Below, piece after piece: positions 1 to 64,000 of a stretch of 64,000 nt of DNA; position 1 is the first letter of the stretch, and each line of letters opens with the position of its first letter. The notes beneath the pieces were generated by a model. That model did no database searches. It worked only from the letters and a program-made list of their open reading frames with translations, and was not told where the DNA came from. The position numbers were made by a program, and so were the translations under genes. The stretch lies in the NCBI RefSeq assembly GCF_019428685.1, contig NZ_CP080095.1, positions 248,001-312,000 on the forward strand, given 5' to 3'. Origin of the DNA: Paraburkholderia edwinii (GTDB lineage: Bacteria; Pseudomonadota; Gammaproteobacteria; Burkholderiales; Burkholderiaceae).

Positions 1-1
1 G

Positions 2-2899
2 ACGCTTTTGCCGCTCATCACTGATAAGTTGGACAGCCGTCGGGTGAACCTTATCAGCTTCACGCCGGGGACAACGTTCGGCAAGAAGAAAGGCGGCGGC
101 CGTCGCACGGGCCGCAAAGAGGAGCGGCGTCTCATCTATCAAATGCTCCGTGAACTAGATGGTGTTCACGATCGGGGATTCCGACATGCACTGAGGGGCA
201 GCGCTGGTGACTACTGGGACACCGAGGCACAAATTGTCATCAAATATGATAAGGCTATCGAGCAGGAGTACCGCGAGAGGGTCGCTGAAAATTCAACGCT
301 ACTCGCGGAACTGCGTGAAATAGCAGTGGTGTACAGCGATCGCCGCATGAAGATTAGCGAAATTAATCAGGCGCGTTGTATGAAGCTAATAGGTGACCTC
401 CGTGCACTACTCGCCCGCGTGTGCTTAGTCGCTCTTAAGCCAGCGCTTGTCATTCTCGACGAATTTCAGCGCTTTAACGAACTCTTTGACGATCCGGAAG
501 CGGGGGAAAATCCAGCCGCCGAACTAGCACACCAGCTCTTCAATTACGAAGGTCGGGCACGTGTACTGCTGCTCTCCGCGACGCCCTATAAGATGTTTGC
601 GCGAGATGACGAAGACGAAGACCACTACGCCGACTTTCTCCACACATTGCGGTTTCTGTTTCCGGGAGATCGAGAAACGATCGCGGCTTTAAAGGCAAAT
701 ATATCCGCGCTACGCACGGGAATGCTCGGTACGAAGAATATGGCTGGACTCGCCAAGCTTGACCCGGTAAAAAACAGAATCGAATCGGCGCTGAAACGCG
801 TAATGTGTAGAACCGAGCGTGTAGAAGCTACGCAGCACGCCGACTCCATGGTCGTAGAGCGGCCTCTCACACCACAGTTGAGTCAACGTGACTTAAAGGA
901 CTTCAGAGCGCTCGAGGAACTCGCAGATGAGCTCAAAGAGCGCGAGACGATCGAATACTGGAAATCGAGCCCTTATCTGCTCAATTTCATGGGCCAATAC
1001 GCGTTCAAGGACGCGGTTCGTGAACAAACTGGCAGCAAGACCTCGGGCATCCATGCAGCGTTTTCCGAGCGGAACCTCGCATTACTGGAAAAGCGTGACA
1101 TCAACGGCTACAAAGCAATCGATCCGGGTAATGCACGTCTGCGTGCACTGATTGATCGAATCGATACCGAAGGGCTGTGGAAACTGCTATGGATGCCGCC
1201 GTCGATGAAATACTGGGGCGCGGGCGGTGAATACAAGCAGATCGGGTCGGTCAGCAAGCATCTCGTTTTTTCGGCCTGGAATGTCGTGCCCGACGCACTC
1301 GCTGCTTTGCTGTCCTTTGAGGCGGAGCGCCGCATAGTAAGTGACATTGATCGCAAGCTCAAGTACACCGAGATGCCACGCCGTTTCGGGCAACAATTGC
1401 GCTTCTCAAATTCCCCTGATGGCAGACCGGCAGGCATGTCAGCGCTTTTACTCGCATTTCCGTCACAAGCTCTCGCGCGAATCGTTGACCCCCTCAACCT
1501 GCATGATGACGGAATCACCGTCCCGACTTACGCAGCGGCGCGTGAGCACGCAATGAACTTAATCGGGCCGGCTCTCAGACCACTCGTGAACTCCCGCGTT
1601 ACCGATGGGCCCGTGGACAGGCGCTGGTATTGGGTGGCACTCGCACGGATAGAAGCAGTCCAACACCCCGAGGGCCGCCGATGGTGCTCGGAACGCTGGG
1701 CGGAGGCACGCCTTGCCCGTCACGACGATGATGCGGACTCGTCGACCGGATTCGACGCGCACGTAAGATTTTGGCTCGACGCGTGGGACAACAAAATTGA
1801 AGAGCTCGGACGCGTGCCTTCCGATCTTATAGAAGTCCTCGCGGACATCGCGCTCGCTGCTCCGGCGACGTGTGCGCTACGGACACTCTCCAGGATTTGG
1901 CCACACGGGGAAACGCCCAGCGAGATGTTAGACGCGGCAGCGCGCATTGCGGAGGGCCTGCGTAGCCAATTCAACTCTCCGCGCGCGGTTGCCATGCTAA
2001 AGGCCGTAGAGGACGAAGACTCGTACTGGCAAAGCGCGCTTCAGTATGGCGCGGACGGCAACTTGCAGGCCCTGCTGGACGAATACGCACATATCCTATT
2101 CGACTCACATGGACTCGGCGAGCGTTCTGCCGCAGAGGGCTACGAAACGCTTGCCAAAGCCATGTTTGAAGCTATGTCGTTGAGAAGCGCAACGTTGCGC
2201 CCCGACGAAATCGTAGTGCAAGACGGTAGAGTCAGCGTGGCCCCTCTTGATACAGCAATTCGGACGCATTTCGCATTGCGGTTCGGGACCCAGGACGAGG
2301 AGGAAGGCGCTGTCGCGCGAAAGGAGTCGGTACAAGCTGCTTTTAACTCGCCGTTCTGGCCATTCGTACTTGCGTCGACGTCCATCGGACAGGAGGGACT
2401 CGACTTTCACTGCTGGTGTCATTCGGTCATTCACTGGAACCTGCCGTCAAACCCAGTCGACATGGAACAGCGCGAAGGTCGAGTTCACCGCTACAAAGGC
2501 TACGCGGTGCGCAAGAACGTGGCGAGCTGCCATGGAGAGGCGGCCCTGCGGCGCGCGTCTCACGGGAATTTAGATCTCTGGAATGGTCTTTTCAACCTGG
2601 CCGTCGAAAACCGCCCTGCAGACTCAAACGATCTGATCCCGTACTGGATTTACGAAACCGAGGGAGGTGCGCGCATCGAGCGTACGGTGATGGCGCTCCC
2701 ACTCAGCTGCGACGAAGCACGCTATCGTCGCCTCAAGCGAAGTCTTGCGCTCTATCGCTTGGTCTTCGCTCAACCGCGCCAGGAAGACTTGCTTGCGTGT
2801 CTCGAGCAAACCATGAGCGAGAACGATGCAAAGCGCGAAGTAGCGCGCTGGAGGATTTCACTGCGACCAGACTCTACTCCAGGTACTCCAAGGAACTGA
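2..2899 (+). CDS. SF2 (DEAD/DEAH-like) helicase, 5' end cut by window edge
   Basis: The reading frame is open to the first base, so the start lies upstream and about 965 C-terminal residues are visible. Superfamily 2 helicase motifs are readable: a Ia-like NLISFTPGTTF near the start, a DEAH-type box VILDEFQRF at about residue 150, motif III LLLSATPYKM at about 190, and motifs V/VI (STSIGQEGLDF, then MEQREGRVHRYKG) at about 790-830. Walker A must be upstream of the window. The two RecA-like lobes are separated by more than 500 residues, much more than in a simple DEAD-box protein, as in the large helicase subunits of defence systems. It probably acts as an ATP-dependent DNA or RNA translocase. 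I could not assign it to a named system. The next gene starts 75 bases downstream on the same strand and may be its partner. Certain: helicase fold. Inferred: a defence role, from the setting. Confidence 0.75.
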   Translation, partial: TLLPLITDKLDSRRVNLISFTPGTTFGKKKGGGRRTGRKEERRLIYQMLRELDGVHDRGFRHALRGSAGDYWDTEAQIVIKYDKAIEQEYRERVAENSTLLAELREIAVVYSDRRMKISEINQARCMKLIGDLRALLARVCLVALKPALVILDEFQRFNELFDDPEAGENPAAELAHQLFNYEGRARVLLLSATPYKMFARDDEDEDHYADFLHTLRFLFPGDRETIAALKANISALRTGMLGTKNMAGLAKLDPVKNRIESALKRVMCRTERVEATQHADSMVVERPLTPQLSQRDLKDFRALEELADELKERETIEYWKSSPYLLNFMGQYAFKDAVREQTGSKTSGIHAAFSERNLALLEKRDINGYKAIDPGNARLRALIDRIDTEGLWKLLWMPPSMKYWGAGGEYKQIGSVSKHLVFSAWNVVPDALAALLSFEAERRIVSDIDRKLKYTEMPRRFGQQLRFSNSPDGRPAGMSALLLAFPSQALARIVDPLNLHDDGITVPTYAAAREHAMNLIGPALRPLVNSRVTDGPVDRRWYWVALARIEAVQHPEGRRWCSERWAEARLARHDDDADSSTGFDAHVRFWLDAWDNKIEELGRVPSDLIEVLADIALAAPATCALRTLSRIWPHGETPSEMLDAAARIAEGLRSQFNSPRAVAMLKAVEDEDSYWQSALQYGADGNLQALLDEYAHILFDSHGLGERSAAEGYETLAKAMFEAMSLRSATLRPDEIVVQDGRVSVAPLDTAIRTHFALRFGTQDEEEGAVARKESVQAAFNSPFWPFVLASTSIGQEGLDFHCWCHSVIHWNLPSNPVDMEQREGRVHRYKGYAVRKNVASCHGEAALRRASHGNLDLWNGLFNLAVENRPADSNDLIPYWIYETEGGARIERTVMALPLSCDEARYRRLKRSLALYRLVFAQPRQEDLLACLEQTMSENDAKREVARWRISLRPDSTPGTPRN

Positions 2900-2974
2900 G
2901 CACCGTTCAAATTTATCCCCACGACATCAAACTCGCGGTAGCCATAGGCTCCCAGCTACGTATTCGGTGTATAT

Positions 2975-4003
2975 ATGAGCAAGCAACTGCCAAACTTGAT
3001 CTACATAGTGAAGCCCGAAGAGGTTCCGCAATCATCCAACGCTGCTGAAACGTATCCGAATTTTACGATTCCGGGAGTTACTCCCACCGTTGATACACAG
3101 CCCCACATCAGGCCGGCACCAAGCGATATAGCACTAAGTTCGACGGCTGCACTCGCGGCACGTGCAGCACTAACAACTGTAGCCCCGGTCGGTTTACCAG
3201 TTTCACTACTTGTCGCCGTAGCCACATATAGCCCGGCAATTATGCAGCTCTTCACCAAAAACAAAGAAGAGCTACCAAAAGAAATCGAAAGTCAGCTTGA
3301 AAAGGTGGGGGATGAGGATGTTCAGGCCTTTATGCGCGAGCATGCGTACTCTTTGCAAATGACTGAGCAAGATGATCTGATGTTTCCCCCGGGACATCCT
3401 CAGATTGGGAAGGTCTATCAGCGCCACCCTCTTGCCAAAGTTAAGAGCGCAAACAAGGAGCGCGTGTTCATACCGGCAGAACAGTATGACAAACTGCTTC
3501 TTGAAGAACGAGAAGCAGAACTTCTCAGGCTGTTGGTGCATCTAGGTGCGACGAGCATATCCATAGCAAAGAGACGGCGGGTGACGAAGTCGTCAAAGTT
3601 TGAGGTAAACGTGTCGGGGTCGGCTCCCATCGCCAGTGCAGATATCGCGGCTACACAAGCGTCCAAGACAGCAATGGATGATGCCGATACCCGTGTGTTC
3701 GAACTGGTGGGCAAGGGTTGGCGATCAGGAGAAACGCTCGACAGGTCGCTTTTCGCATGGGCGGCATTCGAACCGTCGTGGGATGCATTGATCGTTGCGA
3801 GGGAAATTGGTGGCTGCACGCAAGCCGAACTGGAAGTCCGAGAAACGTCCATCTTCTCGTCGGACCGAAACCTGACTTCAGCAGTCGCAGCAAAGCTCTA
3901 TAAGGCAAATGCCGGAGGTGGAATTGCGAGTGAGAAAGAGGAAGAAAGCGTCTATATCGTCAAAACTCAGTTTGCCGCTCCGTTGTCAGCAAAAAACGTT
4001 TGA
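2975..4003 (+). CDS. Unrecognised 342-aa protein with one hydrophobic segment
   Basis: I do not recognise the family. The N-terminal 50 residues are polar and Pro/Thr-rich. Residues about 50-90 are Ala/Val/Leu-rich, with one stretch (APVGLPVSLLVAVATY) that could span or insert into a membrane. A charged helical part follows (EELPKEIESQLEKVGDEDV), then a conserved-looking turn FPPGHPQIGKVYQRHPL, and a C-terminal half of alternating strands and helices. No catalytic motif is obvious. It follows the truncated helicase on the same strand, separated by 75 bp, so the two may be co-transcribed; the ribosome-binding site is weak. It ends 75 bp from the end of the convergent zorD gene, so it is not part of the Zorya operon. 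A membrane-active effector paired with the helicase is possible but speculative. Confidence 0.6.
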   Translation: MSKQLPNLIYIVKPEEVPQSSNAAETYPNFTIPGVTPTVDTQPHIRPAPSDIALSSTAALAARAALTTVAPVGLPVSLLVAVATYSPAIMQLFTKNKEELPKEIESQLEKVGDEDVQAFMREHAYSLQMTEQDDLMFPPGHPQIGKVYQRHPLAKVKSANKERVFIPAEQYDKLLLEEREAELLRLLVHLGATSISIAKRRRVTKSSKFEVNVSGSAPIASADIAATQASKTAMDDADTRVFELVGKGWRSGETLDRSLFAWAAFEPSWDALIVAREIGGCTQAELEVRETSIFSSDRNLTSAVAAKLYKANAGGGIASEKEEESVYIVKTQFAAPLSAKNV

Positions 4004-4077
4004 TTAATTGCGAAGTTAAGGACTTCACTTCCCTCATGTGATGCCTTACTGACAAAATTTATGGCAGCCTAGAGTGA

Positions 4078-7000
4078 TTAGGCCGCACTCGAGAGAGGCA
4101 ATCCCCTCAGCAACTCGTCATCGAGTTCGTCCACAGTTAAAGGATATTGCAAGAGCAAATGTTCCAGCTGGTCGCGCTCAATCAATTGGACACGATTGGC
4201 CTCGGCCTGGGAGTGCGCGCCAGTATTGAAGCGCCGGTTCGTTACGCACACGCGTCTGAAGCGCGTTCCAGAGTAAGTGTTCTGGTACCGCGCAGCGCCG
4301 GCTGCCACTTCCTTCACCGCGTCCCAACCAACCTCAACGTTCGCGGATGACTTGCACTGGAGTAACTCACCGTCCTTTCCCCGCAGCGCAATCACATCAA
4401 TGCCACCGTCACCGCCCCTCTTAGCCGTCACTGACGCGACATATCCACGCTTCTCCCACAACAGTCTGCAGAAGTACTCAAAGCTGCCACCGTCGAGACG
4501 GTCGATGTCCTCGAGCGTGAGATACCTAGGCTGAGTTGAGGCGGATGCAGGCAAGTCTCCCAACAGTTCCGACATGCGTACATCTTCGACGTTGCCGTTC
4601 AGCATGGCTTCCATCGACGAACTGTTCATGGTGGTTCCCGCGAGTTTTCCCTTGCGCTTCAGCATTTCGTCAAGGCGTACCTCAAACGTCGGAAAGTCCG
4701 CAACGACAGTTGGGCAGTAGACAAACACGTCCCTTTCTTGACCGATGCGGTACGCCCGGTCCGTGGCTTGGTTTTCCTTTGCTGCGTTCCACGCGCGGGT
4801 GTAGTGGAAAACATGATTCGCCGCCGTCACATTAAGGCCGGCACCAGCGGCTAAGGTTGAGAGAATAATGACGTTGAATCCATCAATACCAGAGAAACGG
4901 TCAATGAAGGCTTGGCGGCCCTGCGTATCGCCGTTCACCACTGACGGTTTAAGGCCAAAGCGCTGATGGATGAAATAGGCAAGCGCCGCCTGTACTTCGC
5001 GCAATTCGGTGAAGATGATAGCTTTCTCCGAGCGGCACTTAACTTGCCGAAGTTGTTCTAGCAGCCACCGCATCTTCGGCGAATTCTCAAGATGCGCATC
5101 AAGACCGCGCTTGTCCGGGGCAAACCGGCTTCCCGGTAGACAATAGGGCTCAGCGCAAACAGCCTTCATCAGATGCAGGGCGCCGAACGAAAGTCTCGCG
5201 CGCTGCCGGGCATCCTGCTCCGCTGCGGCGTCCAGAAGCTTTTTGAGACCGCCCTTGTACAAAACCAGCTGGTAGCCCGAAATCGCAACCTCCAAGCGCT
5301 CACCGTCCGGTGGATTGATGCTGAGCGAAGCCACTGCTTCCGTCAGTCCTTGAAGGACGAAGTACTTCTTCTTAAGTTCGTCCGCAATGTCTTCCTTGGT
5401 TCGACGCAAGGTTTGCGGAGCGATAAGCAACTTGAGCCGGTTCAGGCTGTCATGATGCTCCTCGGTGTTGCACTCAATCGGCCGGCGGTAGGTCCGGCCA
5501 AAATTCTCTAGCGCACCCAGCAGACCGGGTTGCACAAAGTCAAAGAGGCACCACAGGTCAACCAGGGAATTTTCCACCGGCGTACCCGTGCAGGAAATAC
5601 GGAAATCCGCTTTCAGTTTTTTCGCGGCAAGTGTAACTCGCGTACCAGGCGTCTTGATGCGTTGCGCTTCATCGCAGATGACAAACGCAAATTCCTGGCG
5701 GGCAAACGAAAATTCATAACCCGTTAATACCTCGTAGGTCGTAACAATGACTTTGTAGTTCCCGAGCCAGTCTGGTTTGAGCAGGTCGGTAATACCGCGG
5801 GTCTGCAGTTGCTCGTCGATGAGGTCTATTGGCTGTTTTTTCTCTCGCAGCTCGTCGCCATGTAACACAAGGTGGGCGGGATAAGCGGGCGTGAAGAATC
5901 GCTCAATTTCCTGAGACCAATTTTCTAGCAAGCTTTTCGGCGCGACAACCAGTGACGGCTTCCCGGCAGGATTCTGTTCATAGAACCAGCCAAGCACCGC
6001 GAGCAACTGAAGAGTCTTGCCAAGGCCCATGTCGTCTGCGAGCAGCGCTCCTCGACAGTCCGAGGGGCTAAGCGCGACGAGATGCTGAAACCAGGCAATG
6101 CCCTGTCGCTGATGCAGCTTCAGCGAAACGGATGGTCGCAGGGACGCCGGCAAGATTGCCTTCGCATCGTCAGGAGGCGTCAGGACAGCCCTTCTCGCCT
6201 CCTGATAGTCAATCTCGTTGAAGTTGGTCTTGACGAGTAGGCTTTCCCTCCCCCTGCTTGACTTTGACTCTTTGCCAGCCGTTTCCGCCTTAACCTTTTC
6301 ACTGGCGGCAATCATCGAACCGAAAGCGTCGGCGAGCTGCCGTGCCTGGACAGTATCTATGGCCGTTGGCAGTTCACGGTCTCGCACCTCGTCCATGCCA
6401 TCCCTTTCTGCCTGCTGAACCGACTGCTCGAAGTTTCGAACCCATTCGGGAGTGAGCGGAATGAACACTTGACCATCGTGTCCGGACAGTGTGACTGAGA
6501 CCATTGGAGTGAGCTCGTGGGGTACCCAGCCGCCATCATCATCCGCGTCGGAAGAAGCGCTCTGCATGACCGGTACATACATGGGCTTGGCTACACCGAT
6601 TCCGTGAATCCGCTCGCTGTACCCAGCCAACGTGTAGACATCCGTAAAATCAATACGCGCTGCGGCTTGGCTCCGCCACAAAAACAAAGCTTGTCGGGCG
6701 GTCTCAAGTTGGGAGGTAGATTCAGCATCGACGGTAAGGTCGAACTCGTTCCACGGAAACAGCTCCCGCTCCTCGCGGAGGGCACTCTCCAGGGCAGTCA
6801 CAAATTCCGCGAGTAACGCCGTATCTTCAAATCTGCAATCAAACGTTCGTGCCGTACCATCAGCGTAGTGTTCCGTCACAACAAGTCCTACGGTGTCGAT
6901 GCGACCATCAGTCACCCGAGTCCCGACCGAGAAGATGGTAGTAAGCGGACCAGCGGAGGCCCTATCCAGTAAGAAGTCGTCTTCGTCGAGCACGTCCATA

Positions 7001-7944
7001 GCTCTGTCGCCGAGGAAAGCCCACGGGTTGTGGAGAAACTTCTCAGCTCGTGCGCCAGCAACACGACGTCCTGGCATGTCGCGCTTGATGACTTGGAGAA
7101 CCTTGCGAACGGGTTCGGACAACACGATTCGGACCCGGCCGCCATCGCTACTTACAAGGTCATAGTGTGGCTGAACGGTTTCAAACTGGTCAAAGGCACG
7201 TAGCCATCCGTCGGGCGCACGATCAAACGTGGGTATGACCGTGTGAACACGGCCGAATGGGGTGTCTTCCCTCGCTTGAGGAAGGCGAAGCCTGTCTGGT
7301 GTCAAGACGTGGGTCGTCGCCAGGTATTGGGATTTGTACAGAGCGCCCGCAACATCCATTTGGGAGCGAATCTTGCCCCAACCCAGTTCATTGAAATGCT
7401 GGGTGCGCTGCTCGGCAGAGCGACGCTGAAACTGTTCGATGGCCTCGACCGCTTTCCAGGTTGCCGCCGGGAGCAGGGCCTCCTCATTGTCGGCAATCAG
7501 CACTGCGCCTATCCGTCGAGCCGCACGAATGCTCCGTCCGTCCAGCTCCCAGCTTTCGACGGACAGGTCGAAGGATAAATCCGATAACGTGGCTTGATGA
7601 TTTAGGACAGGCTGGAACGGTCGTTCAGGTGGCACAACGAAGCTCGCAAGCGACGAGTGATGTTCAGGCATCTCCCTCAGCTTGAAAAACTCTGACCAAG
7701 GCAAGAGAAGGCAATCGACGTTAACCGACGCGGCGCCTTCCTGAGCCAGCTGAAGGAGGTAGTGAGCAAGGACAAACTCGTGCCGCTCAACGGCATACAC
7801 CCTTGTGCGAAGCTCGTCGACTGTCCGGGCCGGCAACGGGAAGGCCAGTTTGAACACGATGCCGCGCTCGGTCCACTCCGGCTGAAAGCTCGGGTGCGCG
7901 ACATTATTCGACGCGCCGCGTTTGAACAGGTTGAAAAATGCCAT
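4078..7944 (-). CDS. zorD: ZorD, SNF2-family helicase with C-terminal Mrr nuclease domain
   Basis: This is the cytoplasmic effector of a type I Zorya system, thought to attack invading phage DNA once the ZorAB motor signals infection. It is about 1288 residues long. The N-terminal ~600 residues are family-specific. A SNF2 ATPase core follows: Walker A DMGLGKT at about residue 638, DEAQ box (VICDEAQRIKT) at about 756, SCTGTPVEN, and motif VI ATDRAYRIGQERD at about 1068. The last ~110 residues form an Mrr-like restriction domain with GGDGGIDVIA and LLQCKS, giving D and QxK active-site residues at about 1183-1197. The chosen ATG has GGGG upstream and lies 3 bases past the zorC stop. A GTG start seven codons upstream (at 7965) would overlap zorC. 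It is the last gene of zorABCD, followed by a convergent neighbour. Assignment rests on motifs plus operon order. Confidence 0.9.
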   Translation of the reverse strand: MAFFNLFKRGASNNVAHPSFQPEWTERGIVFKLAFPLPARTVDELRTRVYAVERHEFVLAHYLLQLAQEGAASVNVDCLLLPWSEFFKLREMPEHHSSLASFVVPPERPFQPVLNHQATLSDLSFDLSVESWELDGRSIRAARRIGAVLIADNEEALLPAATWKAVEAIEQFQRRSAEQRTQHFNELGWGKIRSQMDVAGALYKSQYLATTHVLTPDRLRLPQAREDTPFGRVHTVIPTFDRAPDGWLRAFDQFETVQPHYDLVSSDGGRVRIVLSEPVRKVLQVIKRDMPGRRVAGARAEKFLHNPWAFLGDRAMDVLDEDDFLLDRASAGPLTTIFSVGTRVTDGRIDTVGLVVTEHYADGTARTFDCRFEDTALLAEFVTALESALREERELFPWNEFDLTVDAESTSQLETARQALFLWRSQAAARIDFTDVYTLAGYSERIHGIGVAKPMYVPVMQSASSDADDDGGWVPHELTPMVSVTLSGHDGQVFIPLTPEWVRNFEQSVQQAERDGMDEVRDRELPTAIDTVQARQLADAFGSMIAASEKVKAETAGKESKSSRGRESLLVKTNFNEIDYQEARRAVLTPPDDAKAILPASLRPSVSLKLHQRQGIAWFQHLVALSPSDCRGALLADDMGLGKTLQLLAVLGWFYEQNPAGKPSLVVAPKSLLENWSQEIERFFTPAYPAHLVLHGDELREKKQPIDLIDEQLQTRGITDLLKPDWLGNYKVIVTTYEVLTGYEFSFARQEFAFVICDEAQRIKTPGTRVTLAAKKLKADFRISCTGTPVENSLVDLWCLFDFVQPGLLGALENFGRTYRRPIECNTEEHHDSLNRLKLLIAPQTLRRTKEDIADELKKKYFVLQGLTEAVASLSINPPDGERLEVAISGYQLVLYKGGLKKLLDAAAEQDARQRARLSFGALHLMKAVCAEPYCLPGSRFAPDKRGLDAHLENSPKMRWLLEQLRQVKCRSEKAIIFTELREVQAALAYFIHQRFGLKPSVVNGDTQGRQAFIDRFSGIDGFNVIILSTLAAGAGLNVTAANHVFHYTRAWNAAKENQATDRAYRIGQERDVFVYCPTVVADFPTFEVRLDEMLKRKGKLAGTTMNSSSMEAMLNGNVEDVRMSELLGDLPASASTQPRYLTLEDIDRLDGGSFEYFCRLLWEKRGYVASVTAKRGGDGGIDVIALRGKDGELLQCKSSANVEVGWDAVKEVAAGAARYQNTYSGTRFRRVCVTNRRFNTGAHSQAEANRVQLIERDQLEHLLLQYPLTVDELDDELLRGLPLSSAA

Positions 7945-7946
7945 AT

Positions 7947-9689
7947 TTACCCCGCGTAATACCACGCCGAACGTGAGTTAGCCCACTTGAAGCCCCACGC
8001 CCTCAGTTGTCGGCCAAGCGCCATGTCCTGTTGCGGGTCTTCGACCCATAGTCGCCCGCCAGTGGCTTGGCGCCTATCGTCGATGTAGGCACCAATGTAT
8101 TGCTCGACCTCGGCCTCGAGCGCCGCCATGGAAAACGGCGCTTGGGCGGCGACTCGGGATGGGGCGGTGGGCGACGCCGACGTTGGCCCCCCCGGCCCCG
8201 ATCGGGGTGGCGTCTTCTCTGGTCGCGTTTCGACTGAGACGTGGCGGGGCAGTCGCGACTGCTTCGCGTCGTCATCGGGCCGTATGCCAAGCCGGCCTAG
8301 CTCGTACGCCGCACTGGACTGCCAGCCCGCGTTATGGATGATTCGGCAACGGGCTCCAGCGCGAAATCCGTAGCGCAAATCTTCGGTGCCGCCGTGATAG
8401 GTCGGTGAGTATCTGTCGAACTGGAGCGTTGCAGAGTCGTACACATACGCGGCATTGCCCGTTGTACTGAACTCGACAATGATGTACTCGCCAATCTGCA
8501 TGATGAACGCATCGATGTTCTTGTTCCCGTATAGCGTCGCGTACGCGCCCACCTCACGTGCGATGAGCTCCCGGATTTCGCGGTTGCTCCGCGCGAGTAA
8601 GACGGTTTCACTGCTGAAAATCAGGCGGGTCCACGAAATCTGCTGCATATAGCGGCTCCAGAACGCAAGTCGACCCTCGTCGGCGCTATTGCGGGCCGCC
8701 AGCACATCGAAGAAGTCGCGCAGATTACCTTCATTGACCCACTGCAAGACCATTCGCCAGACAGTATCGGGTACGCGATTCCATGCTGTCGCAATGCCTG
8801 CCGCCTTTAGTTTTGGATTGCGCCAGACGTCCTTGCCCACGACATAATCCCGCAGCTCATGGTGGACGGGATGCCCGGGAATGCGGCAATATCGTTCGAG
8901 AAGCGTTTCGAGGGCTTCATCGCGGAACACGGGCCGAGATTTGATGAGTGCGATCAGTCGAGGTATCTGCGCCACGAAACGTTCGTCCGCATAGCTGACG
9001 CTCGACTTCACCGCGCTGAGGACCAATGCATGCCAGAACCAGCTGCTCTCCGGGATGCCGACGCTCTCAACAATCAAATCGAGGGTAGTCCGGTCACCGG
9101 CAATGTAACGGTCCGCGAACTCGTCCGCAGCCGTTTCACTGATGAGCGCGGGGTGCCGTCGCAAAGCGGCAAGCCACTCGGGGACCGTCGCCTTACCGCT
9201 GGCGTTGTCGATGTACGGCCAAGTCGTAACAAGTAACTGTCTCAGCGACAACCACCCGTTATGCTCATTCTCCTGCGCGGAAAGCGGGTCGTACGAGAAA
9301 TACGAAACTAGCAGCCCGAACCAGGTCAAACGCCACAACGTGCCGGCGGCCGCCTCGTCCTGGTAGTACCCGAGAAGTGCGGCCAGTCTGTCGCTGCCTA
9401 TGGGCCTCGTTCCCCGGCGCTCGGCAACCGGCTGATTTAGAGCGCTTGCAAGAGTGTCTCTCTGCGATTCGTCGAGTTCTTGTCCGCGCAGGAAGGCGAG
9501 TGCAGACGCGTATGCGTCGTGCGCAGAAGGACGTGCACTTGCGTATTCTTGAAAAGCCCGCCGTGCCTGGTCACTCGCCTTTTCCACCAGTGCCGGCTGT
9601 CCCAGTCCCGTATAGTCGGAACGGAAAGCGGCAAGCTTCCTGTCAAGCGCCGTCTTCAGTCGGGCGAGCGCGTCGGTACCTAGCTGCAT
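7947..9689 (-). CDS. zorC: ZorC, EH-signature protein of type I Zorya
   Basis: ZorC (580 aa) is the DNA-binding, EH-signature component that links the Zorya membrane motor to the ZorD effector. Most of the chain is helical with no enzymatic motif. The EH-type signature region lies around residues 400-425 (IGEYIIVEFS, then Tyr/Asp-rich sequence). After it comes a low-complexity Pro/Ser/Arg linker (about 485-530) and a short C-terminal module with GRLWVED and LRAWGFKWANSRSAWYY. That module resembles the small WGFKW/WYY tails seen on other nucleic-acid-associated proteins. The ATG at 9689 overlaps the zorB stop by 10 bp and the stop is 2 bp before the zorD ATG, indicating a tightly coupled operon. 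Family identity comes from the length, the signature and its fixed place between zorB and zorD. Confidence 0.85.
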   Translation of the reverse strand: MQLGTDALARLKTALDRKLAAFRSDYTGLGQPALVEKASDQARRAFQEYASARPSAHDAYASALAFLRGQELDESQRDTLASALNQPVAERRGTRPIGSDRLAALLGYYQDEAAAGTLWRLTWFGLLVSYFSYDPLSAQENEHNGWLSLRQLLVTTWPYIDNASGKATVPEWLAALRRHPALISETAADEFADRYIAGDRTTLDLIVESVGIPESSWFWHALVLSAVKSSVSYADERFVAQIPRLIALIKSRPVFRDEALETLLERYCRIPGHPVHHELRDYVVGKDVWRNPKLKAAGIATAWNRVPDTVWRMVLQWVNEGNLRDFFDVLAARNSADEGRLAFWSRYMQQISWTRLIFSSETVLLARSNREIRELIAREVGAYATLYGNKNIDAFIMQIGEYIIVEFSTTGNAAYVYDSATLQFDRYSPTYHGGTEDLRYGFRAGARCRIIHNAGWQSSAAYELGRLGIRPDDDAKQSRLPRHVSVETRPEKTPPRSGPGGPTSASPTAPSRVAAQAPFSMAALEAEVEQYIGAYIDDRRQATGGRLWVEDPQQDMALGRQLRAWGFKWANSRSAWYYAG

Positions 9690-10390
9690 TGCCCGAACTC
9701 ATTTGAGATGGGTGCGAGCGGTACGGAGGGCTGCTCATCGAGCGCCCAGAAGTCGACCTTCAGTTCGACCCGGCGGCTCGCTTCCTTGGACTCCTTTGTG
9801 GAATTAAATGAGTATCCGCCGACAAGGAAGAGGTCACGGATCTGGGCTTTTTGTGCAATGCTCAATGGTATTTCGTCCTGACTTGGTAGAGCGAAAAGCG
9901 CGCAAACTACGCGTCGGCTGCGATCAAGGCTCAGCCCCAAGTTGTATAGATAGCTGCCATCCTGGTCGGTAAACCCTTCCACGACGATGCGACGAATCCA
10001 TTTCCTGCCAATATCTGTCTGTTGCGCCTTCAGAAGAACCGGTACGTAGTTGCGTAGGAATGTCGCCCCGCTGGTTGAGATGTCTGACCTTCCACTATCG
10101 AACCGGACGATGTCGCCGAGGTCGATTCGATAAGTGGTTTCGTTTACCTTTACCTCTGGAAACCGCCGCGACACTTCCTTGATTTGGGCCATTAGTTCGC
10201 GGATATCCGTTTCGCGCTGTACCTTCCGCTGCTCAACGGACGAAACGCTCCGCGTGACGGTGATAAGTGTGGCGGCCATGACGACCAGGAACAGGGTCAT
10301 CAGTGCGGACATCAAGTCTGAAAAAGAAATCCAGAAAGGACTTTCGCCATCGGACCTGCCGGGGCGTTTGATTACGATTCGTGGAAACAT
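9680..10390 (-). CDS. zorB: ZorB, MotB-like stator subunit with OmpA-type domain
   Basis: ZorB (236 aa) pairs with ZorA to form a proton-driven inner-membrane motor anchored to peptidoglycan. One N-terminal transmembrane helix (residues about 20-42) begins FWISFSDLMSALMTLFLVV and carries the membrane-embedded Asp expected of the ion-binding residue in MotB/ExbD-type subunits. A coiled segment follows, then an OmpA/MotB-like peptidoglycan-binding domain from about residue 80 with VEGFTDQDGSYLYNLGLS and DRSRRVV. Its start is 5 bp from the zorA stop, and its stop overlaps zorC by 10 bp. Length and layout match ZorB. An ordinary flagellar MotB is unlikely given the neighbours and the absence of flagellar genes. 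Confidence 0.9.
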   Translation of the reverse strand: MFPRIVIKRPGRSDGESPFWISFSDLMSALMTLFLVVMAATLITVTRSVSSVEQRKVQRETDIRELMAQIKEVSRRFPEVKVNETTYRIDLGDIVRFDSGRSDISTSGATFLRNYVPVLLKAQQTDIGRKWIRRIVVEGFTDQDGSYLYNLGLSLDRSRRVVCALFALPSQDEIPLSIAQKAQIRDLFLVGGYSFNSTKESKEASRRVELKVDFWALDEQPSVPLAPISNEFGQCS

Positions 10391-10394
10391 GGAC

Positions 10395-12626
10395 TCACGC
10401 CGCGCGCTTCATGCGCTGAAGGGCAATACCGAGCTCCTGGACGACGCCGGTCAGCTGCTGGACTCCGTGACCGAGATGACGGTCCGTCTCTCCGATGGTC
10501 TGACGCAGCTGGTTCGTCATAGCGTTGCCAAACTGCTCGAACGACTCGGTAAGTGTCTCATTGACGCCGTTCAAATATTCGGTGGCCTGCCGTTCCGCCT
10601 CGCGGAGCGTTTGCACAATCCGCTCAAGGTCCGTGAGCATGGATTGGGTCAGCCCAGCCTCTTTTCCAGCAGACTCGACGAGCCCCTTCAGGATGCCAAC
10701 ATATTCCTGGACGGTCTCACGGGTACGGTCATACTGCTGGAATGCCTGAGTGACCGTTGCGGACGCCGACTGGAGCACTGAAGTGGCGCGCTGCAAGTCG
10801 CTCGCAACGGCCGCTGATTTTTCGAACACGTTAGCAACAGAAGCGCCCGCGGTTTCAAACCGGTTCGCCGCCGAACTCATGGTTGCCGCACCGTTGTTCA
10901 TTCCATCGATTGCCCGGATACTGACAGTCTGAAGCGCGTCGATATTGGCTTGCGTCCGCGCAGACAGGCCAGTAACCGCTTCGATCATCACTTTCAGTTG
11001 TGCGGATAGGTTGGCAACCACTTCTTCGGTGTGGAGAGCAAGCGCCTCGTTCCGAGCCTGTTCCTGAGTGGCGGCCGCGTCCCGTGTTGCCTGTAACTGG
11101 GCCACAGAAGCGGATATTTCCTCCAGAACGCGGCCGACTACATCGCTCATCGTCTGGCTGTTGGCCTCCTGCTGTTTCGCGGCATCGACGCCCAGATCGA
11201 CCGCAAACTGGCGCATCTGCGCAGCCATCATTTCCTGGTGGCCCGAGAGGCCGGTGATGATTTCCTCGGTTCGGCGGCCCAGCGACTCATTGCGCTGCTG
11301 TTCCTGCAGCGCTGACCGACTCCTGCTGTCCGCGAGGCTCTGGAGCGTCTCGTTGACACGCTCCATCACCTGACCAACGGTGTCGTCCATCACTCGCCTG
11401 GACTTGCTGTGCTCGTCGGCAACCAGTTGTCGGAACTCATTTACGAAGTCCCGCATTTGCGCGGTCATCAGCTCCTGGTTTGCGGATGCGTTTGTAAGGG
11501 CCTCCTCAAGCCTTCTAGTGACCTGAGTCGACGCGTGCTCGTTGGTTCTGGAGATGTCGCCCAGCAACTGTTGCATGGAATTCTGAACCGCCTGCATGGC
11601 GCCCAGTGACCGCTCAATCTGTTCGCTCGCTCCGCGCATCTGACCGCCAAAGGTGTCTTCGAGCTTGGCCATAAATCCCGCCAGCATCGATTCGAGCATG
11701 CTGCTGACAGCCTCCCCGTTTCCACGGCTGGTCTGCTCCATCGCATCGGTCATCCGCTGGAGCGGCGCAGCGAGCGTCCTGTTAATGGTCTCTCCGATGT
11801 GTTCCCCGAGCATCGTGGATGCCTTCGCCTGCGCTTCAATCTGGCGCTCAACCAGATTCGTCATCATGCGGCTCAGATCTTCCACCATCGCATCTTTGAG
11901 CTGAGCCGCGTGCGCCTCGCTCTTTTCGGAAGCGTGAACAAGTCGCGCGAGATATTCTTCTCCCGCTCCTGTGTTGTAGAGCGAGTCAATCGCATGATTC
12001 AGTTTTTCGACCAGACCATATAGGTAAGCGAGCGTCAAACGGCTCAAAAAGGTGACGGCCATGGCACAGCAAATTGCGACGGCCGAGGCAATGAATGCGT
12101 GGGAAACTCCGGCAAGGAGCGGCGTGAGACCGGAAACCGCTTTGGTCGGGTTCGACGGGTCAAACCCACTCAAGCCCTGCAGAAGGCCCGCGAACGTTCC
12201 AATAATTCCGAGCCCTGTCAGGATGCCCGGAAGGTGCCGCGCGAAATCATCGAACAGTCGAGCATCTACCAATACATCTCGCGTGAAATAGGTTTCCGCT
12301 GGCAGCGTCGCCCGGGTCTCTGGGGTCCCATTGGCTGTGCGGCGCAACGGATGAAGGGTGTCCCGATATTCCAGCCAAAGGTGTTTCAGCGGTGCACGAT
12401 TAAAGTGTTTGCCGACCTCGTCTGGGTCCGGATGCAGGCCCGCGCTCCTGACTCCGCGAATTACCGCGCGGAGTTGCCACCAAACTTGCGAGCCTTTACA
12501 CACATACCCCGCAACGAACAGGAGGGTAAGCAGCAAGACGAGGCAAAAAACGGCAAGAGGGAAGCCGGACAGCTCGCGCAGAGCTGGATTGAAGGTCGCC
12601 AGAAAACTTGCAAGCCCGTCGGTCAT
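10395..12626 (-). CDS. zorA: ZorA, MotA/ExbB-like motor subunit with long coiled-coil tail
   Basis: ZorA (743 aa) is the MotA-like subunit of the Zorya motor. Three hydrophobic segments are visible: residues about 15-42 (FPLAVFCLVLLLTLLFVAGY), about 125-150 (GILTGLGIIGTFAGLLQGL, the typical MotA/TolQ/ExbB pore helix), and about 165-205 (LLAGVSHAFIASAVAICC). From about 230 to the C-terminus the chain is almost entirely predicted coiled coil, rich in Ala, Glu, Gln and Arg. This fits the long intracellular tail that ZorA projects into the cytoplasm and that is held to transmit the infection signal. It is the first gene of the operon. The region upstream (12.63-14.2 kb) should hold the promoter, but I see no convincing -35/-10 pair. 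Confidence 0.9.
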   Translation of the reverse strand: MTDGLASFLATFNPALRELSGFPLAVFCLVLLLTLLFVAGYVCKGSQVWWQLRAVIRGVRSAGLHPDPDEVGKHFNRAPLKHLWLEYRDTLHPLRRTANGTPETRATLPAETYFTRDVLVDARLFDDFARHLPGILTGLGIIGTFAGLLQGLSGFDPSNPTKAVSGLTPLLAGVSHAFIASAVAICCAMAVTFLSRLTLAYLYGLVEKLNHAIDSLYNTGAGEEYLARLVHASEKSEAHAAQLKDAMVEDLSRMMTNLVERQIEAQAKASTMLGEHIGETINRTLAAPLQRMTDAMEQTSRGNGEAVSSMLESMLAGFMAKLEDTFGGQMRGASEQIERSLGAMQAVQNSMQQLLGDISRTNEHASTQVTRRLEEALTNASANQELMTAQMRDFVNEFRQLVADEHSKSRRVMDDTVGQVMERVNETLQSLADSRSRSALQEQQRNESLGRRTEEIITGLSGHQEMMAAQMRQFAVDLGVDAAKQQEANSQTMSDVVGRVLEEISASVAQLQATRDAAATQEQARNEALALHTEEVVANLSAQLKVMIEAVTGLSARTQANIDALQTVSIRAIDGMNNGAATMSSAANRFETAGASVANVFEKSAAVASDLQRATSVLQSASATVTQAFQQYDRTRETVQEYVGILKGLVESAGKEAGLTQSMLTDLERIVQTLREAERQATEYLNGVNETLTESFEQFGNAMTNQLRQTIGETDRHLGHGVQQLTGVVQELGIALQRMKRAA

Positions 12627-14245
12627 TTGGTACCCGTAGGTTTGATCCGGACGCCTCGCGACGGCACTGATCAGTAGTGCAACGCGCGTACTTGCGCCTT
12701 ATGCGCAGGCGTCCGGTGTCAGTTCTTTCGATTTCCCATGAGTCACGGGTGGGAATCCTTTTTATCGCCTTTTTTCGCGTATTGTTTCTGCTTGCTCAGC
12801 AGTTGTCCCGCGCAATCAACCAAGATTCCGAATTTTTAGAACTGTTGGTAGATTCGGCGGCAATTCGACCGTTTGTAGTGGCCGCGCCGAGCGATTATAA
12901 GGTGTTAAACAGGCGATGTGATGCCAGGTTATGTCACAAATGAATACGCTGACATTTGCGCCAGTACGTGCCATGAAGAGGAGACTATAGTCGTCACGGA
13001 CGTATGCAAATCGCATGTAACCCTCAGTACTCACCCGATTGCAGAAATTCGGTCACGGCTTTCCAGGGTTCTCCTCTTGCGACGACGATTCATCGATCTA
13101 ATTGTCGAAGTTCGAAGTCCATACCGCATCAAAGAGCGTCGACATGATCTCACCGACAGCCCGACAAGATAGAGAACCGCACGACGCGGTCGAAAGTCGT
13201 TGAATGTAGTTGATATGCACGATCGTCGCCCGGCGTCATGCGGCAACAAGAATCAAATCAGCAGCAGGTTGAACTTCCGATGACGCGCTGACGCTGGACA
13301 ATACGTCGCTCGCTTAGACCGCCGTATCCCATTGGACTCCGGCAGCATCTCGTCGAACCAGGTGACACTAGGACGGACCTCCGTTGCATCGGTCATGTTG
13401 GGGCAGCGCGCGGAGTTGGTTACCGTCCAGCTCGTAGGGCGTTCGCGGCAGCAGTGCGTAGGACTCTCGACAAAAAACAAAATCGGCGATTCAATCGATC
13501 GTAAAAATCGGGCACGGTGCTGCTCCGCCAGTGTTTTCGCAGGTCGTCGACATTCAGCGTGGCTCCTTTGGCGCACACCACTCTTGAAGCGATAGTGGCG
13601 ATTGCTCGATGCGCGGCATTCGGCTCGGCCTCCACTACTTACATACCTCGCCATTCCTGGCCATCCCTAGACGAGATCGCGATTGCATGTGTCGGCAATC
13701 GCCCGCCGCTCTGCGCTGTAGCGCGCAGACGAGCCAGTCATCGCGTCGCGAACGGTCAGGATTTCGTTTGGTCGGAGTTGCCTGTGACGACCGGAAAAAC
13801 AACGCGCTTTGCGGCCCAAGACAGTGATCCGTTCCGGTGGAATAACGACGGTCATAACTGATGAATCTGATGAAGGCGGTGTGCTCCAATTTAGGAGTGT
13901 TTCATCGGAAGGCCTATTTCTTTGCGTCACTGATATCAAGCTCCTCTCGAAAAAAATAATTGCTATCCTCCGAGGGAGAGATCGAGTTCTCTAACCGAGC
14001 GACATAAAAACAAGTTGATTTAGGCAACAATCACGATGGATGGAGCGCCTGATCTGTTGCACGGACAGTAGTTAAAAGAGGCCTGCGATGCAGTATCAAT
14101 CAGTATGGCAATTGACTCTCGCGCCTGAAAGCTTCAAAGATACCGTGACGGATCTAATGCGCCTCGCATCAACAAAGCGATATTGAGCAAGGCGCCAAGT
14201 TTTGGTCGCCGCATTGCTAACGAAATATCACACCAGGAGGCTGAC
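12627..14245. other. 1.6-kb gene-poor spacer between divergent Zorya and Wadjet operons
   Basis: No open frame here looks like a real gene. Short frames on both strands (60-130 codons) have no ribosome-binding sites, no recognisable domains and unbiased codon use. Part of the stretch (about 12.83-13.0 and 13.9-14.1 kb) is AT-richer and must contain the promoters of zorA (leftward) and jetA (rightward). A possible 32-codon peptide starts at ATG 14088 and ends just before jetA, but there is nothing to support it. The stretch may hold decayed sequence left by acquisition of the two operons. Confidence 0.5.
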
Positions 14246-15766
14246 GTGCGGTTGATAACGGACAACGCTGACTTGTTCAAACACGTGACTGCCGAAAAAG
14301 CACGCTTATACCGCGCCATTCTCGACGTCTTCGCGACAGCAAAAAGGCAATATCGATTGCAATTGCGGCCGGACGAGATAATGGACGAGGCAGCGTGGCC
14401 TGATGAAGTGCCGAGATCCGAAGATCTCAACCTGGCGCTTGCCCAGCTTTCCGAATGGGGAAACCTGCAATCGCAGCCAGACACAGCGCGAGTATCGACG
14501 CTAAACGATTTCTACAGGGCCCGCTTCCTCTATCGGTTATCCGCAGGCGGCGAAGCCATCGAAGCCGCGCTTGCAACTTTCAGCCAGAGCCTTCGACGAA
14601 AAGCTGAACTCCAGACTGTTGCGCTCGAAGACATCGCTTCACGGTTGAGCGCCCTTCTGATTCTGCTCAACGATAGCCATGACGAACTGGACGTGCCAAA
14701 GGTTCATGAGATATTGCGTGACCTCGTGCAGGTGTTCGAGAAGCTTGCCGACAATGCACAGGCGTTCATGGCGGGTGTCGCGCGAAGCATGGAACTGCAC
14801 CAAGCGGAAGCGAATGTCGTGGCCAACTACAAGCGTCGACTCATCGACTATCTGGAACGCTTCCTCGGCGATTTAGTTCACCGCTCGGATGCAATCGCAG
14901 CGATGCTTCAGCAGATCGCTCCCCGTATCAACTCCGCCTTGCAGCAGGTAGCAGAACGAGAGGCACGAGACGCCGCGCCTGCGGATGAGCTTGAAGCCGC
15001 GGAAGAACGCACACGTCGTTGGCGAGAATGGCTTGACCGATGGAAAGGGCTGCGTGGATGGTTTTTGGCGAGTGGTCAAGTACCGCCGCAAGCAGATCTC
15101 CTTCGATCGAGAGCTCGCGCAGCCATCCCGCAATTGCTCGGCGCAATCGCTGCGATCAACGATCGTCGAAGCGGCCGCAGCGACCGTTCTGCCGATTTCC
15201 GCACGCTCGCCGGCTGGTTTGCCGCGTGCGAAAGCAACGAGGCAGCACATCGTCTCGCACGTGCGGCATTTGCACTCAACCCCGCACGACACTATTCGAT
15301 TAATCCGATCGCAACCGAAGATGTGCCGGCAAGCACATCATGGGCTGATGCACCACCGCTTGAAATCACCCCTCGTTTGCGCGAGTACGGGGAAATGGCG
15401 CCGCGCGGCCCGTTGCCGAAAGTACGAGATCGAAGCGCCGAACGAGCATTGCTATCAGTGCAATTCGCCGAAGAATCGCGCCAGGTTGAGACCGCTCGAC
15501 AACGGCTTGCGACGGGCCGGCAAAAGCGGCTCTCCGACCTTGGCGAACTTAACACTACAGAGTTCAGCCTCTTTCTCAATCTTTTGGGCGAGGCTTTGAG
15601 CGAGCAGGCCGATCCGGACACTTCAGTCGAGCGGCACACGGGAGACGGACTTTTGCTGATTCGTCTTGAGCCGCTCGAACGAGGCTCATTTGCGCGAATT
15701 CATACGCCGGCTGGCACTTTCAGCGGGCGAGATCACCTGATCACCATTACGGAGGTTGACGGCTGA
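14246..15766 (+). CDS. jetA: JetA, DUF2397/TIGR02677-type Wadjet subunit
   Basis: JetA (506 aa) is the kleisin-partner, MukF-like subunit of a Wadjet type II complex, which cleaves circular plasmid DNA after loop extrusion. The start is set by a perfect AGGAGG at 14235-14240 placed 5 bases before a GTG at 14246. An in-frame TTG at 14183 has no ribosome-binding site. The N-terminus (DLFKHVTAEKARLYRAILDVF) is the characteristic opening of TIGR02677 proteins. The middle is helical (FEKLADNAQAFMAGVARSM, then DYLERFLGDLV). Its TGA stop overlaps the jetB ATG by one base, so translation is coupled. Family assignment is by recognition and by the four-gene order; subunit roles are taken from known Wadjet/MksBEFG homology. 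Confidence 0.9.
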   Translation: MRLITDNADLFKHVTAEKARLYRAILDVFATAKRQYRLQLRPDEIMDEAAWPDEVPRSEDLNLALAQLSEWGNLQSQPDTARVSTLNDFYRARFLYRLSAGGEAIEAALATFSQSLRRKAELQTVALEDIASRLSALLILLNDSHDELDVPKVHEILRDLVQVFEKLADNAQAFMAGVARSMELHQAEANVVANYKRRLIDYLERFLGDLVHRSDAIAAMLQQIAPRINSALQQVAEREARDAAPADELEAAEERTRRWREWLDRWKGLRGWFLASGQVPPQADLLRSRARAAIPQLLGAIAAINDRRSGRSDRSADFRTLAGWFAACESNEAAHRLARAAFALNPARHYSINPIATEDVPASTSWADAPPLEITPRLREYGEMAPRGPLPKVRDRSAERALLSVQFAEESRQVETARQRLATGRQKRLSDLGELNTTEFSLFLNLLGEALSEQADPDTSVERHTGDGLLLIRLEPLERGSFARIHTPAGTFSGRDHLITITEVDG

Positions 15767-17043
15767 TGAACCGTGAAACTCGCAGGCCGCATCGCTCCCA
15801 GACGGCAAGCAGCCAGCATATCGGCGAAATGCAAGCCCGTCAGCAACGCGAAGATTTCCAGAGTGCTTTGCGAGCCTTGCTGATGCGGCCGCTCCTCGCG
15901 CCTGGGGATCCGGGTTTCACAGCGGTGCGTCGACAGGCCGACAAGCTCCGTGAGTGGTTTACTCGTGAGACCGGATGGGGATTGGTCGTCGAGCGCGACG
16001 GCGCCCGGCTGTATAAGCGACCTGCGGACACACAAGATGCGACACGCGGTTTGCCAGACTTCGATCGTCGGCGCTATGTGTTGTTATGTCTCGCATGTGC
16101 GGTGCTTGAACGCGCGAATTTGCAGACCACGTTGCGCGAACTTGGCGAGAAGCTAATGGAATTCTCGTTAGAGTTTGACCTTGCTCAACGCGGCTTTTCG
16201 TTCACGTTGACGAGCGCTTCCGAGCGACGCGAACTGGTGACGGTTTGTAAACTACTGCTCGACCTGGGCGTTTTGACACGAGTAGCCGGCGACGAAGACG
16301 ACTTCATTCATTCCCAGTCCCCCGATGGCGATGCGCTTTACGATGTTCAGCGCAGAGCGCTATCGGGCATGCTTGCGGCGGTACGTGGCCCGTCCACCTG
16401 GACGCGCGAGGAAGCGCCAGTCAGCTCGCAAGAGCGCCTGAATGCGTTGGTCTCCGAGCACGTACCCGACACGGAAGAGGGACACCGTACCGCCATACGC
16501 CACGCGCTGGCGAGGCGCCTCCTCGACGACCCGGTTGTCTACATGAAATCGCTCGATCCCGAGTCGTTGAGTTACTTCACATATCAACGCGGCGCGATGG
16601 CAGTGAGATTATGCGAAGCGACCGGACTCGTCGCCGAACAGCGAGCCGAAGGCCTTGCATTGACGGACGACGGAACATTGACGGATATAGCGATGCCGGC
16701 CGAGGGCACGGAAGCGCATGTCACGCTATTGGTTGCCGAGTACCTTGCGACACGCGCAAAACACGAACCCGGCTCCGGCGAAACAACATCAGCAGCCGTT
16801 GTCGCATTCATCCGCGACGCGAGCGTCCACCATGGCCACTACTGGCGCAAGTCTGCCCGTGAACCTGGTGCCGAGGACGTTCTGGCTGCCACAGCGCTCA
16901 CCAGGCTGGAAAACCTTCGACTGATCGAGCGCAGCGGCGATCAAGTATTACCCTTGCCAGCCATCTGTCGTTTCGCAATCGGCGACGCGCAGATTCAGTC
17001 GAACGTGCGCGAAGCTGGTCCCTCAAACAATACGTTGCTTTAG
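15766..17043 (+). CDS. jetB: JetB, DUF2398/TIGR02678-type Wadjet subunit
   Basis: JetB (425 aa) corresponds to the MukE-like winged-helix subunit of the Wadjet SMC complex. The N-terminus (QREDFQSALRALLMRPLLAP) and the block GWGLVVERDGARLYKRP are typical of TIGR02678 proteins. The blocks RRYVLLCLACAVLERANLQTT and a later YFTYQRGAMAVRL also fit that family. The start overlaps the jetA stop (TGATG) and jetC begins 5 bases after the jetB stop. No enzymatic motif is present, as expected for a structural or DNA-contacting subunit. Confidence 0.9.
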   Translation: MNRETRRPHRSQTASSQHIGEMQARQQREDFQSALRALLMRPLLAPGDPGFTAVRRQADKLREWFTRETGWGLVVERDGARLYKRPADTQDATRGLPDFDRRRYVLLCLACAVLERANLQTTLRELGEKLMEFSLEFDLAQRGFSFTLTSASERRELVTVCKLLLDLGVLTRVAGDEDDFIHSQSPDGDALYDVQRRALSGMLAAVRGPSTWTREEAPVSSQERLNALVSEHVPDTEEGHRTAIRHALARRLLDDPVVYMKSLDPESLSYFTYQRGAMAVRLCEATGLVAEQRAEGLALTDDGTLTDIAMPAEGTEAHVTLLVAEYLATRAKHEPGSGETTSAAVVAFIRDASVHHGHYWRKSAREPGAEDVLAATALTRLENLRLIERSGDQVLPLPAICRFAIGDAQIQSNVREAGPSNNTLL

Positions 17044-17047
17044 CATC

Positions 17048-20000
17048 ATGAGTGAACACGATAATTTTCCCGCACCGATTGCGAACGGCGTTCAGACTCT
17101 TCCTGAACCGTCTCTGGAACGCTGGCAGCCCTTGCGTGTGGGTGTGCTGGAACTGTTCCATTACGACAGTGAGGAGTTCTGGTTCCACGACGGCCACCTT
17201 CTGCTTCGCGGCAACAACGGCACGGGCAAGTCTAAAGTTTTGTCACTTACCCTTCCATTCCTGTTCGATGCGAACTTGCGGCCCAATAGGGTCGAGCCCG
17301 ACGGAGACAGCGGGAAGAGGATGGCATGGAATCTTCTTGTGGGCAGTTACAAACGGCGCATCGGATACACGTGGATCGAGTTTGGCCGCAGGGATCGGGA
17401 AGGCCAAATGCACTATCTCACGCTCGGCGCAGGCCTATCGGCTGTGGAAGGCAAGCCAAGTGTAGACGCATGGTTTTTCATGCTTGCCGGCGGATTGACC
17501 GGAGGCTCTCGCATCGGCAGAGATTTCTGGTTGACTAACCAGCAAGGCACCGTACTCACTCGTGATCGGCTACGCGAGACGATCGATGGGCACGGCAAGT
17601 TATACGATAACGCTGCCTTGTATCGTCATGCCGTCGACGAGCGATTGTTCAATCTGGGCGAAAAGCGGTACGACGCACTGATGGATACGCTCATTCAGCT
17701 GCGGCAACCTCAGCTTTCACGCAAGCCCGACGAGGCCGGGCTCTCACATGCATTAACAGAAGCACTTCCACCGATGCCGCAAGCGCTCTTGACCGACGTA
17801 GCAGAGGCGCTCAATCAACTGGAAGAAGACCGACAACAACTGGACAACATCAAAGAGTTGCATGGCGCCGTGCAGCACTTCAATCGTCGATACGAGCGCT
17901 ATGCACGTATCCAGAGCCGTCGGCAAGCCCGGGAATTGAGACAGGCGCAGACTGAATTCGACAACGCGAGCCAGTCGCGAAACGCTGCGCATGACCACCT
18001 TGAAGCCGCGCAAGCGGCGGAGATAAATGCAGTCGAGAAACTCGAGGCGGGTCAGTTGCTAAAAGGGGCCGCACGCGCACGGCTTGAGACCTTGCAATCG
18101 AATCCAACCATGCAAGATGCCAACCGGTTGGAGAACGCAGAAAAGGATCTCGAGCGTCGTAACGCCGATGTGACGAAAGAAGAGGAAGCAAGCTCACGGG
18201 CGAGCCAGCTACGGGACACCGAGGCGAGACGAACAAACGAATACGTTGAAGAAGTGCGTTCGAAAGGGGCGTTTCTCATCAGGGCGCGCGGCAGCTACCT
18301 GACCTATGCGGAGACAGCTCGGCTCGCGCGCGAAGTCATGGGCAACATCCTGTTGACGACCGATCCCGCTCACGTCGCGTCTATCAATGATCGAGAATTC
18401 GACCAGGCTGCGGTCGGTCTTCGAAACGCCACAAGCGGGCGGCGCGATGCAATCAAAACCTTGAAAGATCGCATTCGCGATGTGGAAAAGGCACAAGTCC
18501 GGTTACGTGAGGTGCAACGAAGCGTTGAAGAAGCCAAGTTCGATGTACAGGAGGCGACCGAACGTCGGGCCGATGCCGATATGGAGGCGGAACGCACCGG
18601 GCAGACACTCGTAGATGCTTGGGTCGCTTACAGTGCAAGCCTACAGCAACTGGAATTCGATTCGGACCAGCACATTGCCACCTTGGCCGACTGGGTTGCC
18701 AAACCCGACGGCGAGAACCCTGCCAGAAAAGCGCTGCAAGGCGCTTACCAGCATCGCCAGACGCAATTGGCATCGGCGGAGGCCGATCTGGCGAGAGAAC
18801 GCCAGATGCTCAGGGCTCGAGTCGAGGAACTTGAGAACGAACGCGCAGAGTTGAACGCTGGACGTGACCCGGCGCCTCCCGCGCCACATACGCGCTCCGA
18901 GCAAATGCGAACGGCACGCTCCGGAGCGCCTTTTTGGCGCGTGGTCGATTTCAAGGACAAGCTGGACGACGCACAACGGGCCGGCCTGGAGGCCGCGCTC
19001 GAAGCGTCGGGATTGCTCGATGCATGGGTAGAGCCTGACGGACAAGTCTCTCTGGCGGATGGAAAGCCGTGGCTTGACAGCCACTGGAGCACGCGGCCCG
19101 TTACGCCTGCCGAAAATTTGGCTGACTGGCTGCAATCAGATTGTGGCCCTGAGACGCCTGTGTCTGCCGAAACAGTAGAAAGGCTTCTGCGCGGCGTCGC
19201 ATGCGGGCAAGACGACGATGCGGCCTGCGAGGCGTGGGTTTCCCCATCAGGTCTATTCCGGCTAGGTCCTCTTAGCGGAGACTGGAGCAAACCACAGGCA
19301 CTTTACATCGGACAGTCAGCGCGCGCCAAAGCTCGTGACCTACGCCTGGAAGCGATTCGAGCGGAGATCGCCCAGCTCGAATCTATGCTCGCGCGCGTGA
19401 TGCTTGATCTCGACAATCTTCTGGTACAACGGTCACGCGCAGCGCTCGAATTGTCGAGTGCCCCGGCAGATACCGAATTGCTTGCCGCAATGCAGAGCGT
19501 GGCGGTGGCGATGCGCGATTTCATGTCGGCAAGGGCACGCCTGGATCGGGTGGAGGCGCAGTGCCGCGAGGCAGAGGATCATTATCGCGCCGCAAGCGAC
19601 AGACTGGCTCGAGATGCAGAGGATTCCCGCTTGCCAACTAATGAAGTAGAGCTCGCGAAAGTTGAAGAGGCTCTGGTGTACTGCATGGACTCACAAAATG
19701 ACATGCTCAGCCTCATAAGAGAATGCCGGAGACTCCAGATGGATCTCGAGCGCCAGCGAGCTCATATGCTGGAATTGGATGACCGATATCAGGAAAGCCT
19801 CGAAAAACTGGCATCGGTCCGGCAAGAAGCTGAAGAGCTGCGCACGCGGTTCGAGACGTTAAAGGAGACTATTGGCGTCGTGGTGGCGAGCCTACGCGCC
19901 AAGCTAGCTGAAGCACGAAATGCCGTGGACGAAAGCGAGCAGGCGGAAAGGACACTAAGCGATCAGCGCCGCGTGGCTGGCGAACATCGTGCAGCCGCTG

Positions 20001-21232
20001 TGCAGAAGCTGGAAGACGCGCAAGCGACGCTCGATACTCGCGCGCAAGCGCGTGCGGATGCGATCGCACAATTGCAGCGATTCGCCTCGAGCAACTTGCT
20101 GCTATCGGCGCTGCCTGAACTCGAAATTCCCGAGCTGGCGAATGAATGGACGATCGACCCAGCGCTCACGCTGGCACGCAGGGTTGAGCAGTCCCTTAGC
20201 GATATCAAGGACGACGACCACACGTGGAACGAAGTTCAGAAGCAGGTCAACGAAGTCTTCATGGACTTGCAGCGGTCGTTGACTGCATTAGGCCATCAGG
20301 TCGTTGCCGAAACAAGCGACTGGGGGCTCGTCGTTCATGTCACTTATCACCGAAGGCAGGAAAGGCCGGGACAGCTGGCCGCCAGCCTGGCAGACGAGAT
20401 TTCCCAGCGCAGCGAGCTGTTATCCGCGCATGAACGATCTGTACTCGAAAATCATCTGCAGGCGGAGATTGCATCCGAGATACAACACATGCTTCGCGCT
20501 GCGGAGCAGCAGGTTGTCGCTGTCAACAAGGAACTTGAAAAGCGTCCAACGTCGACAGGGGTGCGTTATCGATTGCTATGGCAGCCGCTCACTGAGGCCG
20601 AGGGCGCCCCAATTGGCCTCGAGCTTGCCCGCAAACGTCTTCTCAATACCAGCTCGGATCTTTGGACAAGCGAGGATCGACAGGTCGTCGGCAACATGTT
20701 GCAGCTTCAGATCAAGTCTGAACGTGACCGTGCGGACTCGGGCGATATCCTCGGCGGTACCGATACCGGCGTGAGCCTCTTCGATCAACTTTCCCGCGCG
20801 CTCGACTACCGCCGCTGGCATCGCTTCCGTGTCGAACGATATCAGGGTGGTCAGTGGAGGAAGCTGAGTGGCCCGGCTTCGAGCGGGGAACGTGCACTAG
20901 GATTGACGGTACCATTGTTCGCAGCAATTGCCAGTTTTTATAGCCGAAGCGGCAATCCACATGCGCCGCGATTGATGTTGCTCGATGAGGCATTTGCTGG
21001 AATCGATAACCTGGCCCGCGCTCATTGCATGGGACTTATTCGAGAATTCGACCTTGATTTCGTCATTACCAGTGAACGGGAATGGGCATGTTATGCGGAG
21101 CTGCCAGGCGTCGCGATCTGCCAGTTGCAACGCCGCGAAGGCGTCGACGCAGTTCATGTTTCAAGGTGGATCTGGGACGGCAAGTCGCGTCGGTCGGCGC
21201 CGGATCCGGAACGACATCTATCACCGTCTTAA
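17048..21232 (+). CDS. jetC: JetC, SMC-like ATPase of Wadjet type II (TIGR02680)
   Basis: JetC (1394 aa) is the MukB/SMC-like motor that extrudes DNA loops. Walker A (RGNNGTGKSKVLSL) lies at about residue 56. An ABC signature (SGPASSGERALGL) is at about 1277 and Walker B (LMLLDEAFAGID) at about 1308, so the head is split between the two ends as in SMC proteins. Between them run two long coiled-coil arms (about 270-530 and 780-1000) around a globular middle (APFWRVVDFKD, DDAQRAGLEAALEASGLLDAW), the usual TIGR02680 hinge-side insertion. The C-terminus contains ITSEREWACYAELPGVAICQL. All catalytic motifs are intact. jetD starts 15 bp downstream with the same orientation. Confidence 0.92.
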   Translation: MSEHDNFPAPIANGVQTLPEPSLERWQPLRVGVLELFHYDSEEFWFHDGHLLLRGNNGTGKSKVLSLTLPFLFDANLRPNRVEPDGDSGKRMAWNLLVGSYKRRIGYTWIEFGRRDREGQMHYLTLGAGLSAVEGKPSVDAWFFMLAGGLTGGSRIGRDFWLTNQQGTVLTRDRLRETIDGHGKLYDNAALYRHAVDERLFNLGEKRYDALMDTLIQLRQPQLSRKPDEAGLSHALTEALPPMPQALLTDVAEALNQLEEDRQQLDNIKELHGAVQHFNRRYERYARIQSRRQARELRQAQTEFDNASQSRNAAHDHLEAAQAAEINAVEKLEAGQLLKGAARARLETLQSNPTMQDANRLENAEKDLERRNADVTKEEEASSRASQLRDTEARRTNEYVEEVRSKGAFLIRARGSYLTYAETARLAREVMGNILLTTDPAHVASINDREFDQAAVGLRNATSGRRDAIKTLKDRIRDVEKAQVRLREVQRSVEEAKFDVQEATERRADADMEAERTGQTLVDAWVAYSASLQQLEFDSDQHIATLADWVAKPDGENPARKALQGAYQHRQTQLASAEADLARERQMLRARVEELENERAELNAGRDPAPPAPHTRSEQMRTARSGAPFWRVVDFKDKLDDAQRAGLEAALEASGLLDAWVEPDGQVSLADGKPWLDSHWSTRPVTPAENLADWLQSDCGPETPVSAETVERLLRGVACGQDDDAACEAWVSPSGLFRLGPLSGDWSKPQALYIGQSARAKARDLRLEAIRAEIAQLESMLARVMLDLDNLLVQRSRAALELSSAPADTELLAAMQSVAVAMRDFMSARARLDRVEAQCREAEDHYRAASDRLARDAEDSRLPTNEVELAKVEEALVYCMDSQNDMLSLIRECRRLQMDLERQRAHMLELDDRYQESLEKLASVRQEAEELRTRFETLKETIGVVVASLRAKLAEARNAVDESEQAERTLSDQRRVAGEHRAAAVQKLEDAQATLDTRAQARADAIAQLQRFASSNLLLSALPELEIPELANEWTIDPALTLARRVEQSLSDIKDDDHTWNEVQKQVNEVFMDLQRSLTALGHQVVAETSDWGLVVHVTYHRRQERPGQLAASLADEISQRSELLSAHERSVLENHLQAEIASEIQHMLRAAEQQVVAVNKELEKRPTSTGVRYRLLWQPLTEAEGAPIGLELARKRLLNTSSDLWTSEDRQVVGNMLQLQIKSERDRADSGDILGGTDTGVSLFDQLSRALDYRRWHRFRVERYQGGQWRKLSGPASSGERALGLTVPLFAAIASFYSRSGNPHAPRLMLLDEAFAGIDNLARAHCMGLIREFDLDFVITSEREWACYAELPGVAICQLQRREGVDAVHVSRWIWDGKSRRSAPDPERHLSPS

Positions 21233-21247
21233 ATCGCGAGCCCTGTA

Positions 21248-22504
21248 ATGAAAGGTGAATCGAACAGGAAGCTTCACAATCTGCTCGGACGCCCGGAACT
21301 TGCGGCTTTACGTCAACGATTGCGTGAGCGCTTTTCACGCCTTGCTGCGGATGAGTCACCGCCATTTATCCGGCTCGCGCGACTGCTTCCGGCCGAATAC
21401 GAAGCGCTGGCGATGATGACAGGGCGGCCAGCGAGCGGCGCACAGTCGATCGTGCTCGATGTCGCTGCCGTTGACGCCGCATTGAACGCGGCCGGCGTTG
21501 CGAATTCGCTGAAGGAAGCACTTGAGGAACTCGACGGGCCGATTGCCGCCGCTGTGACGAAGTCTGAACGCGAGGCGGAGTGGACTGCCCTCCGCAACCG
21601 TTGCGAAGATCCGCGTATTGCGAGGCTTTTTGATTCGACTGGATCGATTGGTCTGCTCAAGAGGCTCGCCAAAGCCGACCTTCATGCGGCCGGTCGGTTA
21701 TTGCAACACGCGTCGGCCGTGTTGTCCCGGTTGCCTGCCAAAGGTGTTCCGCGATCACAGCTCGCAGCCGATGTTCTCGGCGACGCGCACGCACTTGACA
21801 ATGGCCAACCGATAGCAACGCTTGTGCTCGCGGTTTATCGACGGACGCAATCTATCGAAGAAATCGCCGAATCTGGAATTGATGGCAGCACCGAACGCCT
21901 AAGTGAATCGGTGAGAGAGGTATGGGCGAAGGCTGGGGTCGTCGTCAATGAGCTTGCTAGACCCGCGCTTATTCTCAATGTTCCCGTGCAATCGGAGAAC
22001 TTGTTCTGCGACGAAGGTGAGCCGGTGTATCTCTCATTGCGACGTCTGTTGCGGCGTGCACCCACGTGGGATGTTCGAGGCCGGGACGTTTATGTCTGTG
22101 AGAACCCCAATGTTGTCGCAATTGCAGCCGATCAATTGGGAGGAGCTTGTGCGCCGCTTGTTTGCACGGATGGCATGCCTGCGGCTGCTCAACGGGTCTT
22201 GCTTGATCAGTTAGTGGCATCAGGTGCTCAGCTGCTGTATCACGGGGATTTTGATTGGGCGGGAATCGGCATTGCAAGCCATGTTATTCGGAACTGGGCA
22301 GCCAAGCCTTGGCGGTATGGGAGGGCCGAATATGAGGCGGCCGTATCCAAAGTACCTCATGCTGAAGGGAATTTGACGGGATTGTCTGTTACCGCTTTAT
22401 GGGATCCGCTTTTGACGGAGTCGATGGAGCGTCACAGGATCGGAATTGCGGAGGAAGCGGTTAGCGGTGAGTTGCTCGCGGACTTGGATCGAAGGCTACG
22501 CTAA
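21248..22504 (+). CDS. jetD: JetD, DUF2399 Toprim nuclease of Wadjet type II (TIGR02679)
   Basis: JetD (418 aa) is the topoisomerase VI-like nuclease that cuts plasmid DNA held by the JetABC motor. The N-terminal half is family-specific (FSRLAADESPPFIRLARLL). The C-terminal DUF2399/Toprim domain has ENPNVVAIAADQLG, LVCTDGMPAAAQRVLLDQL and LLYHGDFDWAGIGIASHVI. The last one holds the metal-binding DxD (about residues 333-335). A conserved Glu is expected near VCENPNVV (about 282). It is the last gene of the operon, and the 280 bp after it separates it from the Mrr-like gene. The acidic residues are present, so the enzyme looks active. Confidence 0.9.
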   Translation: MKGESNRKLHNLLGRPELAALRQRLRERFSRLAADESPPFIRLARLLPAEYEALAMMTGRPASGAQSIVLDVAAVDAALNAAGVANSLKEALEELDGPIAAAVTKSEREAEWTALRNRCEDPRIARLFDSTGSIGLLKRLAKADLHAAGRLLQHASAVLSRLPAKGVPRSQLAADVLGDAHALDNGQPIATLVLAVYRRTQSIEEIAESGIDGSTERLSESVREVWAKAGVVVNELARPALILNVPVQSENLFCDEGEPVYLSLRRLLRRAPTWDVRGRDVYVCENPNVVAIAADQLGGACAPLVCTDGMPAAAQRVLLDQLVASGAQLLYHGDFDWAGIGIASHVIRNWAAKPWRYGRAEYEAAVSKVPHAEGNLTGLSVTALWDPLLTESMERHRIGIAEEAVSGELLADLDRRLR

Positions 22505-22786
22505 GCTTGGGCGACCATTTGACTCTCACATCGAAACGATACAGCTGAAATCGAGGCGCTCTCTATCCCATGCTCGCGGTGGTCACCCACCTATTGTTGT
22601 CGGACCCACAGTAATTTGCGAGACGAGTCACTCCTTTGCAAGTCTAGGAAAGGCACGATACTGATCAAAATTGCGAGTTCGAAAAGCAGCGTCAATTACA
22701 ATCTGATTCTTTGACGTAGATCGGCCTGAGTTGTCTTGAGACGCGGGTAGACACGTCGTAACACCTGACCGCTGGAAAGATAAAAT

Positions 22787-23680
22787 ATGGCCGAAATCAC
22801 GCGACGACGCACCGGCGAGCTGCTACGCGCACTATTCAAGCTGCTAACGTTGTCGCCTGAAGGGCTACCTGCTCGGCTAGCGTTGCAACAACTCGAACAG
22901 CAAGTCGTTCTGTCGGAGTATGAGCAGGGCGAATACGACTCGGGCGGACGACGATTCGATAAGATCGTGCGGTTTGCAACGGTCGACTGCGTCAAAGCTG
23001 GCTGGTTAGTTAAGAACAAGGGCACGTGGCTGATTACCGAGGAAGGGAAGACAGCCTACGAAACAATCAAGGACCCGGAAGCCTTCTCTAAACAGGCGGT
23101 CAAGCTATATCAGCAGTGGCGCGCGACCCAACCTGATGCGGAGCCGTCGACCCCGGAAGAATCAGACGACACCTCTAGCGGTAAAGCGGCCAGCATTACC
23201 CTTGAAGAAGCCGAAGAACAGGCGTGGGATGAGATATCACAGTACCTGCACCAGATGAACCCCTACGATTTCCAGTCGTTGGTGGCTGATCTATTGCGCG
23301 CAATGGGATATCACGTGGAATGGGTAGCGCCCCCGGGAAAGGATGGTGGCATGGATATTCTTGCTTGGCCGGATCCGCTGGGCACTAAGCCACCTCGTAT
23401 TAAGGTGCAGGTAAAGCGTCAGGTTCAACCGGTCAATGTGGACGGCGTGCGCTCGTTCCTTGCCGTGCTCGGAGACGACGACGTGGGTCTTTTTGTAGCA
23501 CTTGGGGGATTCACGAAAGACGCGGTCGATGCAGCCCGAAATCAAGAGCGCCGACGCCTCACTCTCATCGATATACGGAGGCTATATGATTTGTGGGTGG
23601 ATCACTACAGAAACCTAAGCGATGAAGCGCGCAGGCGCATGCCGTTGAGGCCGGTTTATTTTCTTTCGCCGGAAGGCTAG
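22787..23680 (+). CDS. Mrr-family restriction endonuclease, winged-helix plus nuclease
   Basis: This 297-aa protein has an N-terminal winged-helix domain (residues about 1-95, RLALQQLEQQVVLSEYEQGEY through AGWLVKNKGTWLITEEGK). An acidic linker and an Mrr_cat-type PD-(D/E)XK nuclease follow, from about 160 to 265. Active-site residues are readable: GKDGGMDILAW with Asp at about 189, and IKVQVKRQ with the QxK at about 207-209. Such proteins often cleave methylated or otherwise foreign DNA. The start ATG is preceded by GGAAAG. It stands alone between jetD (282 bp upstream) and a convergent HNH gene, so it may be an independent defence gene. Substrate specificity cannot be read from the sequence. 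Confidence 0.85.
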   Translation: MAEITRRRTGELLRALFKLLTLSPEGLPARLALQQLEQQVVLSEYEQGEYDSGGRRFDKIVRFATVDCVKAGWLVKNKGTWLITEEGKTAYETIKDPEAFSKQAVKLYQQWRATQPDAEPSTPEESDDTSSGKAASITLEEAEEQAWDEISQYLHQMNPYDFQSLVADLLRAMGYHVEWVAPPGKDGGMDILAWPDPLGTKPPRIKVQVKRQVQPVNVDGVRSFLAVLGDDDVGLFVALGGFTKDAVDAARNQERRRLTLIDIRRLYDLWVDHYRNLSDEARRRMPLRPVYFLSPEG

Positions 23681-23769
23681 TGAACGAAGCCGGTCGCACA
23701 ATCCATCTCTTCGCGGTTGGGACGGTCGCTCGAGGCATGCTGTGCCCGCATGCCTCGGCTTGGCCGGCT

Positions 23770-24831
23770 TCAGGCAAAGGCTACCAAAATCTCCGCGGTA
23801 GCCGGTTCCGTTTGTTTATGCCGCAACCAGAAATGTCCCTTCGCTTCGAAAGCTTGCCTATAAGCCCATTTCGCAATGGTATTCGTAACTGTCAGATTTG
23901 ATACAAAGCCGAGTTCCGCAATTGCCGAACCGATGTCCTCATGCCGCTGATAGTTGCGTTCCAGCCAACGATCAAGGTGCGGCTGCCCGGCAAGCAATTC
24001 ACGTTTATCCGCGTTACATGTTGCGTGTGCGACGACGAAGTTGAGAGCTGTGTCCCGTGGGTAGCGCGACCAAGGAATGAAATGGTCAACCACAGCCTGA
24101 TCGTACAACCTTCCCTGACAGAAAAAGCAACGATCCTCTTGTAGGGGACGCAAGATCAATGCGACATCCGAAAGGTCTGCCCTTGACGTTCCAAACAGAA
24201 ACCGTTCAAGTCTCGCGGACCGCCCGATCAATCTTGTATTGCGTCGATTAGCGCTAACGTGGGCGGTCCATCCGGTTCGTGCCAGTTGTTGAAGGAATCC
24301 TTGAAACTGCCGGAGATTGTACGAGACACCCGGCAATAGCTCGACCACGTTTCCGATAACGGGCAATGCATAAAGGAACGAGATGGTCGTGCCCGCAACG
24401 TTTTGTAGGTATCGGATAGGCATCTCTTTCACCGTAGCCGATATGCTTCGGACGGTTTCGGACCAGTGCGAACTCTCTCTCGCCTGCGTCAAAGTTGTAA
24501 TGCCTTGAGATCGCAGTCGCTGCAAGCTCGTAATGACAGAAGCTTGCTGCTGCCCCAAGTTCTGGAACAGAACGACAGACTCACCCAAATCGATGTCAAC
24601 GTATGGCACACTCTGCGGCCAATAAAACTCGATAAATTTCTCGGCGATTCGTTCTATCGGAATTTGTAGCGATGAACCCGTGTCATCGCCCATTTCGACT
24701 GCAAGCTCCCCGAGGGCGAGTAGCAATGCGTACTTGTAGGTGGAACTGAACTCGCCTTCATCAAATATGAGTTGTAGCTGCCGCAAAAAGGCAAGTTGCT
24801 GATCCGCGGTAGGAGTTAAAAGTTCGGGCAT
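23770..24831 (-). CDS. HNH endonuclease domain protein
   Basis: The 353-aa product carries a C-terminal HNH nuclease. A CFFC knuckle lies at about residues 235-238, then VVDHFIPWSRYPRDTALNFV and HATCNADK, supplying the His-Asn-Cys metal-binding and catalytic set. The N-terminal 200 residues are helical, including YKYALLLALGELAVEMGDD, and form the kind of extension found in many HNH proteins annotated in defence islands. No DNA-modification gene is adjacent. It is convergent with the Mrr-like gene. It could be a restriction nuclease or a mobile-element remnant. HNH is certain; the role is not. Confidence 0.85.
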   Translation of the reverse strand: MPELLTPTADQQLAFLRQLQLIFDEGEFSSTYKYALLLALGELAVEMGDDTGSSLQIPIERIAEKFIEFYWPQSVPYVDIDLGESVVLFQNLGQQQASVITSLQRLRSQGITTLTQARESSHWSETVRSISATVKEMPIRYLQNVAGTTISFLYALPVIGNVVELLPGVSYNLRQFQGFLQQLARTGWTAHVSANRRNTRLIGRSARLERFLFGTSRADLSDVALILRPLQEDRCFFCQGRLYDQAVVDHFIPWSRYPRDTALNFVVAHATCNADKRELLAGQPHLDRWLERNYQRHEDIGSAIAELGFVSNLTVTNTIAKWAYRQAFEAKGHFWLRHKQTEPATAEILVAFA

Positions 24832-24957
24832 CGCGAGAACGAGCGATCAATTTGGCAAATGCCGAATCATACGCTTTGCTCTGATTCTTCATGCCGCTGC
24901 CTTGCGCAGCATTCGGAACGCCTAGAAGCTTGCACAATCATCGAGGCGCCTCGGCTT

Positions 24958-25407
24958 TCAGCCCCCGTGCCGATGCGCCTTCCACGCTTCTACATATCGT
25001 AGCGCCTGCTCGCACTGATCAAGCGTAAAGGCATGAAGACTCGATGGCAACGGATCGAAACCGAGCTCTGCCGCAGCCCATCGGACTGCCTTGGCGCGGG
25101 CCTCGAAGACACTCACGCCGTCGCGGCGCGACTTCGCCTCCGCTAACGGTTCGAGCATATCGTGCAAGCGGCTCTTTGCTTCGCGTAACGGCGCATCGGC
25201 AAGGCGGCCGAGCGGTACGTTGTGCTTGCTGCGTGGCCGCACCCCGATCCATGCCGCGCACGCCGTGCAGATCCACACTGCACCATGGTCATCGCGGTAC
25301 GGATAGTCCGCGTCGCCAAATTGCGCGAGCTGCGCACGCGCGCCGCAGTAGTCGCAATGCGGTTGGGGGAGAGCTTTGACGGGGCGGCCGACTCGCACGA
25401 GGTCCAT
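24958..25407 (-). CDS. Small zinc-finger-containing protein
   Basis: A 149-aa protein with an N-terminal zinc ribbon: HCDYCGARAQL at about residues 18-28, and VWICTACAAWIGV at about 45-57, giving two CxxC pairs. It resembles the zinc-finger-containing (DUF3268-like) family often carried by phages and environmental proteobacteria. A helical C-terminal region (DMLEPLAEAKSRRDGVSVFEARAKA, AFTLDQCEQALRYVEAW) follows. The function is unknown; nucleic-acid binding is plausible. It stands alone, 159 bp from the GST gene, with a different role likely. Confidence 0.65.
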   Translation of the reverse strand: MDLVRVGRPVKALPQPHCDYCGARAQLAQFGDADYPYRDDHGAVWICTACAAWIGVRPRSKHNVPLGRLADAPLREAKSRLHDMLEPLAEAKSRRDGVSVFEARAKAVRWAAAELGFDPLPSSLHAFTLDQCEQALRYVEAWKAHRHGG

Positions 25408-25566
25408 CCTTCCACGGACGAAGAGATGTCACAGGATAGCAAGTTCGGACCGCAAGACAGAGCGTGGACCGCTCAAGGTGAGGGCGAGGCTCTTACACGC
25501 GCGGTTGAGTCGCACGGCGAGCGCAGCGCTGCGCCCGCCATGTCACATGTTGACCGGACGTCAACA

Positions 25567-26265
25567 CTACGAAGCCGTAGCATCAAGTCGCGCGTTTTGC
25601 GGAAACATCTCGCGGCGCGCGGCTTCATCCATTTCGGTCTTGAAAGCGTGGCGCGTTCTCAATGCCGTGGCGCGTTGCGCGGCCGGTCGCGCGTTGATCT
25701 CATCGAACAGACGCTTCAGATGGGGCAGCTTCTCCCACGCTTCGGGGTCTCCCGTCAGGAAAGGCACGACGCCGGCCCATCCCCACACCGCCATATCCAC
25801 GAGCGTGTAGGTGTCACCGAGCATGTAGCGGCGTTGCGAGAGGCGATCGTTAATGATGTTCCAGTGCCGCCATGCCTCAAAGTCATATCGATTGACCGCA
25901 TAGGTCTTCGGCTCCGGGGCGAAATGCCTGAAGTGCACGCATTGTCCCGAGTACGGACCCACGCCGGTTGCGACGAACATCAGCCATGAGTACATGTCGC
26001 CGCGCGCGGCAGGCTCGTTCGCGGGGAGAAACCGTCCCGTCTTTTCCGCGAGATAGAGAAGAATGGCATTGCTGTCAAAAATCACGGCGTCGCCATCGAC
26101 GAGCGCGGGCGTCTTTCCGTTCGGGTTGACGGATCGGAACGCATCGGTGTGCTGTTCGCCCTTGCGGGTGTCGACCGGCACCATTTCGTACGGCAATTCC
26201 GCCTCTTCAAGAAAGAGCGCGACCTTCGCGGGATTCGGCGACGGGTGGTAGAAAAATTTGATCAT
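25567..26265 (-). CDS. Glutathione S-transferase family protein
   Basis: A 232-aa cytosolic GST. The N-terminal thioredoxin-like domain (residues 1-80) has FFYHPSPNPAKVALFLEEAE, NPNGKTPALVDGD with the cis-Pro, and FDSNAILLYLAEKTG with the Glu/Asp-Ser glutathione-binding motif. The all-helical C-terminal domain contains RRYMLGDTYTLVDMAVWGW, the usual N-capping box. The start chosen is ATG 26265, with AAGGAGG eight bases upstream; an in-frame extension of 26 codons has no support. It is divergent from the AraC-type regulator 106 bp away, which may control it. Substrate unknown. The gene looks like a chromosomal metabolic gene, not a defence gene. Confidence 0.9.
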   Translation of the reverse strand: MIKFFYHPSPNPAKVALFLEEAELPYEMVPVDTRKGEQHTDAFRSVNPNGKTPALVDGDAVIFDSNAILLYLAEKTGRFLPANEPAARGDMYSWLMFVATGVGPYSGQCVHFRHFAPEPKTYAVNRYDFEAWRHWNIINDRLSQRRYMLGDTYTLVDMAVWGWAGVVPFLTGDPEAWEKLPHLKRLFDEINARPAAQRATALRTRHAFKTEMDEAARREMFPQNARLDATAS

Positions 26266-26371
26266 GAAGTCCCCTCCTTGCAATGAGCGACATACAAACG
26301 AGGTTGCCAATGTATCGCAGCGGGTAGGACAATAAGTGACCAATAGTCCTGATTTTTAAACCATCCGTCCC

Positions 26372-27223
26372 ATGATCGATCGCCTGTCCAGTTTGCTAAA
26401 CCGCTTCGAATTGCGTGCGCGCGTTTTTCGTGGCGGCGGCCTGAGCGGGACGGAAAGCTTCGAAGGGGGCGGCGAGGAATGCCATCTGCATCTCGTGCGC
26501 GGCGGCTCGATGGTATTGACGAGCACGACGCTAGGCCGGCACGTTATCGTGACACCTGGCGCGGTCTTCTTGCGGCATCCGCGTTCGTACCGGCTCGATT
26601 CCGGCGAGGGCGACACCGCTGAAGTGATTTCCGCCGCTTTCGAGTTGGGACTCGGAGACGAAAACCCGCTGCTGCGCAGTTTGCCCGGGATTCTTTCGAT
26701 TCCATTTACCTGCGTGCCCTCGCTCGAAGCCGTGCAGGAGGCGCTATTCGCCGAATACGACGCGCGCGCGTGCGGCTACGCGGCGGTCGTCGACAGACTG
26801 GCCGAGGTGCTGGTAATTCAACTACTTCGCTTTGCTATCCGGCGCCAGCTCGTCGAGAGCGGCTCGCTCGCCGGCTTGGCTGATACGCGGCTTGCCAAAG
26901 CGCTGACCGCGATGCATGCGGATCCGTCGCAGGAGTGGACGCTGGAACTCATGGCCAGAATGGCGGGGATGTCCCGCTCGCGCTTCGCAGCGGCGTTCAC
27001 GGACACCGTGGGGATGCCGCCTGGTGAATACCTCGCGCAATGGCGTATCGGGTTGGCCAAGAGGTTGTTGCGGCGGGGGTTCGCGCTGAAGCTGGTGGCG
27101 CTCGAGGTAGGTTACGGCAGTGCTAGTGCGCTGACGCGGGCGTTCACGCATGGGGTGGGGCTTACGCCGACGCAATGGTTGGCTGGGCAGCGGGAATTAT
27201 TGGCCGACAGTCAGGTGGGATAA
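26372..27223 (+). CDS. AraC-family transcriptional regulator
   Basis: A 283-aa regulator with an N-terminal cupin-like ligand domain of the AraC_binding_2/cupin_6 type (residues about 5-165). Features include GGEECHLHLVRGG and VTPGAVFLRHPRSYRLD. The C-terminal AraC double helix-turn-helix runs from about 185 to 280: LELMARMAGMSRSRFAAAF for the first helix pair, EVGYGSASALTRAFTHGVG for the second, and PTQWL at the end. It is divergently arranged with the GST gene, which is its most likely target. No Shine-Dalgarno is obvious before the ATG. Confidence 0.9.
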   Translation: MIDRLSSLLNRFELRARVFRGGGLSGTESFEGGGEECHLHLVRGGSMVLTSTTLGRHVIVTPGAVFLRHPRSYRLDSGEGDTAEVISAAFELGLGDENPLLRSLPGILSIPFTCVPSLEAVQEALFAEYDARACGYAAVVDRLAEVLVIQLLRFAIRRQLVESGSLAGLADTRLAKALTAMHADPSQEWTLELMARMAGMSRSRFAAAFTDTVGMPPGEYLAQWRIGLAKRLLRRGFALKLVALEVGYGSASALTRAFTHGVGLTPTQWLAGQRELLADSQVG

Positions 27224-27329
27224 CGTCGGTATGTCGTCTTGCAGGCGGGTTCGAGAATCGGACTTCTGTTCAATACGAGTGAAACCGGTTACCGCGATGG
27301 CTTGATGAGCGCTGTTCGCGCGGTTTTTA

Positions 27330-27884
27330 TCACCCGCATGGGCGCACCGCGTACCACACGAACGCGGGAGCTTCACGTAAGACGGAGTAGACGTCGCGAA
27401 CTTGCCAAAATAGCGGATAGCCGCCGCTGACCTCTGCAACACCAAAACGCTTCATCGCCAACATGGCACGCGGCACGTGGAAATACTGTGTCACCACCAT
27501 AGCGCTCGAATGGCCATGGGCTCGCATCCATTCGCTCGCGTGACGTGCTGTTGCCCACGTGTTGTTTCCGTCTGCATCGACAACGATTTTGTCCGCCGGC
27601 ACGCCGTTGCGCAAAAGCCATGCGTGCATCGATGTGGCTTCGTTTACGCCAGATAAACCGGTGCCGCCGCTCACGAAGATCATTTTGCATTCGCGGTCTT
27701 CGTAGCATTGTTTCGCGCGGCTCAATCTTGCCGCCAGGCTTGGGGCTGGAATGCCGTCTTCGTCAACCGTGTTTCCCAAGACGATCGCGACATCTGAAGC
27801 GCGCGTGCGAGACAGCATGCCTGTAGCGGCGACTGTGATGCTGATCAATAGCCATGCGCATGCTACCCACTTTAAAAGCTTCAA
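27330..27884 (-). CDS. YdcF/SanA-like DUF218 membrane-anchored protein
   Basis: The product (about 184 aa) starts with a transmembrane helix (LLKWVACAWLLISITVAATG) and continues with a DUF218 domain: DVAIVLGNTVDEDG, MIFVSGGTG, GVPADKIVVDADGNNTW and VVTQYFHVPRAM. These are the family's conserved blocks. The E. coli relatives YdcF, SanA and ElyC act at the envelope and influence permeability or peptidoglycan/ECA balance. I chose a TTG start at 27884 because GAGG lies eight bases upstream and it places the hydrophobic segment at the very N-terminus. Upstream in-frame ATG codons at 27944 and 27998 are less likely. It is convergent with the AraC gene. Confidence 0.8.
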   Translation of the reverse strand: MKLLKWVACAWLLISITVAATGMLSRTRASDVAIVLGNTVDEDGIPAPSLAARLSRAKQCYEDRECKMIFVSGGTGLSGVNEATSMHAWLLRNGVPADKIVVDADGNNTWATARHASEWMRAHGHSSAMVVTQYFHVPRAMLAMKRFGVAEVSGGYPLFWQVRDVYSVLREAPAFVWYAVRPCG

Positions 27885-28172
27885 GCGTGAATCCTCTTTG
27901 ATGTCTGTTTGGCAACTGCCTCTGTCGAAGCGGCGGAGAATCATTGAATGCTTTAACGCCGACGTCAAGCTCGCTTTATGCAATCGTCTCAATGGCAAGT
28001 CTATTTCTAGGACGCTTGCAGATCTCGCCTAATGATTCGCCGAAGTGCCTCTTAAAAGTTCTTTTTGATTGTTATGTTTTGTCAAATCTTGAAGCGCTCT
28101 ATGGACATTCTTTAGCAACCCAACAAAACTTCGTTAGCTTGATTGCGCGATAACCGATAAGGAGCGAGCGAA

Positions 28173-28724
28173 GTGCAGCGATATTTTTTGAGGAGGGGCG
28201 ACAAATCCTCGGCGGGTGGTGTCGTTCTTGAAGGAGAGGATCGTTACATGTATTTTGACCGCGCTATGACCTATATCGGCGCGAAGGTTCACTGCCCGAC
28301 CTGCAAAACGGATGGGACAATCGCAGCGAAGGGGCCACGCTGGCGCAGCAGCATCTTCGGAAAAGAACAGGCGCTTGAGGGTGACATCTGCCTGTGCAAG
28401 TGCAACCCGTCGCCCGTCATGATTGCGTCGCAGAGAAAAGGCTGCCAAGAGTTCAGCGCGAGTCAGCTGGCTGCGTTCGAAACGCATCGTGCTGGTGCAG
28501 GCGAGACCCCTGCATCGCGTGACGGCGATGAGCTCGAGCAGTACTTCGAAATCGTGGATGCACAAACTGAGAAGCCAATCGACGGCATGACGTACAAGCT
28601 CTCGAACAATGGGCAGACCGTCATTTACGATGCGCCCCTTGTGGACGGAAAAACACAAGCCGTTCTGGTGAAGCATCATCCGAATCTGCTTTTTGTGGCT
28701 TGGTACCAAGGGAGTGTGCGATGA
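28173..28724 (+). CDS. PAAR-domain protein, type VI secretion spike tip
   Basis: A 183-aa protein whose first ~95 residues form a PAAR domain (GDKSSAGGVVLEGEDRYMY, then VHCPTCKTDGTI and LEGDICLCKCNPSPVM). PAAR proteins sharpen the VgrG spike of the type VI secretion system and carry or recruit effectors. The C-terminal part (FEIVDAQTEKPIDGMTYKLS, VKHHPNLLF) is a small beta-rich adaptor domain. The GTG start is preceded by AAGGAG. Its TGA stop overlaps the next gene's ATG (ATGA), tying it to the downstream candidate effector. Core T6SS genes are not in this window, so the apparatus must be encoded elsewhere. Confidence 0.88.
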   Translation: MQRYFLRRGDKSSAGGVVLEGEDRYMYFDRAMTYIGAKVHCPTCKTDGTIAAKGPRWRSSIFGKEQALEGDICLCKCNPSPVMIASQRKGCQEFSASQLAAFETHRAGAGETPASRDGDELEQYFEIVDAQTEKPIDGMTYKLSNNGQTVIYDAPLVDGKTQAVLVKHHPNLLFVAWYQGSVR

Positions 28725-29335
28725 CCGACGCAATCGACAAGGAAGTACGTTTGCTCGCCGCCATCGCGTACGGAGAGGCATCAATAGCGAATGACTCGCA
28801 GGAAATCGGCGGTATTGCATTTGCTGTCGCAAACCGATGTCGAGCTTGGGGCGGAAAGACTGTTACTGAACTGCGTGCCGCGGACAATGACTATGCCTAC
28901 GCGTGGAATGGCTCCAACGACCGGTTTAATCGATTGATGCGTGCCAGCGAAGGCGAGATCGAACACGATAAGGGAATGAAGCTAGCGGCCGATTGGGCGC
29001 GGAAGGCGTTAGCCAACGACGGACCAGATCCGTCGAACGGTGCATATTGGTGGGACGGCCTTGACTTCAAGACTCGATACGAAACCCGACCCAAGGTGCG
29101 AAATGGATTTAAGTGGGGCGATCCTGCGCACAACATCTTTGGTGTACCTGAAAGACGCTGGATGCGGATTGCTCGGTGGAATATCGTAAATAGGAAAACC
29201 GGGAAAATCGTCGATGGTGCCGAACGCGGTCGTTACGATTCGGTATGGGTTTCGACGGCTGCGCACGGCAGCACCGTCTTTTGGCAGCACAACCCAGATT
29301 ATCTAAAAGCCACCGGGGGGAAAGCATACCGATGA
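28721..29335 (+). CDS. Candidate T6SS effector, peptidoglycan-hydrolase-like
   Basis: This 204-aa protein is translationally coupled to the PAAR gene (ATGA overlap), the classic position of a cargo effector. Its N-terminus (LLAAIAYGEASIANDSQEIGG then IAFAVANRCRAWGG) resembles SleB/transglycosylase-type cell-wall hydrolases, in which a Glu such as that in YGEA is catalytic. The middle has a conserved-looking AYAWNG and WWDG, and the tail HGSTVFWQHNPDY. There is no signal peptide, as expected for a protein delivered by T6SS. The following gene encodes an exported protein, again with an ATGA overlap, which fits periplasmic immunity to a wall-degrading toxin. The hydrolase fold is an inference from a short motif. 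Confidence 0.7.
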   Translation: MTDAIDKEVRLLAAIAYGEASIANDSQEIGGIAFAVANRCRAWGGKTVTELRAADNDYAYAWNGSNDRFNRLMRASEGEIEHDKGMKLAADWARKALANDGPDPSNGAYWWDGLDFKTRYETRPKVRNGFKWGDPAHNIFGVPERRWMRIARWNIVNRKTGKIVDGAERGRYDSVWVSTAAHGSTVFWQHNPDYLKATGGKAYR

Positions 29336-30039
29336 AGCTAACGACCATGTATGCTGCGGCCTTGGGCGTTCTTGCTAGCAATGCTTTCGCTGCTAGTGTC
29401 TACGAAGACTACGACCCGTTCTATGCAGCGCAGCCCCACGCAGTATTCGCTGCACCGATCAAATTCGATGCCGGGGTTTTGCATTCGATCCGAGGTGAGC
29501 CGGGCGTTTTCACTGAACTTCAGTCTCGACTGGACGGAAGATCTTTGCGCATTTGGGTCTGGGAGAACCGCATCACGGTCAACGGCAAGACGTTTCGATT
29601 TGCTAACGCGACTCGCTTCCCTGGAGAACATTCGTCGCTTATCTATCCCGACTCCGCTGACGTGTTCCAAGCCTCGCGGGCAAATGGTCGTCCCGCTCTC
29701 ATTTGCTTGCAAGGCCACGGCAGCGGATCCGGCGAGGCAGGCCGCTACACGCAGATTTACTTGCTCGTTGACCCACTTGCCTCGAAAGGCAAAGCGACAT
29801 TTCTTCAATTGCCCAGTCTGCTCTCGTCATGCCGCGCTGTCGTGGAGAATGATAGCGGCAAGATCGCTTTTCCGAAGAACAGCTACTTGTACGACGACAA
29901 ACACGAGGCTCGTGTGGGCCTATTGCTGTCGTACTACACGTTTGAGAAGCGGCGGTTCGCAAAGACTGACGATGAAATCCGGTTGCGTTTTACTGATCCG
30001 GAAATACCATTCCGGTTCTCGGTTCAGAGTCGCGACTAA
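29332..30039 (+). CDS. Exported protein, candidate immunity to the adjacent effector
   Basis: A 235-aa protein starting at ATG 29332 (overlapping the effector stop as ATGA). It has a signal peptide (MKLTTMYAAALGVLASNAFA, cleavage about after residue 20). The mature part is beta-rich with no known motif (FTELQSRLDGRSLRIWVWEN, LPSLLSSCRAVVENDSGKIAF). Its coupling to the PAAR-effector pair and its periplasmic destination make it the best candidate for the cognate immunity protein. I do not recognise the family. Confidence 0.75.
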   Translation: MKLTTMYAAALGVLASNAFAASVYEDYDPFYAAQPHAVFAAPIKFDAGVLHSIRGEPGVFTELQSRLDGRSLRIWVWENRITVNGKTFRFANATRFPGEHSSLIYPDSADVFQASRANGRPALICLQGHGSGSGEAGRYTQIYLLVDPLASKGKATFLQLPSLLSSCRAVVENDSGKIAFPKNSYLYDDKHEARVGLLLSYYTFEKRRFAKTDDEIRLRFTDPEIPFRFSVQSRD

Positions 30040-30141
30040 GGGTAGTCAGCGCGACTGGCTGTCTCGAGCGCGCTTCGCCAACCTCGACAGGACCAACTCG
30101 ATGCGTTCATGCGCTACGCCAACCATTGACCACGCGACTCC

Positions 30142-30378
30142 ATGTCCACACTCGTTTTTGTGCTGCTCACCGGACTGTTCGTGCTTTCGGCGGCAGTCAT
30201 TCTGATCAACCTCTTCGGACAGGAATCGGGTATCGATTATTGGAACCTAGATGGGGAAAAGAAACGATCGCTGCCGAGTCCATTTGATTTTCTACGCGTG
30301 ATGCCGGTACTAGTGGTGGCGATCATTGTGATGGCCGGTTGTATCGTCGGCATCCACAGCTTTACCCGCTACGGGTAA
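30142..30378 (+). CDS. Small membrane protein, paralogue A of a tandem pair
   Basis: A 78-aa protein with two hydrophobic helices (FVLLTGLFVLSAAVILIN at about 4-23 and VLVVAIIVMAGCIVGIH at about 56-73). They flank a polar loop containing the motif IDYWNLDGE. The next gene is a clear paralogue with the same architecture and motif, so the two arose by tandem duplication. Function unknown. Placed in the T6SS effector cluster, it may be an inner-membrane immunity protein or an accessory. Confidence 0.65.
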   Translation: MSTLVFVLLTGLFVLSAAVILINLFGQESGIDYWNLDGEKKRSLPSPFDFLRVMPVLVVAIIVMAGCIVGIHSFTRYG

Positions 30379-30412
30379 TGTCTATAGGCAACTGTGCTGA
30401 CCGAGCAGTCCT

Positions 30413-30649
30413 ATGTCGTCTATCTTGTTCCTCGTGTTGGTAGCACTGTTCGTTCTCTCCGCAGTGCTGATATTGACTAATCTTTGCGGACCGGGGACGG
30501 CCATCGACTACTGGAATCTGGATGGAGAAGAAGAAACACCTTTGCCACGGAGCCCGCTTGATTTTTTACGGACAACGCCGGTGATCGTGTTGGCTTTTGT
30601 TGGCCTCCTCGGTAGCTATTTTTTCATTCATGTATTTTTTCGCGACTGA
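30413..30649 (+). CDS. Small membrane protein, paralogue B of a tandem pair
   Basis: A 78-aa paralogue of the preceding protein: same length, same helix-loop-helix layout (LFLVLVALFVLSAVLILTN, then VIVLAFVGLLGSYFFIH). The identical core IDYWNLDGE and a shared SP..DFLR..PV segment precede the second helix. Its stop lies 2 bp from the GTG of the next gene, suggesting co-transcription. Sequence divergence is considerable outside the core, so the duplication is not recent or the copies are under diversifying selection. Confidence 0.65.
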   Translation: MSSILFLVLVALFVLSAVLILTNLCGPGTAIDYWNLDGEEETPLPRSPLDFLRTTPVIVLAFVGLLGSYFFIHVFFRD

Positions 30650-30651
30650 TA

Positions 30652-31209
30652 GTGCCCAAGACCATACCCTTCGCCACGGTGTTCGCTCTTTTTCACTATC
30701 CGGCCCATGGCTTGGAAGTCGTGACGATCTGTCCGCTGGGCAACGACGGAAGCCATGAGTTGCGACTGTTGCGCGACCACTCGATCGATTCGTCCGCGAT
30801 CTACTGCGTTAGTGAAGACAGCCGCGCGCCGACGCGCATCTATCCGGGCGAGGAAAATCAATCGCGTGGTGATTCCGCGCAGGCGCTATGCATCGGGAAA
30901 AAGGAACGCGTTCTCCTCGTGACGGGGGAATTCGGTTCGAACTATCTGCAAGGCGTTGCGATCCGCTACAACACACAGGCACAGAGAACCGAGCGAATCG
31001 ATTTCGCTGAACGCGAGCGACCGTCAGCCGTGGATCTGTCGTCGAGAGGAATGCTGGTTGTGATACCCAACACCGGGAGAAACGAATCGTCAAGGCGCTA
31101 CGTCATCTACCGCTATGTGCGTGGCGAAGGCACACACTCCGAACAAACCTATTCGGATCGGCTGCCGGGCGCGGCGCTAACGCGAATCGCGGTTCCGTCG
31201 CCCAAATGA
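30652..31209 (+). CDS. Unrecognised 185-aa protein of the T6SS accessory cluster
   Basis: The protein starts at a GTG two bases after the preceding stop. The N-terminus (PKTIPFATVFALFHYPAHGLE) is a weak signal-peptide candidate. The rest looks like a small beta-sheet protein (ELRLLRDHSIDSSAIYCVSE, ERVLLVTGEFGSNYLQGVAIRY, SRRYVIYRYVRGEG). No motif of known function is seen. The close spacing suggests it belongs to the same transcript as the tandem membrane proteins, so an envelope or immunity-related role is plausible. Confidence 0.55.
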   Translation: MPKTIPFATVFALFHYPAHGLEVVTICPLGNDGSHELRLLRDHSIDSSAIYCVSEDSRAPTRIYPGEENQSRGDSAQALCIGKKERVLLVTGEFGSNYLQGVAIRYNTQAQRTERIDFAERERPSAVDLSSRGMLVVIPNTGRNESSRRYVIYRYVRGEGTHSEQTYSDRLPGAALTRIAVPSPK

Positions 31210-31336
31210 GCAATGCGAAAGCCAAGGGAATTCGATGGGCGCGCTCAATGTCGTTCGGTGTTGCACTGGCGGCGGTTAAACGTATACGTACGCTGGCCGA
31301 AATGGCGCGGTGGGTTCGTCCTTCCCGGGGTATGCA

Positions 31337-31828
31337 ATGCGGCCTATTGACCTTTTGCTTTCTTTGCTCGGTCTCGTCATGTCGAGCACGGTGCATCCGG
31401 CGACCGTCTATTTGGGCGAGTTCGACTATACGCAGTTTCAGCCATCGGCCGAGTACTTTTCGGGGCACACGGACAGCGAAATTGCACGTCTCTGCACGTC
31501 CGACCAACACGCATCGAACGACGATTTGGCGCAATGCGCTCATCGGCAATTCGAACGCGCGGACGCACGACTGGGTAGCAGGGAGATGGCCGCATCAACA
31601 TTGATCATCCGTAACGACGAAGCGCTCAAAGGCAACAATCAGGAACCCTTGGCGATGTCGTACCTTTCGAAGTCTCACGCTGCATGGATGCAGTACCGCG
31701 ATAACCAGTGCTACGCCGAAGTTTATATGCTTGGCGAGGCATCCGATCGGTACACGCGCTTTTGGCTATGTATGACTGACATCACAAGCGTACGTACTAA
31801 AGAGCTTGAGTCGATCCTTCAAAACTAG
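31337..31828 (+). CDS. LprI-like exported protein (DUF1311, lysozyme-inhibitor type)
   Basis: About 163 aa, starting at ATG 31337 with GGGG upstream. It has a signal peptide (LLLSLLGLVMSSTVHPA). The mature part carries the LprI/DUF1311 signature SKSHAAWMQYRDNQCYAEVYM, then a second Cys in FWLCMTDITSVRTKELESIL, where W, R, C and the terminal R..EL are diagnostic. LprI-type domains inhibit lysozyme-like muramidases. Next to a T6SS peptidoglycan-hydrolase candidate, this strengthens the reading of the cluster as wall-toxin immunity, though LprI-like genes also occur alone. Confidence 0.75.
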   Translation: MRPIDLLLSLLGLVMSSTVHPATVYLGEFDYTQFQPSAEYFSGHTDSEIARLCTSDQHASNDDLAQCAHRQFERADARLGSREMAASTLIIRNDEALKGNNQEPLAMSYLSKSHAAWMQYRDNQCYAEVYMLGEASDRYTRFWLCMTDITSVRTKELESILQN

Positions 31829-31856
31829 CTTAGTCAGCGGTTCCCCAGGAGATCAT

Positions 31857-32486
31857 ATGAAAAGGCTGGCGTCGCTTGCGCTGTTCGGGTTGTCCGGTTT
31901 TGCCACCGGATTTCCGGTCACAGCTATCCTTCTCCTGTTCGTGCCGCGATGCGGGTACGACTGTGAAAATCACTCGATCGGTGTCGCCTTCCTGTCGATA
32001 GTCGGGTGCACCGTCGCGTTCCCATTGATTGGTTATCTGTTCACACGCGGGACAAGGCTTTCTCTGCTTCGCACGGTCGCCATTTCGGGGCCGTTAGCCT
32101 GCGTCGCAATCGCCGCAGCGGGTGTCCATTACGTTTTTGAATTGCGCGAACTTTATGGCAGGGCAGAAGCCGCCAGACCGGTTGTCCCTGACTTCGACTT
32201 TATGTATATGGCGATAGCGAAGCGAAATGTGCAGACTTACACAAAGACCAAAAGCGGCGTAGTAAAGCGAGCAAGCATCATCCCGCAATGGCAACGCTGT
32301 TTGATCGGCGGTGCATGGTGCGATAAGCAACCGAGACTGGCGCACATGCGTTGCAAGAGCGGCGTTGTGTATGTCGCTGAGTCGGACTGGAAAGCGTTTT
32401 CACTGATCCCTCAGGAAAACCTGAAAGGCGCTATCGATATGACGTCGATGGATCTTTGCGCGCCCGACAACGTACCCGATCCATAA
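31857..32486 (+). CDS. Membrane protein with three N-terminal TM helices
   Basis: A 209-aa protein starting at ATG 31857 with AGGAG six bases upstream. Three hydrophobic segments occupy the first ~105 residues (LASLALFGLSGFATGFPVTAI, GVAFLSIVGCTVAFPLIGYLF, VAISGPLACVAIAAAGVHYVF). They are followed by a soluble domain of about 100 residues with four Cys (QRCLIGGAWCDKQ, AHMRCKSGVV, SMDLCAPDN), likely disulfide-bonded in the periplasm. The family is not recognised. It closes the T6SS accessory cluster. Confidence 0.65.
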   Translation: MKRLASLALFGLSGFATGFPVTAILLLFVPRCGYDCENHSIGVAFLSIVGCTVAFPLIGYLFTRGTRLSLLRTVAISGPLACVAIAAAGVHYVFELRELYGRAEAARPVVPDFDFMYMAIAKRNVQTYTKTKSGVVKRASIIPQWQRCLIGGAWCDKQPRLAHMRCKSGVVYVAESDWKAFSLIPQENLKGAIDMTSMDLCAPDNVPDP

Positions 32487-32536
32487 CGGAGCGCCATCGA
32501 GACCGCGCGATCCCACCAGAGCTCTGCGGAGATCAA

Positions 32537-32626
32537 GTGAAGCGCATCGCGGTAACAATGTTGGGCTTTGGAGTGCTTCATTTCGGCGCAACCGGAAGCG
32601 GACAGACGCTGGCTACAGCCGTATGA
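32537..32626 (+). pseudogene. Truncated exported-protein remnant (29 codons)
   Basis: A GTG at 32537 with GGAG upstream opens a 29-codon frame that reads like a complete signal peptide (KRIAVTMLGFGVLHFGATGSG). It then stops at TGA, with no continuation recognised. It looks like the N-terminal stub of another exported protein of the preceding cluster. It could instead be a tiny real peptide. Confidence 0.3.
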
Positions 32627-33155
32627 GATAAGAGCCTTCCGCTCCGCGGCTTCTCTCTTCTGAACATCTACGGACATAGCCTACGTTACCCCGATCTGTG
32701 CAAGTCCAAACAGATCCTCTTTTGGGAAATCAGGTTGAGCGCTGCGCGATCTTGTTAGGTGGGTTCGCTCGCGTAGTGGCGATGAGCTCTACATGTACCT
32801 AAGTCCTATCGATTCGCACTTGTCGTGACTGATCTCTTCCTTTATTCCTAGCTTGATAATTGCGGCTTAAAGCGAAATGCGAATTAACCGTCTGTCATTT
32901 AATTCTCGGTTTTGGCTTTAGGACTTGGCACTACCTGCGATTGATCGCTCAATTATTTGCAGTAGGTGACCACAATTCATGTTGCACCAAAGTCGGCAAT
33001 CGGAGAGAATGAATTGGATATCTAATTAGCGTGTTCGTCGTCGCGAAGAGCCGAACTCGATAGACAGGAGAAGTGGAAGGAGAAGAAGCGCGGGCCGAAT
33101 GGGCTGCCACCCAAACGACCCGCTGACCACAACCAACTCACACTAGGAGTTGATC
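32627..33155. other. Intergenic 530 bp upstream of symE
   Basis: No gene seen. The stretch is AT-rich between about 32.83 and 33.03 kb. Just before symE (about 33.09-33.13 kb) an imperfect inverted repeat (GCGGGCCG...ATGGG against CCCAAACGACCCGC) could form a hairpin in the symE leader, fitting a translationally controlled toxin. An antisense SymR-like RNA would be expected here but I cannot define its promoter. Confidence 0.4.
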
Positions 33156-33398
33156 ATGGCTGATGCCGATAATAAAGCAGTAAAGGACCGTTCGGTTCGA
33201 ATCTTGACTATATCGAGTCAACGTCGACCGTGGGCTCGTCCCAAAGACTTCCCCTACACGTGGAGCGAACCGCCTGACTATCCGGATGCGCCTTGGATTC
33301 GTATGTCGGGGCGATGGCTGGAGAAGGCGGGGTTTGAGATTGGTAGCAAGATTCGGGTAGAGGTGGAGAGAGGGAAGCTCACTATCACGCCTGCCTGA
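33156..33398 (+). CDS. symE: SymE-type toxin
   Basis: An 80-aa protein ending in the SymE-like block WIRMSGRWLEKAGFEIGSKI, then VEVERGKLTITPA. In E. coli, SymE is an SOS-induced, AbrB-fold-derived toxin or nucleoid-condensing protein controlled by the antisense RNA SymR. In other proteobacteria, SymE-like genes commonly sit near Rhs/T6SS clusters, as here. ATG 33156 has AGGAG six bases upstream; a TTG two codons earlier is less likely. The N-terminal 45 residues (SSQRRPWARPKDFPYTW) are variable in the family. Confidence 0.85.
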   Translation: MADADNKAVKDRSVRILTISSQRRPWARPKDFPYTWSEPPDYPDAPWIRMSGRWLEKAGFEIGSKIRVEVERGKLTITPA

Positions 33399-33985
33399 TT
33401 CGGAAACGCGTGTGCGGAGAGTTCAGCCCCGCCTCGCGCAATGTCATGGACGTGGACGTAGTCCATAATGGGAGGGCTGCATATGCTGCAGTCCTCCCCC
33501 GTACGAATATTGCCGGCTCTCTTGAGCCACTCACTCTCCAGCGATAAGCGACCCGCCCATAAAGCGCTCGCGGGTTCGCGATACGCAAGCCCGAAACCTT
33601 GGTCATAGGCATCAATCAAGCGGGCGAACGGCCCACGGCCTCTGCTCAGATTACGGCAACTGCACGGACCGATAGCCTCGGGCCCCAGTGCCTTCTGCCG
33701 CGCAAGTTTCGGCACGCCTTCCGAAGTATGCCTCGGCGGATCATGGACAGAGACATCGGTGCGGAATTGCAGCATCGCCAGCAAGTTGAAAGAAATTTCG
33801 CTTTGCCGCCCCGCAAACGAAAGATGGGATTTCATCCGTCGCGCAATGCAATCCGGATAAACATCGCAATTGTATTGATACTTTTGAGCTAGTAGTCACA
33901 TAATCTGCGTCGAGCTCCATTGACCTCTTTAAGTCGATGGACTTCGATCAAAAATTCAATGCACCATTACGGGGAAGCGGTCGGC
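33399..33985. other. Intergenic 590 bp without a convincing gene
   Basis: Frames on both strands are present but have no ribosome-binding site or recognisable product. One minus-strand frame overlaps symE (33278-33835). The stretch is GC-rich up to about 33.85 kb and then AT-rich immediately before the membrane-protein gene, where its promoter probably lies. Confidence 0.4.
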
Positions 33986-34729
33986 ATGAACGATCTGTTC
34001 AGTCTAAAGGGTTTGATTACGGTATCCGTCAGCAGTTTTATTTCTATCAAAACGCTGCTGCTTAACGTGAAGATAAGCCGTGACATCAACATCAAAGGCA
34101 CCGGAAACATTGTTATCGTGAATGAGGCGCTAGCAACCACTCAAAGGAGTTTCAAACTCCTCTGGCAAGTACTTGTACTTGTCATTGCGCTTTCTTATCC
34201 GCTACCTGGCGTGCAGTACAACTCGGTCCTTCAGATTCTGGCGATGATTGGAACTCCTCTCGCCGTTATTTCCCTTGTCGTGACATTACGGTCGTATGGA
34301 CTCTATCGGCTCTCGGACGCATTTTACGTCATCGCAGTAGGGTTCGCGTGTTGGCTGGCGTATTGCGGAAGCCCATATTTTGCGAACACGGCGGCAAACG
34401 CTTCTCAAATTTATCCCGTAGCGAGGTCGTCGCTGTGGATGTATGGCGTGCCCGCGGCCGGCCAGTTGTCCAACTGGATCAGCGTCGCATTTTCTCTCGC
34501 GACGCATGTGCTCTCGGTCGTAGGTTTTGCGGCGTTGCTTTTGTCTTTACTTTATCTGGCGTTCGCGTACCTCACCGCTAGAAACTTCGATGATTCCGTT
34601 CGATTTTCTCTGCGCTATGGCGTAATGGCCGTTATCGGTTTTCTTGCCGCATGCGACGGATTAACCGCGCTCGCATTCCACGATCTACCATACCTTGGGC
34701 ATTTGATTACCACGGCCCTACCGTTCTGA
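33986..34729 (+). CDS. Multipass membrane protein of unknown function
   Basis: About 247 aa starting at ATG 33986 (GGGGAAG eight bases upstream; in-frame starts at 33959 and 33920 are possible). After a short N-terminal amphipathic stretch come five or so hydrophobic helices: LLWQVLVLVIALSYPLPG, LQILAMIGTPLAVISLVVTL, FYVIAVGFACWLAYCG, VAFSLATHVLSVVGFAALLLSLLYLAF and VMAVIGFLAACDGLTAL. No transporter or enzyme motif was found. It stands alone, followed by 208 bp and the HipA-like gene. Confidence 0.6.
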   Translation: MNDLFSLKGLITVSVSSFISIKTLLLNVKISRDINIKGTGNIVIVNEALATTQRSFKLLWQVLVLVIALSYPLPGVQYNSVLQILAMIGTPLAVISLVVTLRSYGLYRLSDAFYVIAVGFACWLAYCGSPYFANTAANASQIYPVARSSLWMYGVPAAGQLSNWISVAFSLATHVLSVVGFAALLLSLLYLAFAYLTARNFDDSVRFSLRYGVMAVIGFLAACDGLTALAFHDLPYLGHLITTALPF

Positions 34730-34937
34730 GGACGAACCTGCCGGCGGACAACGGTTTCCATGTGAACCACCAAGGCAGATCACTCAAAGCTGATTCGTAC
34801 ATGTTAGGCACTGCGTTGCGCGCGCGAGCACTTGGCGCAGCAATGCATGAGTTCCCTAATATGTTAAATTGAAATCCAAACCGTGGTCCGTGCCGTGCTG
34901 CAATGGCGACCCATAAAGATCTGAGAGACCAAATCCT

Positions 34938-35741
34938 ATGCCCGTACCCATCCTCGATTCGTCTGCATGGCGAGAATTTCGTGGTGTTCCCAGCAGCGCC
35001 GGGATCAATCCCACCACGCACCTTGCCAGCGTGGCTGATGCAAACGGCAAGTTGCACAGTTGCTACGTGAAGTTGCTCAGGCCAAATACTCCGGCGTTAC
35101 TTTCTGAGGCGATCGGTTGGGCACTTGCGAACCCGGCGGGAGTCCCCGTGACGCCGTTTGGAGCAATCGTTCTTGTGTCGCTTGAACAGTTGCGTACTTG
35201 CATACCGTTACCGCCTTGGACTAACGGACAGAGCGTCTGTGCGGCATGGTGCACAGAGATAGTCCCAGGACGGTCCGTCCGCCAGGTTCATAAGTGGGGA
35301 TTCTGGTTAGCACGCAAAAGGTGCCTTCATAGCAAGGACGTTCGCTCTGTTGCCGCGTTCGACGTATGGGCTGACAACCGCGATAGGAATTACGGCAACG
35401 TGGTCCGATCTGCCTCTGGTGGATATGTCGCCATCGATCACGAAACCTTACTTCACGACTTGCTTTGGGTCCCGACAGGTACATCGTATGCACGCCGAAG
35501 CCTAGCCGATGAGGCAAAGCGATATCTCTCATCGGACGATTTGAAGCAATTCAACGTTGAACTGGCTATTGCATCTGACAAGCACAGATCCGGTCTGGCT
35601 TCGATACAAGCCCCACTGACTCTTTTTATAGATAAGCTTTACCCGCAAGCCGCACCGGCGTTAAGCACGGAGATCATCGGCTACCTGTCTCTTCGATCAC
35701 AGGCAGGGTGGCTTGCAAATGAGATTGGGGTGATCGCATGA
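34938..35741 (+). CDS. HipA-like kinase-fold protein
   Basis: A 267-aa protein with the core of a HipA-like (HipA_2-type) kinase: an early strand with a Lys (SCYVKLLRP at about 36-44, the ATP-binding Lys). The catalytic loop is FDVWADNRDRNYGN at about 142-155, with the metal-binding strand GGYVAIDHE at about 162-170. HipA toxins phosphorylate Glu-tRNA synthetase. This smaller relative lacks the N-terminal HipA couple domain and its target is unknown. It overlaps the next gene by ATGA, so the two are a coupled pair, possibly toxin and partner. Kinase activity is inferred from the loop only. Confidence 0.7.
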   Translation: MPVPILDSSAWREFRGVPSSAGINPTTHLASVADANGKLHSCYVKLLRPNTPALLSEAIGWALANPAGVPVTPFGAIVLVSLEQLRTCIPLPPWTNGQSVCAAWCTEIVPGRSVRQVHKWGFWLARKRCLHSKDVRSVAAFDVWADNRDRNYGNVVRSASGGYVAIDHETLLHDLLWVPTGTSYARRSLADEAKRYLSSDDLKQFNVELAIASDKHRSGLASIQAPLTLFIDKLYPQAAPALSTEIIGYLSLRSQAGWLANEIGVIA

Positions 35742-36664
35742 GTTTGACATCGATTTTTGGTGACAGCGCAAATGGGGAGCATTTGCTCAAATTGGCGCAA
35801 AAGGTACCAGCGCCAAGCTTTAATGGACTCTGGAGCACTGTTGAACTACAGCCAGACGTTTTCGTTCCCCAGTCCTTCAGCGTTGGAATCGTTGTGCAGC
35901 CAGCGAGTGAGCGCTTGCACTTTAGACTTCTAGATGATTTCAAAAAATTTGAATGTGTTTACGGAGATCGATTTCCGCAACGCTCCATTCGTGAGTTGAT
36001 GACCCATGCGGAAGAGGCTCTACGTTTTGCCGCCCAGAATAAAATTCATATTTCCGAGGTACATTTAGATTCAGATACCTTGCATCTCTCCGAACCCGTG
36101 TTTACATCCGGGGAGGATTGTGAGGCTGCAATTGAGCGCCTATTCGCCGATATCATTGTGATGGCGCCACACGCGAATCGGCGGGGACGTGAATTCATCG
36201 CAATCGATACACCGCGTGCTCGCACACTCGTGAATCAAGAACTTAAACGTATTGCTCAGATGGATTTCGAGAAAATAGTTGTCGAAGGCGCAAGCACAAC
36301 CGGCATGCTAATCGACGATAAGGGAATCAAGCATCATCTTGACTTCAACTTACGGACGACACGTGCCTGTGGAAGTGTTGTTTCCGCTGTATATAAAAGT
36401 CATGTGTCGGTCGAATTAAATTTACTCAAGTCGAGTCGAGACCTGACAACATACTCGCGGATAAAGAATCTTCGAAATTCCGGCTTGTTTTTGCTATTGC
36501 CCGATGAACAGCTTCTTGAGCCAAAGGAATATAAACACATTGTAGATATTATTGATGAGCAAGCGTGGAAGCTCGAGCGTGATGGCTTCCGGGTCGTGAG
36601 TTTGTCGTCGGAAGTGCAATTGGCTCAGGAAATTTACGACTGGGCACGACCAACGATAGGCTAA
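35738..36664 (+). CDS. Partner protein of the HipA-like kinase, unrecognised
   Basis: A 308-aa protein coupled by a 4-bp overlap to the HipA-like gene. The first part (FSVGIVVQPASERLHFRLLDDF, then FPQRSIRELMTHAEEAL) is vaguely like the DUF3037 proteins that accompany HipA_2 genes, but the match is too weak to call. The C-terminal part contains IDDKGIKHHLDFNLRTTRA, VELNLLKSSRDLTTYSRIKN and a helical tail. Codon use is noticeably more AT-rich than in neighbouring genes, a sign of separate acquisition. Confidence 0.6.
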   Translation: MSLTSIFGDSANGEHLLKLAQKVPAPSFNGLWSTVELQPDVFVPQSFSVGIVVQPASERLHFRLLDDFKKFECVYGDRFPQRSIRELMTHAEEALRFAAQNKIHISEVHLDSDTLHLSEPVFTSGEDCEAAIERLFADIIVMAPHANRRGREFIAIDTPRARTLVNQELKRIAQMDFEKIVVEGASTTGMLIDDKGIKHHLDFNLRTTRACGSVVSAVYKSHVSVELNLLKSSRDLTTYSRIKNLRNSGLFLLLPDEQLLEPKEYKHIVDIIDEQAWKLERDGFRVVSLSSEVQLAQEIYDWARPTIG

Positions 36665-37453
36665 TGATGAGTATCAATTCCCAAACCGAACCAAACAATA
36701 GGGAACGACATGGCCACCTATCCTAGTGCCAACGGCACTCCCGAATTGATACGGTTTTCCCCAGCATCCACACTTCAGATTTAATACACCGAGCTGTGTG
36801 TTAATGCAGTACCGCCCACGTTCAGTTGGCGACGTTCTCCTTTGTCGTGGTCGATCTCTTCGTGACCAATCCGGCGCGCCGCTTTTCGCGTGGTCGGTAA
36901 CTTTCTGGATTGCAAGACGTGAGCATGATGCAATAACCGGTCAAGCATCGGGGCAGTGAGCGTTGCAGCGTCATGGTGCTAACAGGCGGTGCTCGCGAAA
37001 AAATGAACGCCCGAAATTCCAAAACGGAGGAAGGGGTATCGTCGCCCGCAAGCGTCGCACTTCTTTCACATTTAGAAAGGTGACGCCAATGACAGTTAAA
37101 TCTCAAAGGGCGAGTGACAAGCCTCGCAGGCATGATTCCGCTTACGACTAAATGACTACAGGCCCGCGGTTCTGCTCCGGCTGAACGATGCGTTCGAAGA
37201 AATTCGCCTTGGAACTAATCGGATCTCGCTTGTGAAGCAAACGGTAGTTTTCTAGAAACGTCGAAAATTCTCATGCCGGGGTATCGCAACCCTAATTATC
37301 CCGTTAATATTCTCGTCAATTTTTCAACGCCCCGGTTGTGTCAATGAATCAGCGGATCGGCTACCACGCTTTACGAGCACGTCGGTGTCGTTGCCCCGCG
37401 ACACCGATGACCTTCGTTGCGCATAACCACTTGGTAATGGACGGGGGGAAGCA
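36665..37453. other. Intergenic 790 bp containing an IS21 istB fossil
   Basis: Apart from the istB remnant listed separately, no gene is visible. The last 250 bp before hsdR are AT-rich (about 37.27-37.34 kb) and probably carry the hsd promoter. Confidence 0.45.
36822..36978 (-). pseudogene. IS21-family istB C-terminal remnant, frameshifted
   Basis: Reading the minus strand from 36978, one frame gives HHDAATLTAPMLDRLLHHAH followed by VLQ. After a frameshift near 36905, another frame gives SYRPREKRRAGL and then runs to a stop at 36822. This is the diagnostic C-terminal end of the IS21 helper ATPase IstB (MLDRLLHHAHV..., SYRLREKRRAG). The rest of the gene and istA are missing. It marks past insertion-sequence activity between the HipA module and the hsd operon. 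Confidence 0.6.
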
Positions 37454-40400
37454 GTGGATTCGTTGAACTTCGGTTTCTTGGGACCGCACAATAAGCAATT
37501 AGTGACCCTCGGTGGCCTTGCGGAGAGCTATTTCCCTAGCGATCCCTCTACAGCGATCGTCAAGCTACGCCAGTTTGCTGAATTGATGGCGAAGCTTGTC
37601 GCTGCCCATCACGCTGTTTATCGTGATGAGCGTGAAACATTCGAAGAAACTCTGCGGCGCCTGTCATATGACCGCCTGATACCGAAGGAAGCCGCTGATA
37701 TTTTTCATGCGCTGCGGAAGGCCGGCAACAGCGCGGTGCATGAAGCAACGGGCGACCACTCTACTGCTCTTACGGCGCTGAAGTTCGCTTGGTCGCTCGG
37801 CATCTGGTTTCATCGGACCTATGGCCGCGCTGCGAACTTTCGGTCAGGTGCCTTTGTTCCGCCGCGCCAGCCCGTCGATGCGACGGTTGCGCTGCGCGAA
37901 GAGATTGAAAAGCTCAAGCAAAGAGTAGTGGAAACTGAGGGCGATGCGGCTCGCGCTCGCCTTGAAGTCGAGGAACAGGCTCACGCGCGTGAGGCGGTAG
38001 AAGAGAGATTGGCGCGCGAGGCTGAGGAGCGTGCCGCTTGGGAGAAGATCGCCCAGGACATTGATGCCGAGAAGGCAGAGGTCACAAGCAGGCTCGCCGC
38101 ACTTCAAGCCGAGGCGGAAACCGCCCCTCGCGCTGAGGCTGCTCAATTGGTGGAGCGGGGTGAAAAGGCTGCGGTAAAGATCGACCTCGACGAGGCGGAA
38201 ACTCGCGCGCTTATAGACCAGCAATTGCGCGACCGCGGATGGGAGGTCGATACCCGTGACCTTCGATACAGCAACGGTGTTCGCCCAGCCAAAGGCCGTA
38301 ATCTCGCCATCGCTGAATGGCCAACCGCAAATGGCCCCGCTGATTACGCCTTGTTTGCCGGTACCACCCTAGTCGGCGTCGTGGAGGCGAAGCGGCGGCG
38401 GAAGAACGTGTCCGCTGCGATCGACCAGGCTGAGCGCTATTCGACCGGTATCAAGGACAGCGCCGATTTCAGTCATGCCGGTGGCCCTTGGGGTGAGCAC
38501 AAGGTGCCATTTGTGTTCAGCGCGAACGGCCGATCGTATCTCAAGCAGATTGAGACGGAGAGCGGCATCTGGTTCCGCGACACCCGCCGCGCCGCAAACC
38601 ATCGCCGTGCATTGGTCGACTGGCCGACACCGGAAGGCCTAACCGGTCAGCTTGAAGTCGATCAGGATGCTGCCGACGCCGCCCTGCAAGCGCAGCCATT
38701 TGAGTTCGGATTTCCGCTCCGCCATTATCAGGAAAGCGCGATCCGCTCGATAGAAGCAGCCTTGTCTGCCGAGCAACGCGCCGTGCTGGTCGCGATGGCG
38801 ACGGGCACCGGAAAGACTAAGCTCGCCATCGCCATGTTGTACCGTTTGCTGTCAGCCAAGCGGTTCCGGCGCATCTGCTTCGTCGTCGATCGCAGCGCCC
38901 TTGGTGATCAGACGGAGGGAGAGTTTTCGACCACCAAGGTCGTCTCCGGTAAGACATTCTCGGAAATCTTCGGCCTCAAGGGGCTTGGCGACGTCACACC
39001 CGATGTGGAAACCAAAGTCCACATCTGTACGATCCAAGGCTTGGTGAAGCGCGTGCTGTTCGCTGCTGATGCAGCATCCGTGCCACCCGTTGACCAATAT
39101 GACCTGATGGTCATCGACGAATGCCATCGCGGCTATCTGCTTGATCGGGAAATGTCCGACGCCGAACTCAGTTTCCGGGGGCAGGACGATTACATCTCCA
39201 AATATCGCCGCGTACTAGACTATTTCGATGCGGTAAAGATCGGCCTGACCGCCACGCCTGCGCTCCATACCACCGATATTTTCGGCGATCCGGTCTTCAC
39301 CTATTCCTATCGCGAGGCGGTGGTCGATGGGTTCCTAATCGACCATGAGCCGCCGATCCGCATCGAAACCGCGCTGGCGCGTGCCGGTATTAAGTTCGAG
39401 AAGAATGAGGAGCTGGAGCGGCTCAACACCCGGACGGGCGAAGTCGATCTGGCTCATGCGCCAGACGAAATCCGTTTCGAGGTCGAGGCATTCAACCGGC
39501 AGGTCATTACGCCGGAGTTCAATCGCGTCGTCGCGGAGGAGCTGACGCGGCACATTGATCCGGCGCTACCCGGCAAAACGCTGATCTTCGCCGCCACCGA
39601 TGCCCATGCGGACATGGTGGTCAGCGCCATCAAGACCGCATTCGCCGAGGCCTATGGCGACATTGATGACGCAGCTGTGAAGAAAATCACCGGCAGCGTG
39701 GACAAGGTGAAAAACTGGATTCGCTCGTTCCGCAATGATGCCAATCCGCAAATCGTAGTGACGGTCGATCTGCTCACCACCGGCATCGACGTGCCGAAGA
39801 TCACAAACCTCGTGTTCCTGCGCCGGGTGAACAGCCGCATCCTGTATGAACAGATGATCGGCCGTGCGACGCGCCAGTGTCCGGAAATAGGCAAAGAGGT
39901 TTTTCGGATTTTCGACGCCGTCGATCTCTATCCGCATCTCCAGAACATGACCGACATGAAGCCTGTCGTCGTCAACCCATCGATCAGCTTCGCCCAGCTT
40001 GTCCGGGAAATGACGGAAGCCGAAAGCGATGAACAGCGGGACGCCATTCGCGAACAGCTCGCAGTGAAGCTGCGCCGCCGGATCAAGAAGCTGACCGACG
40101 AGGCAAGGCAGCAGTTCGAGGCCGAAGCGGGTGAAACGCCGGAGGCTATGCTGCAACGGGTCGTTTCCGGCGATGCACCGGGCCTTGCCGCATGGCTGAA
40201 GGACCGCGCCGCGATCGGCCCGATCCTCGATTTGCAGGGTGATGGCGATAATCCCGTCTATGTCCCGATTTCCAGGCACGCGGATCGGGTCGTCGATGTG
40301 TCGCGCGGTTATGGGAGTGCCGCGAAGCCAGAGGATTTTCTGGACAGTTTCGCCGCCTTCGTGCGCGACAATATCAACACGATTGCCGCGCTGAAACTCG

Positions 40401-40831
40401 TCGTGCAGCGCCCCCGCGATCTGACCCGCGCCGATCTGAAAGCATTGCGCCTTGCTCTCGACTCCAAGGGCTTTTCCGACGCCAATCTGCGCCGCGCCTG
40501 GGCCGATGCGCGCAACGAGGAAATCGCCGCCTCGGTCATCGGCTTCGTCCGTCAGGCCGCGCTGGGCGATGCCCTGATTCCATATGAAGACCGCGTGCGG
40601 GACGCGATGCGTGCGATCATGGCGAGCCGTGCATGGACAGATCCGCAGAAACGCTGGCTCAAGCGGATCGGCGAACAGATTGAAAAAGAAATCGTGGTGG
40701 ATCGCGCCGCCATCGACAAGGAGCCGTTCATCGCCGATGGCGGCTTCAATCGCCTTAATAAAGTGTTTGGCGGGGAGCTGGAAAGCATCCTCGCTGGGAT
40801 TAATGAAGAGTTGTGGAAGAAGACCGCGTAA
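37454..40831 (+). CDS. hsdR: HsdR, type I restriction endonuclease subunit
   Basis: The 1125-aa restriction/translocation subunit. Domains in order: an N-terminal DUF4145-like region (about 1-135, FAELMAKLVAAHH, NSAVHEATGDH); a long Glu/Ala/Arg-rich coiled coil (about 140-235); the nuclease domain (LIDQQLRDRGWEV, ADYALF, VGVVEAKRRR, with the ExK at about 310). Then follow the SF2 motor (Walker A MATGTGKTKLAIA at about 450, VIDECHRG at about 554, LTATPALHTTDIFG, TTGIDVPK and QMIGRATRQ) and a helical C-terminus. It cuts DNA at a distance from unmethylated HsdS sites. The GTG start has GGGGGGAA just upstream; hsdM starts directly after the TAA. Confidence 0.93.
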   Translation: MDSLNFGFLGPHNKQLVTLGGLAESYFPSDPSTAIVKLRQFAELMAKLVAAHHAVYRDERETFEETLRRLSYDRLIPKEAADIFHALRKAGNSAVHEATGDHSTALTALKFAWSLGIWFHRTYGRAANFRSGAFVPPRQPVDATVALREEIEKLKQRVVETEGDAARARLEVEEQAHAREAVEERLAREAEERAAWEKIAQDIDAEKAEVTSRLAALQAEAETAPRAEAAQLVERGEKAAVKIDLDEAETRALIDQQLRDRGWEVDTRDLRYSNGVRPAKGRNLAIAEWPTANGPADYALFAGTTLVGVVEAKRRRKNVSAAIDQAERYSTGIKDSADFSHAGGPWGEHKVPFVFSANGRSYLKQIETESGIWFRDTRRAANHRRALVDWPTPEGLTGQLEVDQDAADAALQAQPFEFGFPLRHYQESAIRSIEAALSAEQRAVLVAMATGTGKTKLAIAMLYRLLSAKRFRRICFVVDRSALGDQTEGEFSTTKVVSGKTFSEIFGLKGLGDVTPDVETKVHICTIQGLVKRVLFAADAASVPPVDQYDLMVIDECHRGYLLDREMSDAELSFRGQDDYISKYRRVLDYFDAVKIGLTATPALHTTDIFGDPVFTYSYREAVVDGFLIDHEPPIRIETALARAGIKFEKNEELERLNTRTGEVDLAHAPDEIRFEVEAFNRQVITPEFNRVVAEELTRHIDPALPGKTLIFAATDAHADMVVSAIKTAFAEAYGDIDDAAVKKITGSVDKVKNWIRSFRNDANPQIVVTVDLLTTGIDVPKITNLVFLRRVNSRILYEQMIGRATRQCPEIGKEVFRIFDAVDLYPHLQNMTDMKPVVVNPSISFAQLVREMTEAESDEQRDAIREQLAVKLRRRIKKLTDEARQQFEAEAGETPEAMLQRVVSGDAPGLAAWLKDRAAIGPILDLQGDGDNPVYVPISRHADRVVDVSRGYGSAAKPEDFLDSFAAFVRDNINTIAALKLVVQRPRDLTRADLKALRLALDSKGFSDANLRRAWADARNEEIAASVIGFVRQAALGDALIPYEDRVRDAMRAIMASRAWTDPQKRWLKRIGEQIEKEIVVDRAAIDKEPFIADGGFNRLNKVFGGELESILAGINEELWKKTA

Positions 40832-42298
40832 ATGAAAACTACCACTGATATCGTCGCCAAGCTCTGGGGCCTGTGCAACGTCCTGCGCGACGATGGCGTC
40901 ACCTATAACGAATATGTGACGGAACTGACCTACCTGCTGTTCCTCAAGATGCTAGAGGAAACAGGCAAGGAGGCGCGATTGCCGGAAGGGTGGCGCTGGG
41001 GCCTGCTCGCCCAGCGCGAGGGCATGGAACAGCTAGATTATTACAAGGCGATGCTGCTCGAACTCGGCAAGGCGAAGGACAAGCTGGTCAGCGCGATTTT
41101 CCTCGACGCCCAGACCCGCCTGCGCAAGCCGACCAACCTCAAGGCGCTGACCTCCAACATCGATCAGCTCGACTGGTTTTCCGCCCGTGAAGAGGGGCTG
41201 GGCAACCTTTATGAAGGCCTGTTGGAAAAGAACGCGGCCGACAAGAAATCCGGCGCCGGGCAATATTTCACGCCCCGCCCGCTGATCGACTGCATCGTGC
41301 GCCTGATGAAGCCCCAGCCGGGAGAAGTGATCCAGGACCCGGCAGGAGGAACGGCGGGCTTCCTCGTCGCTGCCGATCGCTACATCAAGGATCACACAGA
41401 CGACCTCTACACGCTGACCGAGCAACAGGCCTTCTTCCAGCGGCACAACGCCCTCTCTGGTGCAGAACTCGTGCCGGACACCCATCGCCTGAGCATAATG
41501 AACCTACTGCTGCACGGTATCGAAGGCGGGATGGAGAATATCGACACGTTGTCACCCGATGGCGAGGCGCTGCCCAAGGCCAATCTGATCCTGACTAATC
41601 CGCCCTTCGGCACCAAGAAGGGCGGAGGCCGTCCGACCCGCTCCGATTTCTCGATCACGGCGGATACGTCGAACAAGCAACTTGCCTTCGTCGAACATAT
41701 CGTGCGTGCACTGGCCCTCGGCGGGCGTGCCGCCGTGGTCATCCCCGATAACGTGTTGTTTGAGGATAACACCGGCCGCCGCCTGCGCACTTGGCTGATG
41801 GACCTGTGCGACCTGCACACCATCCTGCGACTGCCGACCGGCATTTTCTATGCGCAGGGCGTCAAGACCAACGTGCTGTTCTTTCGACGGGGCAAGAGCG
41901 ACAAGGGCAATACCAAGGCCGTCTGGGTCTATGACATGCGGGCGAACATGCCGGCCTATGGCAAGACCCGCCCGCTGACCGTCGCCGACTTCGCGGATTT
42001 CGAGGCGGCCTATGGCGCTGATTCCAATGGCAAAGCCGAGCGGCAGGATCAGGGCGAAGACAGCCGGTGGCGCAAGTTCGACCGTGCCGCCATTACCCAC
42101 CGCAACGACAATCTCGACATAAGCTGGCTTCGCGGTACCGAAGCGGAAGCGGAAGAAGCGCTGACGGAGCCGGAAGACATTGCCGCCGCTATCATTGGCC
42201 ATTTGAAAGCGGCGCTGGAGGAGATCGAAACGCTGTCGGAGGAGTTGGAGCCGGACAGCGTTGAGGAAGCCGCTGCCATTGCGGAGGCAGCCGAATGA
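40832..42298 (+). CDS. hsdM: HsdM, type I N6-adenine methyltransferase subunit
   Basis: A 488-aa modification subunit. The N-terminal helical domain (LWGLCNVLRDDGVTYNEYVT) precedes the methyltransferase core. AdoMet motif I reads VIQDPAGGTAGFLVAAD (about 165-180), and catalytic motif IV is NPPFGTKK (about 256), the NPPF form typical of N6-adenine enzymes. GQYFTPRPLIDCIVRLMKP is also characteristic. The start abuts the hsdR stop and the stop overlaps hsdS by ATGA. With HsdS it methylates the host recognition sequence. Confidence 0.95.
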   Translation: MKTTTDIVAKLWGLCNVLRDDGVTYNEYVTELTYLLFLKMLEETGKEARLPEGWRWGLLAQREGMEQLDYYKAMLLELGKAKDKLVSAIFLDAQTRLRKPTNLKALTSNIDQLDWFSAREEGLGNLYEGLLEKNAADKKSGAGQYFTPRPLIDCIVRLMKPQPGEVIQDPAGGTAGFLVAADRYIKDHTDDLYTLTEQQAFFQRHNALSGAELVPDTHRLSIMNLLLHGIEGGMENIDTLSPDGEALPKANLILTNPPFGTKKGGGRPTRSDFSITADTSNKQLAFVEHIVRALALGGRAAVVIPDNVLFEDNTGRRLRTWLMDLCDLHTILRLPTGIFYAQGVKTNVLFFRRGKSDKGNTKAVWVYDMRANMPAYGKTRPLTVADFADFEAAYGADSNGKAERQDQGEDSRWRKFDRAAITHRNDNLDISWLRGTEAEAEEALTEPEDIAAAIIGHLKAALEEIETLSEELEPDSVEEAAAIAEAAE

Positions 42299-43581
42299 GT
42301 AATTTGCCGGAAGGGTGGGCAGATGCCCGCCTTCATGACGTTTGTGAACTCATAAACGGTCGCGCGTATAAGCAAGATGAACTGCTTGATAAGGGAAGGT
42401 ATCCTGTTCTCCGCGTTGGAAACTTTTTTTCCAATAGGCACTGGTATTATTCCGATCTAGACCTCGATCGCGACAAATATTGTGACAGTGGCGACCTGCT
42501 GTATGCGTGGTCTGCCTCGTTCGGCCCTCGGATATGGGATGGCGGAAAGGTTATCTTTCACTACCATATCTGGAAAACGCGGCCAGTTGATGCGCTTATC
42601 GAAAAGCGTTTTCTCTACCACTGGTTCGAATGGGATAAAGAGAATATCAAGTCCGATCACGGCACTGGGTCGACGATGATCCACGTGACTAAAGGTGATA
42701 TGGAAGCGCGTAGATTTGCCCTTCCGCCATTACCCGAACAGCGGCGGATCGTGGCGAAGATGGACAGCCTTATCGGCAAATCCAAACGCGCCCGTGACCA
42801 TCTCGAGCACATCCCCCGCCTCGTCGAGAAATACAAACAGGCCATCGTCGCCGCCGCTTTTCGGGGCAATTGGCCATCTATACAGGTTGGCGAAATCATC
42901 CGCGCCGTTGTGGGGGGCAAAAACCTGCGCTGCGAGGAACGTCCGCCACTAGAACATGAACGCGGTGTCGTGAAGGTCAGCGCCGTAAGTTGGGGGGCTT
43001 TCGATGCGCAAGCGAGCAAAACCCTTCCAATTAGCTTCACGCCACCCGAAAACACCCGAATTGGGGCTGGGGATTTACTCATATCACGCGCAAACACGCT
43101 GGAACTGGTCGGAGCGGTGGTGATTGTGGCGGAAGACCCATCAAACCTTTTTCTCAGCGATAAGGTGCTGCGACTGGACGTTAAGGACGACGACAAACCA
43201 TGGCTGATGTGGTTCTTGCGCTCTCCTGATGGGCGCGCAGCTATCGAAGCGAGCGCGACAGGCAATCAACTCTCAATGCGTAATCTGAGCCAGTCTGCGC
43301 TGAGAGCCATTGAATTGCCGTGGCCGCCCGCTGAGGAACGGCGGCAAATCGTCAGCAAAATTGAAACAGCCTTCCGTTGGATCGATCGCCTCACCACCGA
43401 CGCCACGAGCGCACGCAAACTGATTGACCACCTCGACCAAGCCGTACTCGCCAAGGCGTTCAAGGGCGAACTAGTGCCGCAAGACCCGTCCGACGAGCCC
43501 GCTAGCGTCCCGCTCGAACGCATCAGGACTGAACGCGCTGCTGCGCCGAAGGGAAAGCGCGGTCGCACGAAGGCGGCCTGA
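42295..43581 (+). CDS. hsdS: HsdS, type I specificity subunit
   Basis: A 428-aa DNA-recognition subunit with two target-recognition domains (about 1-140 and 200-340). Each is followed by a conserved helical spacer: FALPPLPEQRRIVAKMDSLI with AIVAAAFRGNW, and IELPWPPAEERRQIVSKIET with AVLAKAFKGELVP. The two-fold pseudo-symmetry is complete, so the system should recognise a bipartite sequence that cannot be predicted here. The first recognition domain (about 42.35-42.7 kb) is more AT-rich than its surroundings, typical of domain exchange. Confidence 0.93.
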   Translation: MSNLPEGWADARLHDVCELINGRAYKQDELLDKGRYPVLRVGNFFSNRHWYYSDLDLDRDKYCDSGDLLYAWSASFGPRIWDGGKVIFHYHIWKTRPVDALIEKRFLYHWFEWDKENIKSDHGTGSTMIHVTKGDMEARRFALPPLPEQRRIVAKMDSLIGKSKRARDHLEHIPRLVEKYKQAIVAAAFRGNWPSIQVGEIIRAVVGGKNLRCEERPPLEHERGVVKVSAVSWGAFDAQASKTLPISFTPPENTRIGAGDLLISRANTLELVGAVVIVAEDPSNLFLSDKVLRLDVKDDDKPWLMWFLRSPDGRAAIEASATGNQLSMRNLSQSALRAIELPWPPAEERRQIVSKIETAFRWIDRLTTDATSARKLIDHLDQAVLAKAFKGELVPQDPSDEPASVPLERIRTERAAAPKGKRGRTKAA

Positions 43582-43585
43582 TCCC

Positions 43586-44503
43586 ATGGCGATTCCCGAT
43601 TACCAAACATTGATGCTGCCGGTCCTGCGCCTCGCCGCCACCGGCGAACAGCGCGTGGCCGACACCGCCGAACGCATCGCTGACGATCTCGGCCTCACTC
43701 CCGCCGAACGCGAAGAGATGCTGCCCAGTGGGCGGCAACGCCTGCTCCACAACCGCATCCATTGGGCAAAATTCTACATGTCCAAGGCCGGCCTTGTCGC
43801 CTTGCCGAAACGCGGGCGCTTCATCGCGACCGATGCGGGCCGGGCGCTGCTGGCATCCAATCCCGCGCGGATCGGCGTGAACGAGCTGAAGGACTATGAG
43901 GGCTTCCGCGAATTTTACAGCGCGCAGAAATCGGCCGATGACGATGCCCCGTCCGCTGCCATCGTCCCGTCAGCCGAAACCGGAACGCCTGAGGAGCAGA
44001 TTGAGTTGGCCTATCAGGCCGTGCAATCAGCCCTTCGCGCGGAACTGCTGGAACGCATCATCCAGAACAGCCCGGCCTTTTTCGAGCAACTGATCGTCGA
44101 TCTGCTGATCGCCATGGGGTATGGCGGATCGCACAAAAACGCGGCCACCCAGCTCGGCCGTTCGGGTGACGGCGGCGTCGATGGCGTCATCAACGAAGAC
44201 AGGCTGGGTCTGGACCGGGTCTATGTGCAGGCCAAACGCTATGCCGACACGACAGTTGGCCGCCCCGATGTGCAGGCCTTCGTCGGCAGCCTTGTCGGCC
44301 ACGGCGCCACTAAGGGCGTGTTCGTCACCACCTCCACCTTCAGCAGCCAGGCGCGCGACTATGTCAAACATCTCGCTCAGCGCGTGATCCTGATCGACGG
44401 CGATCGGCTGACCGATCTGATGATCGAATATGGCGTTGGCGTCCGCGTCGGCCGTAGGATCGAGTTCAAGCGGCTAGATGAGGATTTCTTCGCGGAAGAA
44501 TAG
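43586..44503 (+). CDS. mrr: Mrr-type restriction endonuclease appended to hsdRMS
   Basis: A 305-aa protein with an N-terminal Mrr_N winged-helix domain (MAIPDYQTLMLPVLRLAATGE, LLHNRIHWAKFYMSKAGLV) and a C-terminal Mrr_cat nuclease. The nuclease reads FFEQLIVDLLIAMGYGG, RSGDGGVDGVI with Asp at about 198-201, VYVQAKRYA with QxK, and GVFVTTSTFSSQARDYV. Mrr cuts methylated DNA. It follows hsdS by 4 bp, so it is probably co-transcribed, giving a type I system plus a modification-dependent enzyme in one operon. To be compatible, the Mrr must not attack the HsdM mark. Confidence 0.92.
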   Translation: MAIPDYQTLMLPVLRLAATGEQRVADTAERIADDLGLTPAEREEMLPSGRQRLLHNRIHWAKFYMSKAGLVALPKRGRFIATDAGRALLASNPARIGVNELKDYEGFREFYSAQKSADDDAPSAAIVPSAETGTPEEQIELAYQAVQSALRAELLERIIQNSPAFFEQLIVDLLIAMGYGGSHKNAATQLGRSGDGGVDGVINEDRLGLDRVYVQAKRYADTTVGRPDVQAFVGSLVGHGATKGVFVTTSTFSSQARDYVKHLAQRVILIDGDRLTDLMIEYGVGVRVGRRIEFKRLDEDFFAEE

Positions 44504-44580
44504 CCCGGCAGTTCGCACTCGAAAGAGCTACGGGGAGCGAGACCCAATGAGGGATCACGCCATGCAAGCTGCTGTTGCAG

Positions 44581-45559
44581 TTATGGTAGTTTCTTTGCTA
44601 GATCCTCGGCTCGCGGATGGTAGTAACGCATCAACACGCGTGGGTCTTTGTGGCCGGTTATCTTTGTCAGTTCGTGCATGGGGAAGATCGACGCCAAGCG
44701 GGAAGCCGCCTCGTACCGCAGGTCGTGAAAGCGAAGGTCGGTCAAAAACTTGCCATCCGGCTTCAGTTTGGCCGCCCAGCACTCATCGACGTGAATTGTG
44801 CGGGCGCGTGCCACTGCGCGCTCGAAGGCTCTGGTAACGGCGTCGCTTCGAATCTCGAACACGCGGTCGGCGTCGCTTTCGCCGTCTTCGGTCGGATTGT
44901 CCTTGGCGTCGTAGGAGTCTTTCAATGCTTGGCGCACTCCAATGGCGCGCGAAGACAGTGGCACGTGGTGGGCGTTCCCGTTCTTCGTCGACGGTAGACG
45001 CACAACACAGCGATTGAGGTCGACGTGCCTCCACAACAGCGACACAATCTCGCTCCCGCGCATCGCAGTTTCGACGGCTAGCCAAATGATGAGCGGTAGC
45101 AGCGCCGAGCCACTAGCCCTCGCCACGCGTTCAAGCTCACCGTCTTGCACGCTGCGTTCTGACTCGGGCTCTTTCACCGCTAGGTGCAACGGTAAGCGCG
45201 TCGCCGGCAGCGATGCGACGAGTGCGTGCGTTGTTAGGCTGTGGCTTTCGCACGAGCTCGACCGGATTCGAGAGGCTTTCCACGCCCCATTCTTTTCGGG
45301 TGATGTTGAACACGTGGGACAGGACCGCTAAGCGGCGGAGCACAGTCGCGGGCTTGTAGTTCTTCAGTCATTGGTCGCGAAGCTTCGCTATGTCTGCGCT
45401 CCGGACCGTGGCTAGCGGCCGCTTCGTTAGATCAACTGCCTAGCAGGTCTTGAGAATGGAAGATTCCTGCGCAGCGCCATTCTTAAATAGCGAGATTTCT
45501 TCCTCATAGCGTTTCAATACCTCGAAAGATTCGACCCGAAGGCGGCGACGTTTCGTACG
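44581..45559 (-). pseudogene. Tyrosine integrase, decayed by several frameshifts
   Basis: Read on the minus strand, integrase segments appear in different frames. At 45559-45440 an N-terminal arm-like part (RLRVESFEVLKRYEEEISLF) ends at a stop. Next comes LTKRPLATVRSADIAKLRDQ, ending in a stop near 45367, and then RRLAVLSHVFNITRKEWGV in the frame ending at about 45137. Finally the catalytic domain (45189-44581) has AMRGSEIVSLLWRHVDL (Arg), FHDLRYEAASRL (His-x-x-Arg) and ITGHKDPRVLMRYYHP (His...Tyr). All catalytic residues survive but the gene is broken at three or more places and lacks its extreme N-terminus. It lies at the island edge next to gyrB and is probably the former island integrase. 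Confidence 0.8.
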
Positions 45560-45641
45560 CTGTTATTAGCATTACTATGTAGTTACTCAGGCCCAGCATT
45601 CAACAAATCCGGCGCATCGTGGTTAAGGTGAGTCCGCAAAA

Positions 45642-45677
45642 CAAAAAAGGGTTACAGGCGAATCGCTTGTAACCCTT
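45642..45677 (-). terminator. Intrinsic-terminator-like hairpin downstream of gyrB
   Basis: On the minus strand, AAAGGGTTACA pairs with TGTAACCCTTT around a GCGATTCGC centre and is followed by TTTTTTG. The orientation fits termination of leftward transcription from gyrB, about 285 bp past its stop. Confidence 0.55.
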
Positions 45678-45857
45678 TCAACTTCTTGGTAGGGCGCGGA
45701 CGACTGGAACAGTCGAGCTACGGACTAAGAGACCACCGCTCTTGCTTGACCTTTCGCCCCGTCTGCCAGTCGCAATAACTGACGTCCGCGTGTGCGGCCA
45801 CTTAGCTCGATCACAGTGTCAATCGGCGAGTACCAAGGCTCGCGAAAACTTGCCCGA

Positions 45858-45927
45858 TTTTTTCACTATCTGTGGCAGCAGTTTTTCACTTACCTGGCAC
45901 AGTTTTCACTTTCTGTGGCACCCGACA
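45858..45927. repeat. Three ~22-bp imperfect direct repeats, IS21-terminus-like
   Basis: The plus strand reads TTTTTCACTATCTGTGGCAG, TTTTTCACTTACCTGGCACAG (split by a few bases) and TTTTCACTTTCTGTGGCAC, ending CCCGACA. Multiple short direct repeats next to a TG...CA end are typical of IS21-family termini, where they bind the transposase. On the minus strand the end begins TGTCGGGTGCCACAG. No transposase gene is attached, so this would be a solo end left by deletion. Confidence 0.5.
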
Positions 45928-45958
45928 GCTATTTCGGTTTCCCCGCAATAACGCGAGT

Positions 45959-48460
<2,502 letters not shown>

Positions 48461-48489
48461 TTACTGCACGGGGTATTTTCAAAACACCA

Positions 48490-48520
48490 TAAAAACGCCA
48501 AAGGGGCGATGCGCCCCTTG
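48490..48520 (-). terminator. Hairpin between dnaN and gyrB
   Basis: On the minus strand, AAGGGGCG and CGCCCCTT form a stem around CAT, followed after a few bases by TTTTT. It lies 24 bp after the dnaN stop and could attenuate readthrough into gyrB, which would then need its own promoter in the short gap. Confidence 0.6.
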
Positions 48521-48543
48521 GTCTGTTCTTATTGTCGGTCGCG

Positions 48544-49647
48544 TTAGATGCGCATCGGCATCACCACGTATTTGAACTCGTCGTTCTCGGGTATCGTGAT
48601 CAGCGCGCTAGAACTCGCGTCGCCGAGGCTCACCTGCAGCATGTCCACCTTCAGGTTCGCCAGTACATCCAACAGGTACGTGACGTTAAAGCCGATATCG
48701 ACCGCGTCGCCCTGATACGCGATTTCCAGTTCTTCCTGCGCTTCTTCCTGGTCCGCATTCGTCGACATGATCTTCAACTGGCCCGGCTCGATAATGCAGC
48801 GCACGCCCTTGAACTTGTCCGACGTCAGAATCGCCGCACGCTGCAGCGAGCGCTGCAGTTCCTCTCGCCCGATCACGAACGAGTTCTTGTGAGTCTTCGG
48901 AATCACGCGCTGGAAATCGGGGAATTTGCCTTCCACCAGCTTCGACACCAGTTCAACCTGGCCGAAGCTGAATTTCACTTGCGTCTGCGCAATGTCAATC
49001 TTCAGCACGTCGTCGATGTCTTCGAGCAGGCGTTGCAGCTCGAGAATCGTCTTACGGGGGATGATCACTTCCTGGCGCGCGAAGTTGCCTTCAATCTTCA
49101 TCGACGAAAACGCGAGACGGTGACCGTCCGTCGCAACCGCCATCAGCTGGCTGCCGTCCACCACAAGCAGCATGCCGTTCAGGTAGTAGCGGATGTCCTG
49201 CTGCGCCATCGCGAAGTACACCATGCCGAGCAGCTGGCGGAACGTCTTCTGCGGAACCGCGAGGTTCGCGCCGAAATCCTTCGCTTGCGCGACCGTCGGG
49301 AACTCGTCCGCGGCCAGCGTTTGCAGCGCGAAACGGCTCTTGCCGGACTGCACCGTCAGACGCTTGTCGTTCAACGTCAAGGTGACTTGCCCGTCGGGCA
49401 TCGCGCGCAGAATATCGAGGAGTTTTCTTGCTGCTACCGTCGTCGCAACTGATTCGCCGCCGACACCGAAGTCGCCGTGCGTCGTGATCTGAAGCTCGAG
49501 GTCCGTAGATAGGAACGACACATCGGGGCCGTTCTTGGTAATCAGCAAATTGGCGAGGATCGGCAACGTATGGCGGCGTTCAACAATGCCACTCACGGTT
49601 TGCAGCGGCCTGAGGAGGTTATCTCGTTCGGTCTTGACCAGTTGCAT
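48544..49647 (-). CDS. dnaN: DNA polymerase III beta subunit (sliding clamp)
   Basis: DnaN (367 aa) forms the ring clamp that tethers DNA polymerase III to DNA. The three-fold repeated clamp domains are evident. The N-terminus LRPLQTVSGIVERRHTLPIL and the C-terminus EFKYVVMPMRI are diagnostic, with the hydrophobic pocket formed in part by the terminal VMPMR. The start ATG 49647 has AAGGA nine bases upstream. The 350-bp gap to dnaA is larger than in many bacteria and has no gene. Confidence 0.98.
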   Translation of the reverse strand: MQLVKTERDNLLRPLQTVSGIVERRHTLPILANLLITKNGPDVSFLSTDLELQITTHGDFGVGGESVATTVAARKLLDILRAMPDGQVTLTLNDKRLTVQSGKSRFALQTLAADEFPTVAQAKDFGANLAVPQKTFRQLLGMVYFAMAQQDIRYYLNGMLLVVDGSQLMAVATDGHRLAFSSMKIEGNFARQEVIIPRKTILELQRLLEDIDDVLKIDIAQTQVKFSFGQVELVSKLVEGKFPDFQRVIPKTHKNSFVIGREELQRSLQRAAILTSDKFKGVRCIIEPGQLKIMSTNADQEEAQEELEIAYQGDAVDIGFNVTYLLDVLANLKVDMLQVSLGDASSSALITIPENDEFKYVVMPMRI

Positions 49648-49997
49648 AGAGTTCCTTCGTTGATGTATCGGCCTGCTCGCGTCGCCTGACCGCTTCGATG
49701 CGCTGCATATGGCCCCGGCCCCCCGCCGGCGCCCACTATCACCTCAGTGCGCGCCGTCCGGCGTCATTCGTCTTACCCCGCCTGGCGCCCGTTCTTGAGT
49801 CAGCGAACGGCCGGGCGGTTAAACCTATATTGTGCCTGAAAACGGTAGCGCTTCCCTAAAATGGGGGCGCTCGGCGAAATAAACAGAACGATTTTGCCAG
49901 CCCGTCGCGACGCGCCGATCCTGCTCGCGCGTCGCTTTCCGTGCCGCATAAGCGAGCCCCGCTGGCTTGCCGGCGGTTGCGCCGCAGCGCCGTCACC
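49648..49997. other. dnaA-dnaN intergenic region (350 bp)
   Basis: GC-rich, with no ORF and no consensus DnaA box. A short AT-richer patch (about 49.82-49.84 kb, GGTTAAACCTATATTG) on the dnaN side may contain its promoter. Nothing else is recognisable. Confidence 0.5.
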
Positions 49998-51647
49998 TCA
50001 GCCTTTGAGCGTCTGTTCGAGCACGTGCAGCTCGTGGTTCAGCTGCGCGTCCTTGCCCCGTTCGTCCGCGATCTTGCGCACCGCATGCAGCACGGTCGTA
50101 TGGTCGCGGCCGCCGAAAAGCTCGCCGATTTCCGGCAGGCTCTTCTGCGTCAATTCCTTCGCCAGGTACATCGCGATTTGCCGCGGACGCGCGATGTTCG
50201 CAGGCCGCTTCTTCGAATACATATCTGCGACCTTGATGCTGTAAAAGTCAGCGACGGTCTTCTGAATGTTTTCGACAGAAATCTGCCGGTTCTGAACCGT
50301 CAGCAAATCTTTTAATGCTTCCTTCGTCAGCTCGATCGAAATCTCGCGCCCGTGGAACTTCGAGTACGCGAGGATCTTGCGCAGCGCGCCCTCGAGCTCG
50401 CGCACGTTCGACCGAAGATGCTTCGCGACGAAGAACGCGACGTCTTCCGACAGACTCACGCCTTCGGATTGCGCCTTGCGCATCAGGATCGCGACGCGCA
50501 TCTCAAGCTCGGGCGGTTCGATTGCGACGGTGAGGCCCGAGTCGAAGCGCGAGATCAGACGATCGTCGATACCCGAGATTTCTTTCGGATACGTATCGCT
50601 GGTGATGATCACCTGCGCCTTGTTCGCAACGAGCGCCTCGAACGCGTAGAAGAACTCTTCCTGCGTGCGCGACTTGCCCGAGAAGAACTGGATATCGTCG
50701 ATCAGCAGAAGGTCGAGCGAATGGTAGTAGCGCTTGAAGTCGTCGAACGCTTTACGCTGGTACGCCTTCACCACGTCCGACACGTATTGTTCCGCGTGGA
50801 TGTAGCGGATGCGCGCGCCGGCTTTGTCCATCAGCAGCTGATTGCCGATCGCATGGATCAGGTGCGTCTTGCCGAGGCCCACGCCGCCGTACAGGAAGAG
50901 CGGGTTGTACGACACGCCCGGGTTGTCGGCCACCTGAATCGCCGCCGCGCGCGCGAGCTGGTTCGCCTTGCCGGTGACGAAATTGTCGAAGGTCAGCACC
51001 GGGTTCAGCTTCGAGCGCTCGTACATCGAGTCCGTTTCGCCGCTGCTGGCCGGCGCGCCGCCTTGCGACGGGCGCCAGGTGCGGCGCGCGGCGGCGGCTT
51101 CGTTTGCGTCGAGGCTCGGGAGGTCGAGGTCGGCGGAATCGTCGGCGGTTTGGTGTGACGAATGGTGGATCGCGTGAGCGTGCTGGGCGGCGGCACTATG
51201 TGCACTATGTGCGCCATTGGCCGCGGACATGCCACCAGCCGTCGCGCTGCCGCCGAAGCCGCTCGCGCCGACGCGCGCAGCGTGTGCCGCTTGCACCGCG
51301 CTCACAGCTGCGTTAACTGCAGCCACGCCGCCATTCAACGCAGACGCGGACGACGGACGTGCTTGTGCAGCCTGCGCCTGCGGAGCACCGCGCATCGATG
51401 CTTTGGGATCCAGGACAAACTGCACGTCGACCGGCGTGTGCCAGAAATCGCGTGCGAGGTCGGTGATACGTCCGGAAAACTGGCTCTTGACCCAGTCGAG
51501 CTTGAACCTGTTCGGCGCAGCAATGCTCAACGTGTTCGCGTCGGCGTCGAAGGCGACCGGGGCCAACGGTTTGATCCACGTAACGTACTGCTGGGGCGTC
51601 AATTCACGCTCCAGCAATGCGGAACAGTGTTGCCAGAATTCGTTCAT
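49998..51647 (-). CDS. dnaA: Chromosomal replication initiator DnaA
   Basis: DnaA (549 aa from ATG 51647) binds DnaA boxes at oriC and opens the duplex. Domain I has [21 protein letters not shown]. Domain II is a long Ala/His/Ser-rich linker (about 95-205), unusually extended as in Burkholderia. The AAA+ domain has Walker [11 protein letters not shown], Walker [14 protein letters not shown] and sensor [12 protein letters not shown]. The C-terminal helix-turn-helix signature is [14 protein letters not shown]. An in-frame extension of 17 codons upstream has no support; MNEFWQHC is the usual start. No strong Shine-Dalgarno precedes it. Confidence 0.98.
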
Positions 51648-51847
51648 CAAGTCGCTGTCGTTATGGTTGCACCGCGCATTCGACGCTGCTCTTGTCACTT
51701 CACGCGACGAGGCCCGAAGCAGCCGGACGAAACAGCCCCAAACGCTTGCGCCACAAGGCTTTGCGGCAGCGAGCGAAATGGAGCGGCGTGCAGGATTCTT
51801 GGGATGTAAGGCGAGATTCTAAACCCAAATCGCGCCGGAAAGTTGAG

Positions 51848-51856
51848 TTATCCACA
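51848..51856 (+). promoter_or_regulatory. Consensus DnaA box TTATCCACA
   Basis: A perfect match to the high-affinity DnaA box lies about 200 bp upstream of the dnaA start, suited to both replication initiation and dnaA autoregulation. Confidence 0.75.
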
Positions 51857-51923
51857 GGGCACGATCAACCGCGCGCGACCTGCTTTGCGCGGCCGCAGCG
51901 CGCCCGAACGCTGACCTAAACTA

Positions 51924-51952
51924 TTGACGACCAAAAGAAAACCGGTTTAAAT
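51924..51952 (+). promoter_or_regulatory. Sigma-70-type promoter for rpmH-rnpA
   Basis: TTGACG at 51924-51929 and TTAAAT at 51947-51952 are separated by 17 bp. The -35 is near-consensus and the -10 weaker. It points toward rpmH with a leader of about 170 bp. Confidence 0.55.
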
Positions 51953-52128
51953 AGCGGGTTCCGCAGAAACCAATTTCTCGTGCCGCCCGGCCAGCGTGAA
52001 TGCCGGGTCGCCAGGCGCCCGCTGAAGACGCAAGACACGCAGTAACCAGGCGGCGCGCCGTACCCGTCCGCAAGCGGTCCAGAGCAGCGGCCCACCGTGG
52101 TCATTTCACACAAGAAAGTGAGAGCAAC

Positions 52129-52263
52129 ATGAAACGTACTTACCAACCTTCCGTTACCCGTCGCAAACGCACCCATGGCTTTCGCGTGCGCATGAAGACT
52201 GCCGGCGGCCGCAAGGTCATCAACGCCCGCCGCGCGAAGGGCCGCAAGCGTCTGGCCATCTAA
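52129..52263 (+). CDS. rpmH: 50S ribosomal protein L34
   Basis: A 44-aa highly basic protein reading [20 protein letters not shown] and then [19 protein letters not shown]. This is the canonical L34 sequence and length. Start ATG 52129 follows GTGAGAGC. First gene of the rpmH-rnpA-yidD-yidC cluster. Confidence 0.98.
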
Positions 52264-52397
52264 GGCAGACGCGGTCGTCGTCATCAGCGGTATTGGCGCA
52301 ACGTCGTCTGCGGTCTTCGTCCATCTTGTCCCGCGCTGTGGCTGATACCCGCGATGTGGCGGGAACGGCAGCAGCGCAGCAGAACGTCACCGTTCCG

Positions 52398-52841
52398 ATG
52401 CAGCGAGCGCAAGCCGCCTTTCCCAAAGCCGCCCGGCTGCTCAAAACGGATGAGTTCTCATCCGTTTTTCGTTTGCGCCCGTGGCGGCGTACCGCGCATT
52501 TCGTCGTCTATGCGCGGCCCACGGGGAATGACGCGCGGCTTGGTCTCGTCATCGGAAAGAAGTTTGCGCCACGCGCGGCCACGCGGAATCTGATCCGCCG
52601 GCTTGCGCGCGAAGCGTTCCGGTTGCGTCGCGGGGAATTCGGCGGGTGGGACGTGTTGATCCGGCTTCATACAAAGATCGACAAGAAGGTTTTCCCCAGC
52701 GCGTCGTCGTCGCCGTTGAAAGCGTTGTTCCGCGGCGAGATCGATGGGCTGCTGGATAAGGTGGCGCGCGAGATCGCAAGGCGGGAAGCCGCGCCGCCCG
52801 CGGTGGCTGAGACGCCCGCCACACCGCCGGCGGCGCCATGA
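52398..52841 (+). CDS. rnpA: Ribonuclease P protein component
   Basis: About 147 aa from ATG 52398, the protein subunit that helps the RnpB RNA mature tRNA 5' ends. The family signature [20 protein letters not shown] followed by [10 protein letters not shown] (the RNR motif) is intact, as is [18 protein letters not shown] at the N-terminus. A longer in-frame extension to 52293 is unlikely. The Ala/Pro-rich C-terminus (about 20 residues) is a betaproteobacterial extension. Followed by yidD 37 bp downstream. Confidence 0.95.
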
Positions 52842-52878
52842 AGGTCGAAGCGTGTTTGGCGGTCCGGCCGCTGTAGCC

Positions 52879-53109
52879 ATGCAAACGGTACTGTTCGCTT
52901 TACTGCGGTTTTACAAAGTTGCCGTGAGTCCGCTGCTCGGCAACCGGTGCCGTTTTTATCCTTCCTGTTCTGATTACGCGCGCGAAGCAATCCAGTATCA
53001 TGGCGCCGCGCGCGGAACATACCTCGCCGCCAGGCGTCTGTGCCGCTGCCATCCGTTTTCGGCCGGCGGCGTCGATCTAGTCCCGCCACCCAAATCTGAA
53101 AAGCGCTGA
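52879..53109 (+). CDS. yidD: YidD membrane protein insertion efficiency factor
   Basis: A 76-aa protein with the YidD core: [20 protein letters not shown] (with the Cys pair) followed by [16 protein letters not shown], and [20 protein letters not shown]. YidD assists membrane insertion together with YidC and the Sec pathway. ATG 52879 gives the standard length. It lies between rnpA and yidC, the standard order. Confidence 0.95.
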
Positions 53110-53137
53110 TGCGCTCTCGCCTCGACTGAGACAACGC

Positions 53138-54805
53138 ATGGATATCAAACGCACGGTCCTATGGGTCATCTTCTTCGTATCGCTTGTCATGCTGTTCGAC
53201 AACTGGCAGCGGTTCCATGGGCACCCGTCGATGTTCTTCCCGAGCGCGACGCCGACGCGCACTGCAACCACCGCCGCGTCCGGCACGACGACGCCCGGCA
53301 CGCAGACGTCGGATCTGCCGCAGACCACTGACGCAGGCACCGCGCCCGGCACGACCACGCCGGCCGAGCAGAAGGCCCAGCAGATTCCGTTCAGCACGGA
53401 CGTGTACCGCGGCGATATCGATACGCAGGGCGGCACGCTGTCGAAGCTCACGCTCATCAAGCAAGGCGATGGTAAGCAGCCGGATCTCGTGATCACGCTG
53501 TTCGATCACACGAAGGACCACACGTATCTCGCGCGTACCGGTCTCTTCGGCGGCGATTATCCGAATCACAACGACATCTTCACGCCGGTCCCGAACCAGG
53601 TGCACGACCTGGCGGGCAACGCGAACACGATGAAGATCAGCCTCGAGTCGCCGGTAAAAGGCGGCGTGAAGGTCATCAAGACCTACACGTTCACGCGCGG
53701 CAGCTATGTGATCAACGTCGATACGAAGGTCGAGAACGTCGGCACGACGCCGGTCTCGCCGACCGCGTATATGGAGCTCGTGCGCGACAGCCAGCCGGTC
53801 GAAACGCCGCGCTTCTCGCACACGTTCATCGGGCCGGCGGTGTACACGGCCGAGCATCACTTCCAGAAGCTGTCGTTTAGCGATGTCGACAAGAACAAGG
53901 ACGACTACGCCACCTCGGCCAACAACGGCTGGGTCGCGATGGTCCAGCATTACTTCGCGTCGGCGTGGATTCCGAAAGAGGGCGTCGAGCGCAAGATCTA
54001 CATCAACAAACTCGACCCGTCGCTGTATCGCGTCGGTGTGACGCAGCAGCTGCCGACCATCCAGCCGGGCCAGTCGTATGACGTATCGGCGCGCCTCTTC
54101 GCCGGTCCGGAAGAAGAGCGCATGCTCGAAGGCATCGCGCCGGGCCTCGAACTCGTCAAGGACTACGGCTGGGTGACGATCATCGCGAAGCCGCTTTTCT
54201 GGCTGCTCGAGAAGATCCACAGCTATGTCGGCAACTGGGGCTGGGCGATCGTGCTGCTCACGCTGCTGATCAAGGCGGTGTTCTTCCCGTTGTCGGCGGC
54301 CAGCTACAAGTCGATGGCGCGCATGAAGGAAATCACGCCGCGTATGCAGGCGCTGCGCGAACGCTTCAAGGGCGATCCGCAGAAGATGAATTCGGCGCTG
54401 ATGGAGCTGTACAAAACCGAGAAGGTGAACCCGTTCGGCGGCTGTCTGCCGGTCGTGATTCAGATTCCAGTGTTTATCTCGCTGTACTGGGTGCTGCTGT
54501 CGTCAGTCGAAATGCGCGGCGCGCCGTGGATTCTGTGGATTCACGATCTGTCGCAACAGGATCCGTATTACATCCTGCCGGTGCTGATGGCCGTCTCGAT
54601 GTTCATTCAGACGCGTCTGAACCCGACGCCGCCGGACCCGGTTCAAGCCAAGATGATGATGTTCATGCCGATCGCGTTCTCGGTCATGTTCTTCTTCTTC
54701 CCGGCCGGTCTCGTGCTGTACTACGTCGTGAACAACGTGCTGTCGATCGCGCAGCAGTACTACATCACGCGGATGATGGGTGCGAGCAAGAAGAAGCCGG
54801 CGTGA
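53138..54805 (+). CDS. yidC: Membrane protein insertase YidC
   Basis: YidC (555 aa) inserts and folds inner-membrane proteins with or without SecYEG. An N-terminal TM ([18 protein letters not shown]) is followed by a Thr/Ala/Pro-rich linker and the large periplasmic P1 beta-domain (about 80-340). The conserved core has five helices: [60 protein letters not shown] and [20 protein letters not shown] are visible. A basic tail (GASKKKPA) ends the chain. An intrinsic terminator follows. Confidence 0.98.
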
Positions 54806-54855
54806 TGTGATTGCGCCGCGCATCCAGCGCGGCTAGTTTTTCCGGCAATAAAACA

Positions 54856-54890
54856 AAAGCCGTCCTTCAGAATTGAAGGACGGCTTTTTT
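54856..54890 (+). terminator. Strong intrinsic terminator after yidC
   Basis: AAAGCCGTCCTTC pairs perfectly with GAAGGACGGCTTT around AGAATT and is followed by TTTTTT. It closes the rpmH-yidC transcription unit and may also stop the convergent XRE gene. Confidence 0.9.
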
Positions 54891-54957
54891 ATCGGCTGCA
54901 ATCGTCAATGATGGTCAACAACGGTCGACTACCGTCGGCTACGAGCCAGTCGGTTGA

Positions 54958-55401
54958 TCACTCTTCCTCGACGTCGCCGTAGAATTGCGCGACCAGTTCC
55001 TGCACCAGATAACGATGGTGCGGCATCAACGATTCGATCTTGTTCGCCAGCTCGAGCGACTCGGCCGAAGTTGGATACTTCTCTTCAGGCGGCGGCGGTG
55101 GTGGTGGCTTTACCGGCTTTGGCTTCCTCTTCGTGGTCGTCGTGACTTTCGGCGAAGGCCCGTATTGCAACCAGTGCAGGTCGACGTTGAGCGCGTTCGC
55201 AAGCGTCTCGAGCTTGTCGCGTTTCGGGATCGTGCGGCCTTTCAGCCATTTGTCGACCGTTTGCGTCGACACGGGATCGCCCTCGAAGCGCAAATTGAAA
55301 AAGCGCGCGAGTTCGGTCGGACCGTCCGGCTTTTCCGGAACGCGTCTTAGCGCGAGCTTGAGGCGATCGGAGAAGGCTCGTTTTTCGTAGGAGGTAGGCA
55401 T
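54958..55401 (-). CDS. XRE-type helix-turn-helix regulator with proline-rich linker
   Basis: About 147 aa. The N-terminal domain (residues about 1-75) is a Cro/CI-like HTH: FSDRLKLALRRVPEKPDG, then TQTVDKWLKGRTIPKRDKL and ETLANALNVDLHWL. It is followed by a linker of lysines and prolines (KPKPVKPPPPPPPEEK) and a helical C-terminus (LELANKIESLMPHHRYLVQEL). The start is uncertain: in-frame ATGs at 55416 and 55443 are alternatives, none with a clear ribosome-binding site. An inverted repeat (GAGATTG-8-CAATCTC) overlaps the start region and could be an autoregulatory operator. Its targets are unknown. Confidence 0.8.
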   Translation of the reverse strand: MPTSYEKRAFSDRLKLALRRVPEKPDGPTELARFFNLRFEGDPVSTQTVDKWLKGRTIPKRDKLETLANALNVDLHWLQYGPSPKVTTTTKRKPKPVKPPPPPPPEEKYPTSAESLELANKIESLMPHHRYLVQELVAQFYGDVEEE

Positions 55402-55754
55402 GTCGAGATTGTGCATTTGCAATCTCAAGTCGTAGCCAACCATACAGGCTAAGATTAGCTTAATTGAGATATGAATGACTCGATTCAGAATCGAATCAGA
55501 GAATGCTTAAGAAGCTAGCAAGAACGTCAGAATCCATACGTGGAAAGCGAAGCGTCGTAAGATCTTTTGCTCGATCAACTGAGTCAATCTTATGCGCAGC
55601 TTATCTCAAATAAGATACGTCTGTACGCCAAACAGCGGAATCAAGACTCACCGCTGGGTCGAAGACCCGCCGCACCGCCGCGCTACAATGCTCGGCGCTT
55701 GAAGAACCCACTCCAGACGCGCTGTTTGCGAAATTTCAGATTTTTCGATTTGCC
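55402..55754. other. XRE-mnmE divergent intergenic region
   Basis: About 350 bp with no gene. It contains the inverted repeat GAGATTG...CAATCTC at about 55402-55423 and AT-rich stretches (55.44-55.62 kb) with short symmetric elements such as TATCTCAAATAAGATA near 55601-55616. These are likely promoters of the XRE gene and mnmE. Confidence 0.45.
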
Positions 55755-57182
55755 ATGCTCTCGACCGACTCCGATCCCATCGTCGCCATCGCCACCGCAC
55801 CCGGACGCGGCGGGATCGGCGTCGTGCGTATTTCGTTCGGACGGGCCGGCGAGGCAGCCGCCGAAACGTTGATGCGCGCACTCACGGGGCAAGTGCTGAA
55901 GCCGCGTCACGCCAGTTACGTCGGGTTCCTTGACGAAGCCGGCAACGTGCTCGATCGCGGCATCGCGCTGTACTTTCCGGCGCCGCACTCGTACACCGGC
56001 GAACATGTGCTCGAACTGCAGGGCCACGGCGGCCCGATCGTGCTGCAGCTCGTGCTGCAACGCTGCGTCGACGCGGGCAAGGCCTTCGCGCTGCGCCTCG
56101 CTGAGCCGGGCGAATTCACGCGCCGCGCGTTCCTCAACGACAAGCTCGACCTCGCGCAAGCGGAAGCCGTCGCGGATCTGATCGAGGCGAGCACCGAGGC
56201 TGCGGCACGGTCGGCGGGACGATCGCTCGAAGGCGCGTTTTCGCGCGACATCCACGCGCTCGTCGAAGAAGTCATCACGCTGCGGATGCTCGTTGAAGCG
56301 ACGCTCGATTTTCCGGAAGAGGAAATCGACTTCCTCGAAGCCGCGGATGCGCGCGGCAAGCTCAGGCGGATTCGTCAGCGTCTTGCAGCCGTGCTCCGTG
56401 ATGCGCGGCAAGGCGCGCTGCTGCGCGAAGGGCTGTCGGTCGTGCTGGCGGGGCAGCCGAATGTCGGCAAGTCGTCGCTGCTGAATGCGCTGGCGGGCGC
56501 CGAACTCGCGATCGTCACCCCGATCGCCGGCACGACGCGCGACAAGGTCGCCCAGACGATTCAGATCGAAGGCATTCCGCTGCACATCATCGACACGGCC
56601 GGCCTGCGCGATACGGAAGACGAAGTCGAGAAGATCGGCATCGCTCGCACCTGGAGCGAGATCGAAAAGGCCGATGTCGTGCTGCATTTGCTCGACGCAC
56701 GCGCAGGCGTGACGGCCGAAGACGAGCGCATCGCTGAGCGCTTTCCTAAAGGCGTGCCTGTAGTGCGGGTTCTGAATAAGACGGATCTGACGGAATTCCC
56801 AGCGGCCGTACGCGAACTCGAAGCCGCAAATGGCAAAGGTGAGGGCGAAGCATCACGCAGCGCCGACCTGCGCGAAGTCCGCCTGTCAGCGAAACACGGC
56901 GACGGCATCGCACTGCTGCGCGCGGAACTGCTGCGCATTGCGGGCTGGCAGGCTGGAGCAGAAAGCGTCTATCTCGCACGCGAGCGTCATCTGATTGCAC
57001 TGCGCGCCGCCGACGCGCACCTGGCGCTCGCCACCCAACACGCCGATCAGAACGCCCAGGCGCTGGATTTGTTTGCGGAAGAATTGAGGCTCGCGCAGGA
57101 GCAATTGAATTCGATCACCGGCGAATTCACTTCCGATGATCTGTTGGGGGTGATTTTCAGCCGCTTCTGTATCGGCAAATAG
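55755..57182 (+). CDS. mnmE: tRNA modification GTPase MnmE
   Basis: MnmE (475 aa) with MnmG installs the cmnm5/nm5 group on wobble U34 of several tRNAs. The N-terminal tetrahydrofolate-binding domain has [21 protein letters not shown] and the E-rich helical part [20 protein letters not shown]. The inserted G domain (about 225-375) has [33 protein letters not shown] and NKTDL. The C-terminal motif FCIGK with the essential Cys is intact. It is independently transcribed, 950 bp after yidC. Confidence 0.97.
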
Positions 57183-57237
57183 CAAAGCAAGACATCGCGC
57201 GAAAACACTAGCACGCGCGAATCCACACACGCAGCAT

Positions 57238-57513
57238 TCAAGCCGACTGGATGGCCTCTTGCGTTCCGTCAGCCGCTTCAATCGGTTGCGGAAACATCAC
57301 GCCGAGGCCGCCGGCATCGAACTCGTCGAGTTCAATCAGCAGGCTATCGATTGCGCACAACTGCACCTTGGTCAGCATCGGCGCTTCGAGCAGCCGATGC
57401 AGCCGCTGTCGCCAATAAGCCGATGTGAGAATAGGACCGCCGAAATCGCCAGTCAGTGATGGACGCATCACACGAGCAATGTGAGCAATATCGCGATCGA
57501 GCAACCCGTTCAT
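57238..57513 (-). CDS. Small conserved-looking protein of unknown function
   Basis: About 91 aa from ATG 57513: MNGLLDRDIAHIARVMRPSL, later GPILTSAYWRQRLHRLLEAP and KVQLCAIDSLLIELDEFD. It is helical and soluble, with no known motif; codon use looks genuine (strong third-position GC). The family is not recognised. It is convergent with mnmE. Confidence 0.6.
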   Translation of the reverse strand: MNGLLDRDIAHIARVMRPSLTGDFGGPILTSAYWRQRLHRLLEAPMLTKVQLCAIDSLLIELDEFDAGGLGVMFPQPIEAADGTQEAIQSA

Positions 57514-57985
57514 ATGCGCCCCCCGGTGCAATAGTCAGGCCCCTACGTTCTATTACGTCTGATCTTCTGAAGATTAAATGTAGCGCCCTTTTCATCGCCG
57601 CGCCACCCTCCAATAACAGGTAGGTCGCATTTAATGCGCAATGGGATTAGACGAATAGATATGCCAAGCATAGGCGCGCGACTGCGATCGCAATCGGGCG
57701 AGCAATGCGGCGTTTAAGGGGCAATTCGGAGAGTGATCAGTGAAGTGACGCAGAGTGCGGCGGCGCAATAGACTCACAACGGCTCATCGTCCGCTGTCTT
57801 GCCGCCCGGTGGGGACTCCGAGCCGCACAACGTGGTAAGCGCAGGGCTCGGCAAGATCCAGAGCCAACAGCTACACGAAGCACGCTTTCCACGAAACACA
57901 AAACAGCGCGAATGAGCGCGAATACTCGCAACAACCGACCCGAACGCCTCCCGCGATCGCGAAAGGAATCCGGAGCCGGGAATGC
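57514..57985. other. Intergenic 470 bp, nothing recognised
   Basis: Only short frames without ribosome-binding sites or recognisable products occur here. No RNA structure was identified by eye. Confidence 0.4.
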
Positions 57986-58156
57986 TCAGTGATGCAGGAA
58001 GCTACGGATCGGATGCCGCCAATCCATCCGGCGCGCCGCGTCAAACTCTTCCTCGAGCTGCTGGCGATGTTCCTGCCAAAGCTCATCCGAAAAGAGAAAT
58101 GCGACGATCAGAAGCGGCACAATCAGAAACGCGCCTAGAACCAGATGCTCGATCAC
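57986..58156 (-). CDS. 56-aa small single-TM protein
   Basis: A GTG at 58156 with a strong GGAGG six bases upstream opens a 56-codon frame. One hydrophobic helix (VLGAFLIVPLLIVAFLF) is followed by a charged amphipathic tail (DELWQEHRQQLEEEFDAARR, then MDWRHP). The good ribosome-binding site and the membrane-plus-coil layout argue that it is real. It looks like a small inner-membrane protein facing the cytoplasm. Function unknown. Confidence 0.55.
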   Translation of the reverse strand: MIEHLVLGAFLIVPLLIVAFLFSDELWQEHRQQLEEEFDAARRMDWRHPIRSFLHH

Positions 58157-58340
58157 ATTAGCCTCCGTGGATCGATGTTGACTCGCAATTTCATTGTAGG
58201 CGTCCTACCTGTTGCTGCATGCATTCCGTGTGGGTGAGCACGCACAATCTTCACTGAGATTGCAGACCGTACCTTTTCGCCAAGGTTCACCCTCGCACGG
58301 CTCATTGCTACACAACGGTGGCGCAACGCCACAAAGCACT

Positions 58341-58973
58341 CTAGGCAGCGGCCTTTTTCCAGGCCGCTGCGAGCATGCCGGCCCCGATCAGTAAGGTTCC
58401 ACCTGTGCGATTTACAGCAAGTTGCACGCCAGGCCGGCGAATTGCGCGACGCGCCACCGACGCAAGCAACGCGTAACCGAGCGCATTGAGCGCGCCGAGC
58501 GTGACAAAGGTCGCCTCGAACACCGCAATCTGCGACCACGTCGCGACTTGCGTATCGATGAACTGCGGCACGAACGCGACAAAAAAGACAATGCTCTTCG
58601 GGTTGAGCGCCGTTACTGCGTATGCATGGGTAAAAATGCGGCCCGTGCGCGTCTCGGTGCTCGTGTCGAGCGTCGCGTCTTCGGCTTGGACCGGCGCGCG
58701 CCACAACTTCACACCGAGATAGATCAGGTAAGCGGCGCCGACCCATTTGAGCGCGGTGAAAAGCGTTGCCGACGCGGCGAGGATCACGCCGAGCCCGAGC
58801 ATCGACGCGGTCATCGACGTCAGATCGCCAAGCGCGACGCCCGCGGTGGTCGCAAGCGCATAGCGGCGTCCGTGACCGAGCGCGTACGACACGACGAGCA
58901 GCACGGTGGGGCCGGGAATGGCGACGAGAATGGCTGATGCAATAAAGAACGGAAGCCAGTGGGCCAGCGTCAT
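58341..58973 (-). CDS. LysE/RhtB-family amino-acid exporter
   Basis: A 210-aa inner-membrane protein from ATG 58973 with GGGAG upstream. It has six hydrophobic segments and the family signature LVAIPGPTVLLVVSYALGHG near the N-terminus. GVALGDLTSMTASMLGLGVI and WVGAAYLIYLGVKLWRAP follow. Such proteins export amino acids (threonine, homoserine and similar) by proton antiport. The substrate cannot be told. The gene stands alone. Confidence 0.93.
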   Translation of the reverse strand: MTLAHWLPFFIASAILVAIPGPTVLLVVSYALGHGRRYALATTAGVALGDLTSMTASMLGLGVILAASATLFTALKWVGAAYLIYLGVKLWRAPVQAEDATLDTSTETRTGRIFTHAYAVTALNPKSIVFFVAFVPQFIDTQVATWSQIAVFEATFVTLGALNALGYALLASVARRAIRRPGVQLAVNRTGGTLLIGAGMLAAAWKKAAA

Positions 58974-59469
58974 AACGGAAGTCTCCCTGGAAAGTCGTTC
59001 CGATTTATCCACGAACTTTCTCGAAGTGCAAGACGAACTGCAGCGTCGCACATTCGCGGCAGGGCCGTTGTCGTTCGGGCATGATTTTTATTCGCCGTTT
59101 GCCACATGCGACCGTGCTTTTTCGCCAATCACTTCAATGACTTTGTGTGCGTTGCATCAAGTATCGTTAAAGCGTTTAGCCAGTCACTTAATTGCATGTC
59201 CGCGTAAACGAGAATATTGGCCGCAGACGATTGTCGGACAAAGCGGTCGAGTCGAATCGGTCCAGCAGTCGCGATTAAATATGCATCTTTTTCCCGGTGG
59301 CATTCACGTGCGTCACCGCACGAATGAAGCTGCGACAATCCGCCGCTATTGCAATCGCACACAAGTCATGCTTGTGATTCCACGTAGTTCTTCTAAATTC
59401 GAAAGTGCGGGTATCCCCCTGAAGTTAAATACATAGCTAACCTGAGTATTAACCCGCACGGAGGTGTTT
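58974..59469. other. Intergenic 500 bp, nothing recognised
   Basis: No gene is seen. The last 60 bp before 59470 are AT-rich and likely carry the promoter of the small exported protein (TTAAATACATAGC and nearby). Confidence 0.4.
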
Positions 59470-59805
59470 ATGAAGATGCGCGTCGCGGTTCTCTTTGCTA
59501 TGGCAGCTTTCGCAGCTGCATCTGCCGCCCAGGCCCAGGACCTGAAGCCTCAACAAACTGTGCAATTGAAGGCCAATGCGTATGGCTGTCTGTCGAAGGA
59601 CAAGCTCGACGCGGTGCGCCAGCACGAGCAGGCCGGCGAGCAGCAGAAAATGCAGGAGTTTTTCTCAGGCTTCCAATGCCTGTCCACTCCTGAAAACGCG
59701 ACTTTCCGCATCGTGCGTGTCGATGGACACGACGTCGAATTCGTCAACGCGGCGAATAGCGACACTGAAGGCCTCTGGACCAACGATCATTTCATCAAGC
59801 AATAG
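59470..59805 (+). CDS. Small exported protein of unknown function
   Basis: A 111-aa protein from ATG 59470 (GGAGG five bases upstream). It has a typical signal peptide (MKMRVAVLFAMAAFAAASAA, cleavage after AQA) and a mature part of about 90 residues with two Cys (ANAYGCLSKDKLDAV, FSGFQCLSTPENATF) that could form one disulfide. No family recognised. Two hairpins follow it, the second a very strong terminator. Confidence 0.75.
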   Translation: MKMRVAVLFAMAAFAAASAAQAQDLKPQQTVQLKANAYGCLSKDKLDAVRQHEQAGEQQKMQEFFSGFQCLSTPENATFRIVRVDGHDVEFVNAANSDTEGLWTNDHFIKQ

Positions 59806-60077
59806 TGGGTTTTCACCCGACGCTTTGTCGGATAAATCCAGACAGTGACGGTCTTTAGAAGACCGAACAAGGTTTTGCGTACCCGAAAACGGCTGGGCGA
59901 TAATCGCCCAGCCGTTTTACTTTTGCTCACCTTCACGCAACACCGGAATACCTGTTCGCCACCTGCAACGCGCACGAGTTGGCTTAAATCCTCCATCAGC
60001 GCGTAGAACGCCTGGCCGCACTTGCGTTCACGTCTCGCCATCTCGCTGTCATACCGCGTCGGCAGATTCGGTATCAT
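59787..60077 (-). CDS. Small protein; C-terminus runs through a terminator, possible frameshift
   Basis: ATG 60077 with a strong GGAGG upstream opens a frame beginning MIPNLPTRYDSEMARRERKC, then GQAFYALMEDLSQLVRVAGG. That part looks like a genuine helical protein. The frame then continues for ~45 codons through the strong terminator hairpin and into the neighbouring gene on the other strand, which is odd. A frame change near 59.95 kb would give GIPVLREGEQK and a TAA directly before the hairpin, a far more natural end. So either a frameshift or an unusual C-terminus is present. Confidence 0.5.
   Translation of the reverse strand: MIPNLPTRYDSEMARRERKCGQAFYALMEDLSQLVRVAGGEQVFRCCVKVSKSKTAGRLSPSRFRVRKTLFGLLKTVTVWIYPTKRRVKTHYCLMK
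59849..59865 (+). terminator. Small hairpin downstream of the exported-protein gene
   Basis: CGGTCTT-TAG-AAGACCG, a 7-bp perfect stem, is followed by AACAAGGTTTTG. A weak terminator at best. Confidence 0.4.
59886..59918 (+). terminator. Strong bidirectional intrinsic terminator
   Basis: A 15-bp perfect stem AAAACGGCTGGGCGA / TCGCCCAGCCGTTTT around TAA, followed by TTTTACTTTT on the plus strand. It ends transcription from the exported-protein gene and can act on the opposite strand too. Confidence 0.9.
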
Positions 60078-60334
60078 CACGCTCCTCCCGCCTTTCGATC
60101 CGGTGTCAAACCGATGCGTCGCGCGGCACGCCCATTGCTTCATCTCACATCATAGGAAGCTGAGTGCGTTGTACGGCAAGCGAAGACATCCGTCCTCGCC
60201 GCGCTTCGGCAAAAACCGTTTCATCGGCGAGACGCGCGTGACGCGCGACAGAAGGCAGTATCAAAATGGCACGCTACTACGGCCCCGAATCACTCTTTAC
60301 TCTCCGGTCCTCGTTTGCGGGACCGGGACTCTCC

Positions 60335-60913
60335 ATGGCGCTCAAATCGACAATCTATAAGGCCGAACTGCAGATCGCCGACATGGATCGGCACTACTAC
60401 GCCGACCATTCGCTGACCATCGCCCTGCATCCGTCCGAAACCGCCGAGCGGATGATGGTCCGCGTTGCTGCGTTCGCCCTGTTCGCCCAGGAACGGCTCG
60501 AGTTCTGCAAAGGCCTCTCTGACACGGACGAACCCGATCTCTGGCAGAAAGATCTGACCGGCGCGATCGAAACGTGGATCGATATCGGCCAGCCCGACGA
60601 GCGGCGCATCGCGAAAGCGAGCGGCCGCGCAAACGAGGTCATCGTGATCGCGTATGGCGGCCGGACCTCCGACATCTGGTGGCAAGGCGTGCGCGGCAAG
60701 GTCGAGCGGTTGCGCAATGTGACGGTCTGGTCGCTTGGCGAAGATGTCGCAGCGGCGCTCGGCGCGCTCGCGGCAAGAACGATGCGTCTGCAATGCACGG
60801 TGCAGGATGGCGCCGCGTGGCTCGGCAGCGCCGACGCCGATGCGGTGCCGATCGAATGGACGGTGTTGAAGGGCGCAGCGGACGCGCGGTCGGTTTCGCA
60901 GGGCGCGAAGTGA
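60335..60913 (+). CDS. yaeQ: YaeQ family protein
   Basis: A 192-aa protein from ATG 60335 beginning MALKSTIYKAELQIADMDRH, with HSLTIALHPSETAERMMVRV and KASGRANEVIVIAYGGRTSD. These are hallmark blocks of the YaeQ family, whose fold is PD-(D/E)XK nuclease-like but whose role is poorly known. An in-frame extension to 60266 is not supported. It is followed by a weak hairpin and a convergent VOC gene. Confidence 0.92.
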   Translation: MALKSTIYKAELQIADMDRHYYADHSLTIALHPSETAERMMVRVAAFALFAQERLEFCKGLSDTDEPDLWQKDLTGAIETWIDIGQPDERRIAKASGRANEVIVIAYGGRTSDIWWQGVRGKVERLRNVTVWSLGEDVAAALGALAARTMRLQCTVQDGAAWLGSADADAVPIEWTVLKGAADARSVSQGAK

Positions 60914-60949
60914 AATGAAGTAAGTGAGGCTGATCGCCTGGGCACCGGC

Positions 60950-60972
60950 GCCGACGTGGGCGTCGGCCTTTA
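60950..60972 (+). terminator. Hairpin between yaeQ and the VOC-family gene
   Basis: GCCGACG-TGGG-CGTCGGC, followed by CTTTAC. A GC-rich hairpin with a poor U tract, in a 56-bp convergent gap. Confidence 0.45.
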
Positions 60973-61395
60973 CAGCGACGTCGTCCGCGCCGCGTCCGGC
61001 GGCCCCTTCAGCTCGACCATATTGCCTTCCGGATCAAACAGGTACAGCGACGGCCCGAACCCGTCCGCGCCGTAACGCACCGCTTTTTCGCCGATGCGCG
61101 CGCCACGCTCGATCAGATGGGCCTCGAGCGCCGCTTCGTCGAACGGTTCGACGCGCAGACACAGGTGGTCCATATTCCGGCCTGCGGTGGGCGGTCCGCT
61201 ATCCGGACGGTCGATCTTCGCGCCGACCTGCAACAGATCGATCAGCGAGCGGCCGGCGCGCAACTGGGTCAATCCGATGTCGCGTTGTTCCTTCTCGACG
61301 CTGCAACCGAGCGCGTCGCAATAGAAGCGCGTCATCGCGTCGACGTCTTCGACCCTGATTACGACGTGGTCAATCTCGCGGATGTGAAACTTCAT
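60970..61395 (-). CDS. VOC-superfamily (glyoxalase/bleomycin-resistance-like) protein
   Basis: A 141-aa protein from ATG 61395 with GAGG upstream. A single VOC module: IREIDHVVIRVEDVDAMTRF with the metal-binding His, FYCDALGCSVEKEQRD, MDHLCLRVEP with a second His, and SLYLFDPEGNMVELKGP with the Glu. These metal ligands make a metal-dependent isomerase, lyase or dioxygenase possible. The substrate is unknown. A much longer in-frame extension to 62004 is spurious. Confidence 0.9.
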   Translation of the reverse strand: MKFHIREIDHVVIRVEDVDAMTRFYCDALGCSVEKEQRDIGLTQLRAGRSLIDLLQVGAKIDRPDSGPPTAGRNMDHLCLRVEPFDEAALEAHLIERGARIGEKAVRYGADGFGPSLYLFDPEGNMVELKGPPDAARTTSL

Positions 61396-61569
61396 GATTG
61401 CCGCCTCTTCAACTGGTTTGGAGCCGTGATGAAGAGTGTAGGGGATAGGCGGGAGGGCCGGGCGCAGCAGGGCAAAATGGGAAGATGACTTGCCGGAGAA
61501 CGCCGCCGCACACGGGACACGACCGCCCGGATACCAGCAACCGCAGGACCGCCACGAAACGTATGGACG

Positions 61570-61596
61570 AAAAAAAGCCCGCTGATTTGAGCGGGC
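61570..61596 (-). terminator. Intrinsic terminator of the putative sRNA
   Basis: GCCCGCT-CAAATC-AGCGGGC followed by seven T residues on the minus strand, a textbook rho-independent terminator and the likely Hfq-binding tail. Confidence 0.85.
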
Positions 61597-61630
61597 TGAA
61601 TCCATATCAGGAGGAGACATGGAGGAGACA
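61570..61630 (-). ncRNA. Putative trans-acting sRNA with twin anti-Shine-Dalgarno motifs
   Basis: On the minus strand a transcript starting near 61630 would read GTCTCCTCCATGTCTCCTCC. This places two copies of TCTCCTCC, complementary to ribosome-binding sites, in a likely single-stranded 5' part. It ends with a perfect GCCCGCT / AGCGGGC hairpin followed by TTTTTTT. A near-consensus sigma-70 promoter precedes it. The layout matches C/U-rich regulatory RNAs known in Burkholderia and alphaproteobacteria that pair with mRNA Shine-Dalgarno regions. Length about 60 nt. It lies between divergent ada and VOC genes and overlaps neither. Identity as an RNA gene is an inference from promoter, motif and terminator together. 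Confidence 0.72.
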
Positions 61631-61636
61631 GGAATC

Positions 61637-61665
61637 ACTATACACAACGGCCTACCGCGACGCAA
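61637..61665 (-). promoter_or_regulatory. Sigma-70 promoter of the putative sRNA
   Basis: On the minus strand TTGCGT (61665-61660) and TATAGT (61642-61637) are separated by exactly 17 bp. Transcription should start at about 61629-61630, just before the C/U-rich motifs. Confidence 0.7.
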
Positions 61666-61877
61666 TAACTTTTTAAGGGAAAACCCGATGTTGTGTCGTT
61701 TTGCCACATTGGCATAAGGACGGCGCTTCCGCCCCCAATAATTGGGAAGCGCAGGGAAGCCCCGGCCTGTGTCCAGCCGGGCAGCGACCGCGCAATGACA
61801 CAGCAAGAAGCGGAGCGTAGTGTGTCGACGTGCGCCGTAATCTGGGAACCGTCGAAACCTGTCCACGAGCGCTAACG

Positions 61878-63071
61878 ATGAAAACCGCATACTCCACCGA
61901 ATCCGACCGTTGGGCCGCCGTCGCGAGCCACGACGCGCAGGCGGACGGCGCCTTTTTCTACGCCGTGAAGACGACCGGCGTGTTCTGCCGCCCGTCGTGC
62001 TCATCGCGCCAGCCGCGCCGCGAGAACGTCGAATTCTTCGCGACCCAGGACGCCGCGCGCGCCGCCGGCTACCGCGACTGCAAGCGCTGTCAGCCGGGCG
62101 GTCTGCCGCGCGAGATGGACATCGTCAATCGCGCGTGCGCGGTGCTCGATGCGGACCCGCAGCAGCGGCTGACGCTCGCCCAGCTGAGCGACGCGGTGCA
62201 TGTGAGCCCGTTCCATCTGCAACGACTTTTCAAGCGCGTGGTCGGCGTGTCGCCGCGCCAGTATCAGGCCGCGCAGCGCGGCGCGGCGCTGCGCGACGCG
62301 CTCAAGCGGGGCACCAACGTCACGCGCGCCACGGTCGACGCCGGCTTCAGCTCGCCGTCGCGCATGTACGACACCGCGCCGGCTGAACTCGGCATGGCGC
62401 CGTCCGCGTATCGCCGCAAGGGCGCGGGCCTCGTCGTGCGCCATGCGAGCGCATCGACGCCGCTCGGCACCGTGCTCGTCGCGGCCACCGATCGCGGGAT
62501 CTGCAAGATCGCGTTCGGCGACGACCGGGCCGAACTCGTCGACGGACTCCGTGAGGAATTCGCGAACGCCGAACTCGTCGAGGATGCGGCACGGCTCGCC
62601 CCGTTCGTCGCGCAAATCGATGCGTACCTGCGTGGCTCGGAGCAGCGCGTCGACCTGCCGCTCGACATCGCGCCGACAGCGTTCCAGCAGCGCGTCTGGG
62701 ACGCGCTGCGTCGGATTCCGTACGGCGAGACGCGCAGCTACTCGGAGATCGCGGAAGCGGTCGGCTCGCCGCAGGCCGTGCGGGCGGTCGCCGGCGCGTG
62801 CGCATCTAACCCGGTGGCGCTGGCGATTCCGTGCCATCGCGTGCTGCATAAGGACGGGTCGTTGAGCGGCTATCGCTGGGGCGCGGAGCGCAAGGCGGCG
62901 CTGCTCGATGCAGAACGGCAGCACGGCGACGGCGCATCGCATGCGGCGCCGGCGAACGGCAAATCGACAAGCGGCGCGTCCACGGCTGCCGCCACTCGCG
63001 GCAGGGCAACCTCAAACGCAACCGCAACCCGCCAATCAAACCAAACCGCCGACCTGGGCCACGCCGCTTGA
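61878..63071 (+). CDS. ada: Bifunctional Ada regulator / O6-methylguanine-DNA methyltransferase
   Basis: Ada (397 aa from ATG 61878) repairs methylphosphotriesters and O6-methylguanine by suicide transfer and activates the adaptive response. Domains: the N-terminal zinc Ada domain (about 1-80) with GVFCRPSCSSR (methyl acceptor Cys at about 36) and YRDCKRCQPGG; an AraC HTH (about 90-185, LAQLSDAVHVSPFHLQRLFK); the methyltransferase domain (about 195-350) with IPCHRVLHKDGSLSGYRWG, acceptor Cys at about 319. The C-terminal ~50 residues are a low-complexity Ala/Thr/Ser tail. Its stop overlaps the next gene by four bases, so the repair pair is co-translated. Confidence 0.95.
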   Translation: MKTAYSTESDRWAAVASHDAQADGAFFYAVKTTGVFCRPSCSSRQPRRENVEFFATQDAARAAGYRDCKRCQPGGLPREMDIVNRACAVLDADPQQRLTLAQLSDAVHVSPFHLQRLFKRVVGVSPRQYQAAQRGAALRDALKRGTNVTRATVDAGFSSPSRMYDTAPAELGMAPSAYRRKGAGLVVRHASASTPLGTVLVAATDRGICKIAFGDDRAELVDGLREEFANAELVEDAARLAPFVAQIDAYLRGSEQRVDLPLDIAPTAFQQRVWDALRRIPYGETRSYSEIAEAVGSPQAVRAVAGACASNPVALAIPCHRVLHKDGSLSGYRWGAERKAALLDAERQHGDGASHAAPANGKSTSGASTAAATRGRATSNATATRQSNQTADLGHAA

Positions 63072-63982
63072 GCACCCAAAACAACATCGAACTCGAACTA
63101 CCGTTCAAAGCACCGTACGACTGGCCGCGCACGCTGCGCTTCTTCTCGGGCCGCGCAACACCAGGGGTCGAAGCAGTCGAAGAGGGCGCGTACCGGCGCG
63201 CGATCGAATGGGCCGGCGACAGCGGCACGCTGCAGGTCACGCAGCATCCGAAGAAGCGCTGCCTCGTCGCGACCATCGACGGCGCCGCCGCGCGCCATGC
63301 AGATTCGCTCGTCGAACCGATCTCGCGCATGTTCGACCTGCGCGCCGATCCGCGCGCGATCGGCGCGGCGCTTTCCGCGGATCCGTGGCTCGCGCCGCTC
63401 GTCGACGCGGCGCCCGGTCTGCGTGTGCCGGGCGCGTGGTCGGGCTTCGAACTGGTCGTGCGCGCAATCGTCGGCCAGCAGGTCAGCGTGAAAGCCGCGA
63501 CGACGATCATCGGCCGGCTCGTCGAGCGCGCCGGCAAACGTATCGAAGACCATCCGCACGAACGCACCGCGTGGCGTTTTCCGACACCGGCCGCGCTGGC
63601 GTCCGTCGATCTCGCGCAGATCGGCATGCCTGGCAAGCGTGTTGCCGCACTGCAAGGTTTCGCGCAGGCAGTCGCGACCGGCGCGGTGCCGCTCGACGAC
63701 CCCACCGCCGACGCCGCGGCGCTGCGCGCCGCGCTGCTCGCGCTGCCCGGCATCGGACCGTGGACCGTCGAATACGTCGCAATGCGCGCATGGCGCGACG
63801 CCGATGCGTGGCCCGCATGGGATCTGGTACTGATGCAATCGATCGCCGCGCGCGACCCGGCGCTGGTCCGCCCGACCCAGCAGCGCACGCGCACCGATGC
63901 GTGGCGGCCGTGGCGCGCGTATGCCGCGATGCACCTGTGGAATGAAGTTACGGACCGGATGGGCGCCGCGCGGGGCGGATAG
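63068..63982 (+). CDS. alkA: AlkA-type DNA-3-methyladenine glycosylase
   Basis: A 304-aa base-excision glycosylase that removes alkylated purines. The start is a TTG overlapping the ada stop (TTGA). The N-terminal AlkA_N domain has FKAPYDWPRTLRFFSGRATP. The helix-hairpin-helix is LLALPGIGPWTVEYVAMRAW (about 223-242), followed by the catalytic Asp in AWPAWDLVL (about 252). GQQVSVKAATTIIGRLV is also typical. It forms the adaptive-response operon with ada. The stop lies 18 bp before the window end. Confidence 0.93.
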   Translation: MSTQNNIELELPFKAPYDWPRTLRFFSGRATPGVEAVEEGAYRRAIEWAGDSGTLQVTQHPKKRCLVATIDGAAARHADSLVEPISRMFDLRADPRAIGAALSADPWLAPLVDAAPGLRVPGAWSGFELVVRAIVGQQVSVKAATTIIGRLVERAGKRIEDHPHERTAWRFPTPAALASVDLAQIGMPGKRVAALQGFAQAVATGAVPLDDPTADAAALRAALLALPGIGPWTVEYVAMRAWRDADAWPAWDLVLMQSIAARDPALVRPTQQRTRTDAWRPWRAYAAMHLWNEVTDRMGAARGG

Positions 63983-64000
63983 CACCGGTTAGTTGAGATC

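Follow-up and report, generated by a model that had tools for sequence, protein, structure and literature searches.

The window analysed here, a stretch of 64,000 nucleotides from Paraburkholderia edwinii, carries on its minus strand, at 61569-61630, a small RNA gene of about 62 nt set between two protein-coding genes. Divergently upstream lies an ada-type gene (61878-63071, plus strand), in which Pfam finds an Ada zinc domain, an AraC helix-turn-helix and an O6-methylguanine methyltransferase; this gene is a neighbour and a syntenic marker, and stands outside the mechanism considered below. Downstream, a glyoxalase/VOC-family gene (60970-61395, minus strand, also by Pfam) provides a second syntenic marker. 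The only match above an Rfam cutoff in the whole 64 kb is that of the sRNA gene to RF02278 (Betaproteobacteria_toxic_sRNA, a double-hairpin RNA), with 77.9 bits against a cutoff of 50 (E 4.6e-14) and over the full length of the model (positions 1-64 of 64). Two other families were considered as its identity and ruled out by their sub-cutoff scores: RF02837 (anti-hemB) reaches 23.1 bits against 49.5, and RF02877 (NmsRb) 21.8 bits against 52.

The original prediction, read from the bare sequence, had proposed a 60-nt transcribed region for a C/U-rich sRNA, of a design with precedents in Burkholderia, that would cover many ribosome-binding sites (RBSs) in trans, and had named Rfam as a check; the family match agrees with it in kind. 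The feature is a real and ordinary member of the described RF02278 family, neither the family nor its likely mode of action being new. The gene is intact and conserved and has a promoter and a terminator of its own; the predicted free 5' tail complements the extended Shine-Dalgarno sequence before many starts.

Structure and transcription signals of the sRNA gene

The predicted fold (-24.9 kcal/mol, z -6.2, with none of 200 shuffles equally stable) comprises, from 5' to 3', a free tail of 7 nt, a hairpin of 8 bp and the terminator. The tail belongs to site 1, UGUCUCCUCC (61621-61630, minus strand), of which nt 1-7 are unpaired and nt 8-10 form the foot of hairpin 1 (61601-61623, minus strand), whose 7-nt loop UCCUCCU constitutes site 2 (61609-61615). 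The second hairpin is an intrinsic terminator followed by at least 4 U, recognised by terminator scan and fold alike at 61576-61597 (minus strand); this terminator, which had been read from the sequence as perfect, has an 8-pair stem (6 G-C), a 6-nt loop and a T-run, and the U-run extends to 61569. Unpaired probabilities near 1 are predicted for nt 1-7 and nt 16-22, and the CU-rich, RBS-complementary stretches fall in regions predicted to be unpaired, the first mostly in the tail and most of the second in the loop of hairpin 1. This 8-bp hairpin, like the Rfam identity, had been overlooked in the original prediction. In the consensus fold of 48 family members, which were hand-chosen and are not a random sample, both partners have changed together in one or more sequences at 8 of the 13 pairs, namely at 7 of the 8 terminator pairs and at one of the 5 pairs of hairpin 1; the latter is the outer pair, changed on both sides in 14 of the 48 sequences, and the other four never vary.

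The promoter that had been proposed on the minus strand, TTGCGT and TATAGT with a spacer of 17 nt, is present and is conserved above its surroundings in 79 ortholog rows, that of the window and those of 78 named loci (2 of the 80 named loci were omitted on account of short flanks). The -35 element (61660-61665, minus strand) is identical in 57 of the 79 rows, with a regional mean of 92%, and the -10 element (61637-61642, minus strand) in 42, with a mean of 86%, the spacer between them averaging 77%; mean agreement is 64% at -69 to -38, 45% at -120 to -70 and 37% at -180 to -121. Since TTGCGT agrees with the consensus at 3 of 6 bases and no promoter emerged from a generic sigma-70 scan over 60500-63000, the assignment is based on this conservation.

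The A/T-rich block GGGTTTTCCCTTAAAAAG, 5' of the -35 element (61669-61686, minus strand), belongs to the region with 64% agreement, against 37% further upstream, and is a possible UP element or regulator site. An A/T-rich stretch with TTGCGTCGC around the -35 element (window 61660-61686, minus strand) precedes two of the three copies of the family in this genome, that of the window and L002, and may likewise be an UP element or the site for some regulator. In the same genome, TTGCGTCGC-N14..19-TATA occurs at 2 places, both of them RF02278 promoters, a count that is weak by itself because the reversed control gave 4; with TGTCTCC downstream, the pattern is found twice and its reversal not at all. 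A promoter pattern with an upstream TTTT matched only the L002 copy and missed that of the window. The sequences upstream of other family copies differ, in agreement with a remark, in the accessible text of PMC5688073, that three of the four copies of strain J2315 have a common upstream motif. The copies L222, L223, L224, L235, L236, L237, L241 and L250 have GGTTTATACT in common shortly before their 5' end, which is another promoter-like sequence, so that sibling RNAs may have different controls.

Read antisense to the sRNA, the same nucleotides resemble a strong RBS followed by ATG, which would turn the locus into a plus-strand small ORF and leave no minus-strand RNA gene. A frame of 32 codons does follow that ATG in the window, but its length ranges from 7 to 63 codons over the 79 ortholog rows, 4 of which have no stop in the stretch, and the signals that are conserved are the minus-strand promoter and terminator. 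The variable length rules this ORF out, and its probability is practically nil.

Distribution and genomic context

RF02278 behaves as a multi-copy family, with 3-9 matches in each of 34 genomes of the same genus. Across 59 genomes, that of the window included, a match at E <= 0.001 was obtained in 49 and one over the cutoff in 42; in the other genomes of the order, at least one match was present in 14 of 24, and over the cutoff in 7. The genome itself holds three copies, including that of the window. Another lies between a 3-hydroxyisobutyrate-dehydrogenase-like gene and a gene of the semialdehyde-dehydrogenase family, and L003 adjoins an OsmC-like gene, upstream of frames read as rplM and rpsI, an identification made by eye from the translations. 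Nine sRNA copies, with altered loop motifs, are present in a genome from another family of the order (locus L233, G041:C1:1645960-1646802), where a tandem pair is separated by about 380 nt.

Among named genomes, at least 120 stretches contain the 32-nt 5' part of the sRNA in exact form; those listed belong to Paraburkholderia, Burkholderia, Caballeronia, Trinickia, Pararobbsia and Pandoraea. The named-loci set takes 80 loci from these stretches, so that its spread is a lower bound and the 32-nt core is present in it by construction. At 74 of these 80 loci, ada lies divergently upstream, with the alignment start 189-393 nt away, and at 63 a glyoxalase-like gene lies downstream. Of the six listed loci without ada, four extend no more than 330 nt upstream, and those of Pararobbsia alpina and Pandoraea nosoerga show no ada in the available stretch. 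The closest named locus among the matches listed is that of Paraburkholderia solisilvae, where ada is 90% and the glyoxalase-like gene 94% identical. When loci were instead fetched via the ada protein, independently of the pattern search, the exact 32-nt part was present at all 30 (29 relatives and the own genome). Conservation in close relatives, on which the original prediction had made itself depend, is therefore borne out by these 30 loci and by the conserved promoter.

An origin from a mobile element was ruled out, there being no phage or viral match and the window locus being syntenic chromosomal DNA: the search of 50,697 phage records gave no match, and one 24-nt pattern of the window subtype had no exact match in viral contigs. 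Partial matches occur in 25 Burkholderiaceae plasmid records, large secondary replicons among them, with 61-76% of the query covered in the 15 that are listed. The copies in plasmid records (e.g. H6, H8) come from Paraburkholderia, Caballeronia and Burkholderia, and 5 of the 25 records are predicted to be conjugative.

CU motifs, proposed mechanism and candidate targets

Two near-identical CU motifs 10 nt apart had been described at the locus. Two copies are indeed present, in fact as identical 9-mers, GTCTCCTCC, at 61621-61629 and 61610-61618; it is the spacing that needs correction, since their starts are 11 nt apart and the gap between them is 2 nt. GTCTCCTCC is found nowhere else in the window (2 copies against 0.36 expected, a number reached in 5 of 100 shuffles), and the paired-motif pattern gives 1 match in the window against 0.01 expected per shuffled window. 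This duplication is a feature of the RF02278 family, and the two motifs are not equivalent: one is the 5' tail and the other a hairpin loop, and nt 2-11 are invariant in all 48 aligned members while the loop motif is variable.

The suggestion that the duplication serves pairing with two targets is not supported. Both motifs are predicted to be largely accessible together, and candidate targets of S17, a related sRNA of B. pertussis, have been assigned to site 1 or site 2 (PMC11722255), which would suit an RNA that engages two different mRNAs simultaneously; the loop motif, however, varies within the family, and the mutational data for S17 concern sites that act on one same mRNA, the 5' site being required for repression of the one target dissected in the accessible part of that preprint and another site only enhancing it. 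Both CU stretches of ncS03 of B. cenocepacia have been modelled on one mRNA (PMC5688073), and the literature, as far as accessible, gave no evidence of a ternary complex. Simultaneous engagement of two mRNAs is thus very improbable.

Much better founded, and in our judgement highly likely, is that the window sRNA is an RF02278 member, probably the counterpart of ncS05, whose tail blocks the translation of mRNAs for carbon and amino-acid catabolism. The tail UGUCUCCUC would pair with GAGGAGACA just 5' of the ATG, opening the foot of hairpin 1 and blocking ribosome binding, while the loop UCCUCCU would offer a second, weaker contact and Hfq would putatively assist through the terminator U-run. 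The cell would then take up and break down smaller amounts of sugars, sugar acids and amino acids as its growth slows. Tail pairing, which we infer for the window sRNA, is proven by mutation for the related S17 in the accessible text of PMC11722255.

The complement of nt 1-9, in the form GAGGAGACA-N2..11-ATG, occurs at 27 places in the own genome and the reversed pattern at none; a 10-nt version, GGAGGAGACA-N0..12-ATG, occurs at 10 places against 1 reversed. Frames of at least 82 aa start at 23 of the 27 candidate ATGs and not at the other 4, and family scans place 18 of the 23, as a raw count, in transport or metabolism, with 5 other or unassigned. The candidates above curated cutoffs are glyoxylate carboligase, maleylacetoacetate isomerase, S-methyl-5-thioribose kinase, NuoM, a rhamnose ABC binding protein, a ketopantoate-reductase-family protein, an aminotransferase and a glucose-type PTS IIA domain. 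Assigned at family level only are two MFS transporters, a GlcD-like oxidase, a CoA transferase, an ABC permease, an AI-2E-family transporter, two short-chain dehydrogenases and an aldo/keto reductase, and a 3HB-oligomer hydrolase is assigned by Pfam. Cofold models, in which no decoy sRNA was compared, pair nt 1-8 unbroken in 18 of the 27 candidates, the remainder pairing in another register or via the loop.

Complementarity to site 1 of at least 7 nt is retained at all 28 usable loci of gcl, at 20 of 22 of the glcD-like gene and at 14 of 28 of maiA, where the site is missing in half, and at none of the 24 usable loci of ada, the single control gene. Each of these target searches covered 30 genomes, the own one included, and the loci used were 28 of 29 for maiA, 22 of 29 for the glcD-like gene, 28 of 29 for gcl and 24 of 30 for ada, the rest having failed the start check; L312, L342 and L372 (all G008) are omitted from the site-1 conservation count.

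In a 464-kb sample, GGAGACA, the complement of sRNA nt 1-7, precedes an open ATG more often than any other GGAGNNN word (in 10 of its 25 occurrences; for all words together, 167 of 1591); by fraction, ACA after GGAG comes third in this direct count, behind two words with 4 and 7 occurrences. An earlier enrichment, based on 94 usable starts among 284 genes from a rough gene caller and superseded by the direct count, had ACA after GGAG 6 times, tied with CGC, at 4.1, against a higher value of 4.5 for GAC; the starts in both counts are not curated. A general RBS preference could therefore yield much of the target signal, and the same preference explains how the RNA could act widely. It also leads to the speculative and rather doubtful idea that the sRNA family and the RBSs of the genome share a co-evolved code, sibling RNAs tuning the regulon via one RBS word; if true, siblings under different promoters could adjust how strongly the mRNAs of a large regulon for carbon and amino-acid catabolism are translated.

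The first rank of GGAGACA among the extended RBS words of the sample, like the generic nature of the UCCUCC core, could equally be expected of an unspecific anti-Shine-Dalgarno brake, which would slow growth by covering RBSs broadly and have no defined regulon. Such a 'toxic' action is in keeping with the name of the family, which derives from growth inhibition reported on cloning in E. coli (Sass et al. 2015, PMC4603805), but is hard to reconcile with the conservation of nt 1-4, which lie 5' of the generic core, or with S17, for which the accessible text of PMC11722255 gives no exponential-phase toxicity in E. coli BL21; the slower growth on NcS27 overexpression, moreover, was confined to some of the substrates, according to the accessible part of a review. 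We consider an unspecific brake improbable and retain blocking of catabolic mRNAs by the tail as the preferred reading.

The value added is modest and consists of a list of candidate targets in a new genome (gcl, glcD-like, maiA, sugar transporters, PTS protein), the same in kind as the published NcS27 effects and partly conserved in the genus, and of the match between the pairing tail and the commonest extended RBS word. The original observation is confirmed and its interpretation only partly supported: a genuine regulatory RNA had been recognised in the raw sequence and is now placed in a studied family, although the sRNA itself is of a known kind.

Comparison with known systems

Outside RF02278, CU stretches of the UCUCCUCC type can be aligned with the NmsR siblings of Neisseria (RF02877) and the anti-hemB RNA of Burkholderia (RF02837), which are not the same families. 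Within it, four members are reported from Herbaspirillum seropedicae, and ncS03, ncS05, ncS27 and ncS62 of B. cenocepacia J2315 are double-hairpin RNAs with CU-rich stretches, whose predicted interactions lie around gene starts in 55-80% (Sass et al. 2017, PMC5688073, accessible text). The window sRNA has in common with the J2315 RNAs the Rfam family, the two hairpins, the CU stretches in tail and loop, and the presence of multiple copies per genome.

The gene arrangement of ncS05, in which the downstream gene and the sRNA run in the same direction and the upstream gene is divergent (gene <-, sRNA <-, gene ->; PMC4603805, Table 3), is also that of the window. Judged by arrangement alone, the window sRNA is probably the counterpart of ncS05, which is flanked by BCAL0436 and BCAL0437, although the two belong to different genomes and measure 62 and 67 nt, respectively; the ada/glyoxalase-like synteny is also present at several other B. 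cepacia-complex loci (e.g. L102, L119, L120). Levels of ncS05 are reported to rise 3.5-fold in biofilm, 3.9-fold in starvation and 6.9-fold in glucose medium (PMC5688073).

As for ncS27 (NcS27; bdhR1 in the S17 preprint), growth is attenuated when this RNA is overexpressed and raised when it is silenced in planktonic culture, with no significant effect in biofilms, in the accessible text of PMC5688073; a 2024 review, also accessible in part, adds effects on genes of phenylalanine/tyrosine catabolism and carbohydrate transport. It belongs to the same family as the window sRNA and has the same invariant 5' motif, but it is a processed RNA of 92 nt, whereas the promoter of the window copy directly adjoins the 5' end and its hairpin 1 is a different one. 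The window sRNA therefore does not appear to be of the ncS27/S17 subtype, processed from a longer transcript with a non-adjacent promoter, given the conserved hexamers directly before its 5' end; the L003 copy beside OsmC, in contrast, resembles the ncS27 type.

S17 of B. pertussis, described as homologous to RF02278, has the same CU motifs in the 5' site and first loop and many transporter targets; it differs in that it is cut by RNase E from a 190-nt precursor and is Bvg-controlled, and it is not reported as toxic in E. coli BL21 (PMC11722255, accessible text). Two candidate genes tested there, BP0442 and BP1445, were not affected by S17, and matched mutations demonstrated that it represses BP2158 directly through site 1, the counterpart of the tail through which the window sRNA would act.
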